Source of the DNA: Phycisphaerae bacterium
GTDB taxonomy: Bacteria > Planctomycetota > Phycisphaerae > Tepidisphaerales > Tepidisphaeraceae
Direction of reading: 5' to 3'
NCBI GenBank assembly: GCA_025924315.1
Contig: JAICIO010000037.1
Coordinates: 1 to 50,975 of the forward strand
Length of the DNA stretch: 50,975 nucleotides
The notes under the pieces are model-generated. The model was not told the DNA's origin. It saw only the letters and a program-made list of their open reading frames with translations, and did not search any database. Positions 1 through 50,975 of the stretch are shown piece by piece. Positions within the stretch are counted from its first letter, which is position 1. The number at the start of each line of letters is the position of its first letter. The position numbers were made by a program, and so were the translations under genes.

Positions 1-414
1 ACCGAAATCCCACTTCTCAGCATTGCTGCTGGGGCAGGTGAAGACTTCAGAGGTGATGTCCTGCGTACGGAGCAGGAGGAACAGGCCGGCGGTCACGTCG
101 CCGGGTTGAACAGTTGTGCCAACAACGAACGGGTCGCTGTAGGTGGCACCGGTGCCGTACGTGGCGGCGACCGTCGCAGCCGGAGTCCAACCAGTACGCG
201 GGTATGCACCCTTGTTCTCGTTGGCGTAGAGCTGGATCGCTTGACCGATCTGACGGAGATTGCTCGCGCACTTGATGCGGTTCGCCGTCTCACGAGCACG
301 ATTGAGTGACGGCAGCAGGATCGAGATCAGCAGCGCGATGATGCCGATAACGACCAGCAGTTCGACGAGGGTAAAACCCTTCGTCGAGTGTGTAGAACGA
401 GACAGACGCGTCAT
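1..414 (-). CDS. Prepilin-like secreted protein (type II pseudopilin N-terminus, DUF1559-like), 3' end cut by window
   Basis: The reading frame begins at the ATG at 414 on the minus strand and runs off the left edge, giving the first 138 residues. An AAGGGAG ribosome site lies just upstream. Residues 12-36 carry the prepilin signal: a short basic leader, then [17 protein letters not shown], so a prepilin peptidase would cut after Gly and leave a hydrophobic helix. It is followed by [20 protein letters not shown], the segment typical of the planctomycete H-X9-DG/DUF1559 proteins, and a TCPSSN motif near the cut edge. The protein is probably exported through a type II/IV-pilus-like machine and sits at the cell surface; its exact role is unknown. 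The C-terminal half is outside the window, so the subfamily cannot be settled. Confidence 0.9.
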
Positions 415-901
415 AGAAACTCCCTTCGAATGGCGCCCGGGGGCGGGGTGAAGTCCCCCTTCACAAAATGAAATAAGCGATGATGAAACCATGGATGCGA
501 TACCGCGCTGAATCGTTACCAGAAACGAATGCTCGGCGAAATTATTTTCGCGAGAAGCAGCTGGGTTTTTCGTATCCGTGCAGCGCGGATGTTGATGAGG
601 GATCAGGTGATCTCCTTGCTTCGTCGCAGCGTAGCGCGCTTCACAAATCGTGAGGCGAAACCATCACGGCATTCTGCTTCTCAAGAACAACATCATGCGA
701 CCGTCATGTGGTGATATCAGTGAGAGTCGGGGGTCATTTCATGGCTTGGCGCCGAGGACTCGGGGGGATTCCGATGTTGTCCCAGGGAACTGCGGCGTCG
801 ACGAAGAGGCGTGAACCCGTGGATCGGCGGATCTTCGGCATTGTTCGTTGTTCGTTCTGCAATCGAACAAGATGCGTCGACGAATATCGAGAAGCACGGC
901 A
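415..901. other. Intergenic region without a recognised gene
   Basis: No convincing coding sequence lies in these 487 bases; short open frames here have no recognisable motif or ribosome site. The part next to 414 is the leader of the minus-strand prepilin gene. It contains a small hairpin at about 450-467 (GTGAAG/CTTCAC around a GGGGA loop) before the ribosome site. I see nothing else of note. Confidence 0.5.
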
Positions 902-1792
902 CTAGCGGTCTGCGATCGTCGCGTGAATTCGGAGGGAAATCGTGCGAGTCCACCAGTTGTCTGTAGTCAAAGTGATTTGCGCTTCCGGCTCGCCGGTGAC
1001 AACGTCAACCCAATTCGCGGCGATTTTAATCTCTGCCGTGGAACCCGGGGCGATCGCGTCAGTGGGATAATCCGCCACGGTGCATCCGCAACTGGAGTGG
1101 CAATTCGTGATCTGAACCGGCCGCGTCGAAGTATTGCGCAAAAGAAACGTGTGATTGAAGGGCACACTGCTATGAGGCGGGATAAGACCGAAGTCATGCT
1201 CGGGCTGATCGGCGACCAGTCCTCGCTTCGGGATCGCTGAGTAACCCACGGCCGCTGCCGAAAGCAGCATTAACAGCGCGATCGTAGAAATCCCAATGAA
1301 TCGTGAAATGCGTTCACTGCGACAGCGAATGGAGGTTGTAGTGCTTCCCGGACGTGGGCCTGCGCACAGCAGAAGAACAACCACCGCGAGATCGATCGCC
1401 ACAGTGACGCGAGGACTGACGCTCGCGGGGCCGAAGCATCCGCAGGATGACGAGCCGAGCATCGCCTTTCGCGCGGAGACGCCCGCGAAGATTGTGAACG
1501 TCGCGAGCGCAGTGCCCCATGTAAATGTCGGTATCGAGTTGAGCAGCAGGAGTCCGCCGACGAGCAATTCGAATTCGATCAGTGCGAAGGCGGAAAGGCG
1601 ATTCCAAGGTAGAGCAGACTGCGGTCCGACAAGCACGCCGTAAGCCTTGAGCGAGGCCGCGACAATCAGCAGCATGGCCGCGAGTGCATGAACCGCCAGT
1701 GCGAAGCCATGCGATCGTGCACGCTTCTCAAGGGCGAGCGGCTCGCGCGGCGTGGACGCGATCGCAGTCGCCGAAGCATTTTCCTGTGACAT
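902..1792 (-). CDS. Membrane protein fusing a MauE/DoxX-like domain to a DUF1573 domain
   Basis: The protein has 296 residues if it starts at the ATG at 1792, which has GGGGAG four bases upstream; a GTG at 1804 in frame lies inside that ribosome site and is less likely. The N-terminal half is a four-helix membrane domain resembling MauE/DoxX proteins, with SCGCFGP near residue 115, the paired-cysteine signature of MauE-like thiol/redox proteins. After a last membrane helix (about 165-185) comes a DUF1573-type beta-sandwich: HDFGLI, then RNTSTRPVQITNCHSSCGCT. DUF1573 domains often carry this CGC motif. The layout suggests an exported domain anchored to a redox membrane domain, but the substrate is unknown. 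It is divergent from the prepilin gene at 2033. Confidence 0.8.
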   Translation of the reverse strand: MSQENASATAIASTPREPLALEKRARSHGFALAVHALAAMLLIVAASLKAYGVLVGPQSALPWNRLSAFALIEFELLVGGLLLLNSIPTFTWGTALATFTIFAGVSARKAMLGSSSCGCFGPASVSPRVTVAIDLAVVVLLLCAGPRPGSTTTSIRCRSERISRFIGISTIALLMLLSAAAVGYSAIPKRGLVADQPEHDFGLIPPHSSVPFNHTFLLRNTSTRPVQITNCHSSCGCTVADYPTDAIAPGSTAEIKIAANWVDVVTGEPEAQITLTTDNWWTRTISLRIHATIADR

Positions 1793-2032
1793 CGTTCTCC
1801 CCACTCAACCCACGAGATGCGCGTGTACCCGGCCCGTGCCGCAGTCAGCTCCGATCGAATTCAGTCGGGCAATATCCGTGCAGGATCGCCTTACCCATCT
1901 TGCCTGATAAAAATATACCACGGTATCGCCGAATTTGGATAGCAAAAATATGCAACGCGATTACGATTGTGTCCGTTCACTTCATCGCAGGGCTGTGGGT
2001 TGGATGGAACGCCCTGCAACGAGGAATCGGAC

Positions 2033-2749
2033 ATGTTGGATCGCACGAACCGCCGATCGGGCCGCGGAGATATCGCCGCGTTTACTCTCGTCGAAATTTT
2101 GATTGTGATTGCGATTCTCGTCGTCCTTGTGGCGCTCTTGTTTCCCGCGCTCGCTCGGATGCGCGCGTCTGCAGATGTGGTTCGATGCGCCTCAAACCTC
2201 CGACAGGTCGCGATGCTCTTGCGCGTGTACTCGCAGTCGAATGATGGCCGGTTGCCCTATCAGGCGCAGGGAACGAACGACTGGAGTGGCGTGCTCGCTC
2301 CCGCAGGGCGAGGGCAGCCCGTGTTCATTTGTCCGGCAGATCAGAACCAGCGCCGCGACGCATTTGGTATGACCGTGATTCGCAGCTACGGCGTGAACAA
2401 TGGCCCGTTCGGCGAATTCGCCTCCGGCACGATTCCGTTGCATGCCCCATGGCCCGTCAGAGCGGACGCACTTCCCGCGCGCCTGCATCAAGTCCCGGCG
2501 CGGATCTTCATCGTCGGCGACAACGGTGGCCAGTTCCTGCAAAGCGCCGCATGGGTCGGATTCGCGGAGGCCGAAGCGCTCGACGGCATCGCGTGGGGCA
2601 CGCATCGGATCAAGAGCCGTCGTGGAGACAACTATGCCTTCGGCGACGGACACGTCGAATATCAGCTGAAGGAAGAACTGGATCGCTGGGTGGTTGATTC
2701 CGATGCGGACAGCGCCGGCGGGCCGGGCGACAATTGGAAATGGAGGTGA
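2033..2749 (+). CDS. Prepilin-like secreted protein (type II pseudopilin N-terminus)
   Basis: The protein has 238 residues. I chose the ATG at 2033 because GAGGAA precedes it; an upstream in-frame ATG at 1967 would add a non-hydrophobic leader. Residues 14-40 form the prepilin signal: AAFTLVEILIVIAILVVLVALLFPA, with Ala in place of the usual Gly before the Phe. ASNLRQVAMLLRVYSQSNDGRLPY and the C-terminal GDNYAFGDGHVEY are the hallmarks of planctomycete DUF1559/H-X9-DG secreted proteins. It is a second copy of the type seen at 1-414, but complete. A hairpin (GCAGGGC/GCCCTGC, 1988-2018) sits right before its ribosome site and could affect translation. Its function beyond surface or pseudopilus localisation is unknown. 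Confidence 0.88.
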   Translation: MLDRTNRRSGRGDIAAFTLVEILIVIAILVVLVALLFPALARMRASADVVRCASNLRQVAMLLRVYSQSNDGRLPYQAQGTNDWSGVLAPAGRGQPVFICPADQNQRRDAFGMTVIRSYGVNNGPFGEFASGTIPLHAPWPVRADALPARLHQVPARIFIVGDNGGQFLQSAAWVGFAEAEALDGIAWGTHRIKSRRGDNYAFGDGHVEYQLKEELDRWVVDSDADSAGGPGDNWKWR

Positions 2750-2857
2750 ATCCACCGTCGAAACGGGTCTTCGAAGTCATGTTACGCAAAACTGCGCGCT
2801 GTGTGATGTCGTGACGCGTGCACGAACAATTCACAAAAGGGAAACGGAGGTCGAGTT

Positions 2858-3298
2858 ATGTCTCGAACAAAGAAGATCGCGGCGGGCGGCGTGCTTTCGC
2901 TGCTGGTCATCACGGTTGCGATTGCCGGCAGCGCGCACTTCATCAAATGCGGTAAGTCGCAGCAGGGCAATAATCTGGTCGTCAGCTTCAAGGAAGCCGG
3001 CCTCGGGAATGAGCAAACGTGCATCACGGTGGAAGGCGACGCCAGCGCCGTTTACGCGTGCATCAACGGTGGCGACAAGAATCCAAAGGCAGCCAACAAG
3101 CGCACGGTGAATGCGAAGCGCACGGCGACCGACTGCTTCACGCCGCACAACGGTGCGATCAGCGGATCGCTGACACTGACTCCGCCAGGACCGGGCGATT
3201 TTTCATGCCCGGGCGGCATGACGCTGCGTCTGCTGTCGGTGTCGTATAGCAATGTGAAGGTCGTCGACACGACGCACGACGCGAGCTGCTCGCCGTGA
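2858..3298 (+). CDS. Small secreted protein of unknown function
   Basis: The protein has 146 residues and starts at an ATG with a good ribosome site (ACGGAGG). Residues 1-27 are a signal peptide: MSRTKK followed by a hydrophobic stretch ending at AGSA. The mature part has six cysteines (KCGK, TCIT, ACINGG, DCFT, SCPGG, SCSP), which could form three disulfides, and SGSLTLTPPGPGDFSCPGG. I do not recognise a family. It is followed by a clear terminator at 3327 and lies 108 bases after the prepilin-like gene, with which it may share a transcript. Confidence 0.7.
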   Translation: MSRTKKIAAGGVLSLLVITVAIAGSAHFIKCGKSQQGNNLVVSFKEAGLGNEQTCITVEGDASAVYACINGGDKNPKAANKRTVNAKRTATDCFTPHNGAISGSLTLTPPGPGDFSCPGGMTLRLLSVSYSNVKVVDTTHDASCSP

Positions 3299-3326
3299 CC
3301 ACCGGGCCGCATCGAGTTCCTCCTTC

Positions 3327-3361
3327 ACAACCCTCGCTATCGACGCGAGGGTTGTCTTGTT
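3327..3361 (+). terminator. Intrinsic terminator after the small secreted protein gene
   Basis: A perfect 10-bp stem, ACAACCCTCG (3327-3336) pairing with CGAGGGTTGT (3346-3355), closes a 9-base loop and is followed by CTTGTTTCT. It lies 28 bases after the stop at 3298. Confidence 0.75.
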
Positions 3362-3428
3362 TCTATGTGGAAGATGTCGCAGGACCTCCCTTTGAAGTCA
3401 CCCCTTCGCGAACGGTTTTGTCCTTTGA

Positions 3429-4319
3429 TTAGTAAAGCTGTTTGATCGCGCGACACGCTGAAGGGCATGTCTGATATGCGGGACGTCGCGTACGCTTCGA
3501 TAGCATCAGCATCGGGCCGATGCCGAACAGCGCGAGGCTCGCGGGCTCGGGGCTGGGCGTTGCGTCGACGTAGAAAACGAGATCGTCGCCCGGACCGGAG
3601 TTTATCGATTGTGTTGTGTTGTCGACGCGAAGGAATGCGCCCAGCGCATAAACTTCGCCGGTGGGTGCGGTATCGTCCCGGATGCTGTCGAGCTTGATCC
3701 CGGTGGTCGCACTTTCGAAGGAGACGATGAAGGCATACGCGGTGTTGTTCGAAAGCTTTACGCCGGACGAGGCGAGGTTGAAGTGCATGAAGTCGCCGGA
3801 GAAGCTGTGCGTGACGTCGAACTGCTCACCATTGACGAGAAAGTTGGTGATGCCCGTCCCGCTGAACGGATCGCCGTCGCTCAAGCCGTTGCCGGCGGCC
3901 CAGTTCGTCCCGGAGTTGGCGTTGTCGCTTGGGTTCCATTGGAAGAGCCACAGCTTCATGGTGTTTGTGCTGGTGGATAGATTCTGACTAACGCCGCTCC
4001 CGTCGGGATTGGCGTCGGCGCGAAGCGTGAGCGTGTTGAGATCCCAAGTATCGCCGGTCGGATTGGTGGGCATCGTGAACGTCTGCCCGCGATCACCGGG
4101 AGCGGTGGCTTCGATTGGGAATACAGTGGTGAACGTATCGCGCTCACCGAACGATCCGCGGTTCGTGCTTGTCGCAGTCGAGTGCGGGTTAGCGATGACG
4201 ATCGACGCGCCTGTTGGCTCCGTCGTGTCGAACGTCAGGGTATCCGCGGCAAGAGCGCGAACAGCGGGCAAGAGGCTAAGTCCAATGAGCGTGACGCGCG
4301 TTTGCATCCGTTTGATCAT
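3429..4319 (-). CDS. PEP-CTERM sorted secreted protein
   Basis: The protein has about 296 residues from the ATG at 4319, which has GAGGA eight bases upstream; an ATG four codons earlier (4331) has no ribosome site. An N-terminal signal peptide (basic MIKRMQTR, then a hydrophobic run ending at ALAAD) exports it. Near the C-terminus SPEPASLALFGIGPMLMLSKRTRR is a PEP-CTERM sorting signal: the Pro-Glu-Pro-like triad (PEP), a hydrophobic helix and a basic cluster. About 15 further residues follow the basic cluster, longer than usual. The mature part is Asn/Thr/Asp-rich and probably beta-stranded, as in planctomycete choice-of-anchor proteins. The role is unknown. It would be processed by an exosortase not found in this window. 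Confidence 0.85.
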   Translation of the reverse strand: MIKRMQTRVTLIGLSLLPAVRALAADTLTFDTTEPTGASIVIANPHSTATSTNRGSFGERDTFTTVFPIEATAPGDRGQTFTMPTNPTGDTWDLNTLTLRADANPDGSGVSQNLSTSTNTMKLWLFQWNPSDNANSGTNWAAGNGLSDGDPFSGTGITNFLVNGEQFDVTHSFSGDFMHFNLASSGVKLSNNTAYAFIVSFESATTGIKLDSIRDDTAPTGEVYALGAFLRVDNTTQSINSGPGDDLVFYVDATPSPEPASLALFGIGPMLMLSKRTRRPAYQTCPSACRAIKQLY

Positions 4320-4516
4320 GAGTGTCCTCATCGGCTAGACGATTGACTTGACCTACGAAGGGATCCTCACGATCGACGGAGGCGCCGTTTAAAAATCGTT
4401 CGACTCTCCACGCATGCCGGATCGGACATGAGTGTATTCCCCAAGATAGGATCCTCCTCCGCGCAACAAACGTATCGAATATCAGCGGGCGGTCAACCAA
4501 ATTCTTGCCTCAGTGC

Positions 4517-5077
4517 TCAACCGACCTGCTTATGCCGAAAGCACGTCGTGAGGTGATCGTTGACCATCCCCGTCGCCTGCATATGCGCATAACAGATGGT
4601 GCTGCCGACGAACTTGAATCCCCGTGCGAGCAGGTCCTTGCTCGTCGCATCCGACTCTTTGCTCGTCGCTTGAATGTGCTTAATGTCCTTGAGGCGATTG
4701 TTGATCGGCTTGCCGCCGGTGAATTGCCAGATGTATTTGTCGAACGTGCCGAACTCTTTTTGAACCTTTAGAAACGCTTTCGCATTGGTAACCGCGCTGG
4801 CGATCTTGAGCTTGTTGCGAATGATGCCTGCGTCGTTCATCAGCCGTGTGATCTGGCGATCCGTGTAGCGCGCGACTTTGTGCACGTCGAAGTTATCGAA
4901 CGCCTTGCGATAGGCTTCGCGTTTATAAAGCACCGTTCGCCAGCTCAGCCCCGCCTGCGCGCCTTCGAGGATGAGAAACTCAAACAGCTTTTGATCATTG
5001 TGCAGTGGCACGCCCCATTCGGTGTCGTGATATTCGATCATCAGCGGATCCGATCCGGCCCAGGGACAGCGTTGCAT
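4517..5077 (-). CDS. tag: DNA-3-methyladenine glycosylase I
   Basis: The protein has 186 residues, the normal length for Tag. It removes 3-methyladenine from alkylated DNA as the first step of base excision repair. The N-terminus MQRCPWAGSDPLMIEYHDTEWG supplies Cys4 and His17, and NDHLTTC near the end supplies the His and Cys that complete the zinc site known in E. coli Tag. The catalytic Glu sits in LEGAQAGLSW, and GFKFVGSTICYAHMQATG is the family's conserved helix. The frame stays open 48 codons further upstream, but that part is translated from a degenerate ATGAAG-type repeat and lacks homology, so the ATG at 5077 is the start. It is divergent from gpsA. Confidence 0.95.
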   Translation of the reverse strand: MQRCPWAGSDPLMIEYHDTEWGVPLHNDQKLFEFLILEGAQAGLSWRTVLYKREAYRKAFDNFDVHKVARYTDRQITRLMNDAGIIRNKLKIASAVTNAKAFLKVQKEFGTFDKYIWQFTGGKPINNRLKDIKHIQATSKESDATSKDLLARGFKFVGSTICYAHMQATGMVNDHLTTCFRHKQVG

Positions 5078-5115
5078 AAAATGAAGTATGAAGGATGAAG
5101 GACGAATTATGAAGA
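5078..5115. repeat. Degenerate ATGAAG-rich tandem repeat between tag and gpsA
   Basis: The divergent spacer reads as a run of near-copies of ATGAAGGATGAAGGACGAAT-like units. Read on the minus strand it would translate to Ser-Ser-Phe-Ile/Leu strings and gives a spurious N-terminal extension to tag. Its role is unknown; it overlaps the region where both promoters must lie. Confidence 0.5.
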
Positions 5116-5143
5116 GGTGCGTCGCACGAGTAGAATCGATCGA

Positions 5144-6160
5144 ATGTCGGAACGCGTGACGATTCTTGGCGATGGGGCGATGGCGACGGTTTGTTCGATC
5201 CTGCTCACGCAGGGCGGACATCGCGTCACCATGTGGGGCGCGTTTGAGGAATCGATCGAGCGCCTCATGCAGAACCGCGAAAACCAGCGGCTGCTCAAGG
5301 GCGTGCGCATCCCGGACGAGGTGAAGCTGACGGCGAACGACAACGAAGCATTCGGCGATGCGACGATGATCCTCAGCGCGGTTCCGACGCAGTACATTCG
5401 CTCGGTGTGGAATCGGCTGCTGCGCTTCGTGCCGAGTAAAGTGCCGATCGTTTCTGTCGCGAAGGGGATCGAAAACGAAACAGGGCTTCGGCCGACGCAG
5501 GTGATCAAAGACGTTCTTTCACCCGGCGTGATCAGTGATCGAAAACTGGCGGCGCTGAGCGGGCCGAACATCGCCGCGGAGCTTGCGCGATATCTTCCCG
5601 CAACTGCCGTCGCGGCCTGTGACGATGAAGCGTGCGCGCGTCGCGTACAGGAGACCTTTTCGACCAACTGGTTTCGCGTTTACACGAACAACGATGTGAC
5701 GGGCGTTGAACTCGCCGGCGCGACGAAAAACATCATCGCGATCGCCGCCGGCATTCTCGACGGTCTCTCGGCGGGCAACAACGCAAAGGCGGCGCTCGTC
5801 ACTCGGGGGCTCGTCGAGATCACACGCCTCGGCGTCGCGATGGGCGCGGATGAAGCGACCTTCTTCGGCCTCGCCGGCCTGGGCGATCTCATCACAACCT
5901 GCGTCAGTCCCGAAGGCCGAAACCGGTCCGTCGGCGAACAGATCGGCAAAGGCCGAAAGCTTCCCGACATTCTCAAGCAAATGGACAGCGTCGCCGAAGG
6001 CGTCCCGACAACGAAATCCGTTCACGCGCTCTCGCGGACACTCAACGTCGAAATGCCGATCACCGAAGCGGTCTATTCCGTGCTGTTCGAAGACAAAGAC
6101 GTGCTCCATGCCTTGAGCGACCTCATGAGCCGCGATCCAAAGCCGGAACGTGTCGATTGA
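5144..6160 (+). CDS. gpsA: NAD(P)-dependent glycerol-3-phosphate dehydrogenase
   Basis: The protein has 338 residues from the ATG at 5144; an in-frame GTG at 5117 would add nine basic residues and has a poorly spaced ribosome site. It reduces dihydroxyacetone phosphate to sn-glycerol 3-phosphate for phospholipid synthesis in the cytosol. VTILGDGAMATVCSILL is the N-terminal nucleotide-binding glycine loop, SGPNIAAELA is the family's conserved motif, and GATKNIIAIAAGILDGLSAG holds the catalytic lysine. FGLAGLGDLITTC and GRNRSVGEQIGKG are the classic C-terminal GpsA signatures. It is a single gene, divergent from tag, with a PhoD-type phosphatase 115 bases downstream. Confidence 0.95.
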   Translation: MSERVTILGDGAMATVCSILLTQGGHRVTMWGAFEESIERLMQNRENQRLLKGVRIPDEVKLTANDNEAFGDATMILSAVPTQYIRSVWNRLLRFVPSKVPIVSVAKGIENETGLRPTQVIKDVLSPGVISDRKLAALSGPNIAAELARYLPATAVAACDDEACARRVQETFSTNWFRVYTNNDVTGVELAGATKNIIAIAAGILDGLSAGNNAKAALVTRGLVEITRLGVAMGADEATFFGLAGLGDLITTCVSPEGRNRSVGEQIGKGRKLPDILKQMDSVAEGVPTTKSVHALSRTLNVEMPITEAVYSVLFEDKDVLHALSDLMSRDPKPERVD

Positions 6161-6275
6161 CCGCGACGATAGCCCGAACTTCGTGCAACAATTTCGTCTC
6201 GCGAGCGTTGTCGTATCTATGATGGGTGGGCTGATTCATTGAATATCTTAAGTTTGTTCGTGGGTTTCGAATCAC

Positions 6276-7877
6276 ATGCTTGATCTCAACCGGTTGCCTG
6301 AGGCCGTGGGGCACGAGGGCGGGATTAGTCGTCGTTTGTTCCTTTCGTATTGTGCGGCGTTGGCGGCAACACCGTTGCTTGCCCGGACCAGCGCGCTCGG
6401 TCGTGTGCTTCCGCGGCCCTCGTTCGGCAACGATCCGTTTACACTCGGACTTGCGTCGGGCGATCCGGATGCAACAGGCGTCGTCCTGTGGACGCGTCTT
6501 GCCCCGCGGCCGCTGGAGCCGGATGGCGGAATGCCGCGCGACAATGTCGAAGTGAGTTGGGAGCTGGCCGAAGACGAGGCGATGAAGAATGTTGTGAAGA
6601 AAGGGACGAGCGTCGCGACGCCGGACTTGGCGCATTCGGTGCATGTCGAGGTTGATGGGCTGAAACCCGATCGGTGGTACTGGTATCGATTTCGGTGTGG
6701 CGATGCGGAGACGAAGATTGCGCGCACGCGCACGCTTCCGGTTGCGTCGTCTGATCCGGATCAGCTGCGCATGGCGTTTGCGTCGTGCCAGCATTGGGAA
6801 TCGGGCTACTACACGGCGTACCAGCACATGGCCAAGGAAGATCTCGATCTGATCTTCCACATCGGCGATTACATCTATGAAGGTGGGAAAGACAAAGGCC
6901 ACACGCGCGAGCATGCGAACGGGCGATGTGAGACGCTGACTGATTACCGCATTCGTCATGCGCAGTACAAGACCGACGAGCATCTCCAGGCGGCGCATCG
7001 GGTTTGTCCGTGGTTCGTGACCTGGGACGATCATGAGGTCGCGAACAATTACGCGGGGCCATATTCCGAACGCACGACTACAGTGACGACGAAGTTTCTG
7101 GAGCGTCGTGCCGGGGCGTACAAGGCTTATTACGAGCACATGCCGTTGCGAGCGCGGTCGCTCCCGCACGGGCCGGACATGCAGCTGTATCGCAAGGCGT
7201 CGTACGGCAAATTGATGGAGATGATCATTCTCGACACGCGGCAATATCGCACGCCGCAGCCGCATGAGGGCGGGCCGGGTCCGCTCGATGCAGGGCCAAT
7301 GGATCCGCGCGGCACGATCATGGGCGCGAAGCAAAAGCAGTGGCTCAAAGATTCGCTGATCGGCTCACAGGGCAAGTGGAATCTGCTCGCGAATCAGGTC
7401 GTGATGAGCATGATCACGCGGACGCACGACGAAGATAAGAACGTCGATTATTACGCCATGGATCAATGGCCAGGTTATGAGCACGAGCGGCTTGAGATCG
7501 GTCAGTTCCTCGCGGATCGAAAGATCCCCAACACGATCGTGATCACCGGAGACATCCACTCGAACTGGGTGAGCGAGATGCGCGTGGACGATCGCAAGCC
7601 CGAGCAGCCGGTCATCGCCGCGGAGTTCGTTGGCACGAGCGTCAGCAGCGGCGGCGATGGCGTCAATGAGCCGAAGGGCCTCGAACATCTGATGCATCGC
7701 AATCCGTGTCTGAAATACCACAATGCGGAGCGCGGTTTCGTTCGTTGCACCGTCAATCGAAAAGAATGGCGCAGCGACTATCTAACCGTCGCGAAGATCA
7801 GCGTGCCGAACTTGCCTCTACAGCAACGGGCGTCCTTTGTCGTGCAATCGGGGAATCCGCACATCTTGAAAGCGTGA
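6276..7877 (+). CDS. PhoD-type alkaline phosphatase/phosphodiesterase, Tat-exported
   Basis: The protein has 533 residues. Residues 18-24 (SRRLFLS) followed by a hydrophobic run are a Tat signal, so it is exported folded, as known for PhoD enzymes. The N-terminal PhoD domain begins with FTLGLASGDPDATGVVLWTRL. The metallophosphatase core shows FASCQHWESGYYTAYQHM, FHIGDYIYEGG, TWDDHEVANNYAG and VITGDIHSNW, the expected metal-ligand motifs (Ca/Fe in PhoD). It would release phosphate from phosphoesters outside the cytoplasm. No Pho-box is visible by eye upstream. Neighbours give no operon context. Confidence 0.92.
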   Translation: MLDLNRLPEAVGHEGGISRRLFLSYCAALAATPLLARTSALGRVLPRPSFGNDPFTLGLASGDPDATGVVLWTRLAPRPLEPDGGMPRDNVEVSWELAEDEAMKNVVKKGTSVATPDLAHSVHVEVDGLKPDRWYWYRFRCGDAETKIARTRTLPVASSDPDQLRMAFASCQHWESGYYTAYQHMAKEDLDLIFHIGDYIYEGGKDKGHTREHANGRCETLTDYRIRHAQYKTDEHLQAAHRVCPWFVTWDDHEVANNYAGPYSERTTTVTTKFLERRAGAYKAYYEHMPLRARSLPHGPDMQLYRKASYGKLMEMIILDTRQYRTPQPHEGGPGPLDAGPMDPRGTIMGAKQKQWLKDSLIGSQGKWNLLANQVVMSMITRTHDEDKNVDYYAMDQWPGYEHERLEIGQFLADRKIPNTIVITGDIHSNWVSEMRVDDRKPEQPVIAAEFVGTSVSSGGDGVNEPKGLEHLMHRNPCLKYHNAERGFVRCTVNRKEWRSDYLTVAKISVPNLPLQQRASFVVQSGNPHILKA

Positions 7878-7937
7878 TCCTGTACCAGCACATTGAGAAG
7901 TTGTCCGGATCACGCGTTGAGCGACAATACTCTTGGC

Positions 7938-8870
7938 GTGCACGCACCGACCGACGATCATCCCACCTGTCGGCAATGTGGTTACGACTTGCGCGGATTG
8001 CCCACCGAAGCAACCACGTGTTCGGAATGCGGGGCGGACCTTCGCGCGCAGGGCGCGATTCTCTACCAAAGGCTTAGACGGCGGCGACGTGCAGTGCGTC
8101 TTGGCTCGCTTGTTGTCATCGTGTTGATGTGCTTCGTCGGCATCTGGATAGCGCGAAGAATCGACTGGCAGCACGTGAAGCCGGTTTGGTTGCTTCAGCG
8201 CGAAGCGGCGTCAGGGCCAACCAGCCCCGCGGTGATCGAGCTGCTCCGCAGACTTGAGAGCGGCTCATTATCTCGCCAGCAGATTGAATCGATCAGCAAT
8301 GATGCATTGAACGCGCAGGCAGATCCGGTCAAACCATGGTTGGATGAATGGGGCGCATTCGTCGAAGAAGCGCACTAGAAAGGACTTTTGGGCGATGCGC
8401 TTTGGAAGAAGTATCTGGATCAAGCCGTCAGCACTGAGATTCCATCGACCGCGCTGACAGTTTCGTCGCCGGTCTCGCGCGATCAGCATGAGCTGAAAGT
8501 GATGCTGACATACGTTCCGACGCGTCGGGCCTCGGTGGGAAAACCACTGTGGTTGCAGACAACCGTGCACGCAACTAGCGGTGATCTCGTAGCGGCAAAG
8601 CAATACAAGTCCGAGATCGAACATCCCCTGCAGATGGCGGGTGGAAACGAAACTCAGGTCTACCGCGTGGCGCTCGATCCAGAGAAGTTGAAACGCGCCG
8701 ACGATGGGTCGCATGACGTGCACATTGAAGTCGAAGCGCTGCTGTCCGATGTAATAGATTATTCACTGAACGCGGAGCGGTATCCGGGTCGGTTTCACCC
8801 GATGCTGGTGAAGCGCTTCGAGTTCACCGCGAACTGGAACGTTGCGCCGACAACAGCGCCTTCACCGTGA
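7938..8870 (+). pseudogene. Zinc-ribbon membrane protein interrupted by an in-frame amber codon
   Basis: One reading frame continues from about 7893 to 8870 with a single TAG at 8376-8378. The first part has CRQCGYDLRGLP and CSECGADL (a two-CxxC zinc ribbon), a basic patch and one membrane helix (about residues 57-75). The second begins right after the TAG with KGLLGDALWKKYLDQAV and continues as a beta-rich soluble domain. The sequence around the stop (ADPVKPWLDEWGAFVEEAH, stop, KGLLGDALWKKYL) reads as one continuous helical repeat, so a sense codon was probably lost by point mutation. The start is uncertain: GTG 7938 or TTG 7893. It could be a pseudogene, a sequencing error, or two co-translated proteins (TTG at 8388). 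Confidence 0.6.
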
Positions 8871-9229
8871 TTCTGCGCTGATGCAGCTCTTTAATGTTCT
8901 GGCTCACAGAACGGCACAATCGCGACCGATGATTTGGAACTTGTCGCGTTCTTGTCACGCTCTTGCTTCTCCGAGCACCTAAGCCTAATTCCCGTAACAG
9001 GATCGGTGCCACGCCGCCCGAGGCGGTTCTTTGCGTGAAATCGCCGTCAAGGGCGCGCGGCCCAAATCATTCCATGGATGCAGTTTGCGTAAATTGAGGT
9101 GTGCCCCGGAATTATGTGCTGGCGAAGGGTGGCGCGGGGCGTTGCCGATATAGGAGGGAGGTGCGGGAGCGGTATAATAGCTGTTTCATCGATGCCGGCC
9201 GAGGCAGGCTGGCTGGAGTTTAAACAACT
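8871..9229. other. Intergenic region with a possible terminator and a TATAAT box
   Basis: No coding sequence is supported in these 359 bases. A short stem CCGCC/GGCGG at 9014-9026 followed by TTCTTT may terminate the upstream gene. TATAAT at 9173-9178 is a perfect -10 hexamer 52 bases before the glycine-zipper lipoprotein gene, but I see no matching -35 at 16-18 bases. Confidence 0.4.
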
Positions 9230-9715
9230 ATGCGTCGTCAGTGTGTTTGCTGGGGACTTGCGGTTTCTATATTGGGGGCAAGCGTTGTCGGATGCGAAAG
9301 CAACGCCGGCACGGGTGCGATCATCGGCGGGGCCGGTGGCGCGGCCGCGGGCGGGCTCATCGGCAGCATGTCGCATGCCCGCGCGGGTGAGGGCGCTTTA
9401 ATCGGCGGAGCCATCGGTGCGATCGGCGGGGCGCTCATCGGCCACGGCGTGGACGAATCCAACAAGAAGAAAGCCGAAGAAAACGAATACGCTGATCGAA
9501 GCAGCTATCACCAATCTGCCGCTGTCAGCTCCAACGTCACCAAGAAGGACGTGATTGCGTGGACCGCCCGTGGAACGCACGACGACGTCATCGTCGACCG
9601 CATCGAGCGCAGCGGAACGGTCTACCACCTGACCGCGAAAGACGAGAACGATCTGCGTGACTCCGGCGTCAGCGAAGAAGTCATTCAGGCCATGAAGGCG
9701 ACCGCTCGGCGGTAA
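9230..9715 (+). CDS. Glycine-zipper lipoprotein
   Basis: The protein has 161 residues. The signal peptide ends in the lipobox-like SVVGC, so the mature protein starts with lipidated Cys22. Directly after comes a glycine-zipper region (AGTGAIIGGAGGAAAGGLIG, then GALIGGAIGAIGGALIGHG), like the outer-membrane-associated YMGG/SlyB-type proteins. Residues 80-100 are charged, and the C-terminal 55 residues form a small alpha-helical domain (GVSEEVIQAMKATARR) seen at the ends of other planctomycete zipper proteins. It probably inserts in or lines the outer membrane; the precise role is unknown. A bidirectional terminator follows. Confidence 0.8.
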   Translation: MRRQCVCWGLAVSILGASVVGCESNAGTGAIIGGAGGAAAGGLIGSMSHARAGEGALIGGAIGAIGGALIGHGVDESNKKKAEENEYADRSSYHQSAAVSSNVTKKDVIAWTARGTHDDVIVDRIERSGTVYHLTAKDENDLRDSGVSEEVIQAMKATARR

Positions 9716-9736
9716 GAGCTCGCGCCATTCACAAAA

Positions 9737-9776
9737 TAAAAAAAGCCGCGCATCATCTCGATGCGCGGCTTTTATT
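9737..9776. terminator. Bidirectional intrinsic terminator
   Basis: AAAAGCCGCGCAT (9741-9753) pairs perfectly with ATGCGCGGCTTTT (9761-9773), flanked by an A-run on the left and TTTTATTT on the right. It lies between the convergent lipoprotein and beta-propeller genes and can serve both. Confidence 0.85.
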
Positions 9777-9788
9777 TGCAGGGTTGCG

Positions 9789-11861
9789 TCAGTGATGGTG
9801 GAAGAGGTTCTTGAGGTCATTTCCCGCTTGCTTCGCTTTGTTGATCCCGTCCTGCGTCTTTTGTTCGGCTTTCGATACGGTCGAGTTTGGATCCTGCTGC
9901 TGTTGTTGATTCTGCTGTTGTTGTGTCTGCTGCTGTTGCGTTTGTTGTTGCTGCGGATTGTTCGCGAGGGTTGTATTGTCGCCGCCGGGGCTGATGCCGA
10001 AGTTGCGTGGCGCGCCCATGTCGATCGTCACACGGTAGGGTGTCGGCGAAGCGGGGCTCAGCGCAAAATAGGACACTTTTCCGTCATCGGTGACGACCGG
10101 CTTCGTGGCGGAGACGACGTGATAGTTGGGCGCTTCGTCGCCGTCGATGACGACGTCCGTGCCGCCGACCTGCGTACCCTGCTGATAAACGATGTGCTTG
10201 CTGTCCGGGCTGAAGATGACGTCGCCCAAGATTCCGGGCGGTTGGCCCTGGTGCGACGCTGATTTGATTGGTTGTCCATCGACCCGGAACAGAGAGTTTC
10301 CGTCGCAGACCACAGTGTGCTGACCGTCGGGGCTGAACTGCAAAGAAGCGGCTTGCCCGTTAAAGCTGTTGTCAGGAAGATTCAGCGGCTTTTCATCCAC
10401 CACGATATAAATGCCGGTGTCGTGCCCGGGCTTTTGCAGATACTGCTGTCGCTCGATCGGTGGAAGATTGTTCGCGACGTTGCGCATGGCGAGGTATGCG
10501 AGGTGTTGGCTGTTCGGGCTGTACACCAGCTTGCTGTGAAGCATGTCGTAATCGGCGCCTTTCTTTCCATCCGCGACGACGAACACGTGCTTGCCGTCAC
10601 CGGCGCGATACGCGACGTGTTTGCCATCAGGACTGAAGACCAGTGCGGCGGCCATATCGCCACCGTTGGGCGTCGCTTTATACGGCCCGGACTCTTCTTC
10701 ATCCTTTATGACAAATGAGCCGCCGTCGTTGATCATCGACGCCCGGTAATACAGGTGGCCGTCGCTCGAGAAGTGCACGTCGTTGATCTCGTCGTAATCA
10801 AGGCCCTTCTTGCCGTTGACGACTACCGCCTTTCGATTGCTTCCCGGTTTGTACTGCAGGTATGCGATCTTCGAGCCATCGGCGCTCATCACCGGCGGCG
10901 GCTGCTCGCTACTGGCGTAGCTGAATTTCCAGGTCTGGCCGTCGAGCCACGCGGTGAATTCTCGATCCGCGTCGTTGCCGCTTCCGCCAAACACCGCGAC
11001 ATGTGCGCCGTCGTCGCTCATGACCAGGTGCGCCATCGCAGGGAAAGTCGCCTTCTCCGCGCCGTCGACGATCAGATGCGACGTCGTGGTCGGACCCGAC
11101 GCGCCCGCCGGATAATCCCTCTCGTAACCGATATACGCGTAGTGCGCGCCGTTGCGGCTGAACGTGAACTCACGAACGTCTGAGAATCTCGGGCTGGCTT
11201 TGCCGTCTACCACCAGCACGGTGCTCTTCGGCTCTTTGATGAATTCCTTCATCTGGCCGGTGTACGCGAAGTGCTTTCCGTCGGAGCTGAAGACGGGGTT
11301 CTTCGTCTCGGAGACGTATTCGGTCGGCTGGGGTTTGCCGTCGAAGACTTCAAGCCAGGGCCCATTGTTCGCAACGACCATCGAGTAGGCGTAATGCGAT
11401 CCGTCGGGGCTGAACATGAAATCGCGGATCTGTAGACCCGCGGGGCTTTGTTCATCGCCGACGACGACCTTTATGTCGTCGCTGGCATGTCCGAGATAAG
11501 CGCAGCGCTTGCCGTCCGGGCTGAAGGCAAACCTTTGGTCCTGAAGTTGGCTGATGTGATCGAACGCGTCAAACACCGGCCCCATTTTCCCATCAATCAC
11601 CGCGACGCTGCGACTGCCCTTGTGCGCAATGTATGCGATGTGCAGCCCGTTGGGGCTGACTGTGATGTGGTCGGGTGTGGTGCCATCGGCGCCTACCAGC
11701 TCGGCCGACAGCTTCAGACTCGTCGGCAATGGAGTCGAATCGTTGCGATAAGTCGGCTGCGGAGCTGCACCGTTATGGCCATTTCCCGCCGAGCCGGCTC
11801 TCACCTCGATCGCCCCCGCCAACAAAGCAGCGCATACAGTTAAAGCGATTTTGCAACGCAT
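9789..11861 (-). CDS. Secreted beta-propeller (TolB/WD40-like) protein with poly-Gln tail
   Basis: The protein has 690 residues and starts at an ATG with an excellent GAAGGAG site. A signal peptide (MRCKIALTVCAALLAGAIEVRA) exports it. The body is built of about a dozen repeats of the pattern FSPDGKHxAYxGxxxGxxxVVVDGK, the TolB/PD40-type propeller blade, enough for more than one propeller. The VDGK/IDGE strand in each unit is distinctive. The last 60 residues switch to a low-complexity stretch of four-Gln runs spaced by Thr or Asn, then a Lys/Ala helix and a final His-His-His. It is probably periplasmic or surface-exposed; binding partners are unknown. Confidence 0.8.
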   Translation of the reverse strand: MRCKIALTVCAALLAGAIEVRAGSAGNGHNGAAPQPTYRNDSTPLPTSLKLSAELVGADGTTPDHITVSPNGLHIAYIAHKGSRSVAVIDGKMGPVFDAFDHISQLQDQRFAFSPDGKRCAYLGHASDDIKVVVGDEQSPAGLQIRDFMFSPDGSHYAYSMVVANNGPWLEVFDGKPQPTEYVSETKNPVFSSDGKHFAYTGQMKEFIKEPKSTVLVVDGKASPRFSDVREFTFSRNGAHYAYIGYERDYPAGASGPTTTSHLIVDGAEKATFPAMAHLVMSDDGAHVAVFGGSGNDADREFTAWLDGQTWKFSYASSEQPPPVMSADGSKIAYLQYKPGSNRKAVVVNGKKGLDYDEINDVHFSSDGHLYYRASMINDGGSFVIKDEEESGPYKATPNGGDMAAALVFSPDGKHVAYRAGDGKHVFVVADGKKGADYDMLHSKLVYSPNSQHLAYLAMRNVANNLPPIERQQYLQKPGHDTGIYIVVDEKPLNLPDNSFNGQAASLQFSPDGQHTVVCDGNSLFRVDGQPIKSASHQGQPPGILGDVIFSPDSKHIVYQQGTQVGGTDVVIDGDEAPNYHVVSATKPVVTDDGKVSYFALSPASPTPYRVTIDMGAPRNFGISPGGDNTTLANNPQQQQTQQQQTQQQQNQQQQQDPNSTVSKAEQKTQDGINKAKQAGNDLKNLFHHH
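9893..9955 (-). repeat. CAG/CAA trinucleotide tract encoding poly-Gln
   Basis: A low-complexity run of CAA/CAG codons on the minus strand encodes blocks of four to five Gln separated by Thr, Thr and Asn near the C-terminus of the beta-propeller protein. Such a tract can vary in length by replication slippage. Confidence 0.8.
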
Positions 11862-11968
11862 GACATCTCCTTCAGTTCAAGCAGAGAAAAGACGTGGCCC
11901 GCATCGCAGCGTACTCATCCCGCCTAACGAAAAGCAAGAAAATGTCGTGCTTCCGACGTCAGCGTTTT

Positions 11969-12039
11969 GGGAAGGCGAGGCTCCCGCCGAGCCGAAGCAC
12001 GGACCGGCAGCCGCGGCTCGGCAGGAGCCTCGCCCTCCC
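11969..12039. repeat. Large inverted repeat (GEAPAEP-type element)
   Basis: Arms of 25 bases (11969-11993 and 12015-12039) pair with two mismatches around a 21-base loop. One reading frame spells GEAPAEP. It lies between two minus-strand genes. A 13-base direct repeat (TTTGTCGTGCCTC twice, about 12057-12083) follows it. Confidence 0.8.
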
Positions 12040-12081
12040 GTTTCTCGTCACATGCGTTTGTCGTGCCTCGTTTGTCGTGCC

Positions 12082-12828
12082 TCAGGAGCGATCAGGAATT
12101 TCCTGCCCGCCCATCGCGGTGATGGCGTGCTGCTGCAACTGGCGCGCATGTGAAAGCATGGGAGCAAATTCAGTTTCGGTTAACGCGCAAGTCAACAGCT
12201 GAGCAAAGGTCGCGTCGGAAAAGGGCCGCTGTAGATACTGCTCGCGTTTGCGCGAATCGATCAGGTAGGGAAATAATCGGTCAGCTTCCATCACCGGCTC
12301 GCCGAGAAACGCGGCGTACTTGCTGTACACACTTTGCACGAATGCGTGGTACGCGTGGCGGAAGGCGGGTGAATGCGACTGAGACAGTCTTTCAAGCCGC
12401 TCGAACGACGACAAGATCATCCGCTTGGGCCAATACGCCTGATCGATCGTCTGCTTGATGCTGGGTTTCTCGAGCCACTCGCGCGCGACCTTTTGAATCG
12501 CTTCGCCTTCGCCATTGCGATCGAAGAGAATCTTCGCAGTCGCGAATTGTGTCTGGCCGATTCGGCTGTTGTCCTTGTGAAAGCGCTCGAAGAACTTCTC
12601 GAAGAACGTGCGCGAGCCGGCGAACGTCTCGATCAGGTGACCATCAATCCGGCACAGGCCAGGAAAACCGAGCGTCGCGCCTTCGCGAAGAAGAACGCAT
12701 AGGTCGATGTCGGACTTGGGACTGGCGGTGCCGGTGGCGTGCGAGCCGAAGAGGAAGATTGATTCAACGTTGGGATCGGCACGCCAGGTGTTTTCGAGCT
12801 GATGGATGATCTCGACAGGCGTTCGCAT
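12082..12828 (-). CDS. Nucleotidyltransferase-domain protein (Pol beta/aadA-like)
   Basis: The protein has 248 residues from the ATG at 12828; seven more upstream codons are open but fall in an inverted repeat. Residues 28-42 hold the nucleotidyltransferase signature: Gly28-Ser29, ten residues, then Asp40-Ile-Asp42, the metal-binding pair that transfers a nucleotide in this superfamily. The C-terminal part is helical and resembles the second domain of aminoglycoside adenylyltransferase-like or kanamycin-type proteins, but I see no resistance-specific motif. The substrate is unknown; it may be an antitoxin-like or tRNA/metabolite modifier. There is no obvious HEPN partner beside it. Confidence 0.75.
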   Translation of the reverse strand: MRTPVEIIHQLENTWRADPNVESIFLFGSHATGTASPKSDIDLCVLLREGATLGFPGLCRIDGHLIETFAGSRTFFEKFFERFHKDNSRIGQTQFATAKILFDRNGEGEAIQKVAREWLEKPSIKQTIDQAYWPKRMILSSFERLERLSQSHSPAFRHAYHAFVQSVYSKYAAFLGEPVMEADRLFPYLIDSRKREQYLQRPFSDATFAQLLTCALTETEFAPMLSHARQLQQHAITAMGGQEIPDRS

Positions 12829-12830
12829 TG

Positions 12831-12900
12831 GTTTAGCCCCCGCGGCCACGCGGGGGTTTGGTTGCGCTCGGAAATCCCCGCGTGGCCGCGGGGGCTAAAC
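12831..12900. repeat. Large perfect inverted repeat (GTTTAGCCCC-type element)
   Basis: Perfect 25-base arms (12831-12855 and 12876-12900) flank a 20-base loop. The arms start GTTTAGCCCC and contain CGCGGCCACGCGG. It sits two bases before the nucleotidyltransferase start codon, so it is probably in its leader and could affect translation; it may also end mqnD transcripts. Confidence 0.88.
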
Positions 12901-12911
12901 TTCAGGTGTGA

Positions 12912-13769
12912 TTACCCTCTCGCGGTGACGTAGTCGATGGTGCCCGTTTCCGGGACGAGGCCCGCTTTCGCGCCGTCCTTGAGCAAACGCGTAATCGCTT
13001 CTCTTCCGCGGGGACCGTAGTCGAGCGTCCATTGATTCACGTACATTCCGACGAACTCATCCGCGAGTTTTCGGTCGAGATCTCTCCCGAATTGCAGCGC
13101 GTATTCAACCGCCTCGGGACGATGATCGAGGCTGTATTGGATTGATCGACGGATGATGTCGGTGACTTCCTGCATCACGCGCGGGCCGAGATCGCGGCGG
13201 ATGCAGTTTCCGCCGAGAGGGAGTGGAAGCGAGGTTTTCTCGTACCACCACGCGCCGAGATCGACGATCAGATGCAGACCCAAACTTTTGTACGTGAGCT
13301 GGCCTTCATGAATGATCAAACCCGCATCTGCTTTGCCGTCGCGAACGTATGCGGGGATCTCATCAAAGTGAACGACGTCGAACTGGAATGCGTCCCCGCC
13401 TTTTCCGATGGCGAGCTGCATCGCGAGAAACGCAGTCGTGAGCTTGCCCGGAATCGCGATCTTCTTGGCCTTCAGGTCCGAAAGCTTCATGGGCTCCCGG
13501 GCGACGATCATTGGGCCGTATTTGTCACCCATGCTGCTTCCGCAACTGGTGAGGGCGTACTTGTCGGCCACATACGGATAGGCGTGAATCGAGATCGCGG
13601 TGATCTCAAGCTCGCCTTTCATCGCCCGCTGGTTGAGGGTTTGGATATCCTGGAGAACGTGCTCAAACCGGTACGGTCCTGTCGGGAACTTGTCTTTGGC
13701 CAGCCCGTAGAACATGAAGGCGTCGTCGGGGTCGGGGGAATGGCCCAGTTTCAACGAAATTTCATTCAT
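12912..13769 (-). CDS. mqnD: 1,4-dihydroxy-6-naphthoate synthase (futalosine menaquinone pathway)
   Basis: The protein has 285 residues, the normal MqnD length. It converts cyclic dehypoxanthinyl futalosine to 1,4-dihydroxy-6-naphthoate in menaquinone synthesis. The periplasmic-binding-protein-like fold is recognised from GHSPDPDDAFMFYGL at the N-terminus, ITAISIHAYPYV, CGSSMGDKYGPMIVA and GLIIHEGQLTY, followed by PLPLGGNCIRRDLG. No other mqn genes are in the window, which fits the scattered placement of this pathway in planctomycetes. It lies just upstream of the nucleotidyltransferase, separated by the inverted repeat at 12831-12900. Confidence 0.92.
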   Translation of the reverse strand: MNEISLKLGHSPDPDDAFMFYGLAKDKFPTGPYRFEHVLQDIQTLNQRAMKGELEITAISIHAYPYVADKYALTSCGSSMGDKYGPMIVAREPMKLSDLKAKKIAIPGKLTTAFLAMQLAIGKGGDAFQFDVVHFDEIPAYVRDGKADAGLIIHEGQLTYKSLGLHLIVDLGAWWYEKTSLPLPLGGNCIRRDLGPRVMQEVTDIIRRSIQYSLDHRPEAVEYALQFGRDLDRKLADEFVGMYVNQWTLDYGPRGREAITRLLKDGAKAGLVPETGTIDYVTARG

Positions 13770-13853
13770 TAACTGCTGCTCCGGTCGTAAGATGGTGCAG
13801 TATAGGGGTGACGGGCGGGCCGTCGAGTCGTTTCAGGCGAATTGAAAGGGTCT

Positions 13854-13909
13854 GGTGATTGTTGATTGGTGATTGAAAGCCAATTGTCGTGCGCCAATCA
13901 CCAATCACC
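13854..13909. repeat. Inverted repeat of GGTGATTG units
   Basis: GATTGGTGATTG (13864-13875) pairs with CAATCACCAATC (13895-13906), with a further GGTGATT unit at 13854. It lies between divergent mqnD and the DUF1800 gene. A related copy is at 34937-34993. Confidence 0.75.
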
Positions 13910-13965
13910 CGCAATAGTCGCCAGGAATCAGCGTTTGGAAGGGTGTCGACCATATCGAGGGAACG

Positions 13966-15429
13966 ATGACCAGGACGCATCCACTTCTCCAGCCGTACAA
14001 GCCGAGTTCCGATGATCCGTTTGATGCAATAAAGGCGGCGCATTTGTTGAACCGCGCCGGCTTCGGGGGACGGCCGGATGAGGTCGCAAAGGTTGTCGAG
14101 ATGGGGCCGGAGCGGGCGGTGGATTGGCTGCTCGATTTTCCGGATGCGCCGGCCGAGGAACAAACCCAGAGCGACGTGCCGGATCTCAGCTCGATCGACG
14201 GATATCCGAAAAACTTCCGCGAGATCAAAACGCTTTACGTGAACAAGACGCAGGAAGAACGTAAGGCGATTCAACAGCAGCTCCAGCAGGCGAATCGCGA
14301 GGCGATCGGCGAGACGGTGACATGGTGGATGAACCGGATGGCGAACGGTCCGCATCCGCTGCAGGAAAAGCTCACGCTCTTCTGGCATGGCCACTTCTGC
14401 ACGAGCGCGAAGGACGAGCGAAGCGCATGGCTCATGTGGCAGCAAAATGAAACGCTGCGACAGCGCTGTGCCGGGAACTTTCACCAGTTCGTGCGCGCGA
14501 TCTCGCGCGATCCGGCGATGCTCGACTACCTGAACAACACGCAGAACCACAAGCAGCATCCCAACGAAAACTATGCCCGCGAGCTGATGGAGCTCTTCAC
14601 GCTGGGCATCGGCAATTACACCGAAGACGACATCAAGAACTCCGCCCGATCGTTCACCGGCTGGTCGCACGACGGCGACGACTTCGTCTTCCGCAAGTTC
14701 GATCATGATGAGGGGATCAAGACGTTCATGGGGCACAGCGGCAACTTCGATGGTGATGACATTGTTGAGATCATCATGCATCATCCCGCGTGCGCGCCCT
14801 ATATCGCGAGCAAACTGTTCAAGTTCTTCGTGTACGAAGATCTGGAAGACGGGCTGGCGGAGGCGCTCGGCAGCGAGCTTCGCGAGAACAATTACGAGCT
14901 TCGTCCGCTGTTGCAGACCATGCTCACCAGCAAGGCGTTTTACAGCCCGCGGGCGATTGGGAGCCAGATCAAGAGCCCGATTCAGCTCGTTGTCGGAACG
15001 TCGCGGCTGATGGATATGAAGGTGCCGAGCGTGCGGATCATGCAGGGCGCCCTTTCGCAGATGGGCCAAGTCCCGTTCGGTCCGCCGAACGTGAAGGGCT
15101 GGGCCGGCGGACGCATGTGGATCAACACGAGCACGCTATTTGTCCGATACAACACCGCGACGGCAATGGTCGGCGGCGGTGCGCTCGCGCCGCTCACCGG
15201 GCGAAAGCCGGCACGAGCGCGCGGCTTGAAAGATCCGAAGATCAATGTCGACGACAATGGATCGCCGGAAGCGATCGTCGAAGATTGGATCAATCGGCTG
15301 ATCCAGCGGCCGGTTGAAGACGACAAAAAGAAGGTCCTGGTTGAAGCCCTCGGCGAGAATCCGCGAGAGGATTCGGTTAAAAAGATGATCCAACTGATCG
15401 TCTCGATGCCCGAGTATCAGTTGTGTTAG
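13966..15429 (+). CDS. DUF1800 family protein
   Basis: The protein has 487 residues and starts at an ATG with GAGGGA five bases upstream. It opens with AAHLLNRAGFGGRPDEV, the usual start of the DUF1800 domain. It continues with WWMNRMANGPHPLQEKLTLFWHGHF, ARELMELFTLGIGNYTEDDI and GPPNVKGWAGGRMWINT, all typical of DUF1800. Its function is unknown; in planctomycetes and other bacteria such genes pair with a DUF1501 gene, as here, and are thought to act on exported substrates. No signal peptide is evident in this copy. It is followed at 15435-15491 by a large hairpin and then the DUF1501 gene. Confidence 0.9.
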   Translation: MTRTHPLLQPYKPSSDDPFDAIKAAHLLNRAGFGGRPDEVAKVVEMGPERAVDWLLDFPDAPAEEQTQSDVPDLSSIDGYPKNFREIKTLYVNKTQEERKAIQQQLQQANREAIGETVTWWMNRMANGPHPLQEKLTLFWHGHFCTSAKDERSAWLMWQQNETLRQRCAGNFHQFVRAISRDPAMLDYLNNTQNHKQHPNENYARELMELFTLGIGNYTEDDIKNSARSFTGWSHDGDDFVFRKFDHDEGIKTFMGHSGNFDGDDIVEIIMHHPACAPYIASKLFKFFVYEDLEDGLAEALGSELRENNYELRPLLQTMLTSKAFYSPRAIGSQIKSPIQLVVGTSRLMDMKVPSVRIMQGALSQMGQVPFGPPNVKGWAGGRMWINTSTLFVRYNTATAMVGGGALAPLTGRKPARARGLKDPKINVDDNGSPEAIVEDWINRLIQRPVEDDKKKVLVEALGENPREDSVKKMIQLIVSMPEYQLC

Positions 15430-15434
15430 TTCCC

Positions 15435-15491
15435 GTGGCACGGGCGCCTCGCCCGTGCAAAAGGCCAACACGGGCGAGGCGCCCGTGCCAC
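15435..15491. repeat. Large perfect inverted repeat (GEAPVP-type element)
   Basis: Perfect 23-base arms (15435-15457 and 15469-15491) start GTGGCACGGGCGCC and flank an 11-base loop. The element lies five bases after the DUF1800 stop and ends just before the DUF1501 ribosome site, so it sits inside the two-gene operon. One frame reads TGEAPVP. Confidence 0.88.
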
Positions 15492-15508
15492 GAAAAGAGA
15501 GAGCCGCG

Positions 15509-16828
15509 ATGCAAAAGCCAATTACAACGCGACGTGTTTTCCTGCAAAAGGGCCTGACGCTTCTTGCCGTCACCCCAACCATTCCCGCGTTTCTCGATCA
15601 GACGGTCATGGCGATTGCGCAGCCGAACGACGTGAAGCGCACGCAGCAGCCCAGCGGGAAGGATGGAAAGATCCTCGTCGTCGTGCAGATGTCCGGCGGA
15701 AATGACGGCATCAACACCGTCGTGCCGTGGGCGGATCCGGCGTATCACCGTGCGCGTCCGTCGTTGGGACATAACGACAAGGAAGTGCTGAAGCTCGATT
15801 CGTACGTCGGTTTGCATCCCAGCCTTGGCCCATTGAAGAATCTGTACGAAGACGGAAGGGCGGCGGTGATTCAAGGCGTGGGCTATCCGAATCCGAATCG
15901 CTCCCACTTCCGATCGATGGACATCTGGCACAGCGCGCAGCCGGAGAAGGAGCTGACGACCAACGGCTGGCTCGGCCGCTACTTCGACAATCAGTGCGCC
16001 GGTTGCGATCCGCATGTCGGCGTGTCGATCGGCGATCAGCTGCCGCTGGCGATGCGCGGCGATCGCATCACGCCGCTTTCTTTCGAACGGCCGGAGACGT
16101 ATCGCTACAACGGCCGCGACAAAGACGATTACATGAAGCTCAACAAGATCGACGAGAGCAAAGCGCCCGCGGCGCCGTCGACGCAGCCTGCGCCTGCGAT
16201 CGCCAAGCCGATGGCGAAGAACAAGCAGATCGAGATCACGCCCGCGAATCAGCTCGATTTCCTGCATCGCACCGCGATGGACGCGCAGGTCAGCAGCGAC
16301 GACATCCTGCGGATGGTGCGCGGACACGACGCGAATGGTTATCCAAATGGCGAGTTCGGAAGCGGCCTGCGTACGGTCGCCGCGATGATCGGCGGCGGAC
16401 TGCCGACGCGCGTTTACTACGTCAGCCTCGGCGGATTCGACACGCATGCGAATGAAAAGGGCCGGCACGATCAGCTCATGCAGCAATTCGGACAAGGCGT
16501 CGCCGCGTTCATGAGCGACCTGAAGAACCAGGGCAACGACGAGCGCGTGCTGGTCATGACGTTCAGCGAGTTCGGCCGACGCGTCGAGCAAAATGCTTCC
16601 GGCGGAACCGATCACGGCACCGCCGCCCCGATGTTCGTCTTCGGCAAAGCGCTCAAGCACGGCCTGCTCGGCAAATACCCGTCGCTGACCGATCTCGATC
16701 ACGGCGATCTCAAATACACGGTCGATTTCCGCAGCGTCTACGCGACGGTGCTACAGGATTGGCTGAACGCCCCAAGCAAGCCCATCCTCGGCGACCAGTT
16801 CCGCACGCTGGATATGGTGAAGGTGTAA
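15509..16828 (+). CDS. DUF1501 family protein, Tat-exported
   Basis: The protein has 439 residues from the ATG at 15509, preceded by AAAAGAGAGAG. An in-frame ATG at 15455 would add 18 residues translated from the inverted repeat and is rejected. Residues 7-12 (TRRVFL) and the hydrophobic run after them are a Tat signal. VQMSGGNDGINTVVPW, PNRSHFRSMDIWHSA, YYVSLGGFDTHANEKGRHDQ and FGRRVEQNASGGTDHGTAAPMFV mark the DUF1501 (alkaline-phosphatase-superfamily-like) domain. A Pro/Ala-rich linker lies around residues 215-230. It is the usual partner of the upstream DUF1800 gene; the substrate is unknown. Confidence 0.92.
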   Translation: MQKPITTRRVFLQKGLTLLAVTPTIPAFLDQTVMAIAQPNDVKRTQQPSGKDGKILVVVQMSGGNDGINTVVPWADPAYHRARPSLGHNDKEVLKLDSYVGLHPSLGPLKNLYEDGRAAVIQGVGYPNPNRSHFRSMDIWHSAQPEKELTTNGWLGRYFDNQCAGCDPHVGVSIGDQLPLAMRGDRITPLSFERPETYRYNGRDKDDYMKLNKIDESKAPAAPSTQPAPAIAKPMAKNKQIEITPANQLDFLHRTAMDAQVSSDDILRMVRGHDANGYPNGEFGSGLRTVAAMIGGGLPTRVYYVSLGGFDTHANEKGRHDQLMQQFGQGVAAFMSDLKNQGNDERVLVMTFSEFGRRVEQNASGGTDHGTAAPMFVFGKALKHGLLGKYPSLTDLDHGDLKYTVDFRSVYATVLQDWLNAPSKPILGDQFRTLDMVKV

Positions 16829-16837
16829 AATCCCCGT

Positions 16838-16869
16838 GTTGTAGGGTCCGCTGAAGCGGACCCTACAAC
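16838..16869. repeat. Short perfect inverted repeat (GTAGGGTCCGCT element)
   Basis: GTTGTAGGGTCCGCT pairs perfectly with AGCGGACCCTACAAC across a two-base centre, starting nine bases after the DUF1501 stop. A longer degenerate relative is at 21317-21390. It may terminate the operon, although no T-run follows. Confidence 0.8.
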
Positions 16870-16909
16870 TGCGATTCTCATTTCTTCCCTCTCGAGTACA
16901 TTACGCGCA

Positions 16910-16943
16910 AAAAAATGCCCCGGCCGCAAAGGCCGGGGCTTCG
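16910..16943 (-). terminator. Intrinsic terminator of the PepSY-like gene
   Basis: On the minus strand GCCCCGGCC pairs with GGCCGGGGC (16917-16925/16931-16939) around a TTTGC loop and runs straight into a T-rich tract (an A-run at 16909-16915 on the plus strand), 26 bases past the stop of the minus-strand gene. Confidence 0.85.
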
Positions 16944-16968
16944 TGGGTGTTTCTTCCCGACTGCGGGA

Positions 16969-17877
16969 TCAGCCGGACGCCTTGCTTTTCTTTTTCTGCG
17001 AGCCGGACTGCTTTGACTTCGCAGTCACCGCTTCGTCTTCCGCGGCGGCCTTGGCGTTGGTTATGCTCATGATGTCGCCGTTCGGGCGCACGCGCACGAC
17101 GACCTTGTCGCCGCCGGATGTTTGCGAATCGAACTGGTAGTACTCGAAGTCGCTTCGAAACGCTTTGTCGACCTTCACATCGCCGAAGGTGTCCTTGATG
17201 GTCTTCGTCACCGGTTCGGGGATGTCGGCCTCCTTGATTTCCCATCGCTTCAGATAGACCTGACCGGCGTTATTCAGGGTGATGATCGCGGGCTCGCCAT
17301 TTTTGTCGGTTACTTCGACGGTGTAAAAACCATCGCCGCTCTGATCGCCCCAGACCTGGCCGGCCTTTGCGCCGTCCATGTACTTCTCGGCCATGCTCTT
17401 GATCTTGCTCGTGTCGCCGGACGCCTTGTTGTGGGCAGTGTCATGCTTCACTTCATTGGCGTTCTGAATGTCTTTCAGCCGACCGGTCGCATCGAGGCGC
17501 AGACGATACTGCCTGTTGTTGGATGCGTTCACATCGACGAGATAGTTCGTCGCCCAGTTCACGTCCATATCCGAGACGCCTTTAAACAGGCCGGAGATGT
17601 TTTGCTGAACGCTCGAATCGACATTCTTTCGCGGAAGGCCGTAGTAGAGGAAGTCGCCGTATTCGGTGACGGCGGCGTTGCTCTCGCCGTCCTTCGTGGT
17701 GACTTTCACATCCTGCACCTTCACGCCGTTCACTTCGTGCGAGCCGGTGATTTCCGTTCGCGCGTCGGGATAAACGCTCTTGAGCGCTTTATCGACGTCG
17801 GGGTCGCGCTTGGCGCCGAAGACCGAGGTGGCCGCGAGGCCCAGCGCAAGCGTCGAGCAGATCAACGCGTGTTTCAT
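16969..17877 (-). CDS. Secreted PepSY-like protein
   Basis: The protein has 302 residues and starts at an ATG with AAAGGAG. A signal peptide (MKHALICSTLALGLAATSVFGA) exports it. The mature part holds repeated units of the pattern KSVYPDARTEITGSHEVNGVKVQDVKVTTKDG and IKDTFGDVKVDKAFRSDFEYYQF, resembling PepSY/BLIP-type alpha-beta repeats found in periplasmic inhibitors or sensors. The C-terminus is Lys/Ser-rich (TAKSKQSGSQKKKSK). It has its own terminator and is divergent from prkA. The function is unknown. Confidence 0.65.
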   Translation of the reverse strand: MKHALICSTLALGLAATSVFGAKRDPDVDKALKSVYPDARTEITGSHEVNGVKVQDVKVTTKDGESNAAVTEYGDFLYYGLPRKNVDSSVQQNISGLFKGVSDMDVNWATNYLVDVNASNNRQYRLRLDATGRLKDIQNANEVKHDTAHNKASGDTSKIKSMAEKYMDGAKAGQVWGDQSGDGFYTVEVTDKNGEPAIITLNNAGQVYLKRWEIKEADIPEPVTKTIKDTFGDVKVDKAFRSDFEYYQFDSQTSGGDKVVVRVRPNGDIMSITNAKAAAEDEAVTAKSKQSGSQKKKSKASG

Positions 17878-18343
17878 ACGATACTCCTTTGTGGCGGAAA
17901 TCCCTCAAGCAGACGCGGCACGTTCCGCATCGTGGCCGGCCGACGGGTTAGACCCCTTTTTCTATGCGACGTTAGTAAGATCATCTTTCCTGATTTCCCC
18001 AGTCGCGCGAACTGACAAAATCGCGCTTTGCATTGCGCGCCACTGGAATTCCGGTTTCTCGCTTTGCTAATATTTCCCGTACAGGTATGCTGCCTTCTGG
18101 GGTTGGGTGGGGGGAAAGAATCGGGCCGAGATGTTGAAGCGGCTGCAGCTCAGCCGATGATACAGATCAAGGGCACCCGCCTCCCGACCCGTGTCGCTCT
18201 TTGGCATCCGCGACCGAACCAACCCGCGATTCGCATCACTGTGTCTAGTCCACTGAATCGATTGTCTCGCCGCGATGGGAACCGCGAGCGGTTGTGTCGC
18301 GCGCCATGAAACATGACGTCAATGTGAAATTGGAGTTCATCAC
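17878..18343. other. Divergent intergenic region upstream of prkA
   Basis: These 466 bases separate the minus-strand PepSY-like gene from prkA. I see no supported coding sequence, RNA gene or large repeat. The region must hold both promoters; I could not pick convincing -35/-10 pairs by eye. The prkA ribosome site (TTGGAG) is at its right end. Confidence 0.4.
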
Positions 18344-20419
18344 ATGCCGAACAAGTCAAACCCGCTGCTTTCGATTATCGACCGCAAACTCGATACCACC
18401 CATTATCGTGATCAACACTGGGAAGGTTCGTTCTGGGATTATCTCGACGTGGCCATCGACAACCCGGCCGTCGCGCGCAATGCGTTTCAGCGCGTCTACG
18501 ACATGATCCTGTCGTACGGCTCGGAAAGCTTCACGCAATTCAAGCAGGAGTACACCCGGTACAAGTTCTTCTCCGACCCAATTGAGCATGGCGCTGATGC
18601 CATATACGGACTCGAGCGACCGCTGGTGCAGTTGGTCGATTTCTTCAAATCGGCGGCGCAGGGTTACGGCACCGAGAAGCGAATTCTATTGCTTCACGGT
18701 CCTGTCGGATCGTCCAAGTCGACCATCGCGAGATTGCTGAAGAAGGGCCTCGAACACTACAGCCGCACCGACGTGGGCAAGGCTTATACGTACATGTGGC
18801 GCGTTCATCACCGCGGGCCAGGTGGTGATGAAGGTGAACAATATGTTGAGTGCCCCATGCACGAGGAGCCGCTGCTGCTCATTCCGCTGGAAGCGCGCCA
18901 CGAAGTGCTCGATGCGATCAACGAGAAGCTGCCCGAAGGCCGGAAAGTTCGTCTCTACGGCGACGTCTGCCCGTTCTGCCGAAAGATCTACGGCGACCTG
19001 CTTGATCACTACGACGGCGATTGGAAAAAGGCGATCGATCACGTGAAGGTGAAACGCCTGATCCTGTCAGAAAAAGACCGTCGCGGAATCGGGACGTTCC
19101 AGCCGAAGGACGAAAAGAACCAGGACAGCACCGAACTCACCGGCGACATCAACTATCGCAAGATCGCCGAGTACGGTTCGGACAGCGATCCGCGCGCGTT
19201 CAACTTCGATGGCGAGCTGAATATCGCCAACCGTGGCATCGTCGAGTTCATCGAAGTGCTAAAGCTCGACGTGGCGTTTCTGTACGACCTGCTCGGCGCG
19301 AGTCAGGAACACATGATCAAGCCGAAGAAGTTCGCACAGACTTACATCGATGAGGTGATCCTCGGCCACACCAACGAGCCGGAATACAAAAAGCTGCAGG
19401 GCAACGAAATGATGGAAGCGTTCCGCGATCGCACCATCAAGATCGACATTCCCTATAACATCCGACTCGACGACGAGATCAAGATCTACCTGAAAGATTT
19501 CGGCCCTGAGCGCGTGAAGGGAATGCACATCGCGCCGCACACGATTGAAGTCGCCGCCATGTGGGCGGTGCTCACTCGATTGGCCGAGCCGAAAAAAGCC
19601 GGCATCACCAAGCTGCAGAAGCTGAAGCTGTACAACGGCAAGAGCATTCCCGGCTTCACGGAAGACAGCATCAAGGAACTGAAGGAAGAAGCGCCACGTG
19701 AAGGAATGCAGGGCATTTCACCGCGCTACATCCAGGACAAGATCAGCAATGCGCTCGTGTCGCACCAGGCGCAGATCGAGAAGACGATTAATCCGTTCAT
19801 GGTGATGAACGAGCTCGAAGAGGGGCTTACCCATCACTCGCTGATCACCGATGAGGAATTGAAGAAAGAGTACAAGGAAATCCTCGCCGTCGTGCGCGAG
19901 GAATACGAAGATATCCTTAAGGCCGAGGTTCAGCGGGCGATCAGTGCCGACGAAGACGCCATCAAGCGCCTGGCGGCCAATTACATCGAGAACGTTCGCG
20001 CGTACACGCAACACGAGCGCGTTCGCAACCGCTACACCGGCCGCGACGAAGAGCCGGATGATCGGCTGATGCGCTCGATCGAAGAAAAGATCGACATCCC
20101 TGAGTCGAGAAAGGACGATTTCCGCCAGGAGATCATGAACTACATCGGCGCGCTCGCGCTGGATGGAAAGAAGTTTGAGTACAACACCAACGCGCGCTTG
20201 CTCAAGGCGCTGGAACTGAAGCTGTTCGAAGATCAGCGCGACACGATCAAGCTGAAGAACCTGGTGTCGAGTGTAGTGGACGACGAAACCCAGCAAAAGA
20301 TCGACGTCGTAAAACAGCGGCTGATCAAGTACTTCGGCTACAACGAAGCCAGCGCCACCGACGTCCTGAATTACGTCGCCAGCATCTTCGCGAGAGGTGA
20401 TTCGAAGCAGGAGGAGTGA
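18344..20419 (+). CDS. prkA: PrkA family serine protein kinase (AAA domain)
   Basis: The protein has 691 residues, close to E. coli YeaG. Residues 119-127 (GPVGSSKST) are the Walker A loop of its AAA-type domain. [14 protein letters not shown] and [12 protein letters not shown] are the paired Cys motifs typical of PrkA, and the C-terminal third matches the PrkA C-terminal domain ([30 protein letters not shown], then [23 protein letters not shown]). PrkA phosphorylates proteins in stress, stationary-phase or sporulation responses, usually with YeaH/YhbH and SpoVR, both of which are found downstream here. It ends by overlapping a small gene at 20419. Confidence 0.95.
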
Positions 20420-20640
20420 TGATTGAAGAACTGAAGCGAAGGTTACTGCAAAGGCCACTTGTTCCGTTTCAGATTGTCCTGAAAGACGGCCGACGGTTGG
20501 ACATCGTCCGTTTCGGACAGGTTGCCATCGGATTGACGAAGTTCACCTTCGTTTCTAACGACTACAAGATGAAGGTGAACTCCGATGAGTCGGAGATCGC
20601 TGGGTTTGACTCGCTTGGCGAAGCAAAGGCGCTCGCATGA
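20419..20640 (+). CDS. Small protein inserted in the prkA operon (paralogue 1)
   Basis: The protein has 73 residues. The ATG at 20419 overlaps the prkA stop (TGATG) with GGAGGAG just upstream, so translation is coupled. The core LLQRPLVPFQIVLKDGRRLDIVRFGQVAIG matches a small planctomycete protein type of the form PFxPFRIxLxDGRxLEVxxP, with no known function. It pairs with the next, similar protein. There is no membrane segment or catalytic motif. Confidence 0.72.
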   Translation: MIEELKRRLLQRPLVPFQIVLKDGRRLDIVRFGQVAIGLTKFTFVSNDYKMKVNSDESEIAGFDSLGEAKALA

Positions 20641-20855
20641 GCGAGCGGTATCGCGACGATCTCAATACCATGCTGCACGCGGAACCGTTTGTTGCATTTC
20701 GGCTTATACTTTCCAGCGGAACTGCCTACGAGGTGGTCGATCCGCTTCAATTGGTTCCGGAGGAATCAAAAGCGACGTTCTATTTCCCGCGGTCGCAGCG
20801 AATCGCGATCTTCCGCCTCAACCAGATTGTGACGATCGAGACTCTTGAACAATAA
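20637..20855 (+). CDS. Small protein inserted in the prkA operon (paralogue 2)
   Basis: The protein has 72 residues and overlaps the previous stop by ATGA, indicating tight coupling. MLHAEPFVAFRLILSSGTAYEVVDPLQLV aligns with the core of the upstream 73-residue protein, and the C-terminal strands (ATFYFPRSQRIAIFRLNQIVTIETLEQ) resemble its FTFVSNDYKMK region. It probably arose by tandem duplication. The family occurs widely in planctomycetes but I know no function; the link to PrkA is by position only. Confidence 0.7.
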   Translation: MSERYRDDLNTMLHAEPFVAFRLILSSGTAYEVVDPLQLVPEESKATFYFPRSQRIAIFRLNQIVTIETLEQ

Positions 20856-20865
20856 GAGGTGAACT

Positions 20866-21309
20866 GTGAAACGCGCAGTGTTGATCGTATGCGTTTGCCT
20901 GTTTTCCAGCGGCTGTGCCTCAAAATTCACCGGCGAATGGCTCGAGCGCGACGACGATGGGCCGCCGCTGATTTCCAGCGAGCGCCGTATGGCGATCAAG
21001 TTCGACCTGCCTTCGACGATTCGTTACGGCGCCTATCTGAACTGTGCGAATGCCGTGGATGACGAGTCGATGCAATCCGATCAGTATGTCCTGCTGCAAA
21101 ACGATCAAGTCGCAGAGTCGGGCGCGATTACCATGCGGATCGAGGGCGATGATCTCATTGCCTGCATCGGCGGGGATGTTGTGAAGCGCTTCCAGCGCGT
21201 GCACGGCAAATCGATCTTCCCGCCGCCGTTCAAGATTCCGGAACTGGCGCGCGTGACGCACTCAGCGCCCACGTTCGACGACATCGTATTGCTTGCGAGC
21301 GCACAGTGA
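20866..21309 (+). CDS. Lipoprotein of unknown function
   Basis: The protein has 147 residues and starts at a GTG with GAGGTGA eight bases upstream. VCVCLFSSGCAS is a signal peptide with lipobox SSGC, so it is lipidated at Cys17. The mature part contains TGEWLERDD and a beta-rich C-terminus; no family is recognised. It is ten bases after the small paralogue and so in the prkA operon, which may place the kinase module near the envelope. Confidence 0.7.
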   Translation: MKRAVLIVCVCLFSSGCASKFTGEWLERDDDGPPLISSERRMAIKFDLPSTIRYGAYLNCANAVDDESMQSDQYVLLQNDQVAESGAITMRIEGDDLIACIGGDVVKRFQRVHGKSIFPPPFKIPELARVTHSAPTFDDIVLLASAQ

Positions 21310-21316
21310 TGTGCCC

Positions 21317-21390
21317 GTAGGGTCCGCTTCAGCGGACCGGTTACTCGTTCTTTTCGAAACGAAATAACCGCTCCGCTGAACGACCCTACA
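21317..21390. repeat. Long imperfect hairpin related to the 16838 element
   Basis: The ends GTAGGGTC (21317-21324) and GACCCTAC (21382-21389) pair, as do TTCAGCGGA with TCCGCTGAA and CGGTTA with TAACCG, forming an extended hairpin. It starts seven bases after the lipoprotein stop and ends just before yeaH. It shares its outer sequence with the perfect repeat at 16838-16869 and could attenuate transcription into yeaH. Confidence 0.75.
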
Positions 21391-21407
21391 ATGAATTGAG
21401 CAGTTGT

Positions 21408-22511
21408 ATGGTTTTGAAGATTGAAAAAGATCACCAGCGCTTTCGGCAGATTGTGAAGGGCCGGATCAGGGAGGATCTGCGCAAATTCCTCACCAAGGGC
21501 GAGTTGATCGGCAAGGAAGGCAAGCACCTCATCTCGATCCCCGTGCGAGGCATTGAGCTTCCGCATTTTCGCTACGGCGATAACTCACAGGGCGTCGGCG
21601 CCGGCGACGGCAAGGAAGGCGATGTCGTCGGCAAAGGTCAGCCGGGTGCGGGTAAGGCACAAGGTGGAACCGAGGCCGGCGCGCACATCATGGAGGTCGA
21701 TCTCTCCCTCGACGAGCTCGCGGAAATTCTCGCGGAGGAGCTCAAGCTCCCGCGAATCGAGCCCAAGGGCAAGCACCGCATCACGACGATCAAGGAGAAG
21801 TACTCGTCGCTCCGCCGCGTCGGGCCGGAGTCGCTGCGTCATTTCAAGCGCTCGTTCAAGGAAGCGCTCAAGCGCCAGATCATGCTCGGCGATTACGACC
21901 CGGATAATCCGGTCATCATCCCGCAGAAAAAGGACATCCGTTATCGCAGCTGGAAAGAGATCAAAAGCCCGCAGAGCAATGCGGTCATCATCTTCATGAT
22001 GGACGTCAGCGGGTCGATGGGCGAAGAACAGAAAGAGCTCGTCCGGCTCGAGAGCTTCTGGATCGACACGTGGCTGCGGAAAAACTACGAGGGAATCGAA
22101 TCGCGCTACATCGTTCACGATGTCAGCGCCAAGGAGGTCGACAAGCACACCTTCTATCACCTCCGCGAAGACGGCGGAACGAAAATCAGCAGCGCCTTCC
22201 GCACCGCCAAGCAACTGCTCGACCAGCATTACTCCCCGGACGAGTGGAACATCTATCTCTTCCACTTCTCAGACGGCGACAACAGCTCAGAAGCAGACAG
22301 CCGCGACTGCGTGAAGCTTCTGAAGGAACAACTCCTCCCCATCTGCAACATGTTCGGCTACTGCCAGGTCGCGTCCGCGTACGGCTCTGGCAACTTCATC
22401 AATGTGTTGCACGAACACCTACGCGGCCATGAGAAAGTCTTGACGAGTCGCGTCAATTCGAAGGATGATATTTACGATTCGATTAAGACGTTCTTCGGGA
22501 AGGGGCATTGA
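21408..22511 (+). CDS. yeaH: DUF444 (YeaH/YhbH) family protein
   Basis: The protein has 367 residues from the ATG at 21408; an in-frame TTG at 21396 is possible. HFRYGDNSQGVGAGDGKEGDVVGKG and AHIMEVDLSLDELAEILAEELKLPRIEPKG are the conserved DUF444 core. VIIFMMDVSGSMGEEQKELVR is the von Willebrand A metal-site motif (DxSxS), and LFHFSDGDNSSEADSRDCVKLL and GYCQVASAYGSGNFI end the domain. YeaH works with PrkA and SpoVR in stress and starvation responses. The upstream 21317-21390 hairpin separates it from the prkA run. Confidence 0.93.
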   Translation: MVLKIEKDHQRFRQIVKGRIREDLRKFLTKGELIGKEGKHLISIPVRGIELPHFRYGDNSQGVGAGDGKEGDVVGKGQPGAGKAQGGTEAGAHIMEVDLSLDELAEILAEELKLPRIEPKGKHRITTIKEKYSSLRRVGPESLRHFKRSFKEALKRQIMLGDYDPDNPVIIPQKKDIRYRSWKEIKSPQSNAVIIFMMDVSGSMGEEQKELVRLESFWIDTWLRKNYEGIESRYIVHDVSAKEVDKHTFYHLREDGGTKISSAFRTAKQLLDQHYSPDEWNIYLFHFSDGDNSSEADSRDCVKLLKEQLLPICNMFGYCQVASAYGSGNFINVLHEHLRGHEKVLTSRVNSKDDIYDSIKTFFGKGH

Positions 22512-22544
22512 AGTGGCGCGATGAAAGATGAGCGATAAAGTTTC

Positions 22545-23096
22545 ATGAGCCAGCAACTCACCAAACTCGTCACCGCCGAAGAACTCTTCGAGATGGGCGA
22601 CATTGGTCGGTGTGAACTGATCAAAGGGGAGATCATCCATATGGCACCGGCCAGCGCGGAACATGGCGACGTCTCGGCAGAACTGCTGCGCCTGATCGCT
22701 AATCACGTGAGAGCAAACCAACTTGGAAAGGTCTTCGCCGCCGAGACAGGCTTTGTGATCGCCCGCAATCCGGACACGACGCGCGCGCCGGATGTGGCAT
22801 TTCTTCGGAAGGAGCGCGTTCCCGCGAAGTTTAAACGCGGCTTCTTCGACGGTCCGCCGGATCTGGCGGTTGAAGTCGTTTCGCCCAGCGACACTCACTC
22901 TGAACTCGCCGCCAAGGTCGACGAATGGCTTTCAGCAGGAACAATTTCGGTGTGGGTCGTTGATCCTCCAAATCGGACGATCGAAGTATCTCGAGCGCAG
23001 AATCAGATCCGACGGTACAGCGTGCGGGATATTCTCAACGACGAGCCGCTGCTGCCAGGGTTCTCATTGTCTCTCAAGGACTTATTCCAAACGTAA
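22545..23096 (+). CDS. Uma2 family (PD-(D/E)xK-like) nuclease-fold protein
   Basis: The protein has 183 residues. LVTAEELFEMGDIGRCELIKGEIIHMAP opens the domain; PDVAFLRKERV, GPPDLAVEVVSPSDTHSELAAKVDEWLSAG and VWVVDPPNRTIEV carry the Asp/Glu/Lys pattern of the Uma2/DUF820 restriction-fold family, abundant in planctomycetes and cyanobacteria. Its cellular role is unknown. It lies 33 bases after yeaH and may ride on the operon. A second Uma2 gene is at 27193. A hairpin follows at 23117-23143. Confidence 0.88.
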   Translation: MSQQLTKLVTAEELFEMGDIGRCELIKGEIIHMAPASAEHGDVSAELLRLIANHVRANQLGKVFAAETGFVIARNPDTTRAPDVAFLRKERVPAKFKRGFFDGPPDLAVEVVSPSDTHSELAAKVDEWLSAGTISVWVVDPPNRTIEVSRAQNQIRRYSVRDILNDEPLLPGFSLSLKDLFQT

Positions 23097-23116
23097 CCCA
23101 TCCGCGCAAACACAAT

Positions 23117-23143
23117 CGCCGTTCAACTTGGCGTTGAACGGCG
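23117..23143. terminator. Hairpin after the Uma2 gene (possible terminator)
   Basis: CGCCGTTCAAC pairs perfectly with GTTGAACGGCG around a five-base loop. It lies between convergent genes; no long T-run follows, so factor-independent termination is not certain. Confidence 0.5.
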
Positions 23144-23180
23144 ACTTGAAAGGGGAACGTTTCGAACAGCAGACCCGCGA

Positions 23181-23579
23181 TTACAGTCCGCGATTGTTGA
23201 GCTCGGCCGTGTCGGTGGTGCGGACGTTCGTTCCGCCGGCGAGGGCGCTCCACAACGGCAGGATGATCATGATGATCCCCATGATCACGTTGTTGGTGAT
23301 GGCCGCGTGCGTCTGCGTGCTATGCACGGCCCACGGAGAAATCAGCACCCAGATGCCGAGCAGGAAGTTGATCCAGCTCAGGCCGGGGGTCGTTTCCGCT
23401 CTGGTGGCGCGGATGCCGGCGAGGATGAACACGACCACGGCCACGATCGCGTTCGACCATGCCAGGCCGTAATACATTGACACAGCAAACGCGGAGATGA
23501 AAAGCCATATCGCCGCGAGCACATCCAATCCGCTTGCAACGCGCACCTGTTCGCGGTGCGAATGAGTTAAGACTGCCAT
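23181..23579 (-). CDS. SPW-repeat integral membrane protein
   Basis: The protein has 132 residues and a GAGGTG ribosome site. Four hydrophobic helices form two copies of the SPW motif unit: LAAIWLFISAFAV and INFLLGIWVLISPWAV, each followed by a second helix ending in I(M)IILPLWSALAGG. It resembles small SPW/DUF membrane proteins of unknown function found across bacteria. It stands alone on the minus strand, convergent with the Uma2 gene. Confidence 0.82.
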   Translation of the reverse strand: MAVLTHSHREQVRVASGLDVLAAIWLFISAFAVSMYYGLAWSNAIVAVVVFILAGIRATRAETTPGLSWINFLLGIWVLISPWAVHSTQTHAAITNNVIMGIIMIILPLWSALAGGTNVRTTDTAELNNRGL

Positions 23580-23979
23580 GAGACACCTCGTGATTGTTCG
23601 ATGAAGGTCGCCCTCGCGTGATCTTCGCCAACCAACGCGGCTGGCAGTTCAATGAACCACGCATGAGGCGGGCAACGTCAAAAGAACAACGGCAACTGCT
23701 GCGCCTTTCGGGTCAAATCCACCACGAATTCGAATGAAACAGGGAAATGGATGGTTACGAGATCGTCACGACTAATCGTGGCTTGCGTCACGATTTATAC
23801 GAGGTCAAAAGCATGTTAACCGCGCCGTGCCTAGCAGAGCGAGGCAAATGCTTGGCGCATTTGCGACAAGGCGGAAGCGCTCCCAAATCTGGCAGCTCCA
23901 ATTGACAGCCTGGCAGACCAATCGAGAGGCGATGAACGGACCGGCCACTTTCTGCTACCATTCCGTCGAAAGGAATTAC
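23580..23979. other. Intergenic region without a recognised gene
   Basis: These 400 bases lie between the divergent SPW and PPOX-like genes. Open frames upstream of 23980 in the PPOX frame lack homology. A TTGACA-like hexamer occurs at 23902 but no spaced -10 is clear. Nothing else is seen. Confidence 0.4.
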
Positions 23980-24525
23980 GTGGCCCAGTTTTACGAACAA
24001 CTCAACGACAAGCTCATCGAATTCATCCGACAGCAGCACGTCTACTTTGTCGCGTCGGCTGCGAAGGAAGGCCGTGTGAACTGTTCGCCAAAGGGGATGG
24101 ACACACTGCGCGTGCTCAATGAACGAACGGTCGCGTATCTCGATCTTACCGGCAGCGGCGCGGAGACGGCGGCGCATGTGCGACACGACGGGCGGCTGAC
24201 GATGATGTTCTGCAGCTTTGGCGAAAAGCCCTTGATTCTGCGGCTGTATGGGCGCGGCGAGATTGTGTTGCCGACAGACGCGGCGTGGGCGGATCTGAAG
24301 CCGAATTTTCCGGACATTCTCGGCCAGCGGCAGATCGTGGTGCTGCATGTCGAGTCGTGCCAGACCTCGTGCGGGTTCAGCATTCCGAAAATGCAACTGG
24401 TCGAAGAGCGCAGCGATCTGGTGACGTGGGCGCAGAAGAAGGGGCCGCAAGGGCTCGTCGAATATCGCGAGAAGAAAAACGCGCGCAGCATCGACGGCTT
24501 GGCGACAGGTCTTGGCAGCGAGTAA
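23980..24525 (+). CDS. Pyridoxamine 5'-phosphate oxidase-fold protein
   Basis: The protein has 181 residues from the GTG at 23980, chosen because AAAGGA precedes it and because the domain starts there (FYEQLNDKLIEFIRQQHVYFVASAAKEGRVNCSPKG). The frame is open further upstream but that part has no family similarity. This is the split-barrel FMN-binding fold of the PPOX superfamily, with FCSFGEKPLILRLYGRG and ESCQTSCGFSIPKM. It likely binds a flavin or similar cofactor; the substrate is unknown. The next gene starts at or near its stop. Confidence 0.85.
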   Translation: MAQFYEQLNDKLIEFIRQQHVYFVASAAKEGRVNCSPKGMDTLRVLNERTVAYLDLTGSGAETAAHVRHDGRLTMMFCSFGEKPLILRLYGRGEIVLPTDAAWADLKPNFPDILGQRQIVVLHVESCQTSCGFSIPKMQLVEERSDLVTWAQKKGPQGLVEYREKKNARSIDGLATGLGSE

Positions 24526-24562
24526 CCTTTCCGAGTCAAACGGATTTGATCGGACCAAACGC

Positions 24563-25378
24563 TTGAGCATCGCACAACGACTTCGCGCCTTTCTTTCGCC
24601 GCAAACCAAAGCGCGGCTTCGGCGCAGTGCGATCGTTCGCACGCTGCTCTCACTTCGATATGGTGGAATCCAATCGAAACCCTATCCGCATGGACCGTTT
24701 CAACTCTGGTTTGATGGCGAGCGAAACCTGAACCTCGCGATCTCGGATGCGAGCGAAAGTGAAAGCCGGGAGATCGAGTTCGTCCGCGAGCTGCTGCAGA
24801 AGAATCCGCCGACGTGTGCGTGGGATGTTGGGGCGAACGTCGGGTATTGGACGCTCTTCTTCGCGGGGTTTTCGCCGTTCATTTCGCAGATCGTCAGCTT
24901 CGAGCCGGATGCGACGAACCGCCGACTGTTGCAGATGAACATCGATCGGAACGAGCTGAAGAACGTGACCGTTCGCGCGTGCGGATTGTCGGATCACATC
25001 GGCACGGCGACGTTTCACATCGATGGGATGACGGGATCGACGGGATCGCTCGAGGCCGATCATGACTTCATCGGCAAGCATTACGGCGCGCAGCAGCAAA
25101 CGGTTGAGGTGGAGATTTCGACGATTGATAAGGAGATCGCGGTGGGGCGCGCGGCGCCGCAGTTCATTAAGATCGATGTCGAGTCGCACGAACTGGGCGT
25201 CCTGAAAGGCGCCGAGCGAACGCTCGCGGAAGTGCGGCCGGCGATGATTATCGAAGTGTCCGCGAATCACGATGCGGTGGCGGAGATTCTGCGGCGACAT
25301 CGGTATCGGATGATCGATCCCACGACCGGGAAAGAGATCGACGCGCCGGCGTGGTCTACAGTTGCCTTGCCGGATTAA
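24563..25378 (+). CDS. FkbM family methyltransferase
   Basis: The protein has about 271 residues from a TTG at 24563; another TTG at 24512 would overlap the previous gene by 14 bases, and the start is uncertain. CAWDVGANVGYWTLFFAG is the SAM-binding motif I, VSFEPDATNRRLLQMNIDRN motif II, and FIKIDVESHELGVLKGAERTL the FkbM signature. Such enzymes O-methylate sugars in glycans or small molecules. There is no glycan cluster around it, so the substrate is unknown. Confidence 0.88.
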   Translation: MSIAQRLRAFLSPQTKARLRRSAIVRTLLSLRYGGIQSKPYPHGPFQLWFDGERNLNLAISDASESESREIEFVRELLQKNPPTCAWDVGANVGYWTLFFAGFSPFISQIVSFEPDATNRRLLQMNIDRNELKNVTVRACGLSDHIGTATFHIDGMTGSTGSLEADHDFIGKHYGAQQQTVEVEISTIDKEIAVGRAAPQFIKIDVESHELGVLKGAERTLAEVRPAMIIEVSANHDAVAEILRRHRYRMIDPTTGKEIDAPAWSTVALPD

Positions 25379-25395
25379 ACGTGCGCCATCGCCCA

Positions 25396-25479
25396 AACCC
25401 GCGGAGCTCCGCTCCGCCGCTAATTACACGACGGAGGGTCGGTCGAGATATTTAGCGGCGGAGCGCAGCTCCGCGGGTT
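25396..25479. repeat. Large inverted repeat (PAELRSAG-type element), copy 1
   Basis: 28-base arms (25396-25423 and 25452-25479) start AACCCGCGGAGCT and pair with one mismatch around a 28-base centre. It lies between the FkbM and spoVR genes. The right arm is identical, in reverse complement, to the left arm of a second copy (37973-38056) that is inside a coding sequence. One frame reads PAELRSAANY then YLAAERSSAGS. Confidence 0.9.
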
Positions 25480-25570
25480 CCGGCCTCGATACCCATCAGA
25501 TTTCATCGAGGAAATCCGGGATTAGGGCGGATATAAATAGTGATAGAGCGAAGTCTTAAGTGGAGTCGTC

Positions 25571-27103
25571 ATGGCGTCACACACGCTCGCACCTTTCCCC
25601 GAAGAGCTTCTCGCGGCGAAGAAACAAATCCGCGAACAGGCCCGCTCGTATGGCCTCGATTTCTTCCCCGTCATCTTCGAGATGTGCGACTACGAGCAGA
25701 TGAACCAGATCGCCGCGTATGGTGGATTTCCGCAGCGGTATCCGCATTGGCGATTTGGTTCAGAATACGAATCGCTCCGCAAGCGGCATCATTACGGTCT
25801 CGGACGCATCTACGAGATGGTGATCAACAACGATCCGTGCTACGCCTACCTGCAGGAGAGCAATGCGCTCGTCGATCAAAAACTCGTGATCGCGCACGTG
25901 TACGGCCACTCCGACTTCTTCAAGAACAACCTGTGGTTCGGCCATACGAATCGCAAGATGATGGACGAGATGGCGAACCACTCGACGCACGTGCGCAAGC
26001 ACATCGAGCGGCACGGCTACGACACGGTTGAGAAATGGCTCGACGTCTGCCTCAGCGTCGAGGACCTGATCGACCCGCACAGCATGTTCCTCAACCGCGG
26101 GCCGAATGATGCCAAACGGGAAGACGCGAAGCGCGAAGAGCCGATCGCAAAATTCAAATCCAAGGATTATCTCGACCGATGGGTGAATCCGCCGGACAAA
26201 CTTGAGGCGGAAGCGAAACGCTTGCGCGATGAGAAAGCGAAGATGCGTCACGCGACGCCGTCGCGACCGACGCGCGATGTGTTGTTGTATCTACTGGAAC
26301 ACGCGCGCTTGGAAGACTGGCAGGCGGATTGTCTGTCGATCGTTCGTGAGGAGGCGTACTACTTTGCGCCGCAGGGGATGACGAAGGTCATGAACGAAGG
26401 CTGGGCCAGCTTCTGGCACAGCACGCTGATGAGCAAGCATTTCGTCACCGCGAGCGAAATCATCGACTATGCCGACCATCACAGCGGCACCGTTCATATG
26501 CCGCCGGGGAATTTCAATCCGTACAAGATCGGCATCGAACTCTTCCGCGACATTGAAGACCGTTGGAATAAGGGCAAGTTCGGCAAGGAATACGAAGAAG
26601 CGTCAAACCTTGGCGAGAAGAAGCGTTGGGATAAGGGCCTGGGCCTCGGCCGCGAAAAAATCTTCGAAGTGCGTCGCGTCTACAACGATGTGAACTTCAT
26701 CGACGAATTCATGACCCCCGAGTTCATCGAGAAACACAAGTTCTACCAATACGGCCGCGACCCGCACACCGGTCAGCTTCGCATCGTGTCGCGCGATCCG
26801 CAGCGCATCAAACAGACGATGCTGTATCAACTGACGAACCTCGGCCGCCCGTTCATCTACGTCGTCGACGGAAACTACTGCAACCGCGGCGAGCTATTCC
26901 TCGCCCACAAGCACAGCGGCCTGGATCTGGAAATTAAGTTCGCAACGGAAACGCTGAAGAACGTCTACAAGATCTGGCAACGGCCGGTGCATTTACAGGC
27001 GCGGATCGACGACGACATGATCCTCTACACCTTCGCGGGTGATCAGGTGAAGCAGCAGACGATTCACGATGATCTGCCGAAGCCGGCGCATCAGCTGGGG
27101 TAG
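25571..27103 (+). CDS. spoVR: SpoVR family protein
   Basis: The protein has 510 residues, the usual length. The N-terminus EELLAAKKQIREQARSYGLDFFPVIFEMCDYEQMNQIAAYGGFPQRYPHWRFG holds the conserved SpoVR start, and KLVIAHVYGHSDFFKNN, NEGWASFWHSTLMSKH and GTVHMPPGNFNPYKIG are hallmark segments. SpoVR acts with PrkA and YeaH in stress and stationary-phase responses, and in sporulation in Bacillus. Here it sits 3 kb after yeaH, separated by Uma2, SPW, PPOX-like and FkbM genes, so the module is split but local. The ribosome site is GTGGAG. Confidence 0.94.
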   Translation: MASHTLAPFPEELLAAKKQIREQARSYGLDFFPVIFEMCDYEQMNQIAAYGGFPQRYPHWRFGSEYESLRKRHHYGLGRIYEMVINNDPCYAYLQESNALVDQKLVIAHVYGHSDFFKNNLWFGHTNRKMMDEMANHSTHVRKHIERHGYDTVEKWLDVCLSVEDLIDPHSMFLNRGPNDAKREDAKREEPIAKFKSKDYLDRWVNPPDKLEAEAKRLRDEKAKMRHATPSRPTRDVLLYLLEHARLEDWQADCLSIVREEAYYFAPQGMTKVMNEGWASFWHSTLMSKHFVTASEIIDYADHHSGTVHMPPGNFNPYKIGIELFRDIEDRWNKGKFGKEYEEASNLGEKKRWDKGLGLGREKIFEVRRVYNDVNFIDEFMTPEFIEKHKFYQYGRDPHTGQLRIVSRDPQRIKQTMLYQLTNLGRPFIYVVDGNYCNRGELFLAHKHSGLDLEIKFATETLKNVYKIWQRPVHLQARIDDDMILYTFAGDQVKQQTIHDDLPKPAHQLG

Positions 27104-27192
27104 ATGGCATGCATCAGGTGTGGGTTGAAGTGAGCGTCGGGTGGTCCCTGCCGGTCCTTGATTTACTGGGTACAATGTTGTGAGAGGTGTCA

Positions 27193-27759
27193 ATGCCCGT
27201 CGTGAGTACGACCAAGATGACCGCAGAACAGTTCCTGATGCTCGGCGAAGATCCGCCTGGCTTACGCCTGGAACTCGTAAACGGGGAGGTGGCGGTGAGC
27301 CCAAGTCCGACGCCGGATCATTCGTATGTTGTCGTGAACCTGATCACGATGCTGAATAACTACATTCTTGATCGCGATCTTGGCGAGCTTCATCATGACG
27401 TTGACACGATTCTCGATCAGTTCAACGTTCGACGGCCGGACGTGCTCTATTTCTCGCACGGACGCACGCATCTCATCGGCAAGAAAGCAATGGAGGGACC
27501 GCCGGATTTGGCGGTCGAAGTGATCAGTCCGAGCAGCATTGAGGTCGATCGAGAGGACAAGTTTGCGCAGTATCGCGAGGCGGGCGTGGCTTTTTACTGG
27601 ATCATCGATCCAGCGACCAAGAGCATCGATGCGTGGGAATTGCAGGGGAAAGATTTCGTACCGATTGCTCATGAGGAGGACGAATCTGTCATCAAGCTCC
27701 CTCCATTTGCTGATCTGGAAATCCCTCTCAATCGCCTCTGGCGGAAGCACAAACCGTAA
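27193..27759 (+). CDS. Uma2 family nuclease-fold protein (second copy)
   Basis: The protein has 188 residues from the ATG at 27193 with GAGAGG five bases upstream; an in-frame GTG at 27187 is less likely. TTKMTAEQFLMLGEDPPGLRLELVNGEVAVSP, RRPDVLYFSHGR, GPPDLAVEVISPSSIEVDREDKFAQYREAGV and YWIIDPATKSIDAWE are the Uma2/DUF820 landmarks. It is clearly different in sequence from the copy at 22545. It forms a two-gene unit with the P-loop protein 16 bases downstream. Confidence 0.9.
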   Translation: MPVVSTTKMTAEQFLMLGEDPPGLRLELVNGEVAVSPSPTPDHSYVVVNLITMLNNYILDRDLGELHHDVDTILDQFNVRRPDVLYFSHGRTHLIGKKAMEGPPDLAVEVISPSSIEVDREDKFAQYREAGVAFYWIIDPATKSIDAWELQGKDFVPIAHEEDESVIKLPPFADLEIPLNRLWRKHKP

Positions 27760-27775
27760 ATCTCGCTGGCGCGCT

Positions 27776-28348
27776 ATGCCGTCACCCCTCATCCTCATCG
27801 GCCCGATGCATGCGGGAAAGAGCACAATAGCGGCGCTGCTGGCGACGCGGTGTTCGGTTCCGCGGATCTGCATGGATCACGTTCGTTGGGATTACTACAA
27901 AGAGATTGGATATACGGAGGGGGATCAGAAGGCGGCGTATGAGCGCGGCGGGTTTGCGGGGATGGTGGCTTATTGGAAGCCCTTCGAAGTGCATGCGGTG
28001 GGGCGGTTGCTGGCGGAGCATGCGGGCGAGCGCTGCGTGATTGACTTCGGGGCGGGGCATTCGGTGTACGAGGATCCGGCGCAGTTTGCGCGCGTGAGGA
28101 CGGCGCTGGAGCCGTATCCGGTCGTGCTGCTTCTGCCCTCGCCGAATGTGGAAGAAACGATTGAAATCCTTCGTCGTCGACGCGACGAGCGATCGCCGGA
28201 TGAGATCGGCAAACCGACGGACGTCAACGAGCATTTTCTTCGCCATCCCTCAAACGCGATCCTCGCGAAGTTCACAGTTTATGCGAACGGCCGATCGCCG
28301 GAAGACACCGCCGCGGATGTTGCGAAGGCGGTCGAAGCGGTCTGGTAG
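27776..28348 (+). CDS. P-loop kinase-like protein (shikimate-kinase fold)
   Basis: The protein has 190 residues. PLILIGPMHAGKSTIAALLA is a Walker A loop (GxxxxGKST) at the very N-terminus, followed by VPRICMDHVRWDYYKEIGYTEG, similar in placement to shikimate or gluconate kinases. VIDFGAGHSVYEDP and VLLLPSPNVEETIEILRRRRDER resemble the Walker B/lid region. It probably phosphorylates a small molecule, but I see no motif fixing the substrate. It is coupled to the Uma2 gene before it and lies 67 bases ahead of pgl. Confidence 0.75.
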   Translation: MPSPLILIGPMHAGKSTIAALLATRCSVPRICMDHVRWDYYKEIGYTEGDQKAAYERGGFAGMVAYWKPFEVHAVGRLLAEHAGERCVIDFGAGHSVYEDPAQFARVRTALEPYPVVLLLPSPNVEETIEILRRRRDERSPDEIGKPTDVNEHFLRHPSNAILAKFTVYANGRSPEDTAADVAKAVEAVW

Positions 28349-28415
28349 ATTCTGGTCCGATTCGCGGTCACGTTTGGGATTGCGGAATTTCGCGGTCTGC
28401 TTCATCCTTTCCGTG

Positions 28416-29135
28416 ATGAAGACTCCAGAGATCAAAGTCCTGCCCACGGCTGATGCACTCGCCCGCGCCGCGGCGGAGTTATTTGTCACGGTGGGGGAGG
28501 CGGCGATCGAGATGCGCGGGCAGTTCACCGTTGCGCTCTCCGGCGGATCGACGCCCAAGGCGATGCATCACGTGCTCGCAAGCGAAGAGTTCCGCACACA
28601 GATCGATTGGACGAAGGTCGAAATCTTTTTCGGCGACGAGCGTACCGTTCCGCCCGAGCATGCCGACAGCAACTACCACATGGCGCGCGAAACGCTTCTG
28701 TCGAAAGTTCCAATTCCCGGTGACAACGTCTATCGCATGCGCGGTGAAATCGATCCAAACGAGGCGGCGAAGGAATACGGCCAGATGCTGAAAGAGAAAT
28801 TTGGCGATGGCGGGCTGGATCTGATCTACCTTGGCATGGGCGACGACGGCCACACCGCGTCGCTATTCCCCGGCACTGAAGCGTTGCATGAGACGAAGCA
28901 CCGCTGCGTCGCCAATCACGTCGAGAAGCTGAATACCTGGCGGATCACGATGTCCGCGCCATTCATCAACCGCGCCGCTCAGGTCGCGATCCTGGTGAGC
29001 GGGGAAGCGAAGGCGTCGCGGCTGAGCGAAGTGCTCGAAGGCCCGCGCGATCCAGAACGCTTGCCTGTGCAGTTGATTCAACCGGATCCCGGCCAACTGA
29101 CGTGGCTGCTCGACTCCGCCGCCGCGGGGATGTGA
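28416..29135 (+). CDS. pgl: 6-phosphogluconolactonase
   Basis: The protein has 239 residues. It hydrolyses 6-phosphogluconolactone to 6-phosphogluconate in the oxidative pentose phosphate pathway. FTVALSGGSTPKAMHHVLAS, VEIFFGDERTVPPEHADSNYHMARETLL and LIYLGMGDDGHTASLFPGTEAL are the family signatures, the last holding the active-site His/Asp region. The next pathway enzyme, gnd, is 6 kb downstream on the same strand. It ends four bases before the convergent phosphoesterase gene. Confidence 0.95.
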   Translation: MKTPEIKVLPTADALARAAAELFVTVGEAAIEMRGQFTVALSGGSTPKAMHHVLASEEFRTQIDWTKVEIFFGDERTVPPEHADSNYHMARETLLSKVPIPGDNVYRMRGEIDPNEAAKEYGQMLKEKFGDGGLDLIYLGMGDDGHTASLFPGTEALHETKHRCVANHVEKLNTWRITMSAPFINRAAQVAILVSGEAKASRLSEVLEGPRDPERLPVQLIQPDPGQLTWLLDSAAAGM

Positions 29136-29139
29136 GCGT

Positions 29140-30411
29140 TCAGGTTGAGGCGGGGATCGTAAAGGTGTCGACGATCGCGCCGCTCCGTAGTTGATACTCG
29201 AATGTCATTCCGAGGCTGTTCTCCTGGACGAGGAGCGCGCCCGAATCGGTGTCGTTGTGCGCGACGCTGCCGGCGCGGAAGGTTTTGTCGAAGGGCGTTG
29301 GCCCCGCGCCGGCGCCATCGACGACGTACGTCAGGCCGCCTTCGATCAGGCGCTCGTACTCATGGTCGTGGCCGGAGAGCACGACATCCGCGCCCCAATC
29401 CTTGAACGGCCATTGCATCCACGATGAATCGTAGTGATCGCCGGAAGCGAAGGGTGAATGATGGAAGTAGACGACGTTGTACAGCGATGTCGAACTCGCG
29501 AGCTGCGCCTTGAGCCACTTCGCCTGCTTTGAATTGGAATCCACTCCGTCCGGCTCATGCACGTCGCTGTCGAGCACGAAGAAGTGCACATCGCCTTGCA
29601 CGAAATCGTAATAGCGCTCGTTGCCGGGGAGGGTGAAGTAGTCTTTGTACGGCGCGATGCTGCCTTGCGGCGTCCAGTCATGGTTACCAATCGCCGGCCA
29701 GAAATGATTCTTCTTGGGGGCGCCATCGTACTTGCCTTGGTAGTTTCCGATGAACCAGTGATAGAACTGTCCCACATTCGCGTCGATCGTGTCGGCCGAT
29801 CCGGAGTCATAGTTGTTGTCGCCGACGGTGATGATGAAATCCGGCGAGAAGCTGGTGGCGATGCGCGCCGTGCCCTGCGAATACGCATCCGTCCGTCCAT
29901 AATCACCGATGGCAGCGAAGCGCTCGTCGTAGGCATACAGATGCGCGCCGGGCACAACTTCCGTCACAAATCCCGGCCCGCTCCAGCGCAGTTGGATCGC
30001 CGCCGTCCGGTCCTGGTCGAAATACTCGACGCGGAGATCGTACAATGTCTTCGCCTTCAGGTTGATCGACCCGGAAAGCGTCCGCCGCGGACTGGATTTC
30101 CAGCTGTCGACAAGTAAGTCGCCATTCACCCACACACGAATGCCATCGTTGTTGTGCACGCTGAAGGTGTATGTGCCCGCGGCGCGCGACAGCAGCATTC
30201 CGTCCCACCGAACCGTGTACGTATTGCCCTTAATGCCTGTCGCCGGCCGACGATGATCCCCCCAATCAAAATCGATCCGCGAATCGATGCGCTTGACGCT
30301 ATGTCCGCCGAACTCGAGCGCGTCGAAGTAAGTAGCGCTCAACCCATGCGTTGCAAGAAACATCCGGGATTCAAGCGATTCGCAAAGCGATATTGAATTG
30401 AAGGCTTTCAC
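29140..30411 (-). CDS. Secreted PA14-domain calcineurin-like phosphoesterase
   Basis: The protein has 423 residues and starts at a GTG with TGGAG upstream. Residues 8-20 carry CESLESRMFLA, the LExR-type N-terminal motif seen on many exported planctomycete proteins. Residues about 22-155 form a PA14 sugar-binding domain (GLSATYFDALEFGG, VWVNGDLLVDSW, LRVEYFDQDRTAAIQLRW). The rest is a metallophosphatase like purple acid phosphatases: GDYG, GDNNYD, GNHDW, VVYFHHSPF and LSGHDHEYERL. It may bind a glycan and cleave phosphate outside the cell. The C-terminus has no PEP-CTERM. Confidence 0.85.
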   Translation of the reverse strand: MKAFNSISLCESLESRMFLATHGLSATYFDALEFGGHSVKRIDSRIDFDWGDHRRPATGIKGNTYTVRWDGMLLSRAAGTYTFSVHNNDGIRVWVNGDLLVDSWKSSPRRTLSGSINLKAKTLYDLRVEYFDQDRTAAIQLRWSGPGFVTEVVPGAHLYAYDERFAAIGDYGRTDAYSQGTARIATSFSPDFIITVGDNNYDSGSADTIDANVGQFYHWFIGNYQGKYDGAPKKNHFWPAIGNHDWTPQGSIAPYKDYFTLPGNERYYDFVQGDVHFFVLDSDVHEPDGVDSNSKQAKWLKAQLASSTSLYNVVYFHHSPFASGDHYDSSWMQWPFKDWGADVVLSGHDHEYERLIEGGLTYVVDGAGAGPTPFDKTFRAGSVAHNDTDSGALLVQENSLGMTFEYQLRSGAIVDTFTIPAST

Positions 30412-30440
30412 GTGTACTCCACAACATCAGAGGCGAGCGA

Positions 30441-31259
30441 TCAGAATCGAAGGTCGATTCCGATGAGGAGCATCGGACCAAGATCGACGTGCACGCGGTT
30501 GGAAACTGATTGATTATCTTCGTAGCGCATCTGCTCAAATGCGACCCCAATCATCGCTGAACTGCTGAACGATTGTCGCTCGAAAAAGCGGTACTTCGCC
30601 ACCAGCGATTCGGTGGAGATTGCTGCAACGGACGTGCCGAAATCGTCCGAGAGCATCACGTCGAGATCGAGCGAAAGCGGTATGCGCGTGCTCGGTTGCC
30701 ACTCGAATTCGGCGCCGAGTTGCGGGCCAGCTTTGATGTAGCTGCGTTTGGCGCTCAGCCCATCGCTGTCGAGTTTGTAATTGAAGTCGAGAATGGCTGC
30801 GCCGATCTTCGGTGTGAGGCGCAGTTGGTTGTTGTCGCCGAAGTCGAACTCGTGGCCGTAGCCCGCGCGGTACCAGTTCAATCCGATGTCTGAGCTCACG
30901 TGTGTGCCGGCGGGGAAGGTCACGCCGTGAGAGATCAGCGGCTCATCGAGCGTGTCGCTGCCGGAGGGTTGGATGAATTGCGCACCCAAGTAGAACCGTT
31001 CGGCACGCCATCGGAACTCGCCGTTGACGTCCCACGCGCTCGTGCGATCGATGCCGATCTCCTTTAGCGTCGGCCGATGCGAACTGGTCGTGCCCGGCTC
31101 TCCCCCCAGCGGCGTTTGGATATTCCCCTTGATCGGCCCGTACAGATATGCCCCGCCGAGAGAGAAGGAGGTGCTCCGATCGTTCGCATCCTGCGCGAGT
31201 GTTGAGTGATTAACGAGAAGGACCAGCGCGAGAAAGATCGCTACGTATAGACGCATCAT
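30441..31259 (-). CDS. Outer-membrane beta-barrel protein
   Basis: The protein has 272 residues from the ATG at 31259, with a GGAG about 13 bases upstream; a long frame further upstream lacks a signal peptide. MMRLYVAIFLALVLLVNHSTLAQ is a signal peptide. The mature part alternates polar and hydrophobic residues in strands (TSFSLGGAYLYGP, FRWRAERFYLGAQF, LTPKIGAAILDFNYKL, AMIGVAFEQMRYE) and ends in LLIGIDLRF, a terminal-Phe signal used by the outer-membrane insertion machinery. The role is unknown. Confidence 0.75.
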   Translation of the reverse strand: MMRLYVAIFLALVLLVNHSTLAQDANDRSTSFSLGGAYLYGPIKGNIQTPLGGEPGTTSSHRPTLKEIGIDRTSAWDVNGEFRWRAERFYLGAQFIQPSGSDTLDEPLISHGVTFPAGTHVSSDIGLNWYRAGYGHEFDFGDNNQLRLTPKIGAAILDFNYKLDSDGLSAKRSYIKAGPQLGAEFEWQPSTRIPLSLDLDVMLSDDFGTSVAAISTESLVAKYRFFERQSFSSSAMIGVAFEQMRYEDNQSVSNRVHVDLGPMLLIGIDLRF

Positions 31260-31340
31260 GACCCGAAAATTACTCCTACTTTTATGAAGCGACGATGATC
31301 GTAGCGGTCGGGAAAAGGCGGATGACACCGGTCGCGGAAG

Positions 31341-31369
31341 TTGACGGTTGTGCCAACCTGTCTTACAAT
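31341..31369 (+). promoter_or_regulatory. Sigma70-type promoter for the structured leader RNA
   Basis: TTGACG at 31341-31346 and TACAAT at 31364-31369 are separated by exactly 17 bases, a near-consensus sigma70 promoter. Transcription would begin near 31376, right where the paired stems start. Confidence 0.75.
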
Positions 31370-31375
31370 TCCCGG

Positions 31376-31522
31376 CACAATCAAACTGGGCGATTTGAAT
31401 CGCAGATTGCGGCCCGTGGACTGACCTTCGAAGTCCGCAAAACAGCTAAAGCGCGGCAGAACCTTCTGCCATCACGCGTAGCCATTTCCACGGGCCATTC
31501 CGAGTTTCGGAATGGTTTTTTC
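31376..31522 (+). ncRNA. Candidate structured leader RNA/small RNA ending in an intrinsic terminator
   Basis: The ~147-nt stretch folds into nested stems by eye. CAATC (31378) pairs with GATTG (31405) around a GCGATT/AATCGC hairpin. GGCCCGTGGA (31411-31420) pairs perfectly with TCCACGGGCC (31487-31496). Inside the latter, GGACT/AGTCC and GGCAG/CTGCC hairpins and GCGC/GCGT plus GCT/AGC helices form. CCATTCCG/CGGAATGG and six T (31495-31521) make a strong terminator whose first two bases also belong to the outer stem. The gene starts only 33 bases later with no room for its own promoter. I match it to no known class; it could be a regulated leader or a stand-alone RNA. Confidence 0.65.
31495..31521 (+). 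terminator. Intrinsic terminator in the leader of the MoeB/ThiF-rhodanese gene
   Basis: CCATTCCG (31495-31502) pairs with CGGAATGG (31508-31515) and is followed directly by TTTTTTCG. It lies upstream, not downstream, of the neighbouring plus-strand gene, which suggests premature termination control. Confidence 0.85.
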
Positions 31523-31554
31523 GTTTCCGCAGGATCTAATCACGTGAGGAGCAC

Positions 31555-32844
31555 ATGAGCACCGTCAGCCAGCTATCGAACGAACAAGTCCAGCGCTACA
31601 AGCGACACCTCATCCTGCCCGAAGTCGGTGTGGAAGGGCAGAAGAAGCTGCTGAACGCGAAGGTGCTGTGCATCGGTGCCGGCGGGCTCGGTTGCCCAAT
31701 CAGCATTTACCTCGCGGCCGCCGGTGTTGGCACGATTGGCTTGGCGGATGTGGACGTCGTTTCCCCGAGCAATCTGCAACGGCAGATCCTCTTCGGCCAG
31801 AGCGTCGTTGGTGAACCAAAGGTCGAAGCCGCCGGCAAACGCCTGAAGGATATCAATCCCGATCTCAAGCTCATCGAGCACAAGACGATCGTGAACAGCT
31901 CCAACGTCATGGACCTGATCAAGGACTATGACATCGTCGTCGACGGCACCGACAACTTCCCCACGCGCTACTGCGTCGGCGACGCGTGCGTGCTCGCGAA
32001 AAAGCCGAACGTGTACGGCTCGATCTTCCGCTTCGAAGGGATGGTTACCGTCTTCGCGCCGCATTTGAAGAACCCGGACACCGGTGAGCAGGGGCCGTGC
32101 TATCGCTGCTTGTATCCCGAGCCGCCGGACCCCGGTTCGGTCCCGAGCTGCGCGGAAGGCGGAGTGCTCGGCGTGATCTGCGGATCAATCGGCTCGCTTC
32201 AGGCGACGGAAGTCGTCAAGCTGATCCTTGGCGTTGGTCGTCCCGCGATCGGGCGCCTCGTCACTTGGAGCTCACTCGACATGGAGTTCCGGACGTTCAA
32301 GATCCGCCGCGATCCGAATTGCCCGGTCTGCGGTGCGCATCCGACGATTACTGCGCCCGTTGATTACGAGCAATTCTGCGGCGTGCCGATCCTCGATCCG
32401 CTTTCGCTCGAAGAGTCGAAGCGCGAAGCGCAGCAGGCGAAACATCCGCAGGCGGCGCCGAGCAATAATGGCCTCGACGCGCAAGGCCTTCCGCCCGGCT
32501 ATCAATTCCGGCCGGATTGGGAAGTCACTCCGCGCGATGTGAAATCGGCCCTCGACAAGCAGAAGGCGAACTATCTGGTGATCGATGTGCGCGAGCCGAA
32601 TGAGTACGAGATCACGCACATCGTCGGCCGCGACAAGCTTTTTCCTCGGGCGCAATGGCCAACTATTGCGGACAAGCTCACGGGTCGGGAGAATGATGAG
32701 ATCGTGGTGTTCTGCAAAATGGGCGGCCGATCGATCCAGGTCGCTCAGGCACTGCGGCAAGCGGGCTTCAAGAATGCAAAGTCGATGGCAGGTGGAATCC
32801 TGCTCTGGAACAAGGATGTGAATCCGGCCGAGCCGCAATATTGA
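31555..32844 (+). CDS. MoeB/ThiF-type adenylyltransferase fused to rhodanese (MoeZ-like)
   Basis: The protein has 429 residues and starts with GAGGAG at the right spacing. The N-terminal ~280 residues are an E1-like adenylyltransferase: GAGGLGCPISIYLAAAGVGTIGLADVD is the ATP-binding loop, DGTDNFPTRY a conserved motif, CYRCLYPEPPDPGSVPSCAEGGVLG holds the catalytic Cys region, and CYRC with CPVC form the zinc knuckle. Residues about 330-425 are a rhodanese domain with active-site loop FCKMGGRS. Such proteins activate and thiolate small sulfur-carrier proteins for molybdopterin, thiamine, thio-tRNA or cysteine synthesis. The partner carrier is not in the window. See the leader at 31376-31522. 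Confidence 0.93.
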   Translation: MSTVSQLSNEQVQRYKRHLILPEVGVEGQKKLLNAKVLCIGAGGLGCPISIYLAAAGVGTIGLADVDVVSPSNLQRQILFGQSVVGEPKVEAAGKRLKDINPDLKLIEHKTIVNSSNVMDLIKDYDIVVDGTDNFPTRYCVGDACVLAKKPNVYGSIFRFEGMVTVFAPHLKNPDTGEQGPCYRCLYPEPPDPGSVPSCAEGGVLGVICGSIGSLQATEVVKLILGVGRPAIGRLVTWSSLDMEFRTFKIRRDPNCPVCGAHPTITAPVDYEQFCGVPILDPLSLEESKREAQQAKHPQAAPSNNGLDAQGLPPGYQFRPDWEVTPRDVKSALDKQKANYLVIDVREPNEYEITHIVGRDKLFPRAQWPTIADKLTGRENDEIVVFCKMGGRSIQVAQALRQAGFKNAKSMAGGILLWNKDVNPAEPQY

Positions 32845-32916
32845 TCGGCCCGGATTTTTCCCGATATCCGGATTTTGGCAGCGGCTGCTAGATTGCATCG
32901 TCAGGGAGTGACGGGC

Positions 32917-34932
32917 ATGGCTCACGTCGATTTTTCTCCATCGCGGTTTTATGAACTGCTCGACCAGGAGTGGCTGGCGACGAACGGCATCGGGGGATAT
33001 GCGTCATCGACCGTTCCCGGTCTGAACACGCGCAAATATCACGGCTTGCTTGTGGCCGCGATGTCGCCTCCGCTGCAGCGCATGGTGATCCTCTCACGCG
33101 TGGAAGAAACCGTTCGCACGAACGGACATGAAGACTCGCTCGCCTGCTGCGAATATCCCGGCGTGATCTACCCGCTCGGCCATCAGCGCCTCCGCGGATT
33201 CTCAAACGAACCATTCCCGCGCTGGGCATTCCAAGGCAACGGCTGGACGATTCAGAAAAGCCTCGAGTTGCTGAACGGCGAAAACACCGTCTGCCTCACG
33301 TACACACTGCTCACCGCGCACGATCCGGTTGAGCTGTCGCTTCGTCCGCTGCTCGCTCTCCGCGGAATTCACGAGCTGATGTACCAGTGGAACGGCCGGC
33401 TCTTCGCGGAGAATCGTGCGAAGTCGAACCACCTGCTGCACGTTCCGCCCACGAGCCGCACTCCGGAAGTGTTCTTCGCACACGACGGCGAATTCGAATC
33501 GCGGCCCGATTGGTATCTCGCGACGATCTATCGTCGCGAAAAAGAACGCGGCTATGCAGGTCTCGAAGATCTCTGGACCCCCGGCATCGTGCGATGGGAG
33601 TTGAAGGCCGGCCAAAGCGTACACTTCGTCTGCTCGCTCGATCCAATCGATCTCGAAACGGTGCTGAGCCGGGCGCGCGAGCAATCATCGGCTGCCATCA
33701 CTGGCGCCGCGGCCGCATCCGATGAAATCGTCGCCAGTCTTTCGCGCGCAGCTGCGCAATTCGTCGTTCACGGCAAGGCCACCGATCCGACAAAACCGAT
33801 CGTCGCGGTGAACACGCAATATCCGTGGTCCGCCCCGTCGCTTCGCCAAGCCCTCATCGCGTTCACCGGACTTTTTCTGATCCCACAACGGTTCGGGGAA
33901 GCGAAAGCGTTCCTACAATCGATGCTCGGACTGCTCCAGCGGAATCAGTTGCCATCCGAATTGTCCGAAGATGCCACGGCCCCGACATTTCGTGGAACGG
34001 ACGTCGCCCTTTGGCTCTTCCCCGCGCTACACGACTATCTGCGCCACACCGGCGACCAGGCGTTCGCGCGTGAAGCACTCGACACGCTGCTCGCGATCAT
34101 CGAAGCGTATCGCAGCGGACGAGTGTCGAACGTTCAGATCGGCGCCGATGGGCTGCTGAGCAATCTGGTGCCCGGCGGAACGTGGATGGACGCGCGCGTC
34201 GATCAATGGGTAATCACTCCACGAACGGGTGCGACGGTCGAACTGAACGCCCTGTGGTACAACGCCCTTGCCGTTGCGAGCGATTGGTGTGGAAAATTCG
34301 ATCGCCCCGAAATCAGCACGCAATTGCTCGGCGAAATGGCGCGCGTGCGGAATGCCTTCAACGAAAAGTTCTGGAACGAGCGCGGCGGATCTTGCTTCGA
34401 CGCGATCGATGACGGAAAGCCCGATGACGCGCTGCGCCCCAACCAAATCTTCGCCGCGAGTCTGCCATACCCAGTTCTCGCTCCCGAGCGTCATGCGACC
34501 ATGCTGCAAACGATCCAGCAATCGCTGCTGACACCGTTCGGCTTGCGCACGCTCGCGCCGCACGACGCGGATTACCGCGGCAAATACGCCGGCGACGTCG
34601 TCGCGCGTGACCAGGCGTATCACCAGGGAACCGTCTATCCGTGGCTGCTCGGACCGTACATTCGCGCATTCGTTCGCACCGCCAAGGGTTCGCCGCAAGC
34701 CCGCGCCTCCGCTCGCGAACTGGTTCAACGCTGCGTCAAAAGCATGCACACGAGCGGACTCGGACAAATCCCCGAGCTCTTCGACGGCGATGCGCCGCAT
34801 CGGCCGGGCGGAGCGATCGCATCTGCCCGTTCCGTCGCCGAATTGCTCCGCGCATACGTCGAAGACGTTCTCGCAGCCCCGCCGCAATTGCCAATCGCTC
34901 TAAAAAACTCACAATTGGCGCCGACGAAGTAG
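32917..34932 (+). CDS. Amylo-alpha-1,6-glucosidase (glycogen debranching-type enzyme)
   Basis: The protein has 671 residues from the ATG at 32917 with GGGAG upstream; the frame is open 14 codons further but without a ribosome site. The N-terminal domain (DQEWLATNGIGGYASSTVPGLNTRKYHGLLVAA) is typical of the bacterial/archaeal GDE family. The C-terminal (alpha/alpha)6 catalytic domain carries PEHxD-like parts, including YHQGTVYPWLLGPYIRAF and GQIPELFDGDAPHRPGGAI. It hydrolyses alpha-1,6 branches of glycogen or limit dextrins. It sits between the MoeB-like gene and gnd; no glycogen synthase is in view. Confidence 0.9.
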   Translation: MAHVDFSPSRFYELLDQEWLATNGIGGYASSTVPGLNTRKYHGLLVAAMSPPLQRMVILSRVEETVRTNGHEDSLACCEYPGVIYPLGHQRLRGFSNEPFPRWAFQGNGWTIQKSLELLNGENTVCLTYTLLTAHDPVELSLRPLLALRGIHELMYQWNGRLFAENRAKSNHLLHVPPTSRTPEVFFAHDGEFESRPDWYLATIYRREKERGYAGLEDLWTPGIVRWELKAGQSVHFVCSLDPIDLETVLSRAREQSSAAITGAAAASDEIVASLSRAAAQFVVHGKATDPTKPIVAVNTQYPWSAPSLRQALIAFTGLFLIPQRFGEAKAFLQSMLGLLQRNQLPSELSEDATAPTFRGTDVALWLFPALHDYLRHTGDQAFAREALDTLLAIIEAYRSGRVSNVQIGADGLLSNLVPGGTWMDARVDQWVITPRTGATVELNALWYNALAVASDWCGKFDRPEISTQLLGEMARVRNAFNEKFWNERGGSCFDAIDDGKPDDALRPNQIFAASLPYPVLAPERHATMLQTIQQSLLTPFGLRTLAPHDADYRGKYAGDVVARDQAYHQGTVYPWLLGPYIRAFVRTAKGSPQARASARELVQRCVKSMHTSGLGQIPELFDGDAPHRPGGAIASARSVAELLRAYVEDVLAAPPQLPIALKNSQLAPTK

Positions 34933-34936
34933 AAGC

Positions 34937-34993
34937 TGGTGATTGGTGATTGGTGACTGACTCGTTAGTTCATGCACCAATCACTAATCACCA
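34937..34993. repeat. Inverted repeat of GGTGATTG units, copy 2
   Basis: 19-base arms (34937-34955 and 34975-34993) of repeated GGTGATT units pair with one mismatch around a 19-base loop. It lies directly after the debranching enzyme stop and before gnd. It is the same unit as at 13854-13909 but with arms arranged differently. Confidence 0.8.
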
Positions 34994-35028
34994 TTTCTTC
35001 GATTCAACACCAACCATCGAGGCACACA

Positions 35029-36525
<1,497 letters not shown>

Positions 36526-36569
36526 TCTCACACCGATGCTGATGGGGAGTAACCCGATTTGAAAGAAGT

Positions 36570-36594
36570 GAGCCGCGCGCTCCACGCGCGGCTC
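36570..36594 (+). terminator. Hairpin after gnd (likely terminator)
   Basis: GAGCCGCGCG pairs perfectly with CGCGCGGCTC around a CTCCA loop, 44 bases after the gnd stop. Only a short T-rich stretch follows. Confidence 0.6.
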
Positions 36595-36732
36595 GCTCAT
36601 TTCCGGGCATAAAATCTTCTAAAAACATTTCTGTTCGCACCTGCACTACGCCGATACCTCCGCGCGGATGGCGGCGTTCCGTTTGTGCGGCGACGGGACG
36701 CCCGAAATAATTTGCCGCGTGGAGTGACACGG

Positions 36733-37287
36733 ATGTCAGTCTCAGGCGTTAGCGGAAATCCTTCGGACTTAGCGGCATATTTAAAAAAACTACGCGAGTC
36801 GCACCAGGCAAACAGCACGGACGCGACTGCGGCGAACGGACCATCGCAACCGGGCGGATTTGTCGATCGATTCAACACGGCGCTCGAAGATCAGGGAATC
36901 ACCAGAGACAAGCTCTCGGACCTGCGTTCGCAGATTCAGTCCGCGGTCGACATCGCGAAGCAGGCCGGCGGCGATCGCAAGTCGATTCGCGCCGCCGTCG
37001 ATTCGGTCCTGCAAAAGGCGGGCGTGGATGTGGGCAAGTTCCACACCGAAATGCATCACGGTTCAAAGATCGACGCCGATGGTGACGGTGATGGGGATTC
37101 GACCGCGGATTCAACCACCGATCCAAACAGCATCGATTCGCTTCTCAGCCAGGCCGGCATCGAGCCCGCGAGTTTCAAGCAGTCGCTCGAAGCGATGATC
37201 CAAAACGTCACCAACGGCGGAGATGGCGATGTCTCGTCGCTCTTCGGAGCGGCAAAGACACGTTCGGACGTGGACGTCTTCGCGTAG
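36733..37287 (+). CDS. Acidic protein with an EF-hand-like calcium motif
   Basis: The protein has 184 residues from the ATG at 36733, preceded by GTGGAGTG; the frame is open upstream without a better site. The middle contains DADGDGDGDSTAD, a Dx-D-x-D calcium-binding loop of EF-hand or dockerin type. The flanks are helical with repeated patterns (FVDRFNTALEDQGITRDKL, SIDSLLSQAGIEPASFKQSLEAM) that resemble paired helices around a central loop. There is no signal peptide. The function is unknown; the Ser/Asp-rich composition suggests a small Ca-responsive cytosolic protein. Confidence 0.7.
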   Translation: MSVSGVSGNPSDLAAYLKKLRESHQANSTDATAANGPSQPGGFVDRFNTALEDQGITRDKLSDLRSQIQSAVDIAKQAGGDRKSIRAAVDSVLQKAGVDVGKFHTEMHHGSKIDADGDGDGDSTADSTTDPNSIDSLLSQAGIEPASFKQSLEAMIQNVTNGGDGDVSSLFGAAKTRSDVDVFA

Positions 37288-37360
37288 CGCAAACCGCTTG
37301 TTGGGTGCGCCTCCATCGCTGGTCTTTGCGCACATCTCTACGCGCGATTGAAGCTGCTTT

Positions 37361-37392
37361 TGGTGGGGCAAACAGGAATGTCTGCCCCACCA
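37361..37392. repeat. Short inverted repeat (TGGTGGGGCA element)
   Basis: TGGTGGGGCA pairs perfectly with TGCCCCACCA around AACAGGAATGTC. It lies between the convergent EF-hand and glycosyltransferase genes. Its centre shares the core GACATTCCTGT with the element at 44687-44798. Confidence 0.75.
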
Positions 37393-37439
37393 GATTAAAC
37401 GGAATTGTCCGGAAACTTCAGGTTTCCGCGCACCCTACG

Positions 37440-38588
37440 TCAGACGTTCAGCAGCTCACGGTATTTCGGAAAGATCGCGTCCCACGAGAAACGTTCGCGG
37501 ACGTGATGGGCGGCGCGATCGACGAGACGTTCGCGCAAGGCCCGGTCGCTCACGAGTCGGTCGATCGCCAGCGCCAGCTCGCGCGGCTGACCGTGCGGGA
37601 CCAGCAGGGCGGTGTCGTTGTTCTTCACCACGTTGCGAATTCCCGCAACGTCCGTCGCCACGATCGGCACGCGGGCGGCCATCGCTTCGATCAACACGAG
37701 GCCGAATCCCTCCGCTTTGGACGGAAGCACCAGCAGGCCGATCTGCGCGAGCCCTTCCTGCGGACGCTCAATCGTGCCATGCAGCGTGACCGAGCGCTCG
37801 ATGCCGAGCCGCCGGATCTCAGCTTCGATGTGAGCGCGCTCGCGCCCGTCGCCGAAAATGTGCAGGTGAACCGATCCGCCGAGGAGCAGCGTCGCTTCGA
37901 GTAAATCCGGAATTGACTTGATCGGATCGAGCCGGCCGATGAATCCGATGGGAAAAGGCGTAGTCGGGAAAGAACCCGCGGAGCTGCGCTCCGCCGCTAA
38001 ATAAGCCGCCGACGCACCTTCTCCATAATTCCCCGCGGAGCGCAGCTCCGCGGGTTTGTTTGCGCCACGATTCTCGAACTCCCCCGGCTCGATCGCATTG
38101 TGAATCACGACGATCTTCTCGCGCGGAATCTTCGCCCACTCGTGCGCGACCTCCGCCGTCGATTCCGACGGCACGATGATCTTCTCCGCCCGCGTCTGCA
38201 CCCGCCGCTGCAAAACCCAATGCCATCTCGGATAGGGCTGCGTCGTCTGAATCGACTGAATAAACCGCACGCGTGGGCAAACCAGCGAAGCTGTCGCCGC
38301 CGCGACGTTGGCGTGAATCAAAAAGCTAAAGACCATGTCAAACTCGCGATGATGAATCAGCTCGATCAGCCGCCCGATCGCGGTCAAATCATTCGCCCCG
38401 CGCGCATCGAGCGCTGTGACATTCACACCAGCATCGGTGAGTTGGGTCGCCACCGGTCCCCAGGTCGCAAGACACGCAACCTCGACGTACACATTAGGCA
38501 AACGATTCAGACGAATCGCCAATTCGCGCACAACCGTCGGCGTTCCGCCGATTTCCAGGTCCGTGATGAGTAAAAGAATTCGTCGCAC
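37440..38588 (-). CDS. GT4-type glycosyltransferase carrying an in-frame repeat insertion
   Basis: The protein has 382 residues. The N-terminal Rossmann domain (MRRILLLITDLEIGGTPTVVRELA) and C-terminal domain (IGFIGRLDPIKSIPDLLEA, LVLPSKAEGFGLVLIEAMAARVPIVAT) are classic GT4 retaining transferase parts; the EGFGLVLIEAMA motif is the donor-binding EX7E signature. Residues about 177-207 (starting NKPAELRSAGNYGE) have no counterpart and are encoded by the inverted repeat at 37973-38056. The insert falls exactly in the hinge between the two domains, so the enzyme may stay active. The sugar donor and acceptor are unknown. Confidence 0.88.
   Translation of the reverse strand: MRRILLLITDLEIGGTPTVVRELAIRLNRLPNVYVEVACLATWGPVATQLTDAGVNVTALDARGANDLTAIGRLIELIHHREFDMVFSFLIHANVAAATASLVCPRVRFIQSIQTTQPYPRWHWVLQRRVQTRAEKIIVPSESTAEVAHEWAKIPREKIVVIHNAIEPGEFENRGANKPAELRSAGNYGEGASAAYLAAERSSAGSFPTTPFPIGFIGRLDPIKSIPDLLEATLLLGGSVHLHIFGDGRERAHIEAEIRRLGIERSVTLHGTIERPQEGLAQIGLLVLPSKAEGFGLVLIEAMAARVPIVATDVAGIRNVVKNNDTALLVPHGQPRELALAIDRLVSDRALRERLVDRAAHHVRERFSWDAIFPKYRELLNV
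37973..38056. repeat. Large inverted repeat (PAELRSAG-type element), copy 2, inside a coding sequence
   Basis: The left arm (37973-38000) matches the right arm of the 25396 copy in reverse complement over 28 bases; the right arm ends at 38056 and has drifted by a few bases at its inner side. The whole element is 84 bases, a multiple of three, with no stop in the gene's frame. Confidence 0.9.
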
Positions 38589-38628
38589 GAGTTGACTTTA
38601 AACGCAGGCGGGGATCAATGCACATGCT

Positions 38629-39153
38629 TCACGTGCAGTTGTCGGATGTGAAGAGAGTGTCGAGCGAAAAGATGCTGTCGAAGTCCTTCAGGTTGCCACC
38701 CTCAGATGGAAGAATGAAGCCGGACTTGATCATCGCAAAGATGATCTTCCCGACATCTTCACTCGAGCGGATGTTCCAGTCTTTCAAGGCGGCGCGCGCT
38801 TCATCTGCGTCTTCATCGAACAAGACGAGCGCATACTCCCGAAGGCCAAAGCAGAGCTCGACAGATGTGACGTGTTGTCGAGACCGGATCATCCCGCGTG
38901 TGAAGCTCAGCGCATCTACGAGAAAGAACAGGGCGTCGATTGGACAGCCGAGTCCCTTGGCGACCGGAGCGTAGAGCAATCGGCATTCATTCTGGATCTG
39001 CTCGCGCTTTGGATGTAGAAGGGGCAGCGGCAGACTATTGATCGTGTCGATAATTGGCTTGGCGCATTCGGGACAAACGCCTGTGACACAGATCCCACGC
39101 AGGTTGTAGCCGCAGGAGCAGGGCACATCGAGCTTAAGCTGCCGCGGAAACAA
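38629..39153 (-). CDS. Zinc-ribbon Minf_1886-like protein
   Basis: The protein has about 174 residues. I prefer a TTG at 39153 with GGAGGGG eight bases upstream; a TTG at 39183 overlapping the previous stop is an alternative. DVPCSCGYNLRGICVTGVCPECAKPI is an N-terminal two-CxxC zinc ribbon, like those on other proteins in this window. The rest (HVTSVELCFGLREYALVLF, LKDWNIRSSEDVGKIIFAMIKSGFIL, LKDFDSIFSLDTLF) matches the Minf_1886 family, known in Verrucomicrobia and Planctomycetes, whose role is unknown. It is coupled to the amidotransferase-like gene before it. Confidence 0.78.
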   Translation of the reverse strand: MFPRQLKLDVPCSCGYNLRGICVTGVCPECAKPIIDTINSLPLPLLHPKREQIQNECRLLYAPVAKGLGCPIDALFFLVDALSFTRGMIRSRQHVTSVELCFGLREYALVLFDEDADEARAALKDWNIRSSEDVGKIIFAMIKSGFILPSEGGNLKDFDSIFSLDTLFTSDNCT

Positions 39154-39179
39154 TCGCTTCCCCTCCGCGCGTGGCAGAT

Positions 39180-39893
39180 TCAATCATTCTTCGACTTCTC
39201 GACCAGCAGCTTAAACGGCGCGAGATGTTCCCTTTCCTCGAACAAGCGCTCTGGGTGCCATTGCACGGCGGCGAATAGGGGAAGCGTTGGATCTTCGAAG
39301 CTCTCGATCACGCCATCGGGCGCGGTGGCGACAATGCGTAAGCCTTTGCCGAGTTTGTTCACCCCCTGTTTGTGGTACGTGTTGACGGAGATCTCACTCG
39401 CGCCAAGGACTTTGCCCAGCTGCGTGCTCGTATCGACTTTCACCGGATGCCGCGTTGGTTCCTGGTCGGGAATACGGCGATGCTCGATGGCGCTCTCGCG
39501 CGCATGCTCGGGAAGAAACTGTGTCAGACTTCCGCCACGGTAGACGTTCATCAATTGCGAGCCGAAACAGACGCCCAGCGCCGGCATCCGGCGCTTTTCG
39601 ACTTCGGCGATGAGCGCGAATTCAAACGCCTCGCGACGCGGATCCATTCGGCGAACTTTCGGATGCCACTCTTCGCCGTATCGAACCGGATTCATGTCAT
39701 CGCCGCCGCTGAAGCAGATGCCGTCGAGCAGATCAACGTACTGCGGAATGAGCGTTTGATCGATCGCATAGGGCAGGAGCACAGGCAATCCGCCGGCCTT
39801 TTCGATCGCGGCGGCATAGCTCATCGTGGAGAGATAGCGGTCCTGCTTTTCGTCGTTGTAGTCGGTGGTCAGGCCAATCACAGGGCGTTTCAT
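39180..39893 (-). CDS. Class I glutamine amidotransferase-type hydrolase (PuuD/peptidase C26-like)
   Basis: The protein has 237 residues. PVIGLTTDYNDEKQDRYLSTMSYAAAIEKAGGLPVLLP, LDGICFSGGDDMNPVRYGEEWHP and GVCFGSQLMNVYRGGSLTQFLPE place it with gamma-glutamyl-GABA hydrolases. The nucleophile is Cys in GVCFG, and AAVQWHPERL supplies His and Glu. It probably hydrolyses gamma-glutamyl amides, for example in polyamine use, but the exact substrate is open. No other puu genes are near. Confidence 0.9.
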   Translation of the reverse strand: MKRPVIGLTTDYNDEKQDRYLSTMSYAAAIEKAGGLPVLLPYAIDQTLIPQYVDLLDGICFSGGDDMNPVRYGEEWHPKVRRMDPRREAFEFALIAEVEKRRMPALGVCFGSQLMNVYRGGSLTQFLPEHARESAIEHRRIPDQEPTRHPVKVDTSTQLGKVLGASEISVNTYHKQGVNKLGKGLRIVATAPDGVIESFEDPTLPLFAAVQWHPERLFEEREHLAPFKLLVEKSKND

Positions 39894-39974
39894 GCGATCG
39901 ATGATAAACCGCCGGCTTATCTCGCCGCAACTCGCGCGCGGGTCTGGTAGAATCAGCGGGGAGAATGCTGACGC

Positions 39975-41096
39975 GTGGCACCCACTGACGCCAAATCGCG
40001 GTCGCGACTCAAGCGCTGGCTCGTTACGGCGGTTTTATCGCTCATTGCGGGCTCCGGTCTGACCCTCCTCGCGGCGTGGGTAATTTCGTCGACCATTCCT
40101 GTAACGCAGCAAACGAAATCGCTGCAGGCGATCGATGGCGACGAAGCAAACATCTCCGTAACTGTTGACGAAGCGTTTGGCGTGCAGTCGGTCAAGATTG
40201 TGCAAGATGTCGGTCTTGCATGGGCGCCCATGCGCGCGACAGGACCGCCGGATACGTCGAGCTTTGGCGACAACGGCACTGCATGGGCCTCTCTCACACA
40301 GGACGGACAGAGCGAGTGGCTGGAACTTGATTACGCAACACACGTTGTGCCGCGTGCGCTGCAGGTGTACGAGAATCTGGCCCCGTTTGCGATCGTGCGG
40401 GCCACCGTCTTCGACGAGCGGGGTGAACAAATCGAAGCGTGGAAAGGCTTCGATCCAAGCAAACCGCGCGCACAAGGCGGGCCATTGGTTGGGACAATTC
40501 CACTCAACTATGATCGGCCGGTCTCGCGCGTGCGAATCTACCTCGACTCCGTGAACGTGAAAGGATGGAATGAGATTGATGCGGTTGGATTGATTGGCGC
40601 GGACCAAAGCGTGCAATGGGCGCAGTTCGCGCGCGCGAGTAGCACGTACGCCAGCATCAACCGCGGCGGACCGCAATTGGATGTTTCGCGGGTCCCGGCA
40701 GAATTACCGAGTTGGGTGCCGTTCAACCCCCACGAATCAAGGAGCCGAAGCGGTGTGCGTACCGTCGAAGCGTTCGGATGGCCCATGGTGGCAATCTCCA
40801 AAGATTCGCAGGAACCAGCACCGATGCGATCGCGACAGTACGCCCGCGCCTCTGCGTCTTCATCAATTGCGCGCAATCTTCCCAGGCCAGTCTGGGCCGG
40901 GTTCCTGTTCGATTCGGCGATCTACGGCGCTGCGCTGTACGCATTGTTTCTCTCAACCGCCGGCATCCGCCGGATGTTCAAGGAAAACACGCGCCTCCGA
41001 CGCGGATACTGCATCAGTTGCGGTTATGACGTGCGGTACAACTTCGCCGGCGGTTGTCCCGAGTGTGGATGGAATCGCGAGATCGCTGCGCAATGA
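39975..41096 (+). CDS. Membrane protein with a discoidin-like exported domain and C-terminal zinc ribbon
   Basis: The protein has 373 residues and starts at a GTG at 39975. Residues 15-38 form an N-terminal membrane helix. The middle (PDTSSFGDNGTAWASLTQDGQSEWLELDYA, VPRALQVYENLAPFAIVRATVFDERGEQIEAWKG) resembles an F5/8 or discoidin-like carbohydrate-binding domain. A second helix lies near residues 305-325, and the C-terminus has YCISCGYDVRYNFAGGCPECGWN, a two-CxxC zinc ribbon. The topology suggests an outside binding domain and an inside zinc ribbon. The function is unknown; the zinc ribbon recalls the broken gene at 7938. Confidence 0.7.
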   Translation: MAPTDAKSRSRLKRWLVTAVLSLIAGSGLTLLAAWVISSTIPVTQQTKSLQAIDGDEANISVTVDEAFGVQSVKIVQDVGLAWAPMRATGPPDTSSFGDNGTAWASLTQDGQSEWLELDYATHVVPRALQVYENLAPFAIVRATVFDERGEQIEAWKGFDPSKPRAQGGPLVGTIPLNYDRPVSRVRIYLDSVNVKGWNEIDAVGLIGADQSVQWAQFARASSTYASINRGGPQLDVSRVPAELPSWVPFNPHESRSRSGVRTVEAFGWPMVAISKDSQEPAPMRSRQYARASASSSIARNLPRPVWAGFLFDSAIYGAALYALFLSTAGIRRMFKENTRLRRGYCISCGYDVRYNFAGGCPECGWNREIAAQ

Positions 41097-41100
41097 AAAG

Positions 41101-41148
41101 GCCGCGAAATCGCAAGCGATGTTCGATCGTCGCTTGCGATTTCGCGGC
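41101..41148. terminator. Long perfect palindrome between convergent genes (likely bidirectional terminator)
   Basis: Perfect 19-base arms (41101-41119 and 41130-41148; GCCGCGAAATCGC outermost) flank a 10-base loop. It starts four bases after the plus-strand stop and ends 20 bases before the bipA stop. It has AAAA on the left but no long T-run on the right. The length is more like the repeat elements than an ordinary terminator. Confidence 0.7.
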
Positions 41149-41168
41149 TGTTGACTTGAGTCTGCAGA

Positions 41169-43028
41169 TTAAACTTCAACCACTTCGACGGCTTTGGCAC
41201 GCCCGGCTTTCTTGCGGGCGTTTTCGGTCAGGAGCATCTTGCGGAGGCGGATGCTTTGTGGCGTTGCTTCGACGAGCTCGTCTTCCTCGATGTACTCCAG
41301 CGCCTGCTCGAGCGTCATCTTGCGGGCGGGCTTGAGGATGATGTTTTCATCCGATGACGTCGTGCGCATGTTCGTGAGTTGCTTGGCCGTGGTCGGATTG
41401 ACGGTCATGTCATTGTCGCGCGCGTTTTCGGCGACGATCTGGCCTTCGTAGACCGGATCCTGCGGGCTGACGAACATCACGCCGCGTTCCTGAAGATTAT
41501 TAAGTGCAAATGCGTTCACCGTGCCGCTGGTCATGCTCACCATCACGCCGTTGGAACGACCCGGGACATTTCCGCGGGCGGCGGCGTACTCGTGAAAGTT
41601 GTGATGCATGATCGCGGTGCCCTGCGTCGCGGTCAGCATGCGCGTGCGCAGGCCGATCAAACCGCGAGCGGGAATCGTGAACTCCAGATGCACCTGACCT
41701 TCGCGATTGTCCATACGGACCAGCTCGCCTCTGCGATTGCCAACGAGCTCCATCACGCCGCCCATGTTCTTCTCGGGAACATCGACCACGAGATACTCGA
41801 TGGGCTCGAGCAGGTTGCCGTCGGAATCCTTCTTCATGATCACGTGCGGCTTGCTGATCGACAGCTCATACCCTTCGCGGCGCATGTTTTCGATCAGGAT
41901 GCCGAGGTGAAGCAGGCCGCGGCCGCTCACCTTGAACGCGTCCTTCGCGTCGGTTTCTTCAACCTTCAGCGCGACGTTCGATTCGAGTTCCTTAAACAGG
42001 CGCTCGCGAAGGTTTCGGCTGGTGACGTACTTACCTTCCTTGCCGACGAAAGGCGACGTGTTGACGCTGAACATCATCGTGAGCGTCGGCGGTTCGATGT
42101 CCTCGGGCTCAAGCGGCTGCGGGTTGAGCGGATCGCAGATGCTGTCGCTGATGTCGACCGATTCGAGGCCGATGAGCGCGACGATGTCGCCGGCTTCGGC
42201 CTGCTCGACGTTCTTTCGGCCGAAGCCGTCGAACGCCTGCACCTGCTGCACTTTGCTCTTCACCTGCGTGCCGTCGCGTTTCACGATCGCAACCTGCTGG
42301 CCCGTCTTAATCACACCGTTGGAAATGCGCCCAATACCGATTCGTCCGACGTAATCGTTGTATTGAATGCTGCTGATGCGCATCTGCAGCGACTTTTCCG
42401 CATCGCCGTGCGGCGCGGGAATGTACTTTAGAAGCGCTTCGAACACCGGCTTGATGTCCTTGCCCGGCTCTTCAAGCTTCCACGAAGCGGTGCCGGCGCG
42501 ACCGGACGCGTACAGCACCGGGAAGTCGAGCGTCTCGTCATCCGCGCCCAGCTCGACGAACAGATCGAACACCATGTTCAGCACTTCATCCGCGCGTTGG
42601 TCCGGCCGATCGATCTTGTTGATCACAACGATCGGTCGAAGCTCATGCTGGAACGCTTTCTTGAGGACGAAGCGCGTCTGCGGCATCGGACCCTCGGCCG
42701 CATCGACGAGCAGGAACACCCCGTCCGCCATCGAAAGCACGCGTTCGACCTCTCCACCGAAGTCGGCGTGGCCAGGCGTGTCGATCAGGTTGATCTTGAT
42801 GATCTGATTGGTGGCCGGATCCGTGTAGTTGATTGCGACATTCTTCGAGAGGATGGTGATCCCGCGTTCGCGCTCGAGCGGGTTGCTGTCGAGCATCGTG
42901 TCCTGAGAAACCTGCGACTCGCGGAAGTTGCCCGACTGGCGCAGCAGGGCGTCAACCAACGTGGTTTTGCCGTGGTCGACGTGAGCGATGATGGCGACGT
43001 TTCGAATGTCGTTACGCACGTGATTCAT
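41169..43028 (-). CDS. typA: Translational GTPase BipA/TypA
   Basis: The protein has 619 residues, typical for TypA. It is a ribosome-binding GTPase acting in ribosome assembly and stress. RNVAIIAHVDHGKTTLVDALLRQSG is the P-loop (G1), RERGITI the switch I (G2), DTPGHADFGGEVERVL (G3) and NKIDRPDQRADEVL (G4, NKID) follow. Later RGLLHLGILIENMRREGYEL and PARGLIGLRTRMLTATQGTAIMHH are the EF-G-like domain V/C-terminal TypA signatures. Start ATG at 43028 has AGGACG upstream. A large hairpin lies before it at 43250-43305. Confidence 0.96.
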   Translation of the reverse strand: MNHVRNDIRNVAIIAHVDHGKTTLVDALLRQSGNFRESQVSQDTMLDSNPLERERGITILSKNVAINYTDPATNQIIKINLIDTPGHADFGGEVERVLSMADGVFLLVDAAEGPMPQTRFVLKKAFQHELRPIVVINKIDRPDQRADEVLNMVFDLFVELGADDETLDFPVLYASGRAGTASWKLEEPGKDIKPVFEALLKYIPAPHGDAEKSLQMRISSIQYNDYVGRIGIGRISNGVIKTGQQVAIVKRDGTQVKSKVQQVQAFDGFGRKNVEQAEAGDIVALIGLESVDISDSICDPLNPQPLEPEDIEPPTLTMMFSVNTSPFVGKEGKYVTSRNLRERLFKELESNVALKVEETDAKDAFKVSGRGLLHLGILIENMRREGYELSISKPHVIMKKDSDGNLLEPIEYLVVDVPEKNMGGVMELVGNRRGELVRMDNREGQVHLEFTIPARGLIGLRTRMLTATQGTAIMHHNFHEYAAARGNVPGRSNGVMVSMTSGTVNAFALNNLQERGVMFVSPQDPVYEGQIVAENARDNDMTVNPTTAKQLTNMRTTSSDENIILKPARKMTLEQALEYIEEDELVEATPQSIRLRKMLLTENARKKAGRAKAVEVVEV

Positions 43029-43249
43029 GATTCTATCGTCCTAAAGCAAGCGAAATCCCGAGCCCGCGGCCGGTCAACACGTATAGCGCAACCCCTTAAA
43101 ATATCAGGAGCTACGTGCCAAAGGTCCCAGCGATCGAGGCAGGGAAGCGGCGTAAGATACTGCCGAGGCTCTCTTTATACAACGTCGGCGGCGTCACAAA
43201 AGTTTGGTTGGGAACGGAAAAAAGTGGGGTCGCTTGGTGGTCGCACCGT

Positions 43250-43305
43250 GCGGCTGAAGCCGCCGGGCCTCGAATGCGCGAAAGAGGCCCGGCGGCTTTA
43301 GCCGC
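43250..43305. repeat. Large inverted repeat (GCGGCTGAAGCC element) overlapping a gene end
   Basis: 22-base arms (43250-43271 and 43284-43305) pair with one mismatch around a 12-base loop. The right arm contains the TAA stop and last codons of the minus-strand acyltransferase gene, so the element forms that gene's 3' end and probable terminator. Confidence 0.85.
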
Positions 43306-44602
43306 AGGGCGCGGAATCGAGCTGGACGAGCCGGCTCGTGAAGTGCTGCGCGATCTGATTCGCACGTTCGTTTGAAATCACTGCTTCACGATACGTCAAT
43401 CCAAAGTTAAGCGTCCCCCCCAACGTTGTCGTCGTGAAGACCAGCGGCATCATTGGGCCGGTGGGTGACACACGAATGTACTGCATCAGCGGATCGGGAT
43501 GGTAATCCTGCGCCCATGATTGGTTGAGGTTGATGTTCGAAATCCCGCCCGCCAGCGGAATGCGCTTGCGATAGAAGTTGATGATTTTCTCGCGGTTCAT
43601 TCCCATCATCTTCGCGGCGACGATTCCCGCGAACATTCGGATCATGCTCGCCTCCGGCACGCCGGTGCGCTTTTGCGATGCGCTTTGACGTGCGATGTGC
43701 TGAAGCAATCGCGACCAGTTCTGCAAATCGTCTGGCCGGCAGATCACACTTGTGAACCCGAGGAACATTCCGAACGTGTCGCTTAAATCGTTCGTCCCGC
43801 GGGAGCGAAGATCGACGATCGTTCCAAGCGCCAGGTCCTGACGCTTGGGAGTCTCGGTCACGGGTACGAACCGATTGCACGCCTCCGCCATGGCGGCGAG
43901 GAAGACGTCGTTCACCGTTACGTGGTTGTCGCGCGCAAATGCTTTGACCGCGCTCATTGTTTCCGCGGGGAGATCGTGCACCGAGAAGCGCACCTCGAAC
44001 TTCGAAAACTCGGGGATCTCAATTCGGCGAACGCGCTTGAAACGGCTCGACCAACGGACGGACGAGAGCAAGCCTTCCGTCAATTCCCACCGTGAGCGAT
44101 GCGGTCCGAAGTTGTGCCAATATCCACGCGGCGCGATGTGAAGCCGCTCTCTTCGCGCGCGCGCCGGATCGAATTGCCGCAAAAACCACTCGCGGAGAAG
44201 CATGCGGATCGATGCGCTGTCGGCGATCCAGTGGTGATAGACGACGCCGACGTAATAGCGATCGCGCTCGAAGAGAATGAACGGCCGGAAGGGAAGATCA
44301 TCGGCGGCATCGAACGGATGGTTCAGTTCGATCGCGATGTGCTTTTCGAGTTCACATCGGCCGGCAATCGCGCGAACGTGAATCGGCTCGAGCACACCGT
44401 TCAGTTCCTGTACGGAAAAGCGGCCATCGTATACGCGCACGCGGCCAAGACCCATCTCGCGGAGCGTTCGATTCCAGTCATTCGTCCATCGATCAAGATC
44501 CGGTATGCCTCGGACCTGAAGAATCTGCGCGGCGTTGTACGGATGAAGTTCATCCCACTGGCGCACGAGGCGCTGAAAGACGTTGAGCTTTCCCGCAGAC
44601 AT
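43298..44602 (-). CDS. Condensation-domain/acyltransferase-fold protein
   Basis: The protein has 434 residues. YVGVVYHHWIADSASIRMLLREW carries the HHxxxD active site (His123, His124, Asp128) of the condensation/WS-DGAT/acetyltransferase superfamily. VNDVFLAAMAEACNRF and LGTIVDLRSRGTNDLSDTFGMFLGFTSVIC match the second half of the fold. It likely moves an acyl group from a thioester to an alcohol or amine. It stands alone without a carrier protein or NRPS, so it is more like a lipid or alcohol acyltransferase. The last residues (SAPCG) and stop come from the inverted repeat at 43250. Confidence 0.82.
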   Translation of the reverse strand: MSAGKLNVFQRLVRQWDELHPYNAAQILQVRGIPDLDRWTNDWNRTLREMGLGRVRVYDGRFSVQELNGVLEPIHVRAIAGRCELEKHIAIELNHPFDAADDLPFRPFILFERDRYYVGVVYHHWIADSASIRMLLREWFLRQFDPARARRERLHIAPRGYWHNFGPHRSRWELTEGLLSSVRWSSRFKRVRRIEIPEFSKFEVRFSVHDLPAETMSAVKAFARDNHVTVNDVFLAAMAEACNRFVPVTETPKRQDLALGTIVDLRSRGTNDLSDTFGMFLGFTSVICRPDDLQNWSRLLQHIARQSASQKRTGVPEASMIRMFAGIVAAKMMGMNREKIINFYRKRIPLAGGISNINLNQSWAQDYHPDPLMQYIRVSPTGPMMPLVFTTTTLGGTLNFGLTYREAVISNERANQIAQHFTSRLVQLDSAPCG

Positions 44603-44686
44603 AAAAGACTCGACACCCCATCCGAACCAGCAGCGGGCATTATACGCCGAGATCGCAATTACGTCTTTGGAGAATCAAGTGCTATC

Positions 44687-44798
44687 GGTGGCACCGACAT
44701 TCCTGTCGGTGATCGGGCGCGGTATTCCGCGACCGACTCGGCCCGATATGCGTCGAGGATTACCTCGCCGCATCACAGACAAGAATGTCTGTGCCACC
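44687..44798. repeat. Inverted-repeat element (GTGGCACCGACATTC type) overlapping a gene end
   Basis: The ends GGTGGCAC (44687-44694) and GTGCCACC (44791-44798) pair, with GACATTC and GAATGTC just inside. A roughly 70-base centre separates them and contains further short pairings. The right end supplies the last codons and stop of the methyltransferase-like gene. The core resembles the 37361 element. Confidence 0.75.
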
Positions 44799-45381
44799 AC
44801 AGAGGGACGAATCGACCGACCGTAGACATGTACTTTTGATACGACTCGCCGTGCACGCGTACGAGATGCTGCTCTTCCCGCCGCGCTTCCCATTGCAGGA
44901 AAAAAAGATGAATACAGCCGACGACGATCATCACGATCGTCGGCACGGCGACGACGCTGGCGATCATCAGGATGGACGATAAAGCGTAAATCGGATGCCG
45001 CACATATGCGTAAGGTCCGGAAACGACCAGCTGCGTCTTCTCGTTTGGGTCGATTCCCATCCGCCACGACTTCCCCATCCGCTTCCAGCAGACAAGCGTC
45101 GCCAGAAATGCGACAAGTGCGACCGCGACGGCGAGCCAGCGAACCATCGGCATGGTGTAAAGCAATCCACTCGGTCGCCAGGCATGAAAAAACGGATACG
45201 CGACCCAGACGATGACGGTTAGATACCAGATGAAGCGCAGTGCTCGGCCAACGGGCTCGCGCGGGACAAAATTCGCATCGCGGCCGGTGCGCCGCCGGGC
45301 CTTGAGCACCAGTTTGACCACGCGCGCCCAATACGCGCCGATGACCAAGCCGACGCAGAGTGCAGACCAATCCTTTGGCAT
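44773..45381 (-). CDS. Isoprenylcysteine carboxyl methyltransferase-like membrane protein
   Basis: The protein has 202 residues with about five membrane helices. LVVSGPYAYVRHPIYALSSILMI is the signature of the ICMT/PEMT methyltransferase family, followed by REEQHLVRVHGESYQKYM, the SAM-binding end. In bacteria these proteins methylate lipids or unknown substrates. The last residues WWHRHSCL are encoded by the inverted repeat at 44687-44798, which also gives the stop. No ribosome site is clear, so the start could shift slightly. Confidence 0.82.
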   Translation of the reverse strand: MPKDWSALCVGLVIGAYWARVVKLVLKARRRTGRDANFVPREPVGRALRFIWYLTVIVWVAYPFFHAWRPSGLLYTMPMVRWLAVAVALVAFLATLVCWKRMGKSWRMGIDPNEKTQLVVSGPYAYVRHPIYALSSILMIASVVAVPTIVMIVVGCIHLFFLQWEARREEQHLVRVHGESYQKYMSTVGRFVPLWWHRHSCL

Positions 45382-45423
45382 CGCGCGCTAATCTACGCGC
45401 TGCGCGCACCTGAATAAAGCGGC

Positions 45424-45651
45424 TTAATGGTGATCCCAGTCGTGGTCGTGATGGTGATAGCCCTCACGCTCAACGTAGCCGTGGTGCCAATGGTCGTGAT
45501 AATCGTGGTAATACGGCCGCTCGTGCACGACAACCACTTCACGATCGTCGTCGTAATGATGGTGGTCGTAAGCGCATCCACCCAGCATCGCGAGCGATCC
45601 GCCGACGAGCGCAAGTTTCAAAACACCAGCGAATTTCAATGAAGTCAACAT
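45424..45651 (-). CDS. Small histidine-rich lipoprotein
   Basis: The protein has 75 residues from the ATG at 45651, with AGAGGTAG upstream. A signal peptide ends in the lipobox LGGC, so it is a lipoprotein. The mature ~45 residues are extremely rich in His, Asp and Tyr (YDHHHYDDD, YYHDYHDHWHHGY, YHHHDHDWDHH). Such a composition suggests binding of Ni, Zn, Cu or Co at the cell surface. I recognise no family. Confidence 0.72.
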   Translation of the reverse strand: MLTSLKFAGVLKLALVGGSLAMLGGCAYDHHHYDDDREVVVVHERPYYHDYHDHWHHGYVEREGYHHHDHDWDHH

Positions 45652-45722
45652 GTCACTACCTCTCTTCTCGTCAGACACGACTTCCGTGCGAGAGTTAGTG
45701 ATCGATTACAAATTGTGGCGGC

Positions 45723-46493
45723 CTAGCTCCCGAGCATGGCGGTGGGACTCGCGGTGCGTGTCGGTTGCGTCGTGGGCGGCGTGCTGACCGTGAGCGCTGG
45801 CAGACCGAGCCCGTGCGCCGCCGCCCACGCTTGTCGCGGCGGGCAGACGGTCAGAACCTTCGCAATCACTTCCTTGTGGATCTTTTCCTTCTTCTCGATG
45901 TTGAAGTGATCGAGTCCCGGCTCGAGCAGATCCGTCCGATCCGTGCGAATGTTCGCGTTGACCAGCTGGCCGGGAATTGCTTTTTCCGGCGTCAGTGGAA
46001 TTCCGCGGAGCCAGGGCATCGTGTCGAACACGCCGTTGGATTGATACAGGTTGTAGCAGAAGGCGATATTCTTCGGCACCTTCGGCGGAGTGACGGGATC
46101 GAGTGTAATCAAGAGATCGACCTTGATATTCGCGTCATCGAGCTTCCTTGCAATGCGCAGGACATCGTCGGCGCCGTAGGAGTGGCCGATCAGAATGAGC
46201 GGCTCGATGTGCGGCTTGTTGGCGTAGTTCTGCTTGATCGTGTCGGCGAGGCTGCTCCATTGGTCGTCCTGGAAGACCATGGCATGCACGCCTTGCTGGT
46301 TGATCTGCTCGCCGAGCTGATCGATACCGGTCGAGAAGATGCCGATGAATCCTCGCAGAAGATAGACGTTGCCCGCGCGCGGATCGGTCGAGAGGGGCTT
46401 GACCGCTGCGAGCTCGCCCGGTTTCATCGACGAGCAGCCCACCAAAAAAAACGACAACCCCACTATGGCGATGATGAAGCGATGTGATCGCAT
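45723..46493 (-). CDS. Lipoprotein with an alpha/beta-hydrolase fold
   Basis: The protein has 256 residues from the ATG at 46493; the longer frame lacks a signal. FFLVGCSS is a lipobox, so the mature protein is lipidated. VYLLRGFIGIFSTGIDQLGEQINQQGVHA and LILIGHSYGADDVLRIAR carry the nucleophile elbow GHSYG with Ser as nucleophile, and LLITLDPVTPP supplies the likely Asp. The His would be near the C-terminus (GLDHFNI). It looks like a small esterase or thioesterase of the lipase superfamily. Neighbours give no clue. Confidence 0.8.
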   Translation of the reverse strand: MRSHRFIIAIVGLSFFLVGCSSMKPGELAAVKPLSTDPRAGNVYLLRGFIGIFSTGIDQLGEQINQQGVHAMVFQDDQWSSLADTIKQNYANKPHIEPLILIGHSYGADDVLRIARKLDDANIKVDLLITLDPVTPPKVPKNIAFCYNLYQSNGVFDTMPWLRGIPLTPEKAIPGQLVNANIRTDRTDLLEPGLDHFNIEKKEKIHKEVIAKVLTVCPPRQAWAAAHGLGLPALTVSTPPTTQPTRTASPTAMLGS

Positions 46494-46595
46494 CGGACCT
46501 GACCTTGACCCTTGGAGGTTACAAAAAGGCGCGCTCTTCTGGCAACGTTCATCTGAGCATTGAACAGGCAAAATCTGAACCAGAAATGGAAGATG

Positions 46596-47450
46596 TCAAA
46601 CGCGAACTTCGCCGGAGATGATTCGGTGCGTTTTGAGGCGGTTTTTGAGGAGAAGTCGCCCCAAATTATCGAGTCCGACGCATATGCCGGTGATCGGCGG
46701 TTCGCCGACGCTGGCGACGGTGACGCTCCGGCCGGCGAGGGCGTGGTGGCGATCATAGTCCGCCAACACGGTGGGAAATGAGTTCTCGTTGCGCTGCGAC
46801 AGTATCTGATGCAACTGATGAGCGATCGCGATGAGGACGCTGGTCATATCGAACGTTTGCCCGGTGATTTCGCGCATCGAGACGACCCTCGGGCGAAGCG
46901 GTTTGGGGATCTTCGCGAGATCGACATTCACATTGAGTCCGAGGCCGATGAGATCGATTTTATCGAGTCGCTCGCAGAGCAGTCCGGCCAGTTTCCTGGC
47001 TTCGAAAAGCAGATCATTCGGCCATTTCAGTTGCACGTTCGCGTGATCGCACAACTCCGCGACGGCGTTGCGAACGGCAACACCGGCGATGAGTGGGATT
47101 TGATGCGCTTGCAATGTAGTGTCGGCGGGGAAGACGAACGTGACGGTGAGCGAGCCTTCGCCGGACCACCAGGTATTCGTTCCGCGACCGCGGCCGGCGA
47201 GCTGATGGCCGGTGAGGACGATTGCCGGCGCGTAGAGTTCGTGACGCTTGCGAAGGACGGCCGCGTGGTCGTTCGTGCTGCGAAGACGCGGGAACCAGTG
47301 GAGACGAAGCGGCCGGATTTCGTCGCGGAGACGTTGAAGATCGAAATGATAAGAGGCACGAAGGCACGAAGGCACAAAGGCACGAAGTGATGCCGACTCG
47401 GTTGTTCTCTTCCCTTCGTGCCTGCGTGCCTTCGTGCCTTCGTGCCTCAC
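46596..47450 (-). CDS. birA: Biotin--[acetyl-CoA-carboxylase] ligase
   Basis: The protein has 284 residues. The ligase core shows TGHQLAGRGRGTNTWWSGEGSL (residues 80-100; GRGRG and Trp94 form the biotinyl-AMP site) and LKWPNDLLFEARKLAGLL (Lys153). It attaches biotin to carboxylases, and its probable substrate, pyruvate carboxylase, is immediately upstream with a 2-base gap. There is no HTH domain, so it is the group I monofunctional type. Residues 1-33 (RHEGTKARRHEG..., AFVPSCLRAS) are encoded by the inverted repeat at 47354-47447, and the GTG start with GGAG from the end of pyc drives it. Confidence 0.92.
   Translation of the reverse strand: MRHEGTKARRHEGKRTTESASLRAFVPSCLRASYHFDLQRLRDEIRPLRLHWFPRLRSTNDHAAVLRKRHELYAPAIVLTGHQLAGRGRGTNTWWSGEGSLTVTFVFPADTTLQAHQIPLIAGVAVRNAVAELCDHANVQLKWPNDLLFEARKLAGLLCERLDKIDLIGLGLNVNVDLAKIPKPLRPRVVSMREITGQTFDMTSVLIAIAHQLHQILSQRNENSFPTVLADYDRHHALAGRSVTVASVGEPPITGICVGLDNLGRLLLKNRLKTHRIISGEVRV
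47354..47447. repeat. Large inverted repeat of GGCACGAA units, inside birA's 5' end
   Basis: 34-base arms (47354-47387 and 47414-47447), each made of about four GGCACGAA-like heptamer/octamer units, pair with two mismatches around a 26-base loop. The whole element is translated in frame as the N-terminus of birA. It ends five bases before the pyc stop. Confidence 0.88.
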
Positions 47451-47452
47451 GC

Positions 47453-50400
47453 TTACTCCAACACGACGAGCAAATCCCGCGTCGCGATGATCGAGCCGGG
47501 CTTCACCAGCATGTCCGCGACGGTCGCATCGCGCGGCGAATAGACGGCCGTTTCCATCTTCATCGCTTCGATCGACAGCAAGCGGTCGCCTTCCTTCACC
47601 GCTTCGCCTTTCTTCACGGCCACCGTCGACACCTTTCCCGGCATCGGTGCGGGGACGTGGTTCGGGTCGTCCGGATCCGCCTTCGGATGCTTGTGCTGGG
47701 CGGATTCGAGCGAGCGATCCGCGACTTTTACTTCGCGTGGTTGGCCGTTCAATTCGAAGAAGACCGTGCGCGTGCCGTCGTCGTGCGGGTCGCTTACCGT
47801 CAGGAACTTCACAACGAGCGTTTTGCCTTCTTCGATCGCGATGTTGATCTCTTCTCCCGCTTGCAGGCCGTAGAAGAATGCGTGCGTCGGCAAAACCGAA
47901 GTGTCGTTGAAGCGCTCGTTGTGCTTTTCGTAATCCATGAAAACCTGCGGATAAAGCACGTACGAGAGCACTTCTTCGTCGGTGATTTCGCGATCGAGTT
48001 TCTTTGCCAGATCCTTCTTTGTGGTGGCGAGATCGACCTTCGGCAACTTCGCGCCGGGCCGGCCTTTGATCGCCTCAACGCCCGCGCTCGAGAGGATGAT
48101 CTTCTGCAAAACCTTCGGCCAGCCGCCTTCAGGGAAGCCGAGATGCCCCTGAAACATCTCGACAACGCTCTTGGGGAATGAAAGCTTCTTCGTCGGATCG
48201 AGCACGTCCATCGGCGAAAGACTGTTGGTCACCATGAACAGCGCCATGTCGCCGACGACTTTGCTGGAGGGCGTGACTTTCACGATGTCGCCGAAGATTT
48301 CGTTGACGGTCGCATACATCTCCGCGATTTCGTGCCAGCGATCGGCGAGGCCCATCGCTTTGGCCTGCTGCTTGAGGTTCGTGAACTGCCCGCCGGGCAT
48401 TTCGTGCTTGTAGACCTCGGCGGTGCCGGACTTGATGTCCTCTTCGAACGGGAAGTAGAGCTGCCGCACGTCTTCCCAGTAATCGCTGAGCAAGTCGAGC
48501 GAATCCTGCTCAAGACCCGAATCGCGCGGCGTGTTGCGAAGGGCGGCGACCATCGAATTCAGGTTCGGCTGGCTCGTGTTGCCGCTCATCGAGGAGAGCG
48601 CACCGTCAACGATATCAACGCCGGCGTCGCACGCGCGGAGCAACGTCGACGAGTTAATCCCGCTTGTGTCGTGCGTGTGGAAATGAATCGGCACGCCGAC
48701 TTCATCTTTGAGCGCCTTCACCAGCGCATACGCCGCGTACGGCTTGCACAAGCCGGCCATGTCTTTGATGGCGAGGATGTGCGTGCCCATCTTCTCCAGG
48801 TCCTTGGCCATCTTCACGTAGTATTTGAGGCTGTACTTCGTGCGCTTCGGGTCGAGGATGTCGCCGGTATAGCAGATGGCGGCCTCGCAGATGGCGCCGG
48901 TGTGCTCGCGCACGGTCTCCATCGCGACCTTCATGTTCTCGGTCCAGTTGAGCGAGTCAAAGATGCGGAAAACGTCGATGCCATGCTCGGCAGCCTTCTT
49001 CGTGAATGCTTTGACGACGTTGTCGGGATAATTCGTATATCCGACGGCATTGCTCGCCCGAAGCAGCATCTGAAAAAGGATGTTCGGCACGAGCTTTCGC
49101 AGCTGATCGAGGCGTTCCCACGGATCTTCCTGCATGAAGCGCATCGTGGTGTCGAACGTCGCCCCGCCCCACATTTCGAGGCTGAAGAGATCCGGCGTGA
49201 GATGCGCGACCGCGGGCGCGATCTTTAGCAGATCAAACGTCCGCACGCGCGTCGCGAGCAGCGACTGGTGCGCATCGCGCATCGTCGTATCGGTGAAGAA
49301 CAGCTTCTTCTGCTTGCGAACCCATTGTGCGAACTTTTCCGGCCCGAGTTCGGTGAGCTTGTCCTTTGTTCCCTTTTTCGGCGGGTCTTTGTACTCGTAT
49401 TTTGGGACAACCGGTTCAAGAAGCTCTCGCTTCGGGTTGAACTTGCCCTTCACGTCCGGCCGGCCGTTGATGATCACGTCGCCGAGATAGCTCAGGATCT
49501 TCGTCGCCCGATCCTTACGGCGGTGGAAGCGGAACAGCTCCGGTGTTTTATCAATGAACGTCGTCGTCGCGTCGCCTGCGATGAACGTCGGGTGGTTGAT
49601 CAGGTTTTCGAGAAACGGAATGTTCGTCTTCACCCCGCGGACGCGAAACTCGCGCAGCGCGCGATCCATACGACGCACAGCTTCGTCGAGATTCTGACCC
49701 CAGCTCGTCAGCTTCACGAGCAGCGAATCGAAGTAAGGCGTAATTACCGCGCCGCTGAAGGCGCTTCCGCCGTCGAGTCGAATACCGAAACCCGCGGCCG
49801 ATCGGTAGGTCGAAAGCTTCCCGTAATCCGGAATGAAATGGTTTTCGGGATCCTCGGTCGTGATGCGCGCCTGCACCGCGACACCGCGCGGCTCGATCTT
49901 GTCCTGCCTGGGAATACAGAGGGGCGCCTCGTGCAGTTTCCGCCCCTGGGCGACAAGAATCTGGCTCTTCACAATGTCGATGCCGGTGACGATTTCCGTC
50001 ACCGTGTGTTCGACCTGAATTCGCGGATTGACTTCGATGAAGAAGAACTCGCCGGCGTCCACGTCGAGGAGGAATTCGACCGTGCCGGCATTGCGGTAAT
50101 TGGCGCCTTTGCACAATCGAACGGCGGCTTCACAGATGCGCTTGCGGAGTTCGAGCGGCAGGTTGATGCTCGGCGCGACCTCGACGACTTTTTGGTGACG
50201 ACGCTGCACAGAGCAATCGCGCTCCCATAGGTGCACCAGATTGCCGTGCTGGTCGCCGAGGATTTGCACTTCGATGTGCTTCGCGCGGCCAATGTAGCGC
50301 TCGACGAACACTTCCGGCCGGCCGAATGCGGCGCCGGCTTCACGCTGCGCTTCTTCGAGATTCTTCGCTAAATCTGCCGGATCGCGAACGACGCGCATCC

Positions 50401-50905
50401 CGCGGCCACCGCCGCCGAAACTCGCTTTGATGATGATCGGATAGCCGATTTCCTTTGCCGCGGATTTCACATCCGCGAGATCTTCCAAGCCGTGTTCGGT
50501 TCCGGGCAGAGTGGGCACGCCGGTCTTCTTGGCAAGGTGCTTCGCGGCGGTTTTGTCGCCGAAACGCTCGAGCATTTCGGGCGTCGGGCCGACGAACGTG
50601 ATGCCATTGTCGCGACAGGCGCGAGCAAGGTCCGCGTTCTCCGCCAGGAACCCGTAACCGGGATGAATCGCGTCCGCGCCGTGCTCTTTCGCGACCGCGA
50701 TCACGTTGGCAATGTTGAGGTAGCCTTTGACCGGTTCGCCGCCGTTTTCAGGGCCGATCTGGTATGACTCGTCCGCCTTGAAGCGATGAAGTGCGAAGCG
50801 ATCTTCGTACGTATAAACCGCGATGGTGCGCAGGCCGAGCTCCGTCGCGGCGCGCATCACTCGAATCGCGATCTCACTTCGGTTGGCGACGAGCAATTTC
50901 TGCAT
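47453..50905 (-). CDS. pyc: Pyruvate carboxylase
   Basis: The protein has 1150 residues, full length for a single-chain pyruvate carboxylase, which makes oxaloacetate from pyruvate, bicarbonate and ATP. Residues 1-460 are the biotin carboxylase domain (IHPGYGFLAEN; ATP-grasp loop KASFGGGGRGMRVV). The carboxyltransferase domain begins near residue 534 with DTTMRDAHQSLLATRVR, with NWTENMKVA and HTHDTSGINSSTLLRACDAGVDIVDG later. The C-terminal biotinyl domain has the acceptor Lys in IEAMKMET near residue 1115. Start ATG has AGGGAA upstream. birA follows two bases after its stop, in one operon. Confidence 0.97.
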   Translation of the reverse strand: MQKLLVANRSEIAIRVMRAATELGLRTIAVYTYEDRFALHRFKADESYQIGPENGGEPVKGYLNIANVIAVAKEHGADAIHPGYGFLAENADLARACRDNGITFVGPTPEMLERFGDKTAAKHLAKKTGVPTLPGTEHGLEDLADVKSAAKEIGYPIIIKASFGGGGRGMRVVRDPADLAKNLEEAQREAGAAFGRPEVFVERYIGRAKHIEVQILGDQHGNLVHLWERDCSVQRRHQKVVEVAPSINLPLELRKRICEAAVRLCKGANYRNAGTVEFLLDVDAGEFFFIEVNPRIQVEHTVTEIVTGIDIVKSQILVAQGRKLHEAPLCIPRQDKIEPRGVAVQARITTEDPENHFIPDYGKLSTYRSAAGFGIRLDGGSAFSGAVITPYFDSLLVKLTSWGQNLDEAVRRMDRALREFRVRGVKTNIPFLENLINHPTFIAGDATTTFIDKTPELFRFHRRKDRATKILSYLGDVIINGRPDVKGKFNPKRELLEPVVPKYEYKDPPKKGTKDKLTELGPEKFAQWVRKQKKLFFTDTTMRDAHQSLLATRVRTFDLLKIAPAVAHLTPDLFSLEMWGGATFDTTMRFMQEDPWERLDQLRKLVPNILFQMLLRASNAVGYTNYPDNVVKAFTKKAAEHGIDVFRIFDSLNWTENMKVAMETVREHTGAICEAAICYTGDILDPKRTKYSLKYYVKMAKDLEKMGTHILAIKDMAGLCKPYAAYALVKALKDEVGVPIHFHTHDTSGINSSTLLRACDAGVDIVDGALSSMSGNTSQPNLNSMVAALRNTPRDSGLEQDSLDLLSDYWEDVRQLYFPFEEDIKSGTAEVYKHEMPGGQFTNLKQQAKAMGLADRWHEIAEMYATVNEIFGDIVKVTPSSKVVGDMALFMVTNSLSPMDVLDPTKKLSFPKSVVEMFQGHLGFPEGGWPKVLQKIILSSAGVEAIKGRPGAKLPKVDLATTKKDLAKKLDREITDEEVLSYVLYPQVFMDYEKHNERFNDTSVLPTHAFFYGLQAGEEINIAIEEGKTLVVKFLTVSDPHDDGTRTVFFELNGQPREVKVADRSLESAQHKHPKADPDDPNHVPAPMPGKVSTVAVKKGEAVKEGDRLLSIEAMKMETAVYSPRDATVADMLVKPGSIIATRDLLVVLE

Positions 50906-50975
50906 GCGTTTCCCTGAATTCCACCCAGACTAAGACGGGCGGTATTGTGGGAGAGACGAATGAATTTGCAAGGAG

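Follow-up and report, generated by a model that had tools for sequence, protein, structure and literature searches.

What is an 84-bp palindrome doing in the middle of a glycosyltransferase gene, and how does the gene come to read straight through it? The palindrome lies at 37973–38056 of the window, by which we mean the whole 50,975-nucleotide stretch of DNA that was analyzed (contig JAICIO010000037.1 of a Phycisphaerae bacterium). The gene, on the minus strand at 37440–38588, encodes a GT4 glycosyltransferase of 382 residues with a GTG start. A first-pass annotation, made from the letters alone, had described an 84-base inverted repeat here that encodes about 30 residues with no stop. That description was accurate: the repeat is present, the ORF is open throughout, and the element supplies residues ~178–206 of the protein.

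The palindrome is built like a REPIN, from two inverted REP units with their tags pointing inward. Its terminal arms are perfect inverted complements over 22 bp, and its predicted DNA fold has an energy of −32.6 kcal/mol (z −6.6). Direct reading places one hairpin, GCGGAGC-GCA-GCTCCGC, on the minus strand at 37978–37994, with a stem that covaries in the family, and beside it the tag TTTAGC at 37996–38001 (GCTAAA on the plus strand), the same tag that is found next to RAYT genes. The other hairpin has the same sequence on the plus strand (38035–38051) and a mutated tag; read against 36 intact dimers, this right-hand tag (38027–38034) has changed from the consensus TTAGCGGC to TTCCCCGC. Of the three substitutions, two lengthen the hairpin to 10 bp, in the manner of quasi-palindrome correction.

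The window holds a second copy at 25396–25479, again 84 bp, with both tags intact. It is intergenic, as first annotated: one ORF ends at 25378 and the next opens at 25547. Its right arm is the reverse complement of the left arm of the GT4 copy, an identity put at 28 bases in the annotation and at 31 by direct reading. We searched window and genome with the 22-nt arm, allowing up to three mismatches and using the reversed arm as control. The search returned four matches in the window against 0.00 expected, and 101 in the 6.57-Mb assembly against 0 for the control, which excludes chance.

The genome carries ~60 dispersed copies of the palindrome, four of them genic, which answers the annotation's call to look for the arm elsewhere, including inside genes. 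Grouping nearby arms gave 62 entries: 36 intact dimers whose tags point inward, two whose tags point outward, and 24 arms that are single or have a diverged partner (the total becomes 61 if two entries with spacer sequence in common, L078 and L103, are one element split by a contig break). The two opposite arrangements, with tags outward and tails inward, are at G000 C29:6925–6990 and C90:20903–20965. Intact dimers are mostly 82 to 85 bp long, with peaks at 84 (12 dimers), 83 (seven), and 85 (six). The family consensus is AACCC-GCGGAGC-TGC-GCTCCGC-CGCTAAATA-spacer-TATTTAGCG-GCGGAGC-GCA-GCTCCGC-GGGTT, in which each REP unit has a 7-bp stem, a 3-nt loop, a TTTAGC tag on the inner side, and a GGGTT tail on the outer side, and the two units are separated by a spacer of ~25 nt.

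The hairpin itself has been conserved by compensatory change. Stem variants GAGC/GCTC, GTGC/GCAC, GTCC/GGAC, GACC/GGTC, and GCCC/GGGC occur in this genome and in its relatives G006, G014, and G020. Paired cells make up 95.9% of the stem, and 13 are changed on both sides, against a shuffle mean of 3.7 (0 of 500 shuffles as high). The covariation score is 0.301 compared with 0.108 when shuffled (again 0 of 500), figures that reflect just four inner pairs free to vary, the outer stem being fixed by the search pattern. Inverted REP units with a short spacer, a short hairpin kept by compensation, and a high copy number mainly outside genes are all features of REPINs. Some 57 of the 61 copies are extragenic, lying between genes of various arrangements and in many cases within 20 bp of a gene end, where they may have regulatory side effects. 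Bacterial genomes are mostly coding, so that only ~4 genic copies among 61 implies that most genic insertions have been removed or avoided.

The GT4 copy is one of the few that stayed. Pfam assigns Glyco_transf_4 to residues 13–168 of the protein and Glycos_transf_1 to residues 207–360, and the insert therefore falls in the linker between them. Its 28 codons read xPAELRSAGNYGEGASAAYLAAERSSAGS, and alignment shows a segment of ~28 residues to be missing from all 21 GT4 homologues of the family, which bears out the claim of an in-frame insertion in the hinge. These homologues are at most ~59% identical, a distance at which the exact empty site is unreadable at the base level; the contig scan for a near relative with that site found only one relative, at 56%. 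Three homologues (L042, L044, and L045) have extra hinge residues of their own, which we rejected as copies since they differ from the palindrome. Neither outcome that the annotation had named as counting against it, an equally long hinge without the palindrome or an arm that occurs nowhere else, was encountered. Judged from its sequence, the protein is probably made and functional; tryptic digestion of the inserted segment is predicted to give peptides such as SAGNYGEGASAAYLAAER.

Three further genes carry in-frame dimers. In an FAD_binding_3 monooxygenase (C35:44521–44604), an 84-bp copy in the same reading phase as that of the GT4 gene encodes EPAELRSAANYG..YLAAERSSAGS, a segment absent from homologues. 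In a GH2 glycosidase (C64:11811–11890), an 80-bp element together with extra DNA makes a net addition of 108 nt that keeps the frame, and the insert is absent at the DNA level from the G020 homologue, the flanks of which are 76% and 62% identical. The last copy adds 90 nt within the signal peptide of a secreted protein (C73:10032–10120), the N terminus of which reads MSSRALVAS-[30 aa]-ICAFVVITCLAA, compared with MIKAHQLIAGIVLVTVVATAFAA in a 67% identical G020 protein. We judged a long minus-strand ORF over the L093 copy spurious, since plus-strand genes abut that element on both sides. Sequences of REP format also lie in frame in conserved genes of G020, namely bioF (L190:1503–1525), ileS (L123:1483–1523), and an ECF sigma factor, in its linker (L111:1501–1523). 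We rejected those in ileS and bioF as further insertions, there being no net extra length relative to homologues; replacement or convergence is possible instead.

Does the element, then, keep the frame by design? Counting from its first base, 32 of 72 strand-copies are open in phase 0 (NPRSxAPPL..SGGAQLRGF) and 22 in phase 2 (xPAELRSAxNYG..YLAAERSSAGx); in phase 1, TAA closes nearly all of them (three of 72 open). Owing to the palindrome, both orientations yield the same peptides. Dimer length is divisible by three in 16 of the 36 intact dimers which, with one phase nearly always closed, gives no sign of a frame-keeping design. The genic copies were located via ORFs, which makes frame-keeping in four out of four a biased test, and a non-exhaustive analysis of ORFs and codon positions revealed no gene clearly split by an element. 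Most simply, the in-frame copies are what selection left, by chance plus selection and without any frame-keeping build. The annotation had supposed that planctomycetes might have their own protein-invading palindromes that keep the frame. Dispersed in-frame insertion into genes stands; a new class does not, nor does invasion of proteins as a rule (~57 of 61 copies being outside genes), nor a build that keeps the frame (length divisible by three in 16 of 36).

What moves the element? The genome has ten Y1_Tnp loci, five of which form a related group (28–57% identity) that matches NCBIfam REP_Tyr_transpos below the cut-off. On C5, inverted hairpins starting TTTAGC (TTTAGCCGCGCGGGCTTGCCCCGCGCG) bound the RAYT on both sides, and this hairpin itself occurs in ~26 copies. 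The RAYT on C130 (L036) likewise has inverted TTTAGC hairpins on both sides (TTTAGCCCCCGCGG...). On C235 the RAYT has a TTTAGC hairpin on one side (TTTAGCGGCGCCCCGAAGGGGCG), and its format, TTTAGC-GG-CGCCCC-GAA-GGGGCG, is the closest to that of our element. These flanking stems differ from the element's own, and the assembly, which is incomplete (262 contigs), yielded no RAYT with the exact GCGGAGC hairpin beside it. In relatives, RAYTs have TTTAGC hairpins near the gene (L135, L136, L138, L139, and L150) or TTAGC hairpins (L141, L143, and L149). All the tagged RAYTs of the genome and its relatives fall within one 18-member clade with support of 100/100, which has the motif Y---NP, as in class 2. 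Eight of the 18 bear the strict TTTAGC label and three more TTAGC. The strict label requires five changes on the RAYT tree (27 of 500 shuffles were as low) and is only weakly clustered against shuffles; we rejected the idea that it marks a single clean clade. Relative G020 yielded no RAYT match of the TTTAGC-associated clade, though a few like-tagged REPs are present there.

The window and its genome hold other palindromes and hairpin-flanked units. A second REPIN-type palindrome at 12831–12900 (GTTTAGCCCCCGCGGCCACGCGGGG...) belongs to the family that flanks the C130 RAYT on both sides. The long inverted repeats at 15434–15492, 11969–12039, 43242–43313, and 47353–47448 differ in sequence (for example, CGTGGCACGGGCGCCTCGCCCGTG) and are perhaps other REP families. 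At L035:1–2565 (G000:C124), a DinG/XPD-like helicase contains, in the same open frame, a Y1_Tnp (HuH) domain with DEAD_2 and Helicase_C_2 on either side and CACGGGCTTTCAGCCCGTG-type hairpins at its flanks; apparently, a whole transposase unit was inserted here in frame.

Perfect 22-bp terminal inverted repeats and a short size would also suit a MITE, derived by deletion from a DDE-type IS element and moved by a double-strand transposase. We consider this improbable: each arm forms a hairpin of its own, with a covarying stem, some arms stand alone or have a partner whose stem differs, and tags inside with tails outside fit REP dimers. Moreover, no target-site duplication is visible by eye beside the copies, and like-tagged hairpins flank Y1 transposase genes. 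The strong hairpin, and the many copies close to gene ends, could be taken to indicate a structural RNA, terminator, or attenuator that lies in an ORF by coincidence. This seems very improbable to us, given that Rfam returned nothing at gathering score (only subthreshold microRNA-type palindrome matches) and that copies sit between variously arranged genes, with four inside coding sequence.

Might the GT4 copy be a selected, functional insert, regulating the enzyme or stabilizing its mRNA, for instance, rather than a tolerated passenger? The kept frame and the intact ORF on both sides speak for it, but the hosts (GT4, FAD monooxygenase, GH2, secreted protein) are unrelated proteins, none of the 21 GT4 homologues has the segment, and element lengths show no strong bias toward multiples of three; selection for function is unlikely here.

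The structure of the element and its insertion are well supported, and the palindrome is very probably a REPIN-like miniature mobile element, presumably mobilized by a RAYT and tolerated in frame in the GT4 gene. That a RAYT clade is flanked by hairpins of different sequence with the same TTTAGC/TTAGC tag makes RAYT mobilization the best explanation of the element's spread, as far as sequence can suggest. A RAYT of the TTTAGC-associated clade (an HuH/Y1 single-strand tyrosine transposase) would recognize the tag with its hairpin in single-stranded DNA, then copy or move the dimer, with surviving copies mostly between genes. One copy would have inserted into the part of the GT4 gene that encodes the interdomain linker, where 84 nt in a usually open phase extended the gene by 28 codons and did not break it; three other genes presumably took in-frame copies likewise. 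More tentatively, a distinct REP–RAYT lineage with TTTAGC as its guide could be spreading in Phycisphaerales, its dimer, with two often-open phases on either strand, recurrently adding segments of ~30 residues to unrelated proteins that still function.

With these observations, the range of in-frame insertion of REP dimers into proteins widens to include a planctomycete, in which homologues lacking the segment back four cases. The RAYT clade seems to use TTTAGC as its guide tag, which offers a natural test of how tags and RAYT recognition residues change together. There is also a caution for annotation: where a planctomycete protein has an odd segment of ~28 residues, this may be a peptide of mobile-element origin.

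How does all this compare with what is known? REPINs were described by Bertels and Rainey in 2011 (PMC3116915). As there and in PMC3733652, we see two inverted, tagged short hairpins in dozens of mostly extragenic copies and RAYT (Y1) genes with like-tagged hairpins on their flanks; dimers with tags inside correspond to the TT type of the latter paper. The tag differs, being TTTAGC in the dimers and RAYT flanks (TTAGC in some relatives), and direct reading finds neither the GTAG foot (GTAG, GTGG, or close variants) nor the CGTC foot (CGTC, TGTC, or CCTC) of the two REP superfamilies; the RAYT clade here is in Phycisphaerales, and none with the exact arm was found. No word in the text of PMC3733652 or PMC8266576, as distinct from figures and supplementary tables, starts with TTTAG.

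PMC3733652 also reports planctomycete REPs and, from Opitutus terrae, Rickettsia conorii, Thauera, and others, REP dimers encoding 20 to 30 residues in many unrelated ORFs with the frame unbroken, proposed to lie in loops or linkers; in-frame REPs inside TnpAREP genes are described in PMC6006769. Ours are alike in peptide length, in unrelated hosts, and in unbroken frame, and differ in species, tags, and host proteins and in having homologues without the segment for four genes. The class 3 TnpA-Y1 proteins of Planctomycetes (PMC6006769) are similarly flanked by atypical multicopy tagged hairpins, with foot CnGA and motif Y----Q where we find TTTAGC and Y---NP. The annotation's comparison with Rickettsia palindromic elements is sound as an analogy, not as membership: both are short palindromes in frame in unrelated proteins with the same peptide recurring, whereas here the phylum and tag are different, a small minority of copies is genic, and the REP-dimer anatomy is visible (RPE-4 and RPE-6 are treated as tagged REPs in PMC3733652). 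In-frame intragenic REPs and Rickettsia palindromic elements are already published, and the kind is thus known; set against the literature cited here, the TTTAGC-tagged REP–RAYT group of Phycisphaerales and its host proteins appear to be new.
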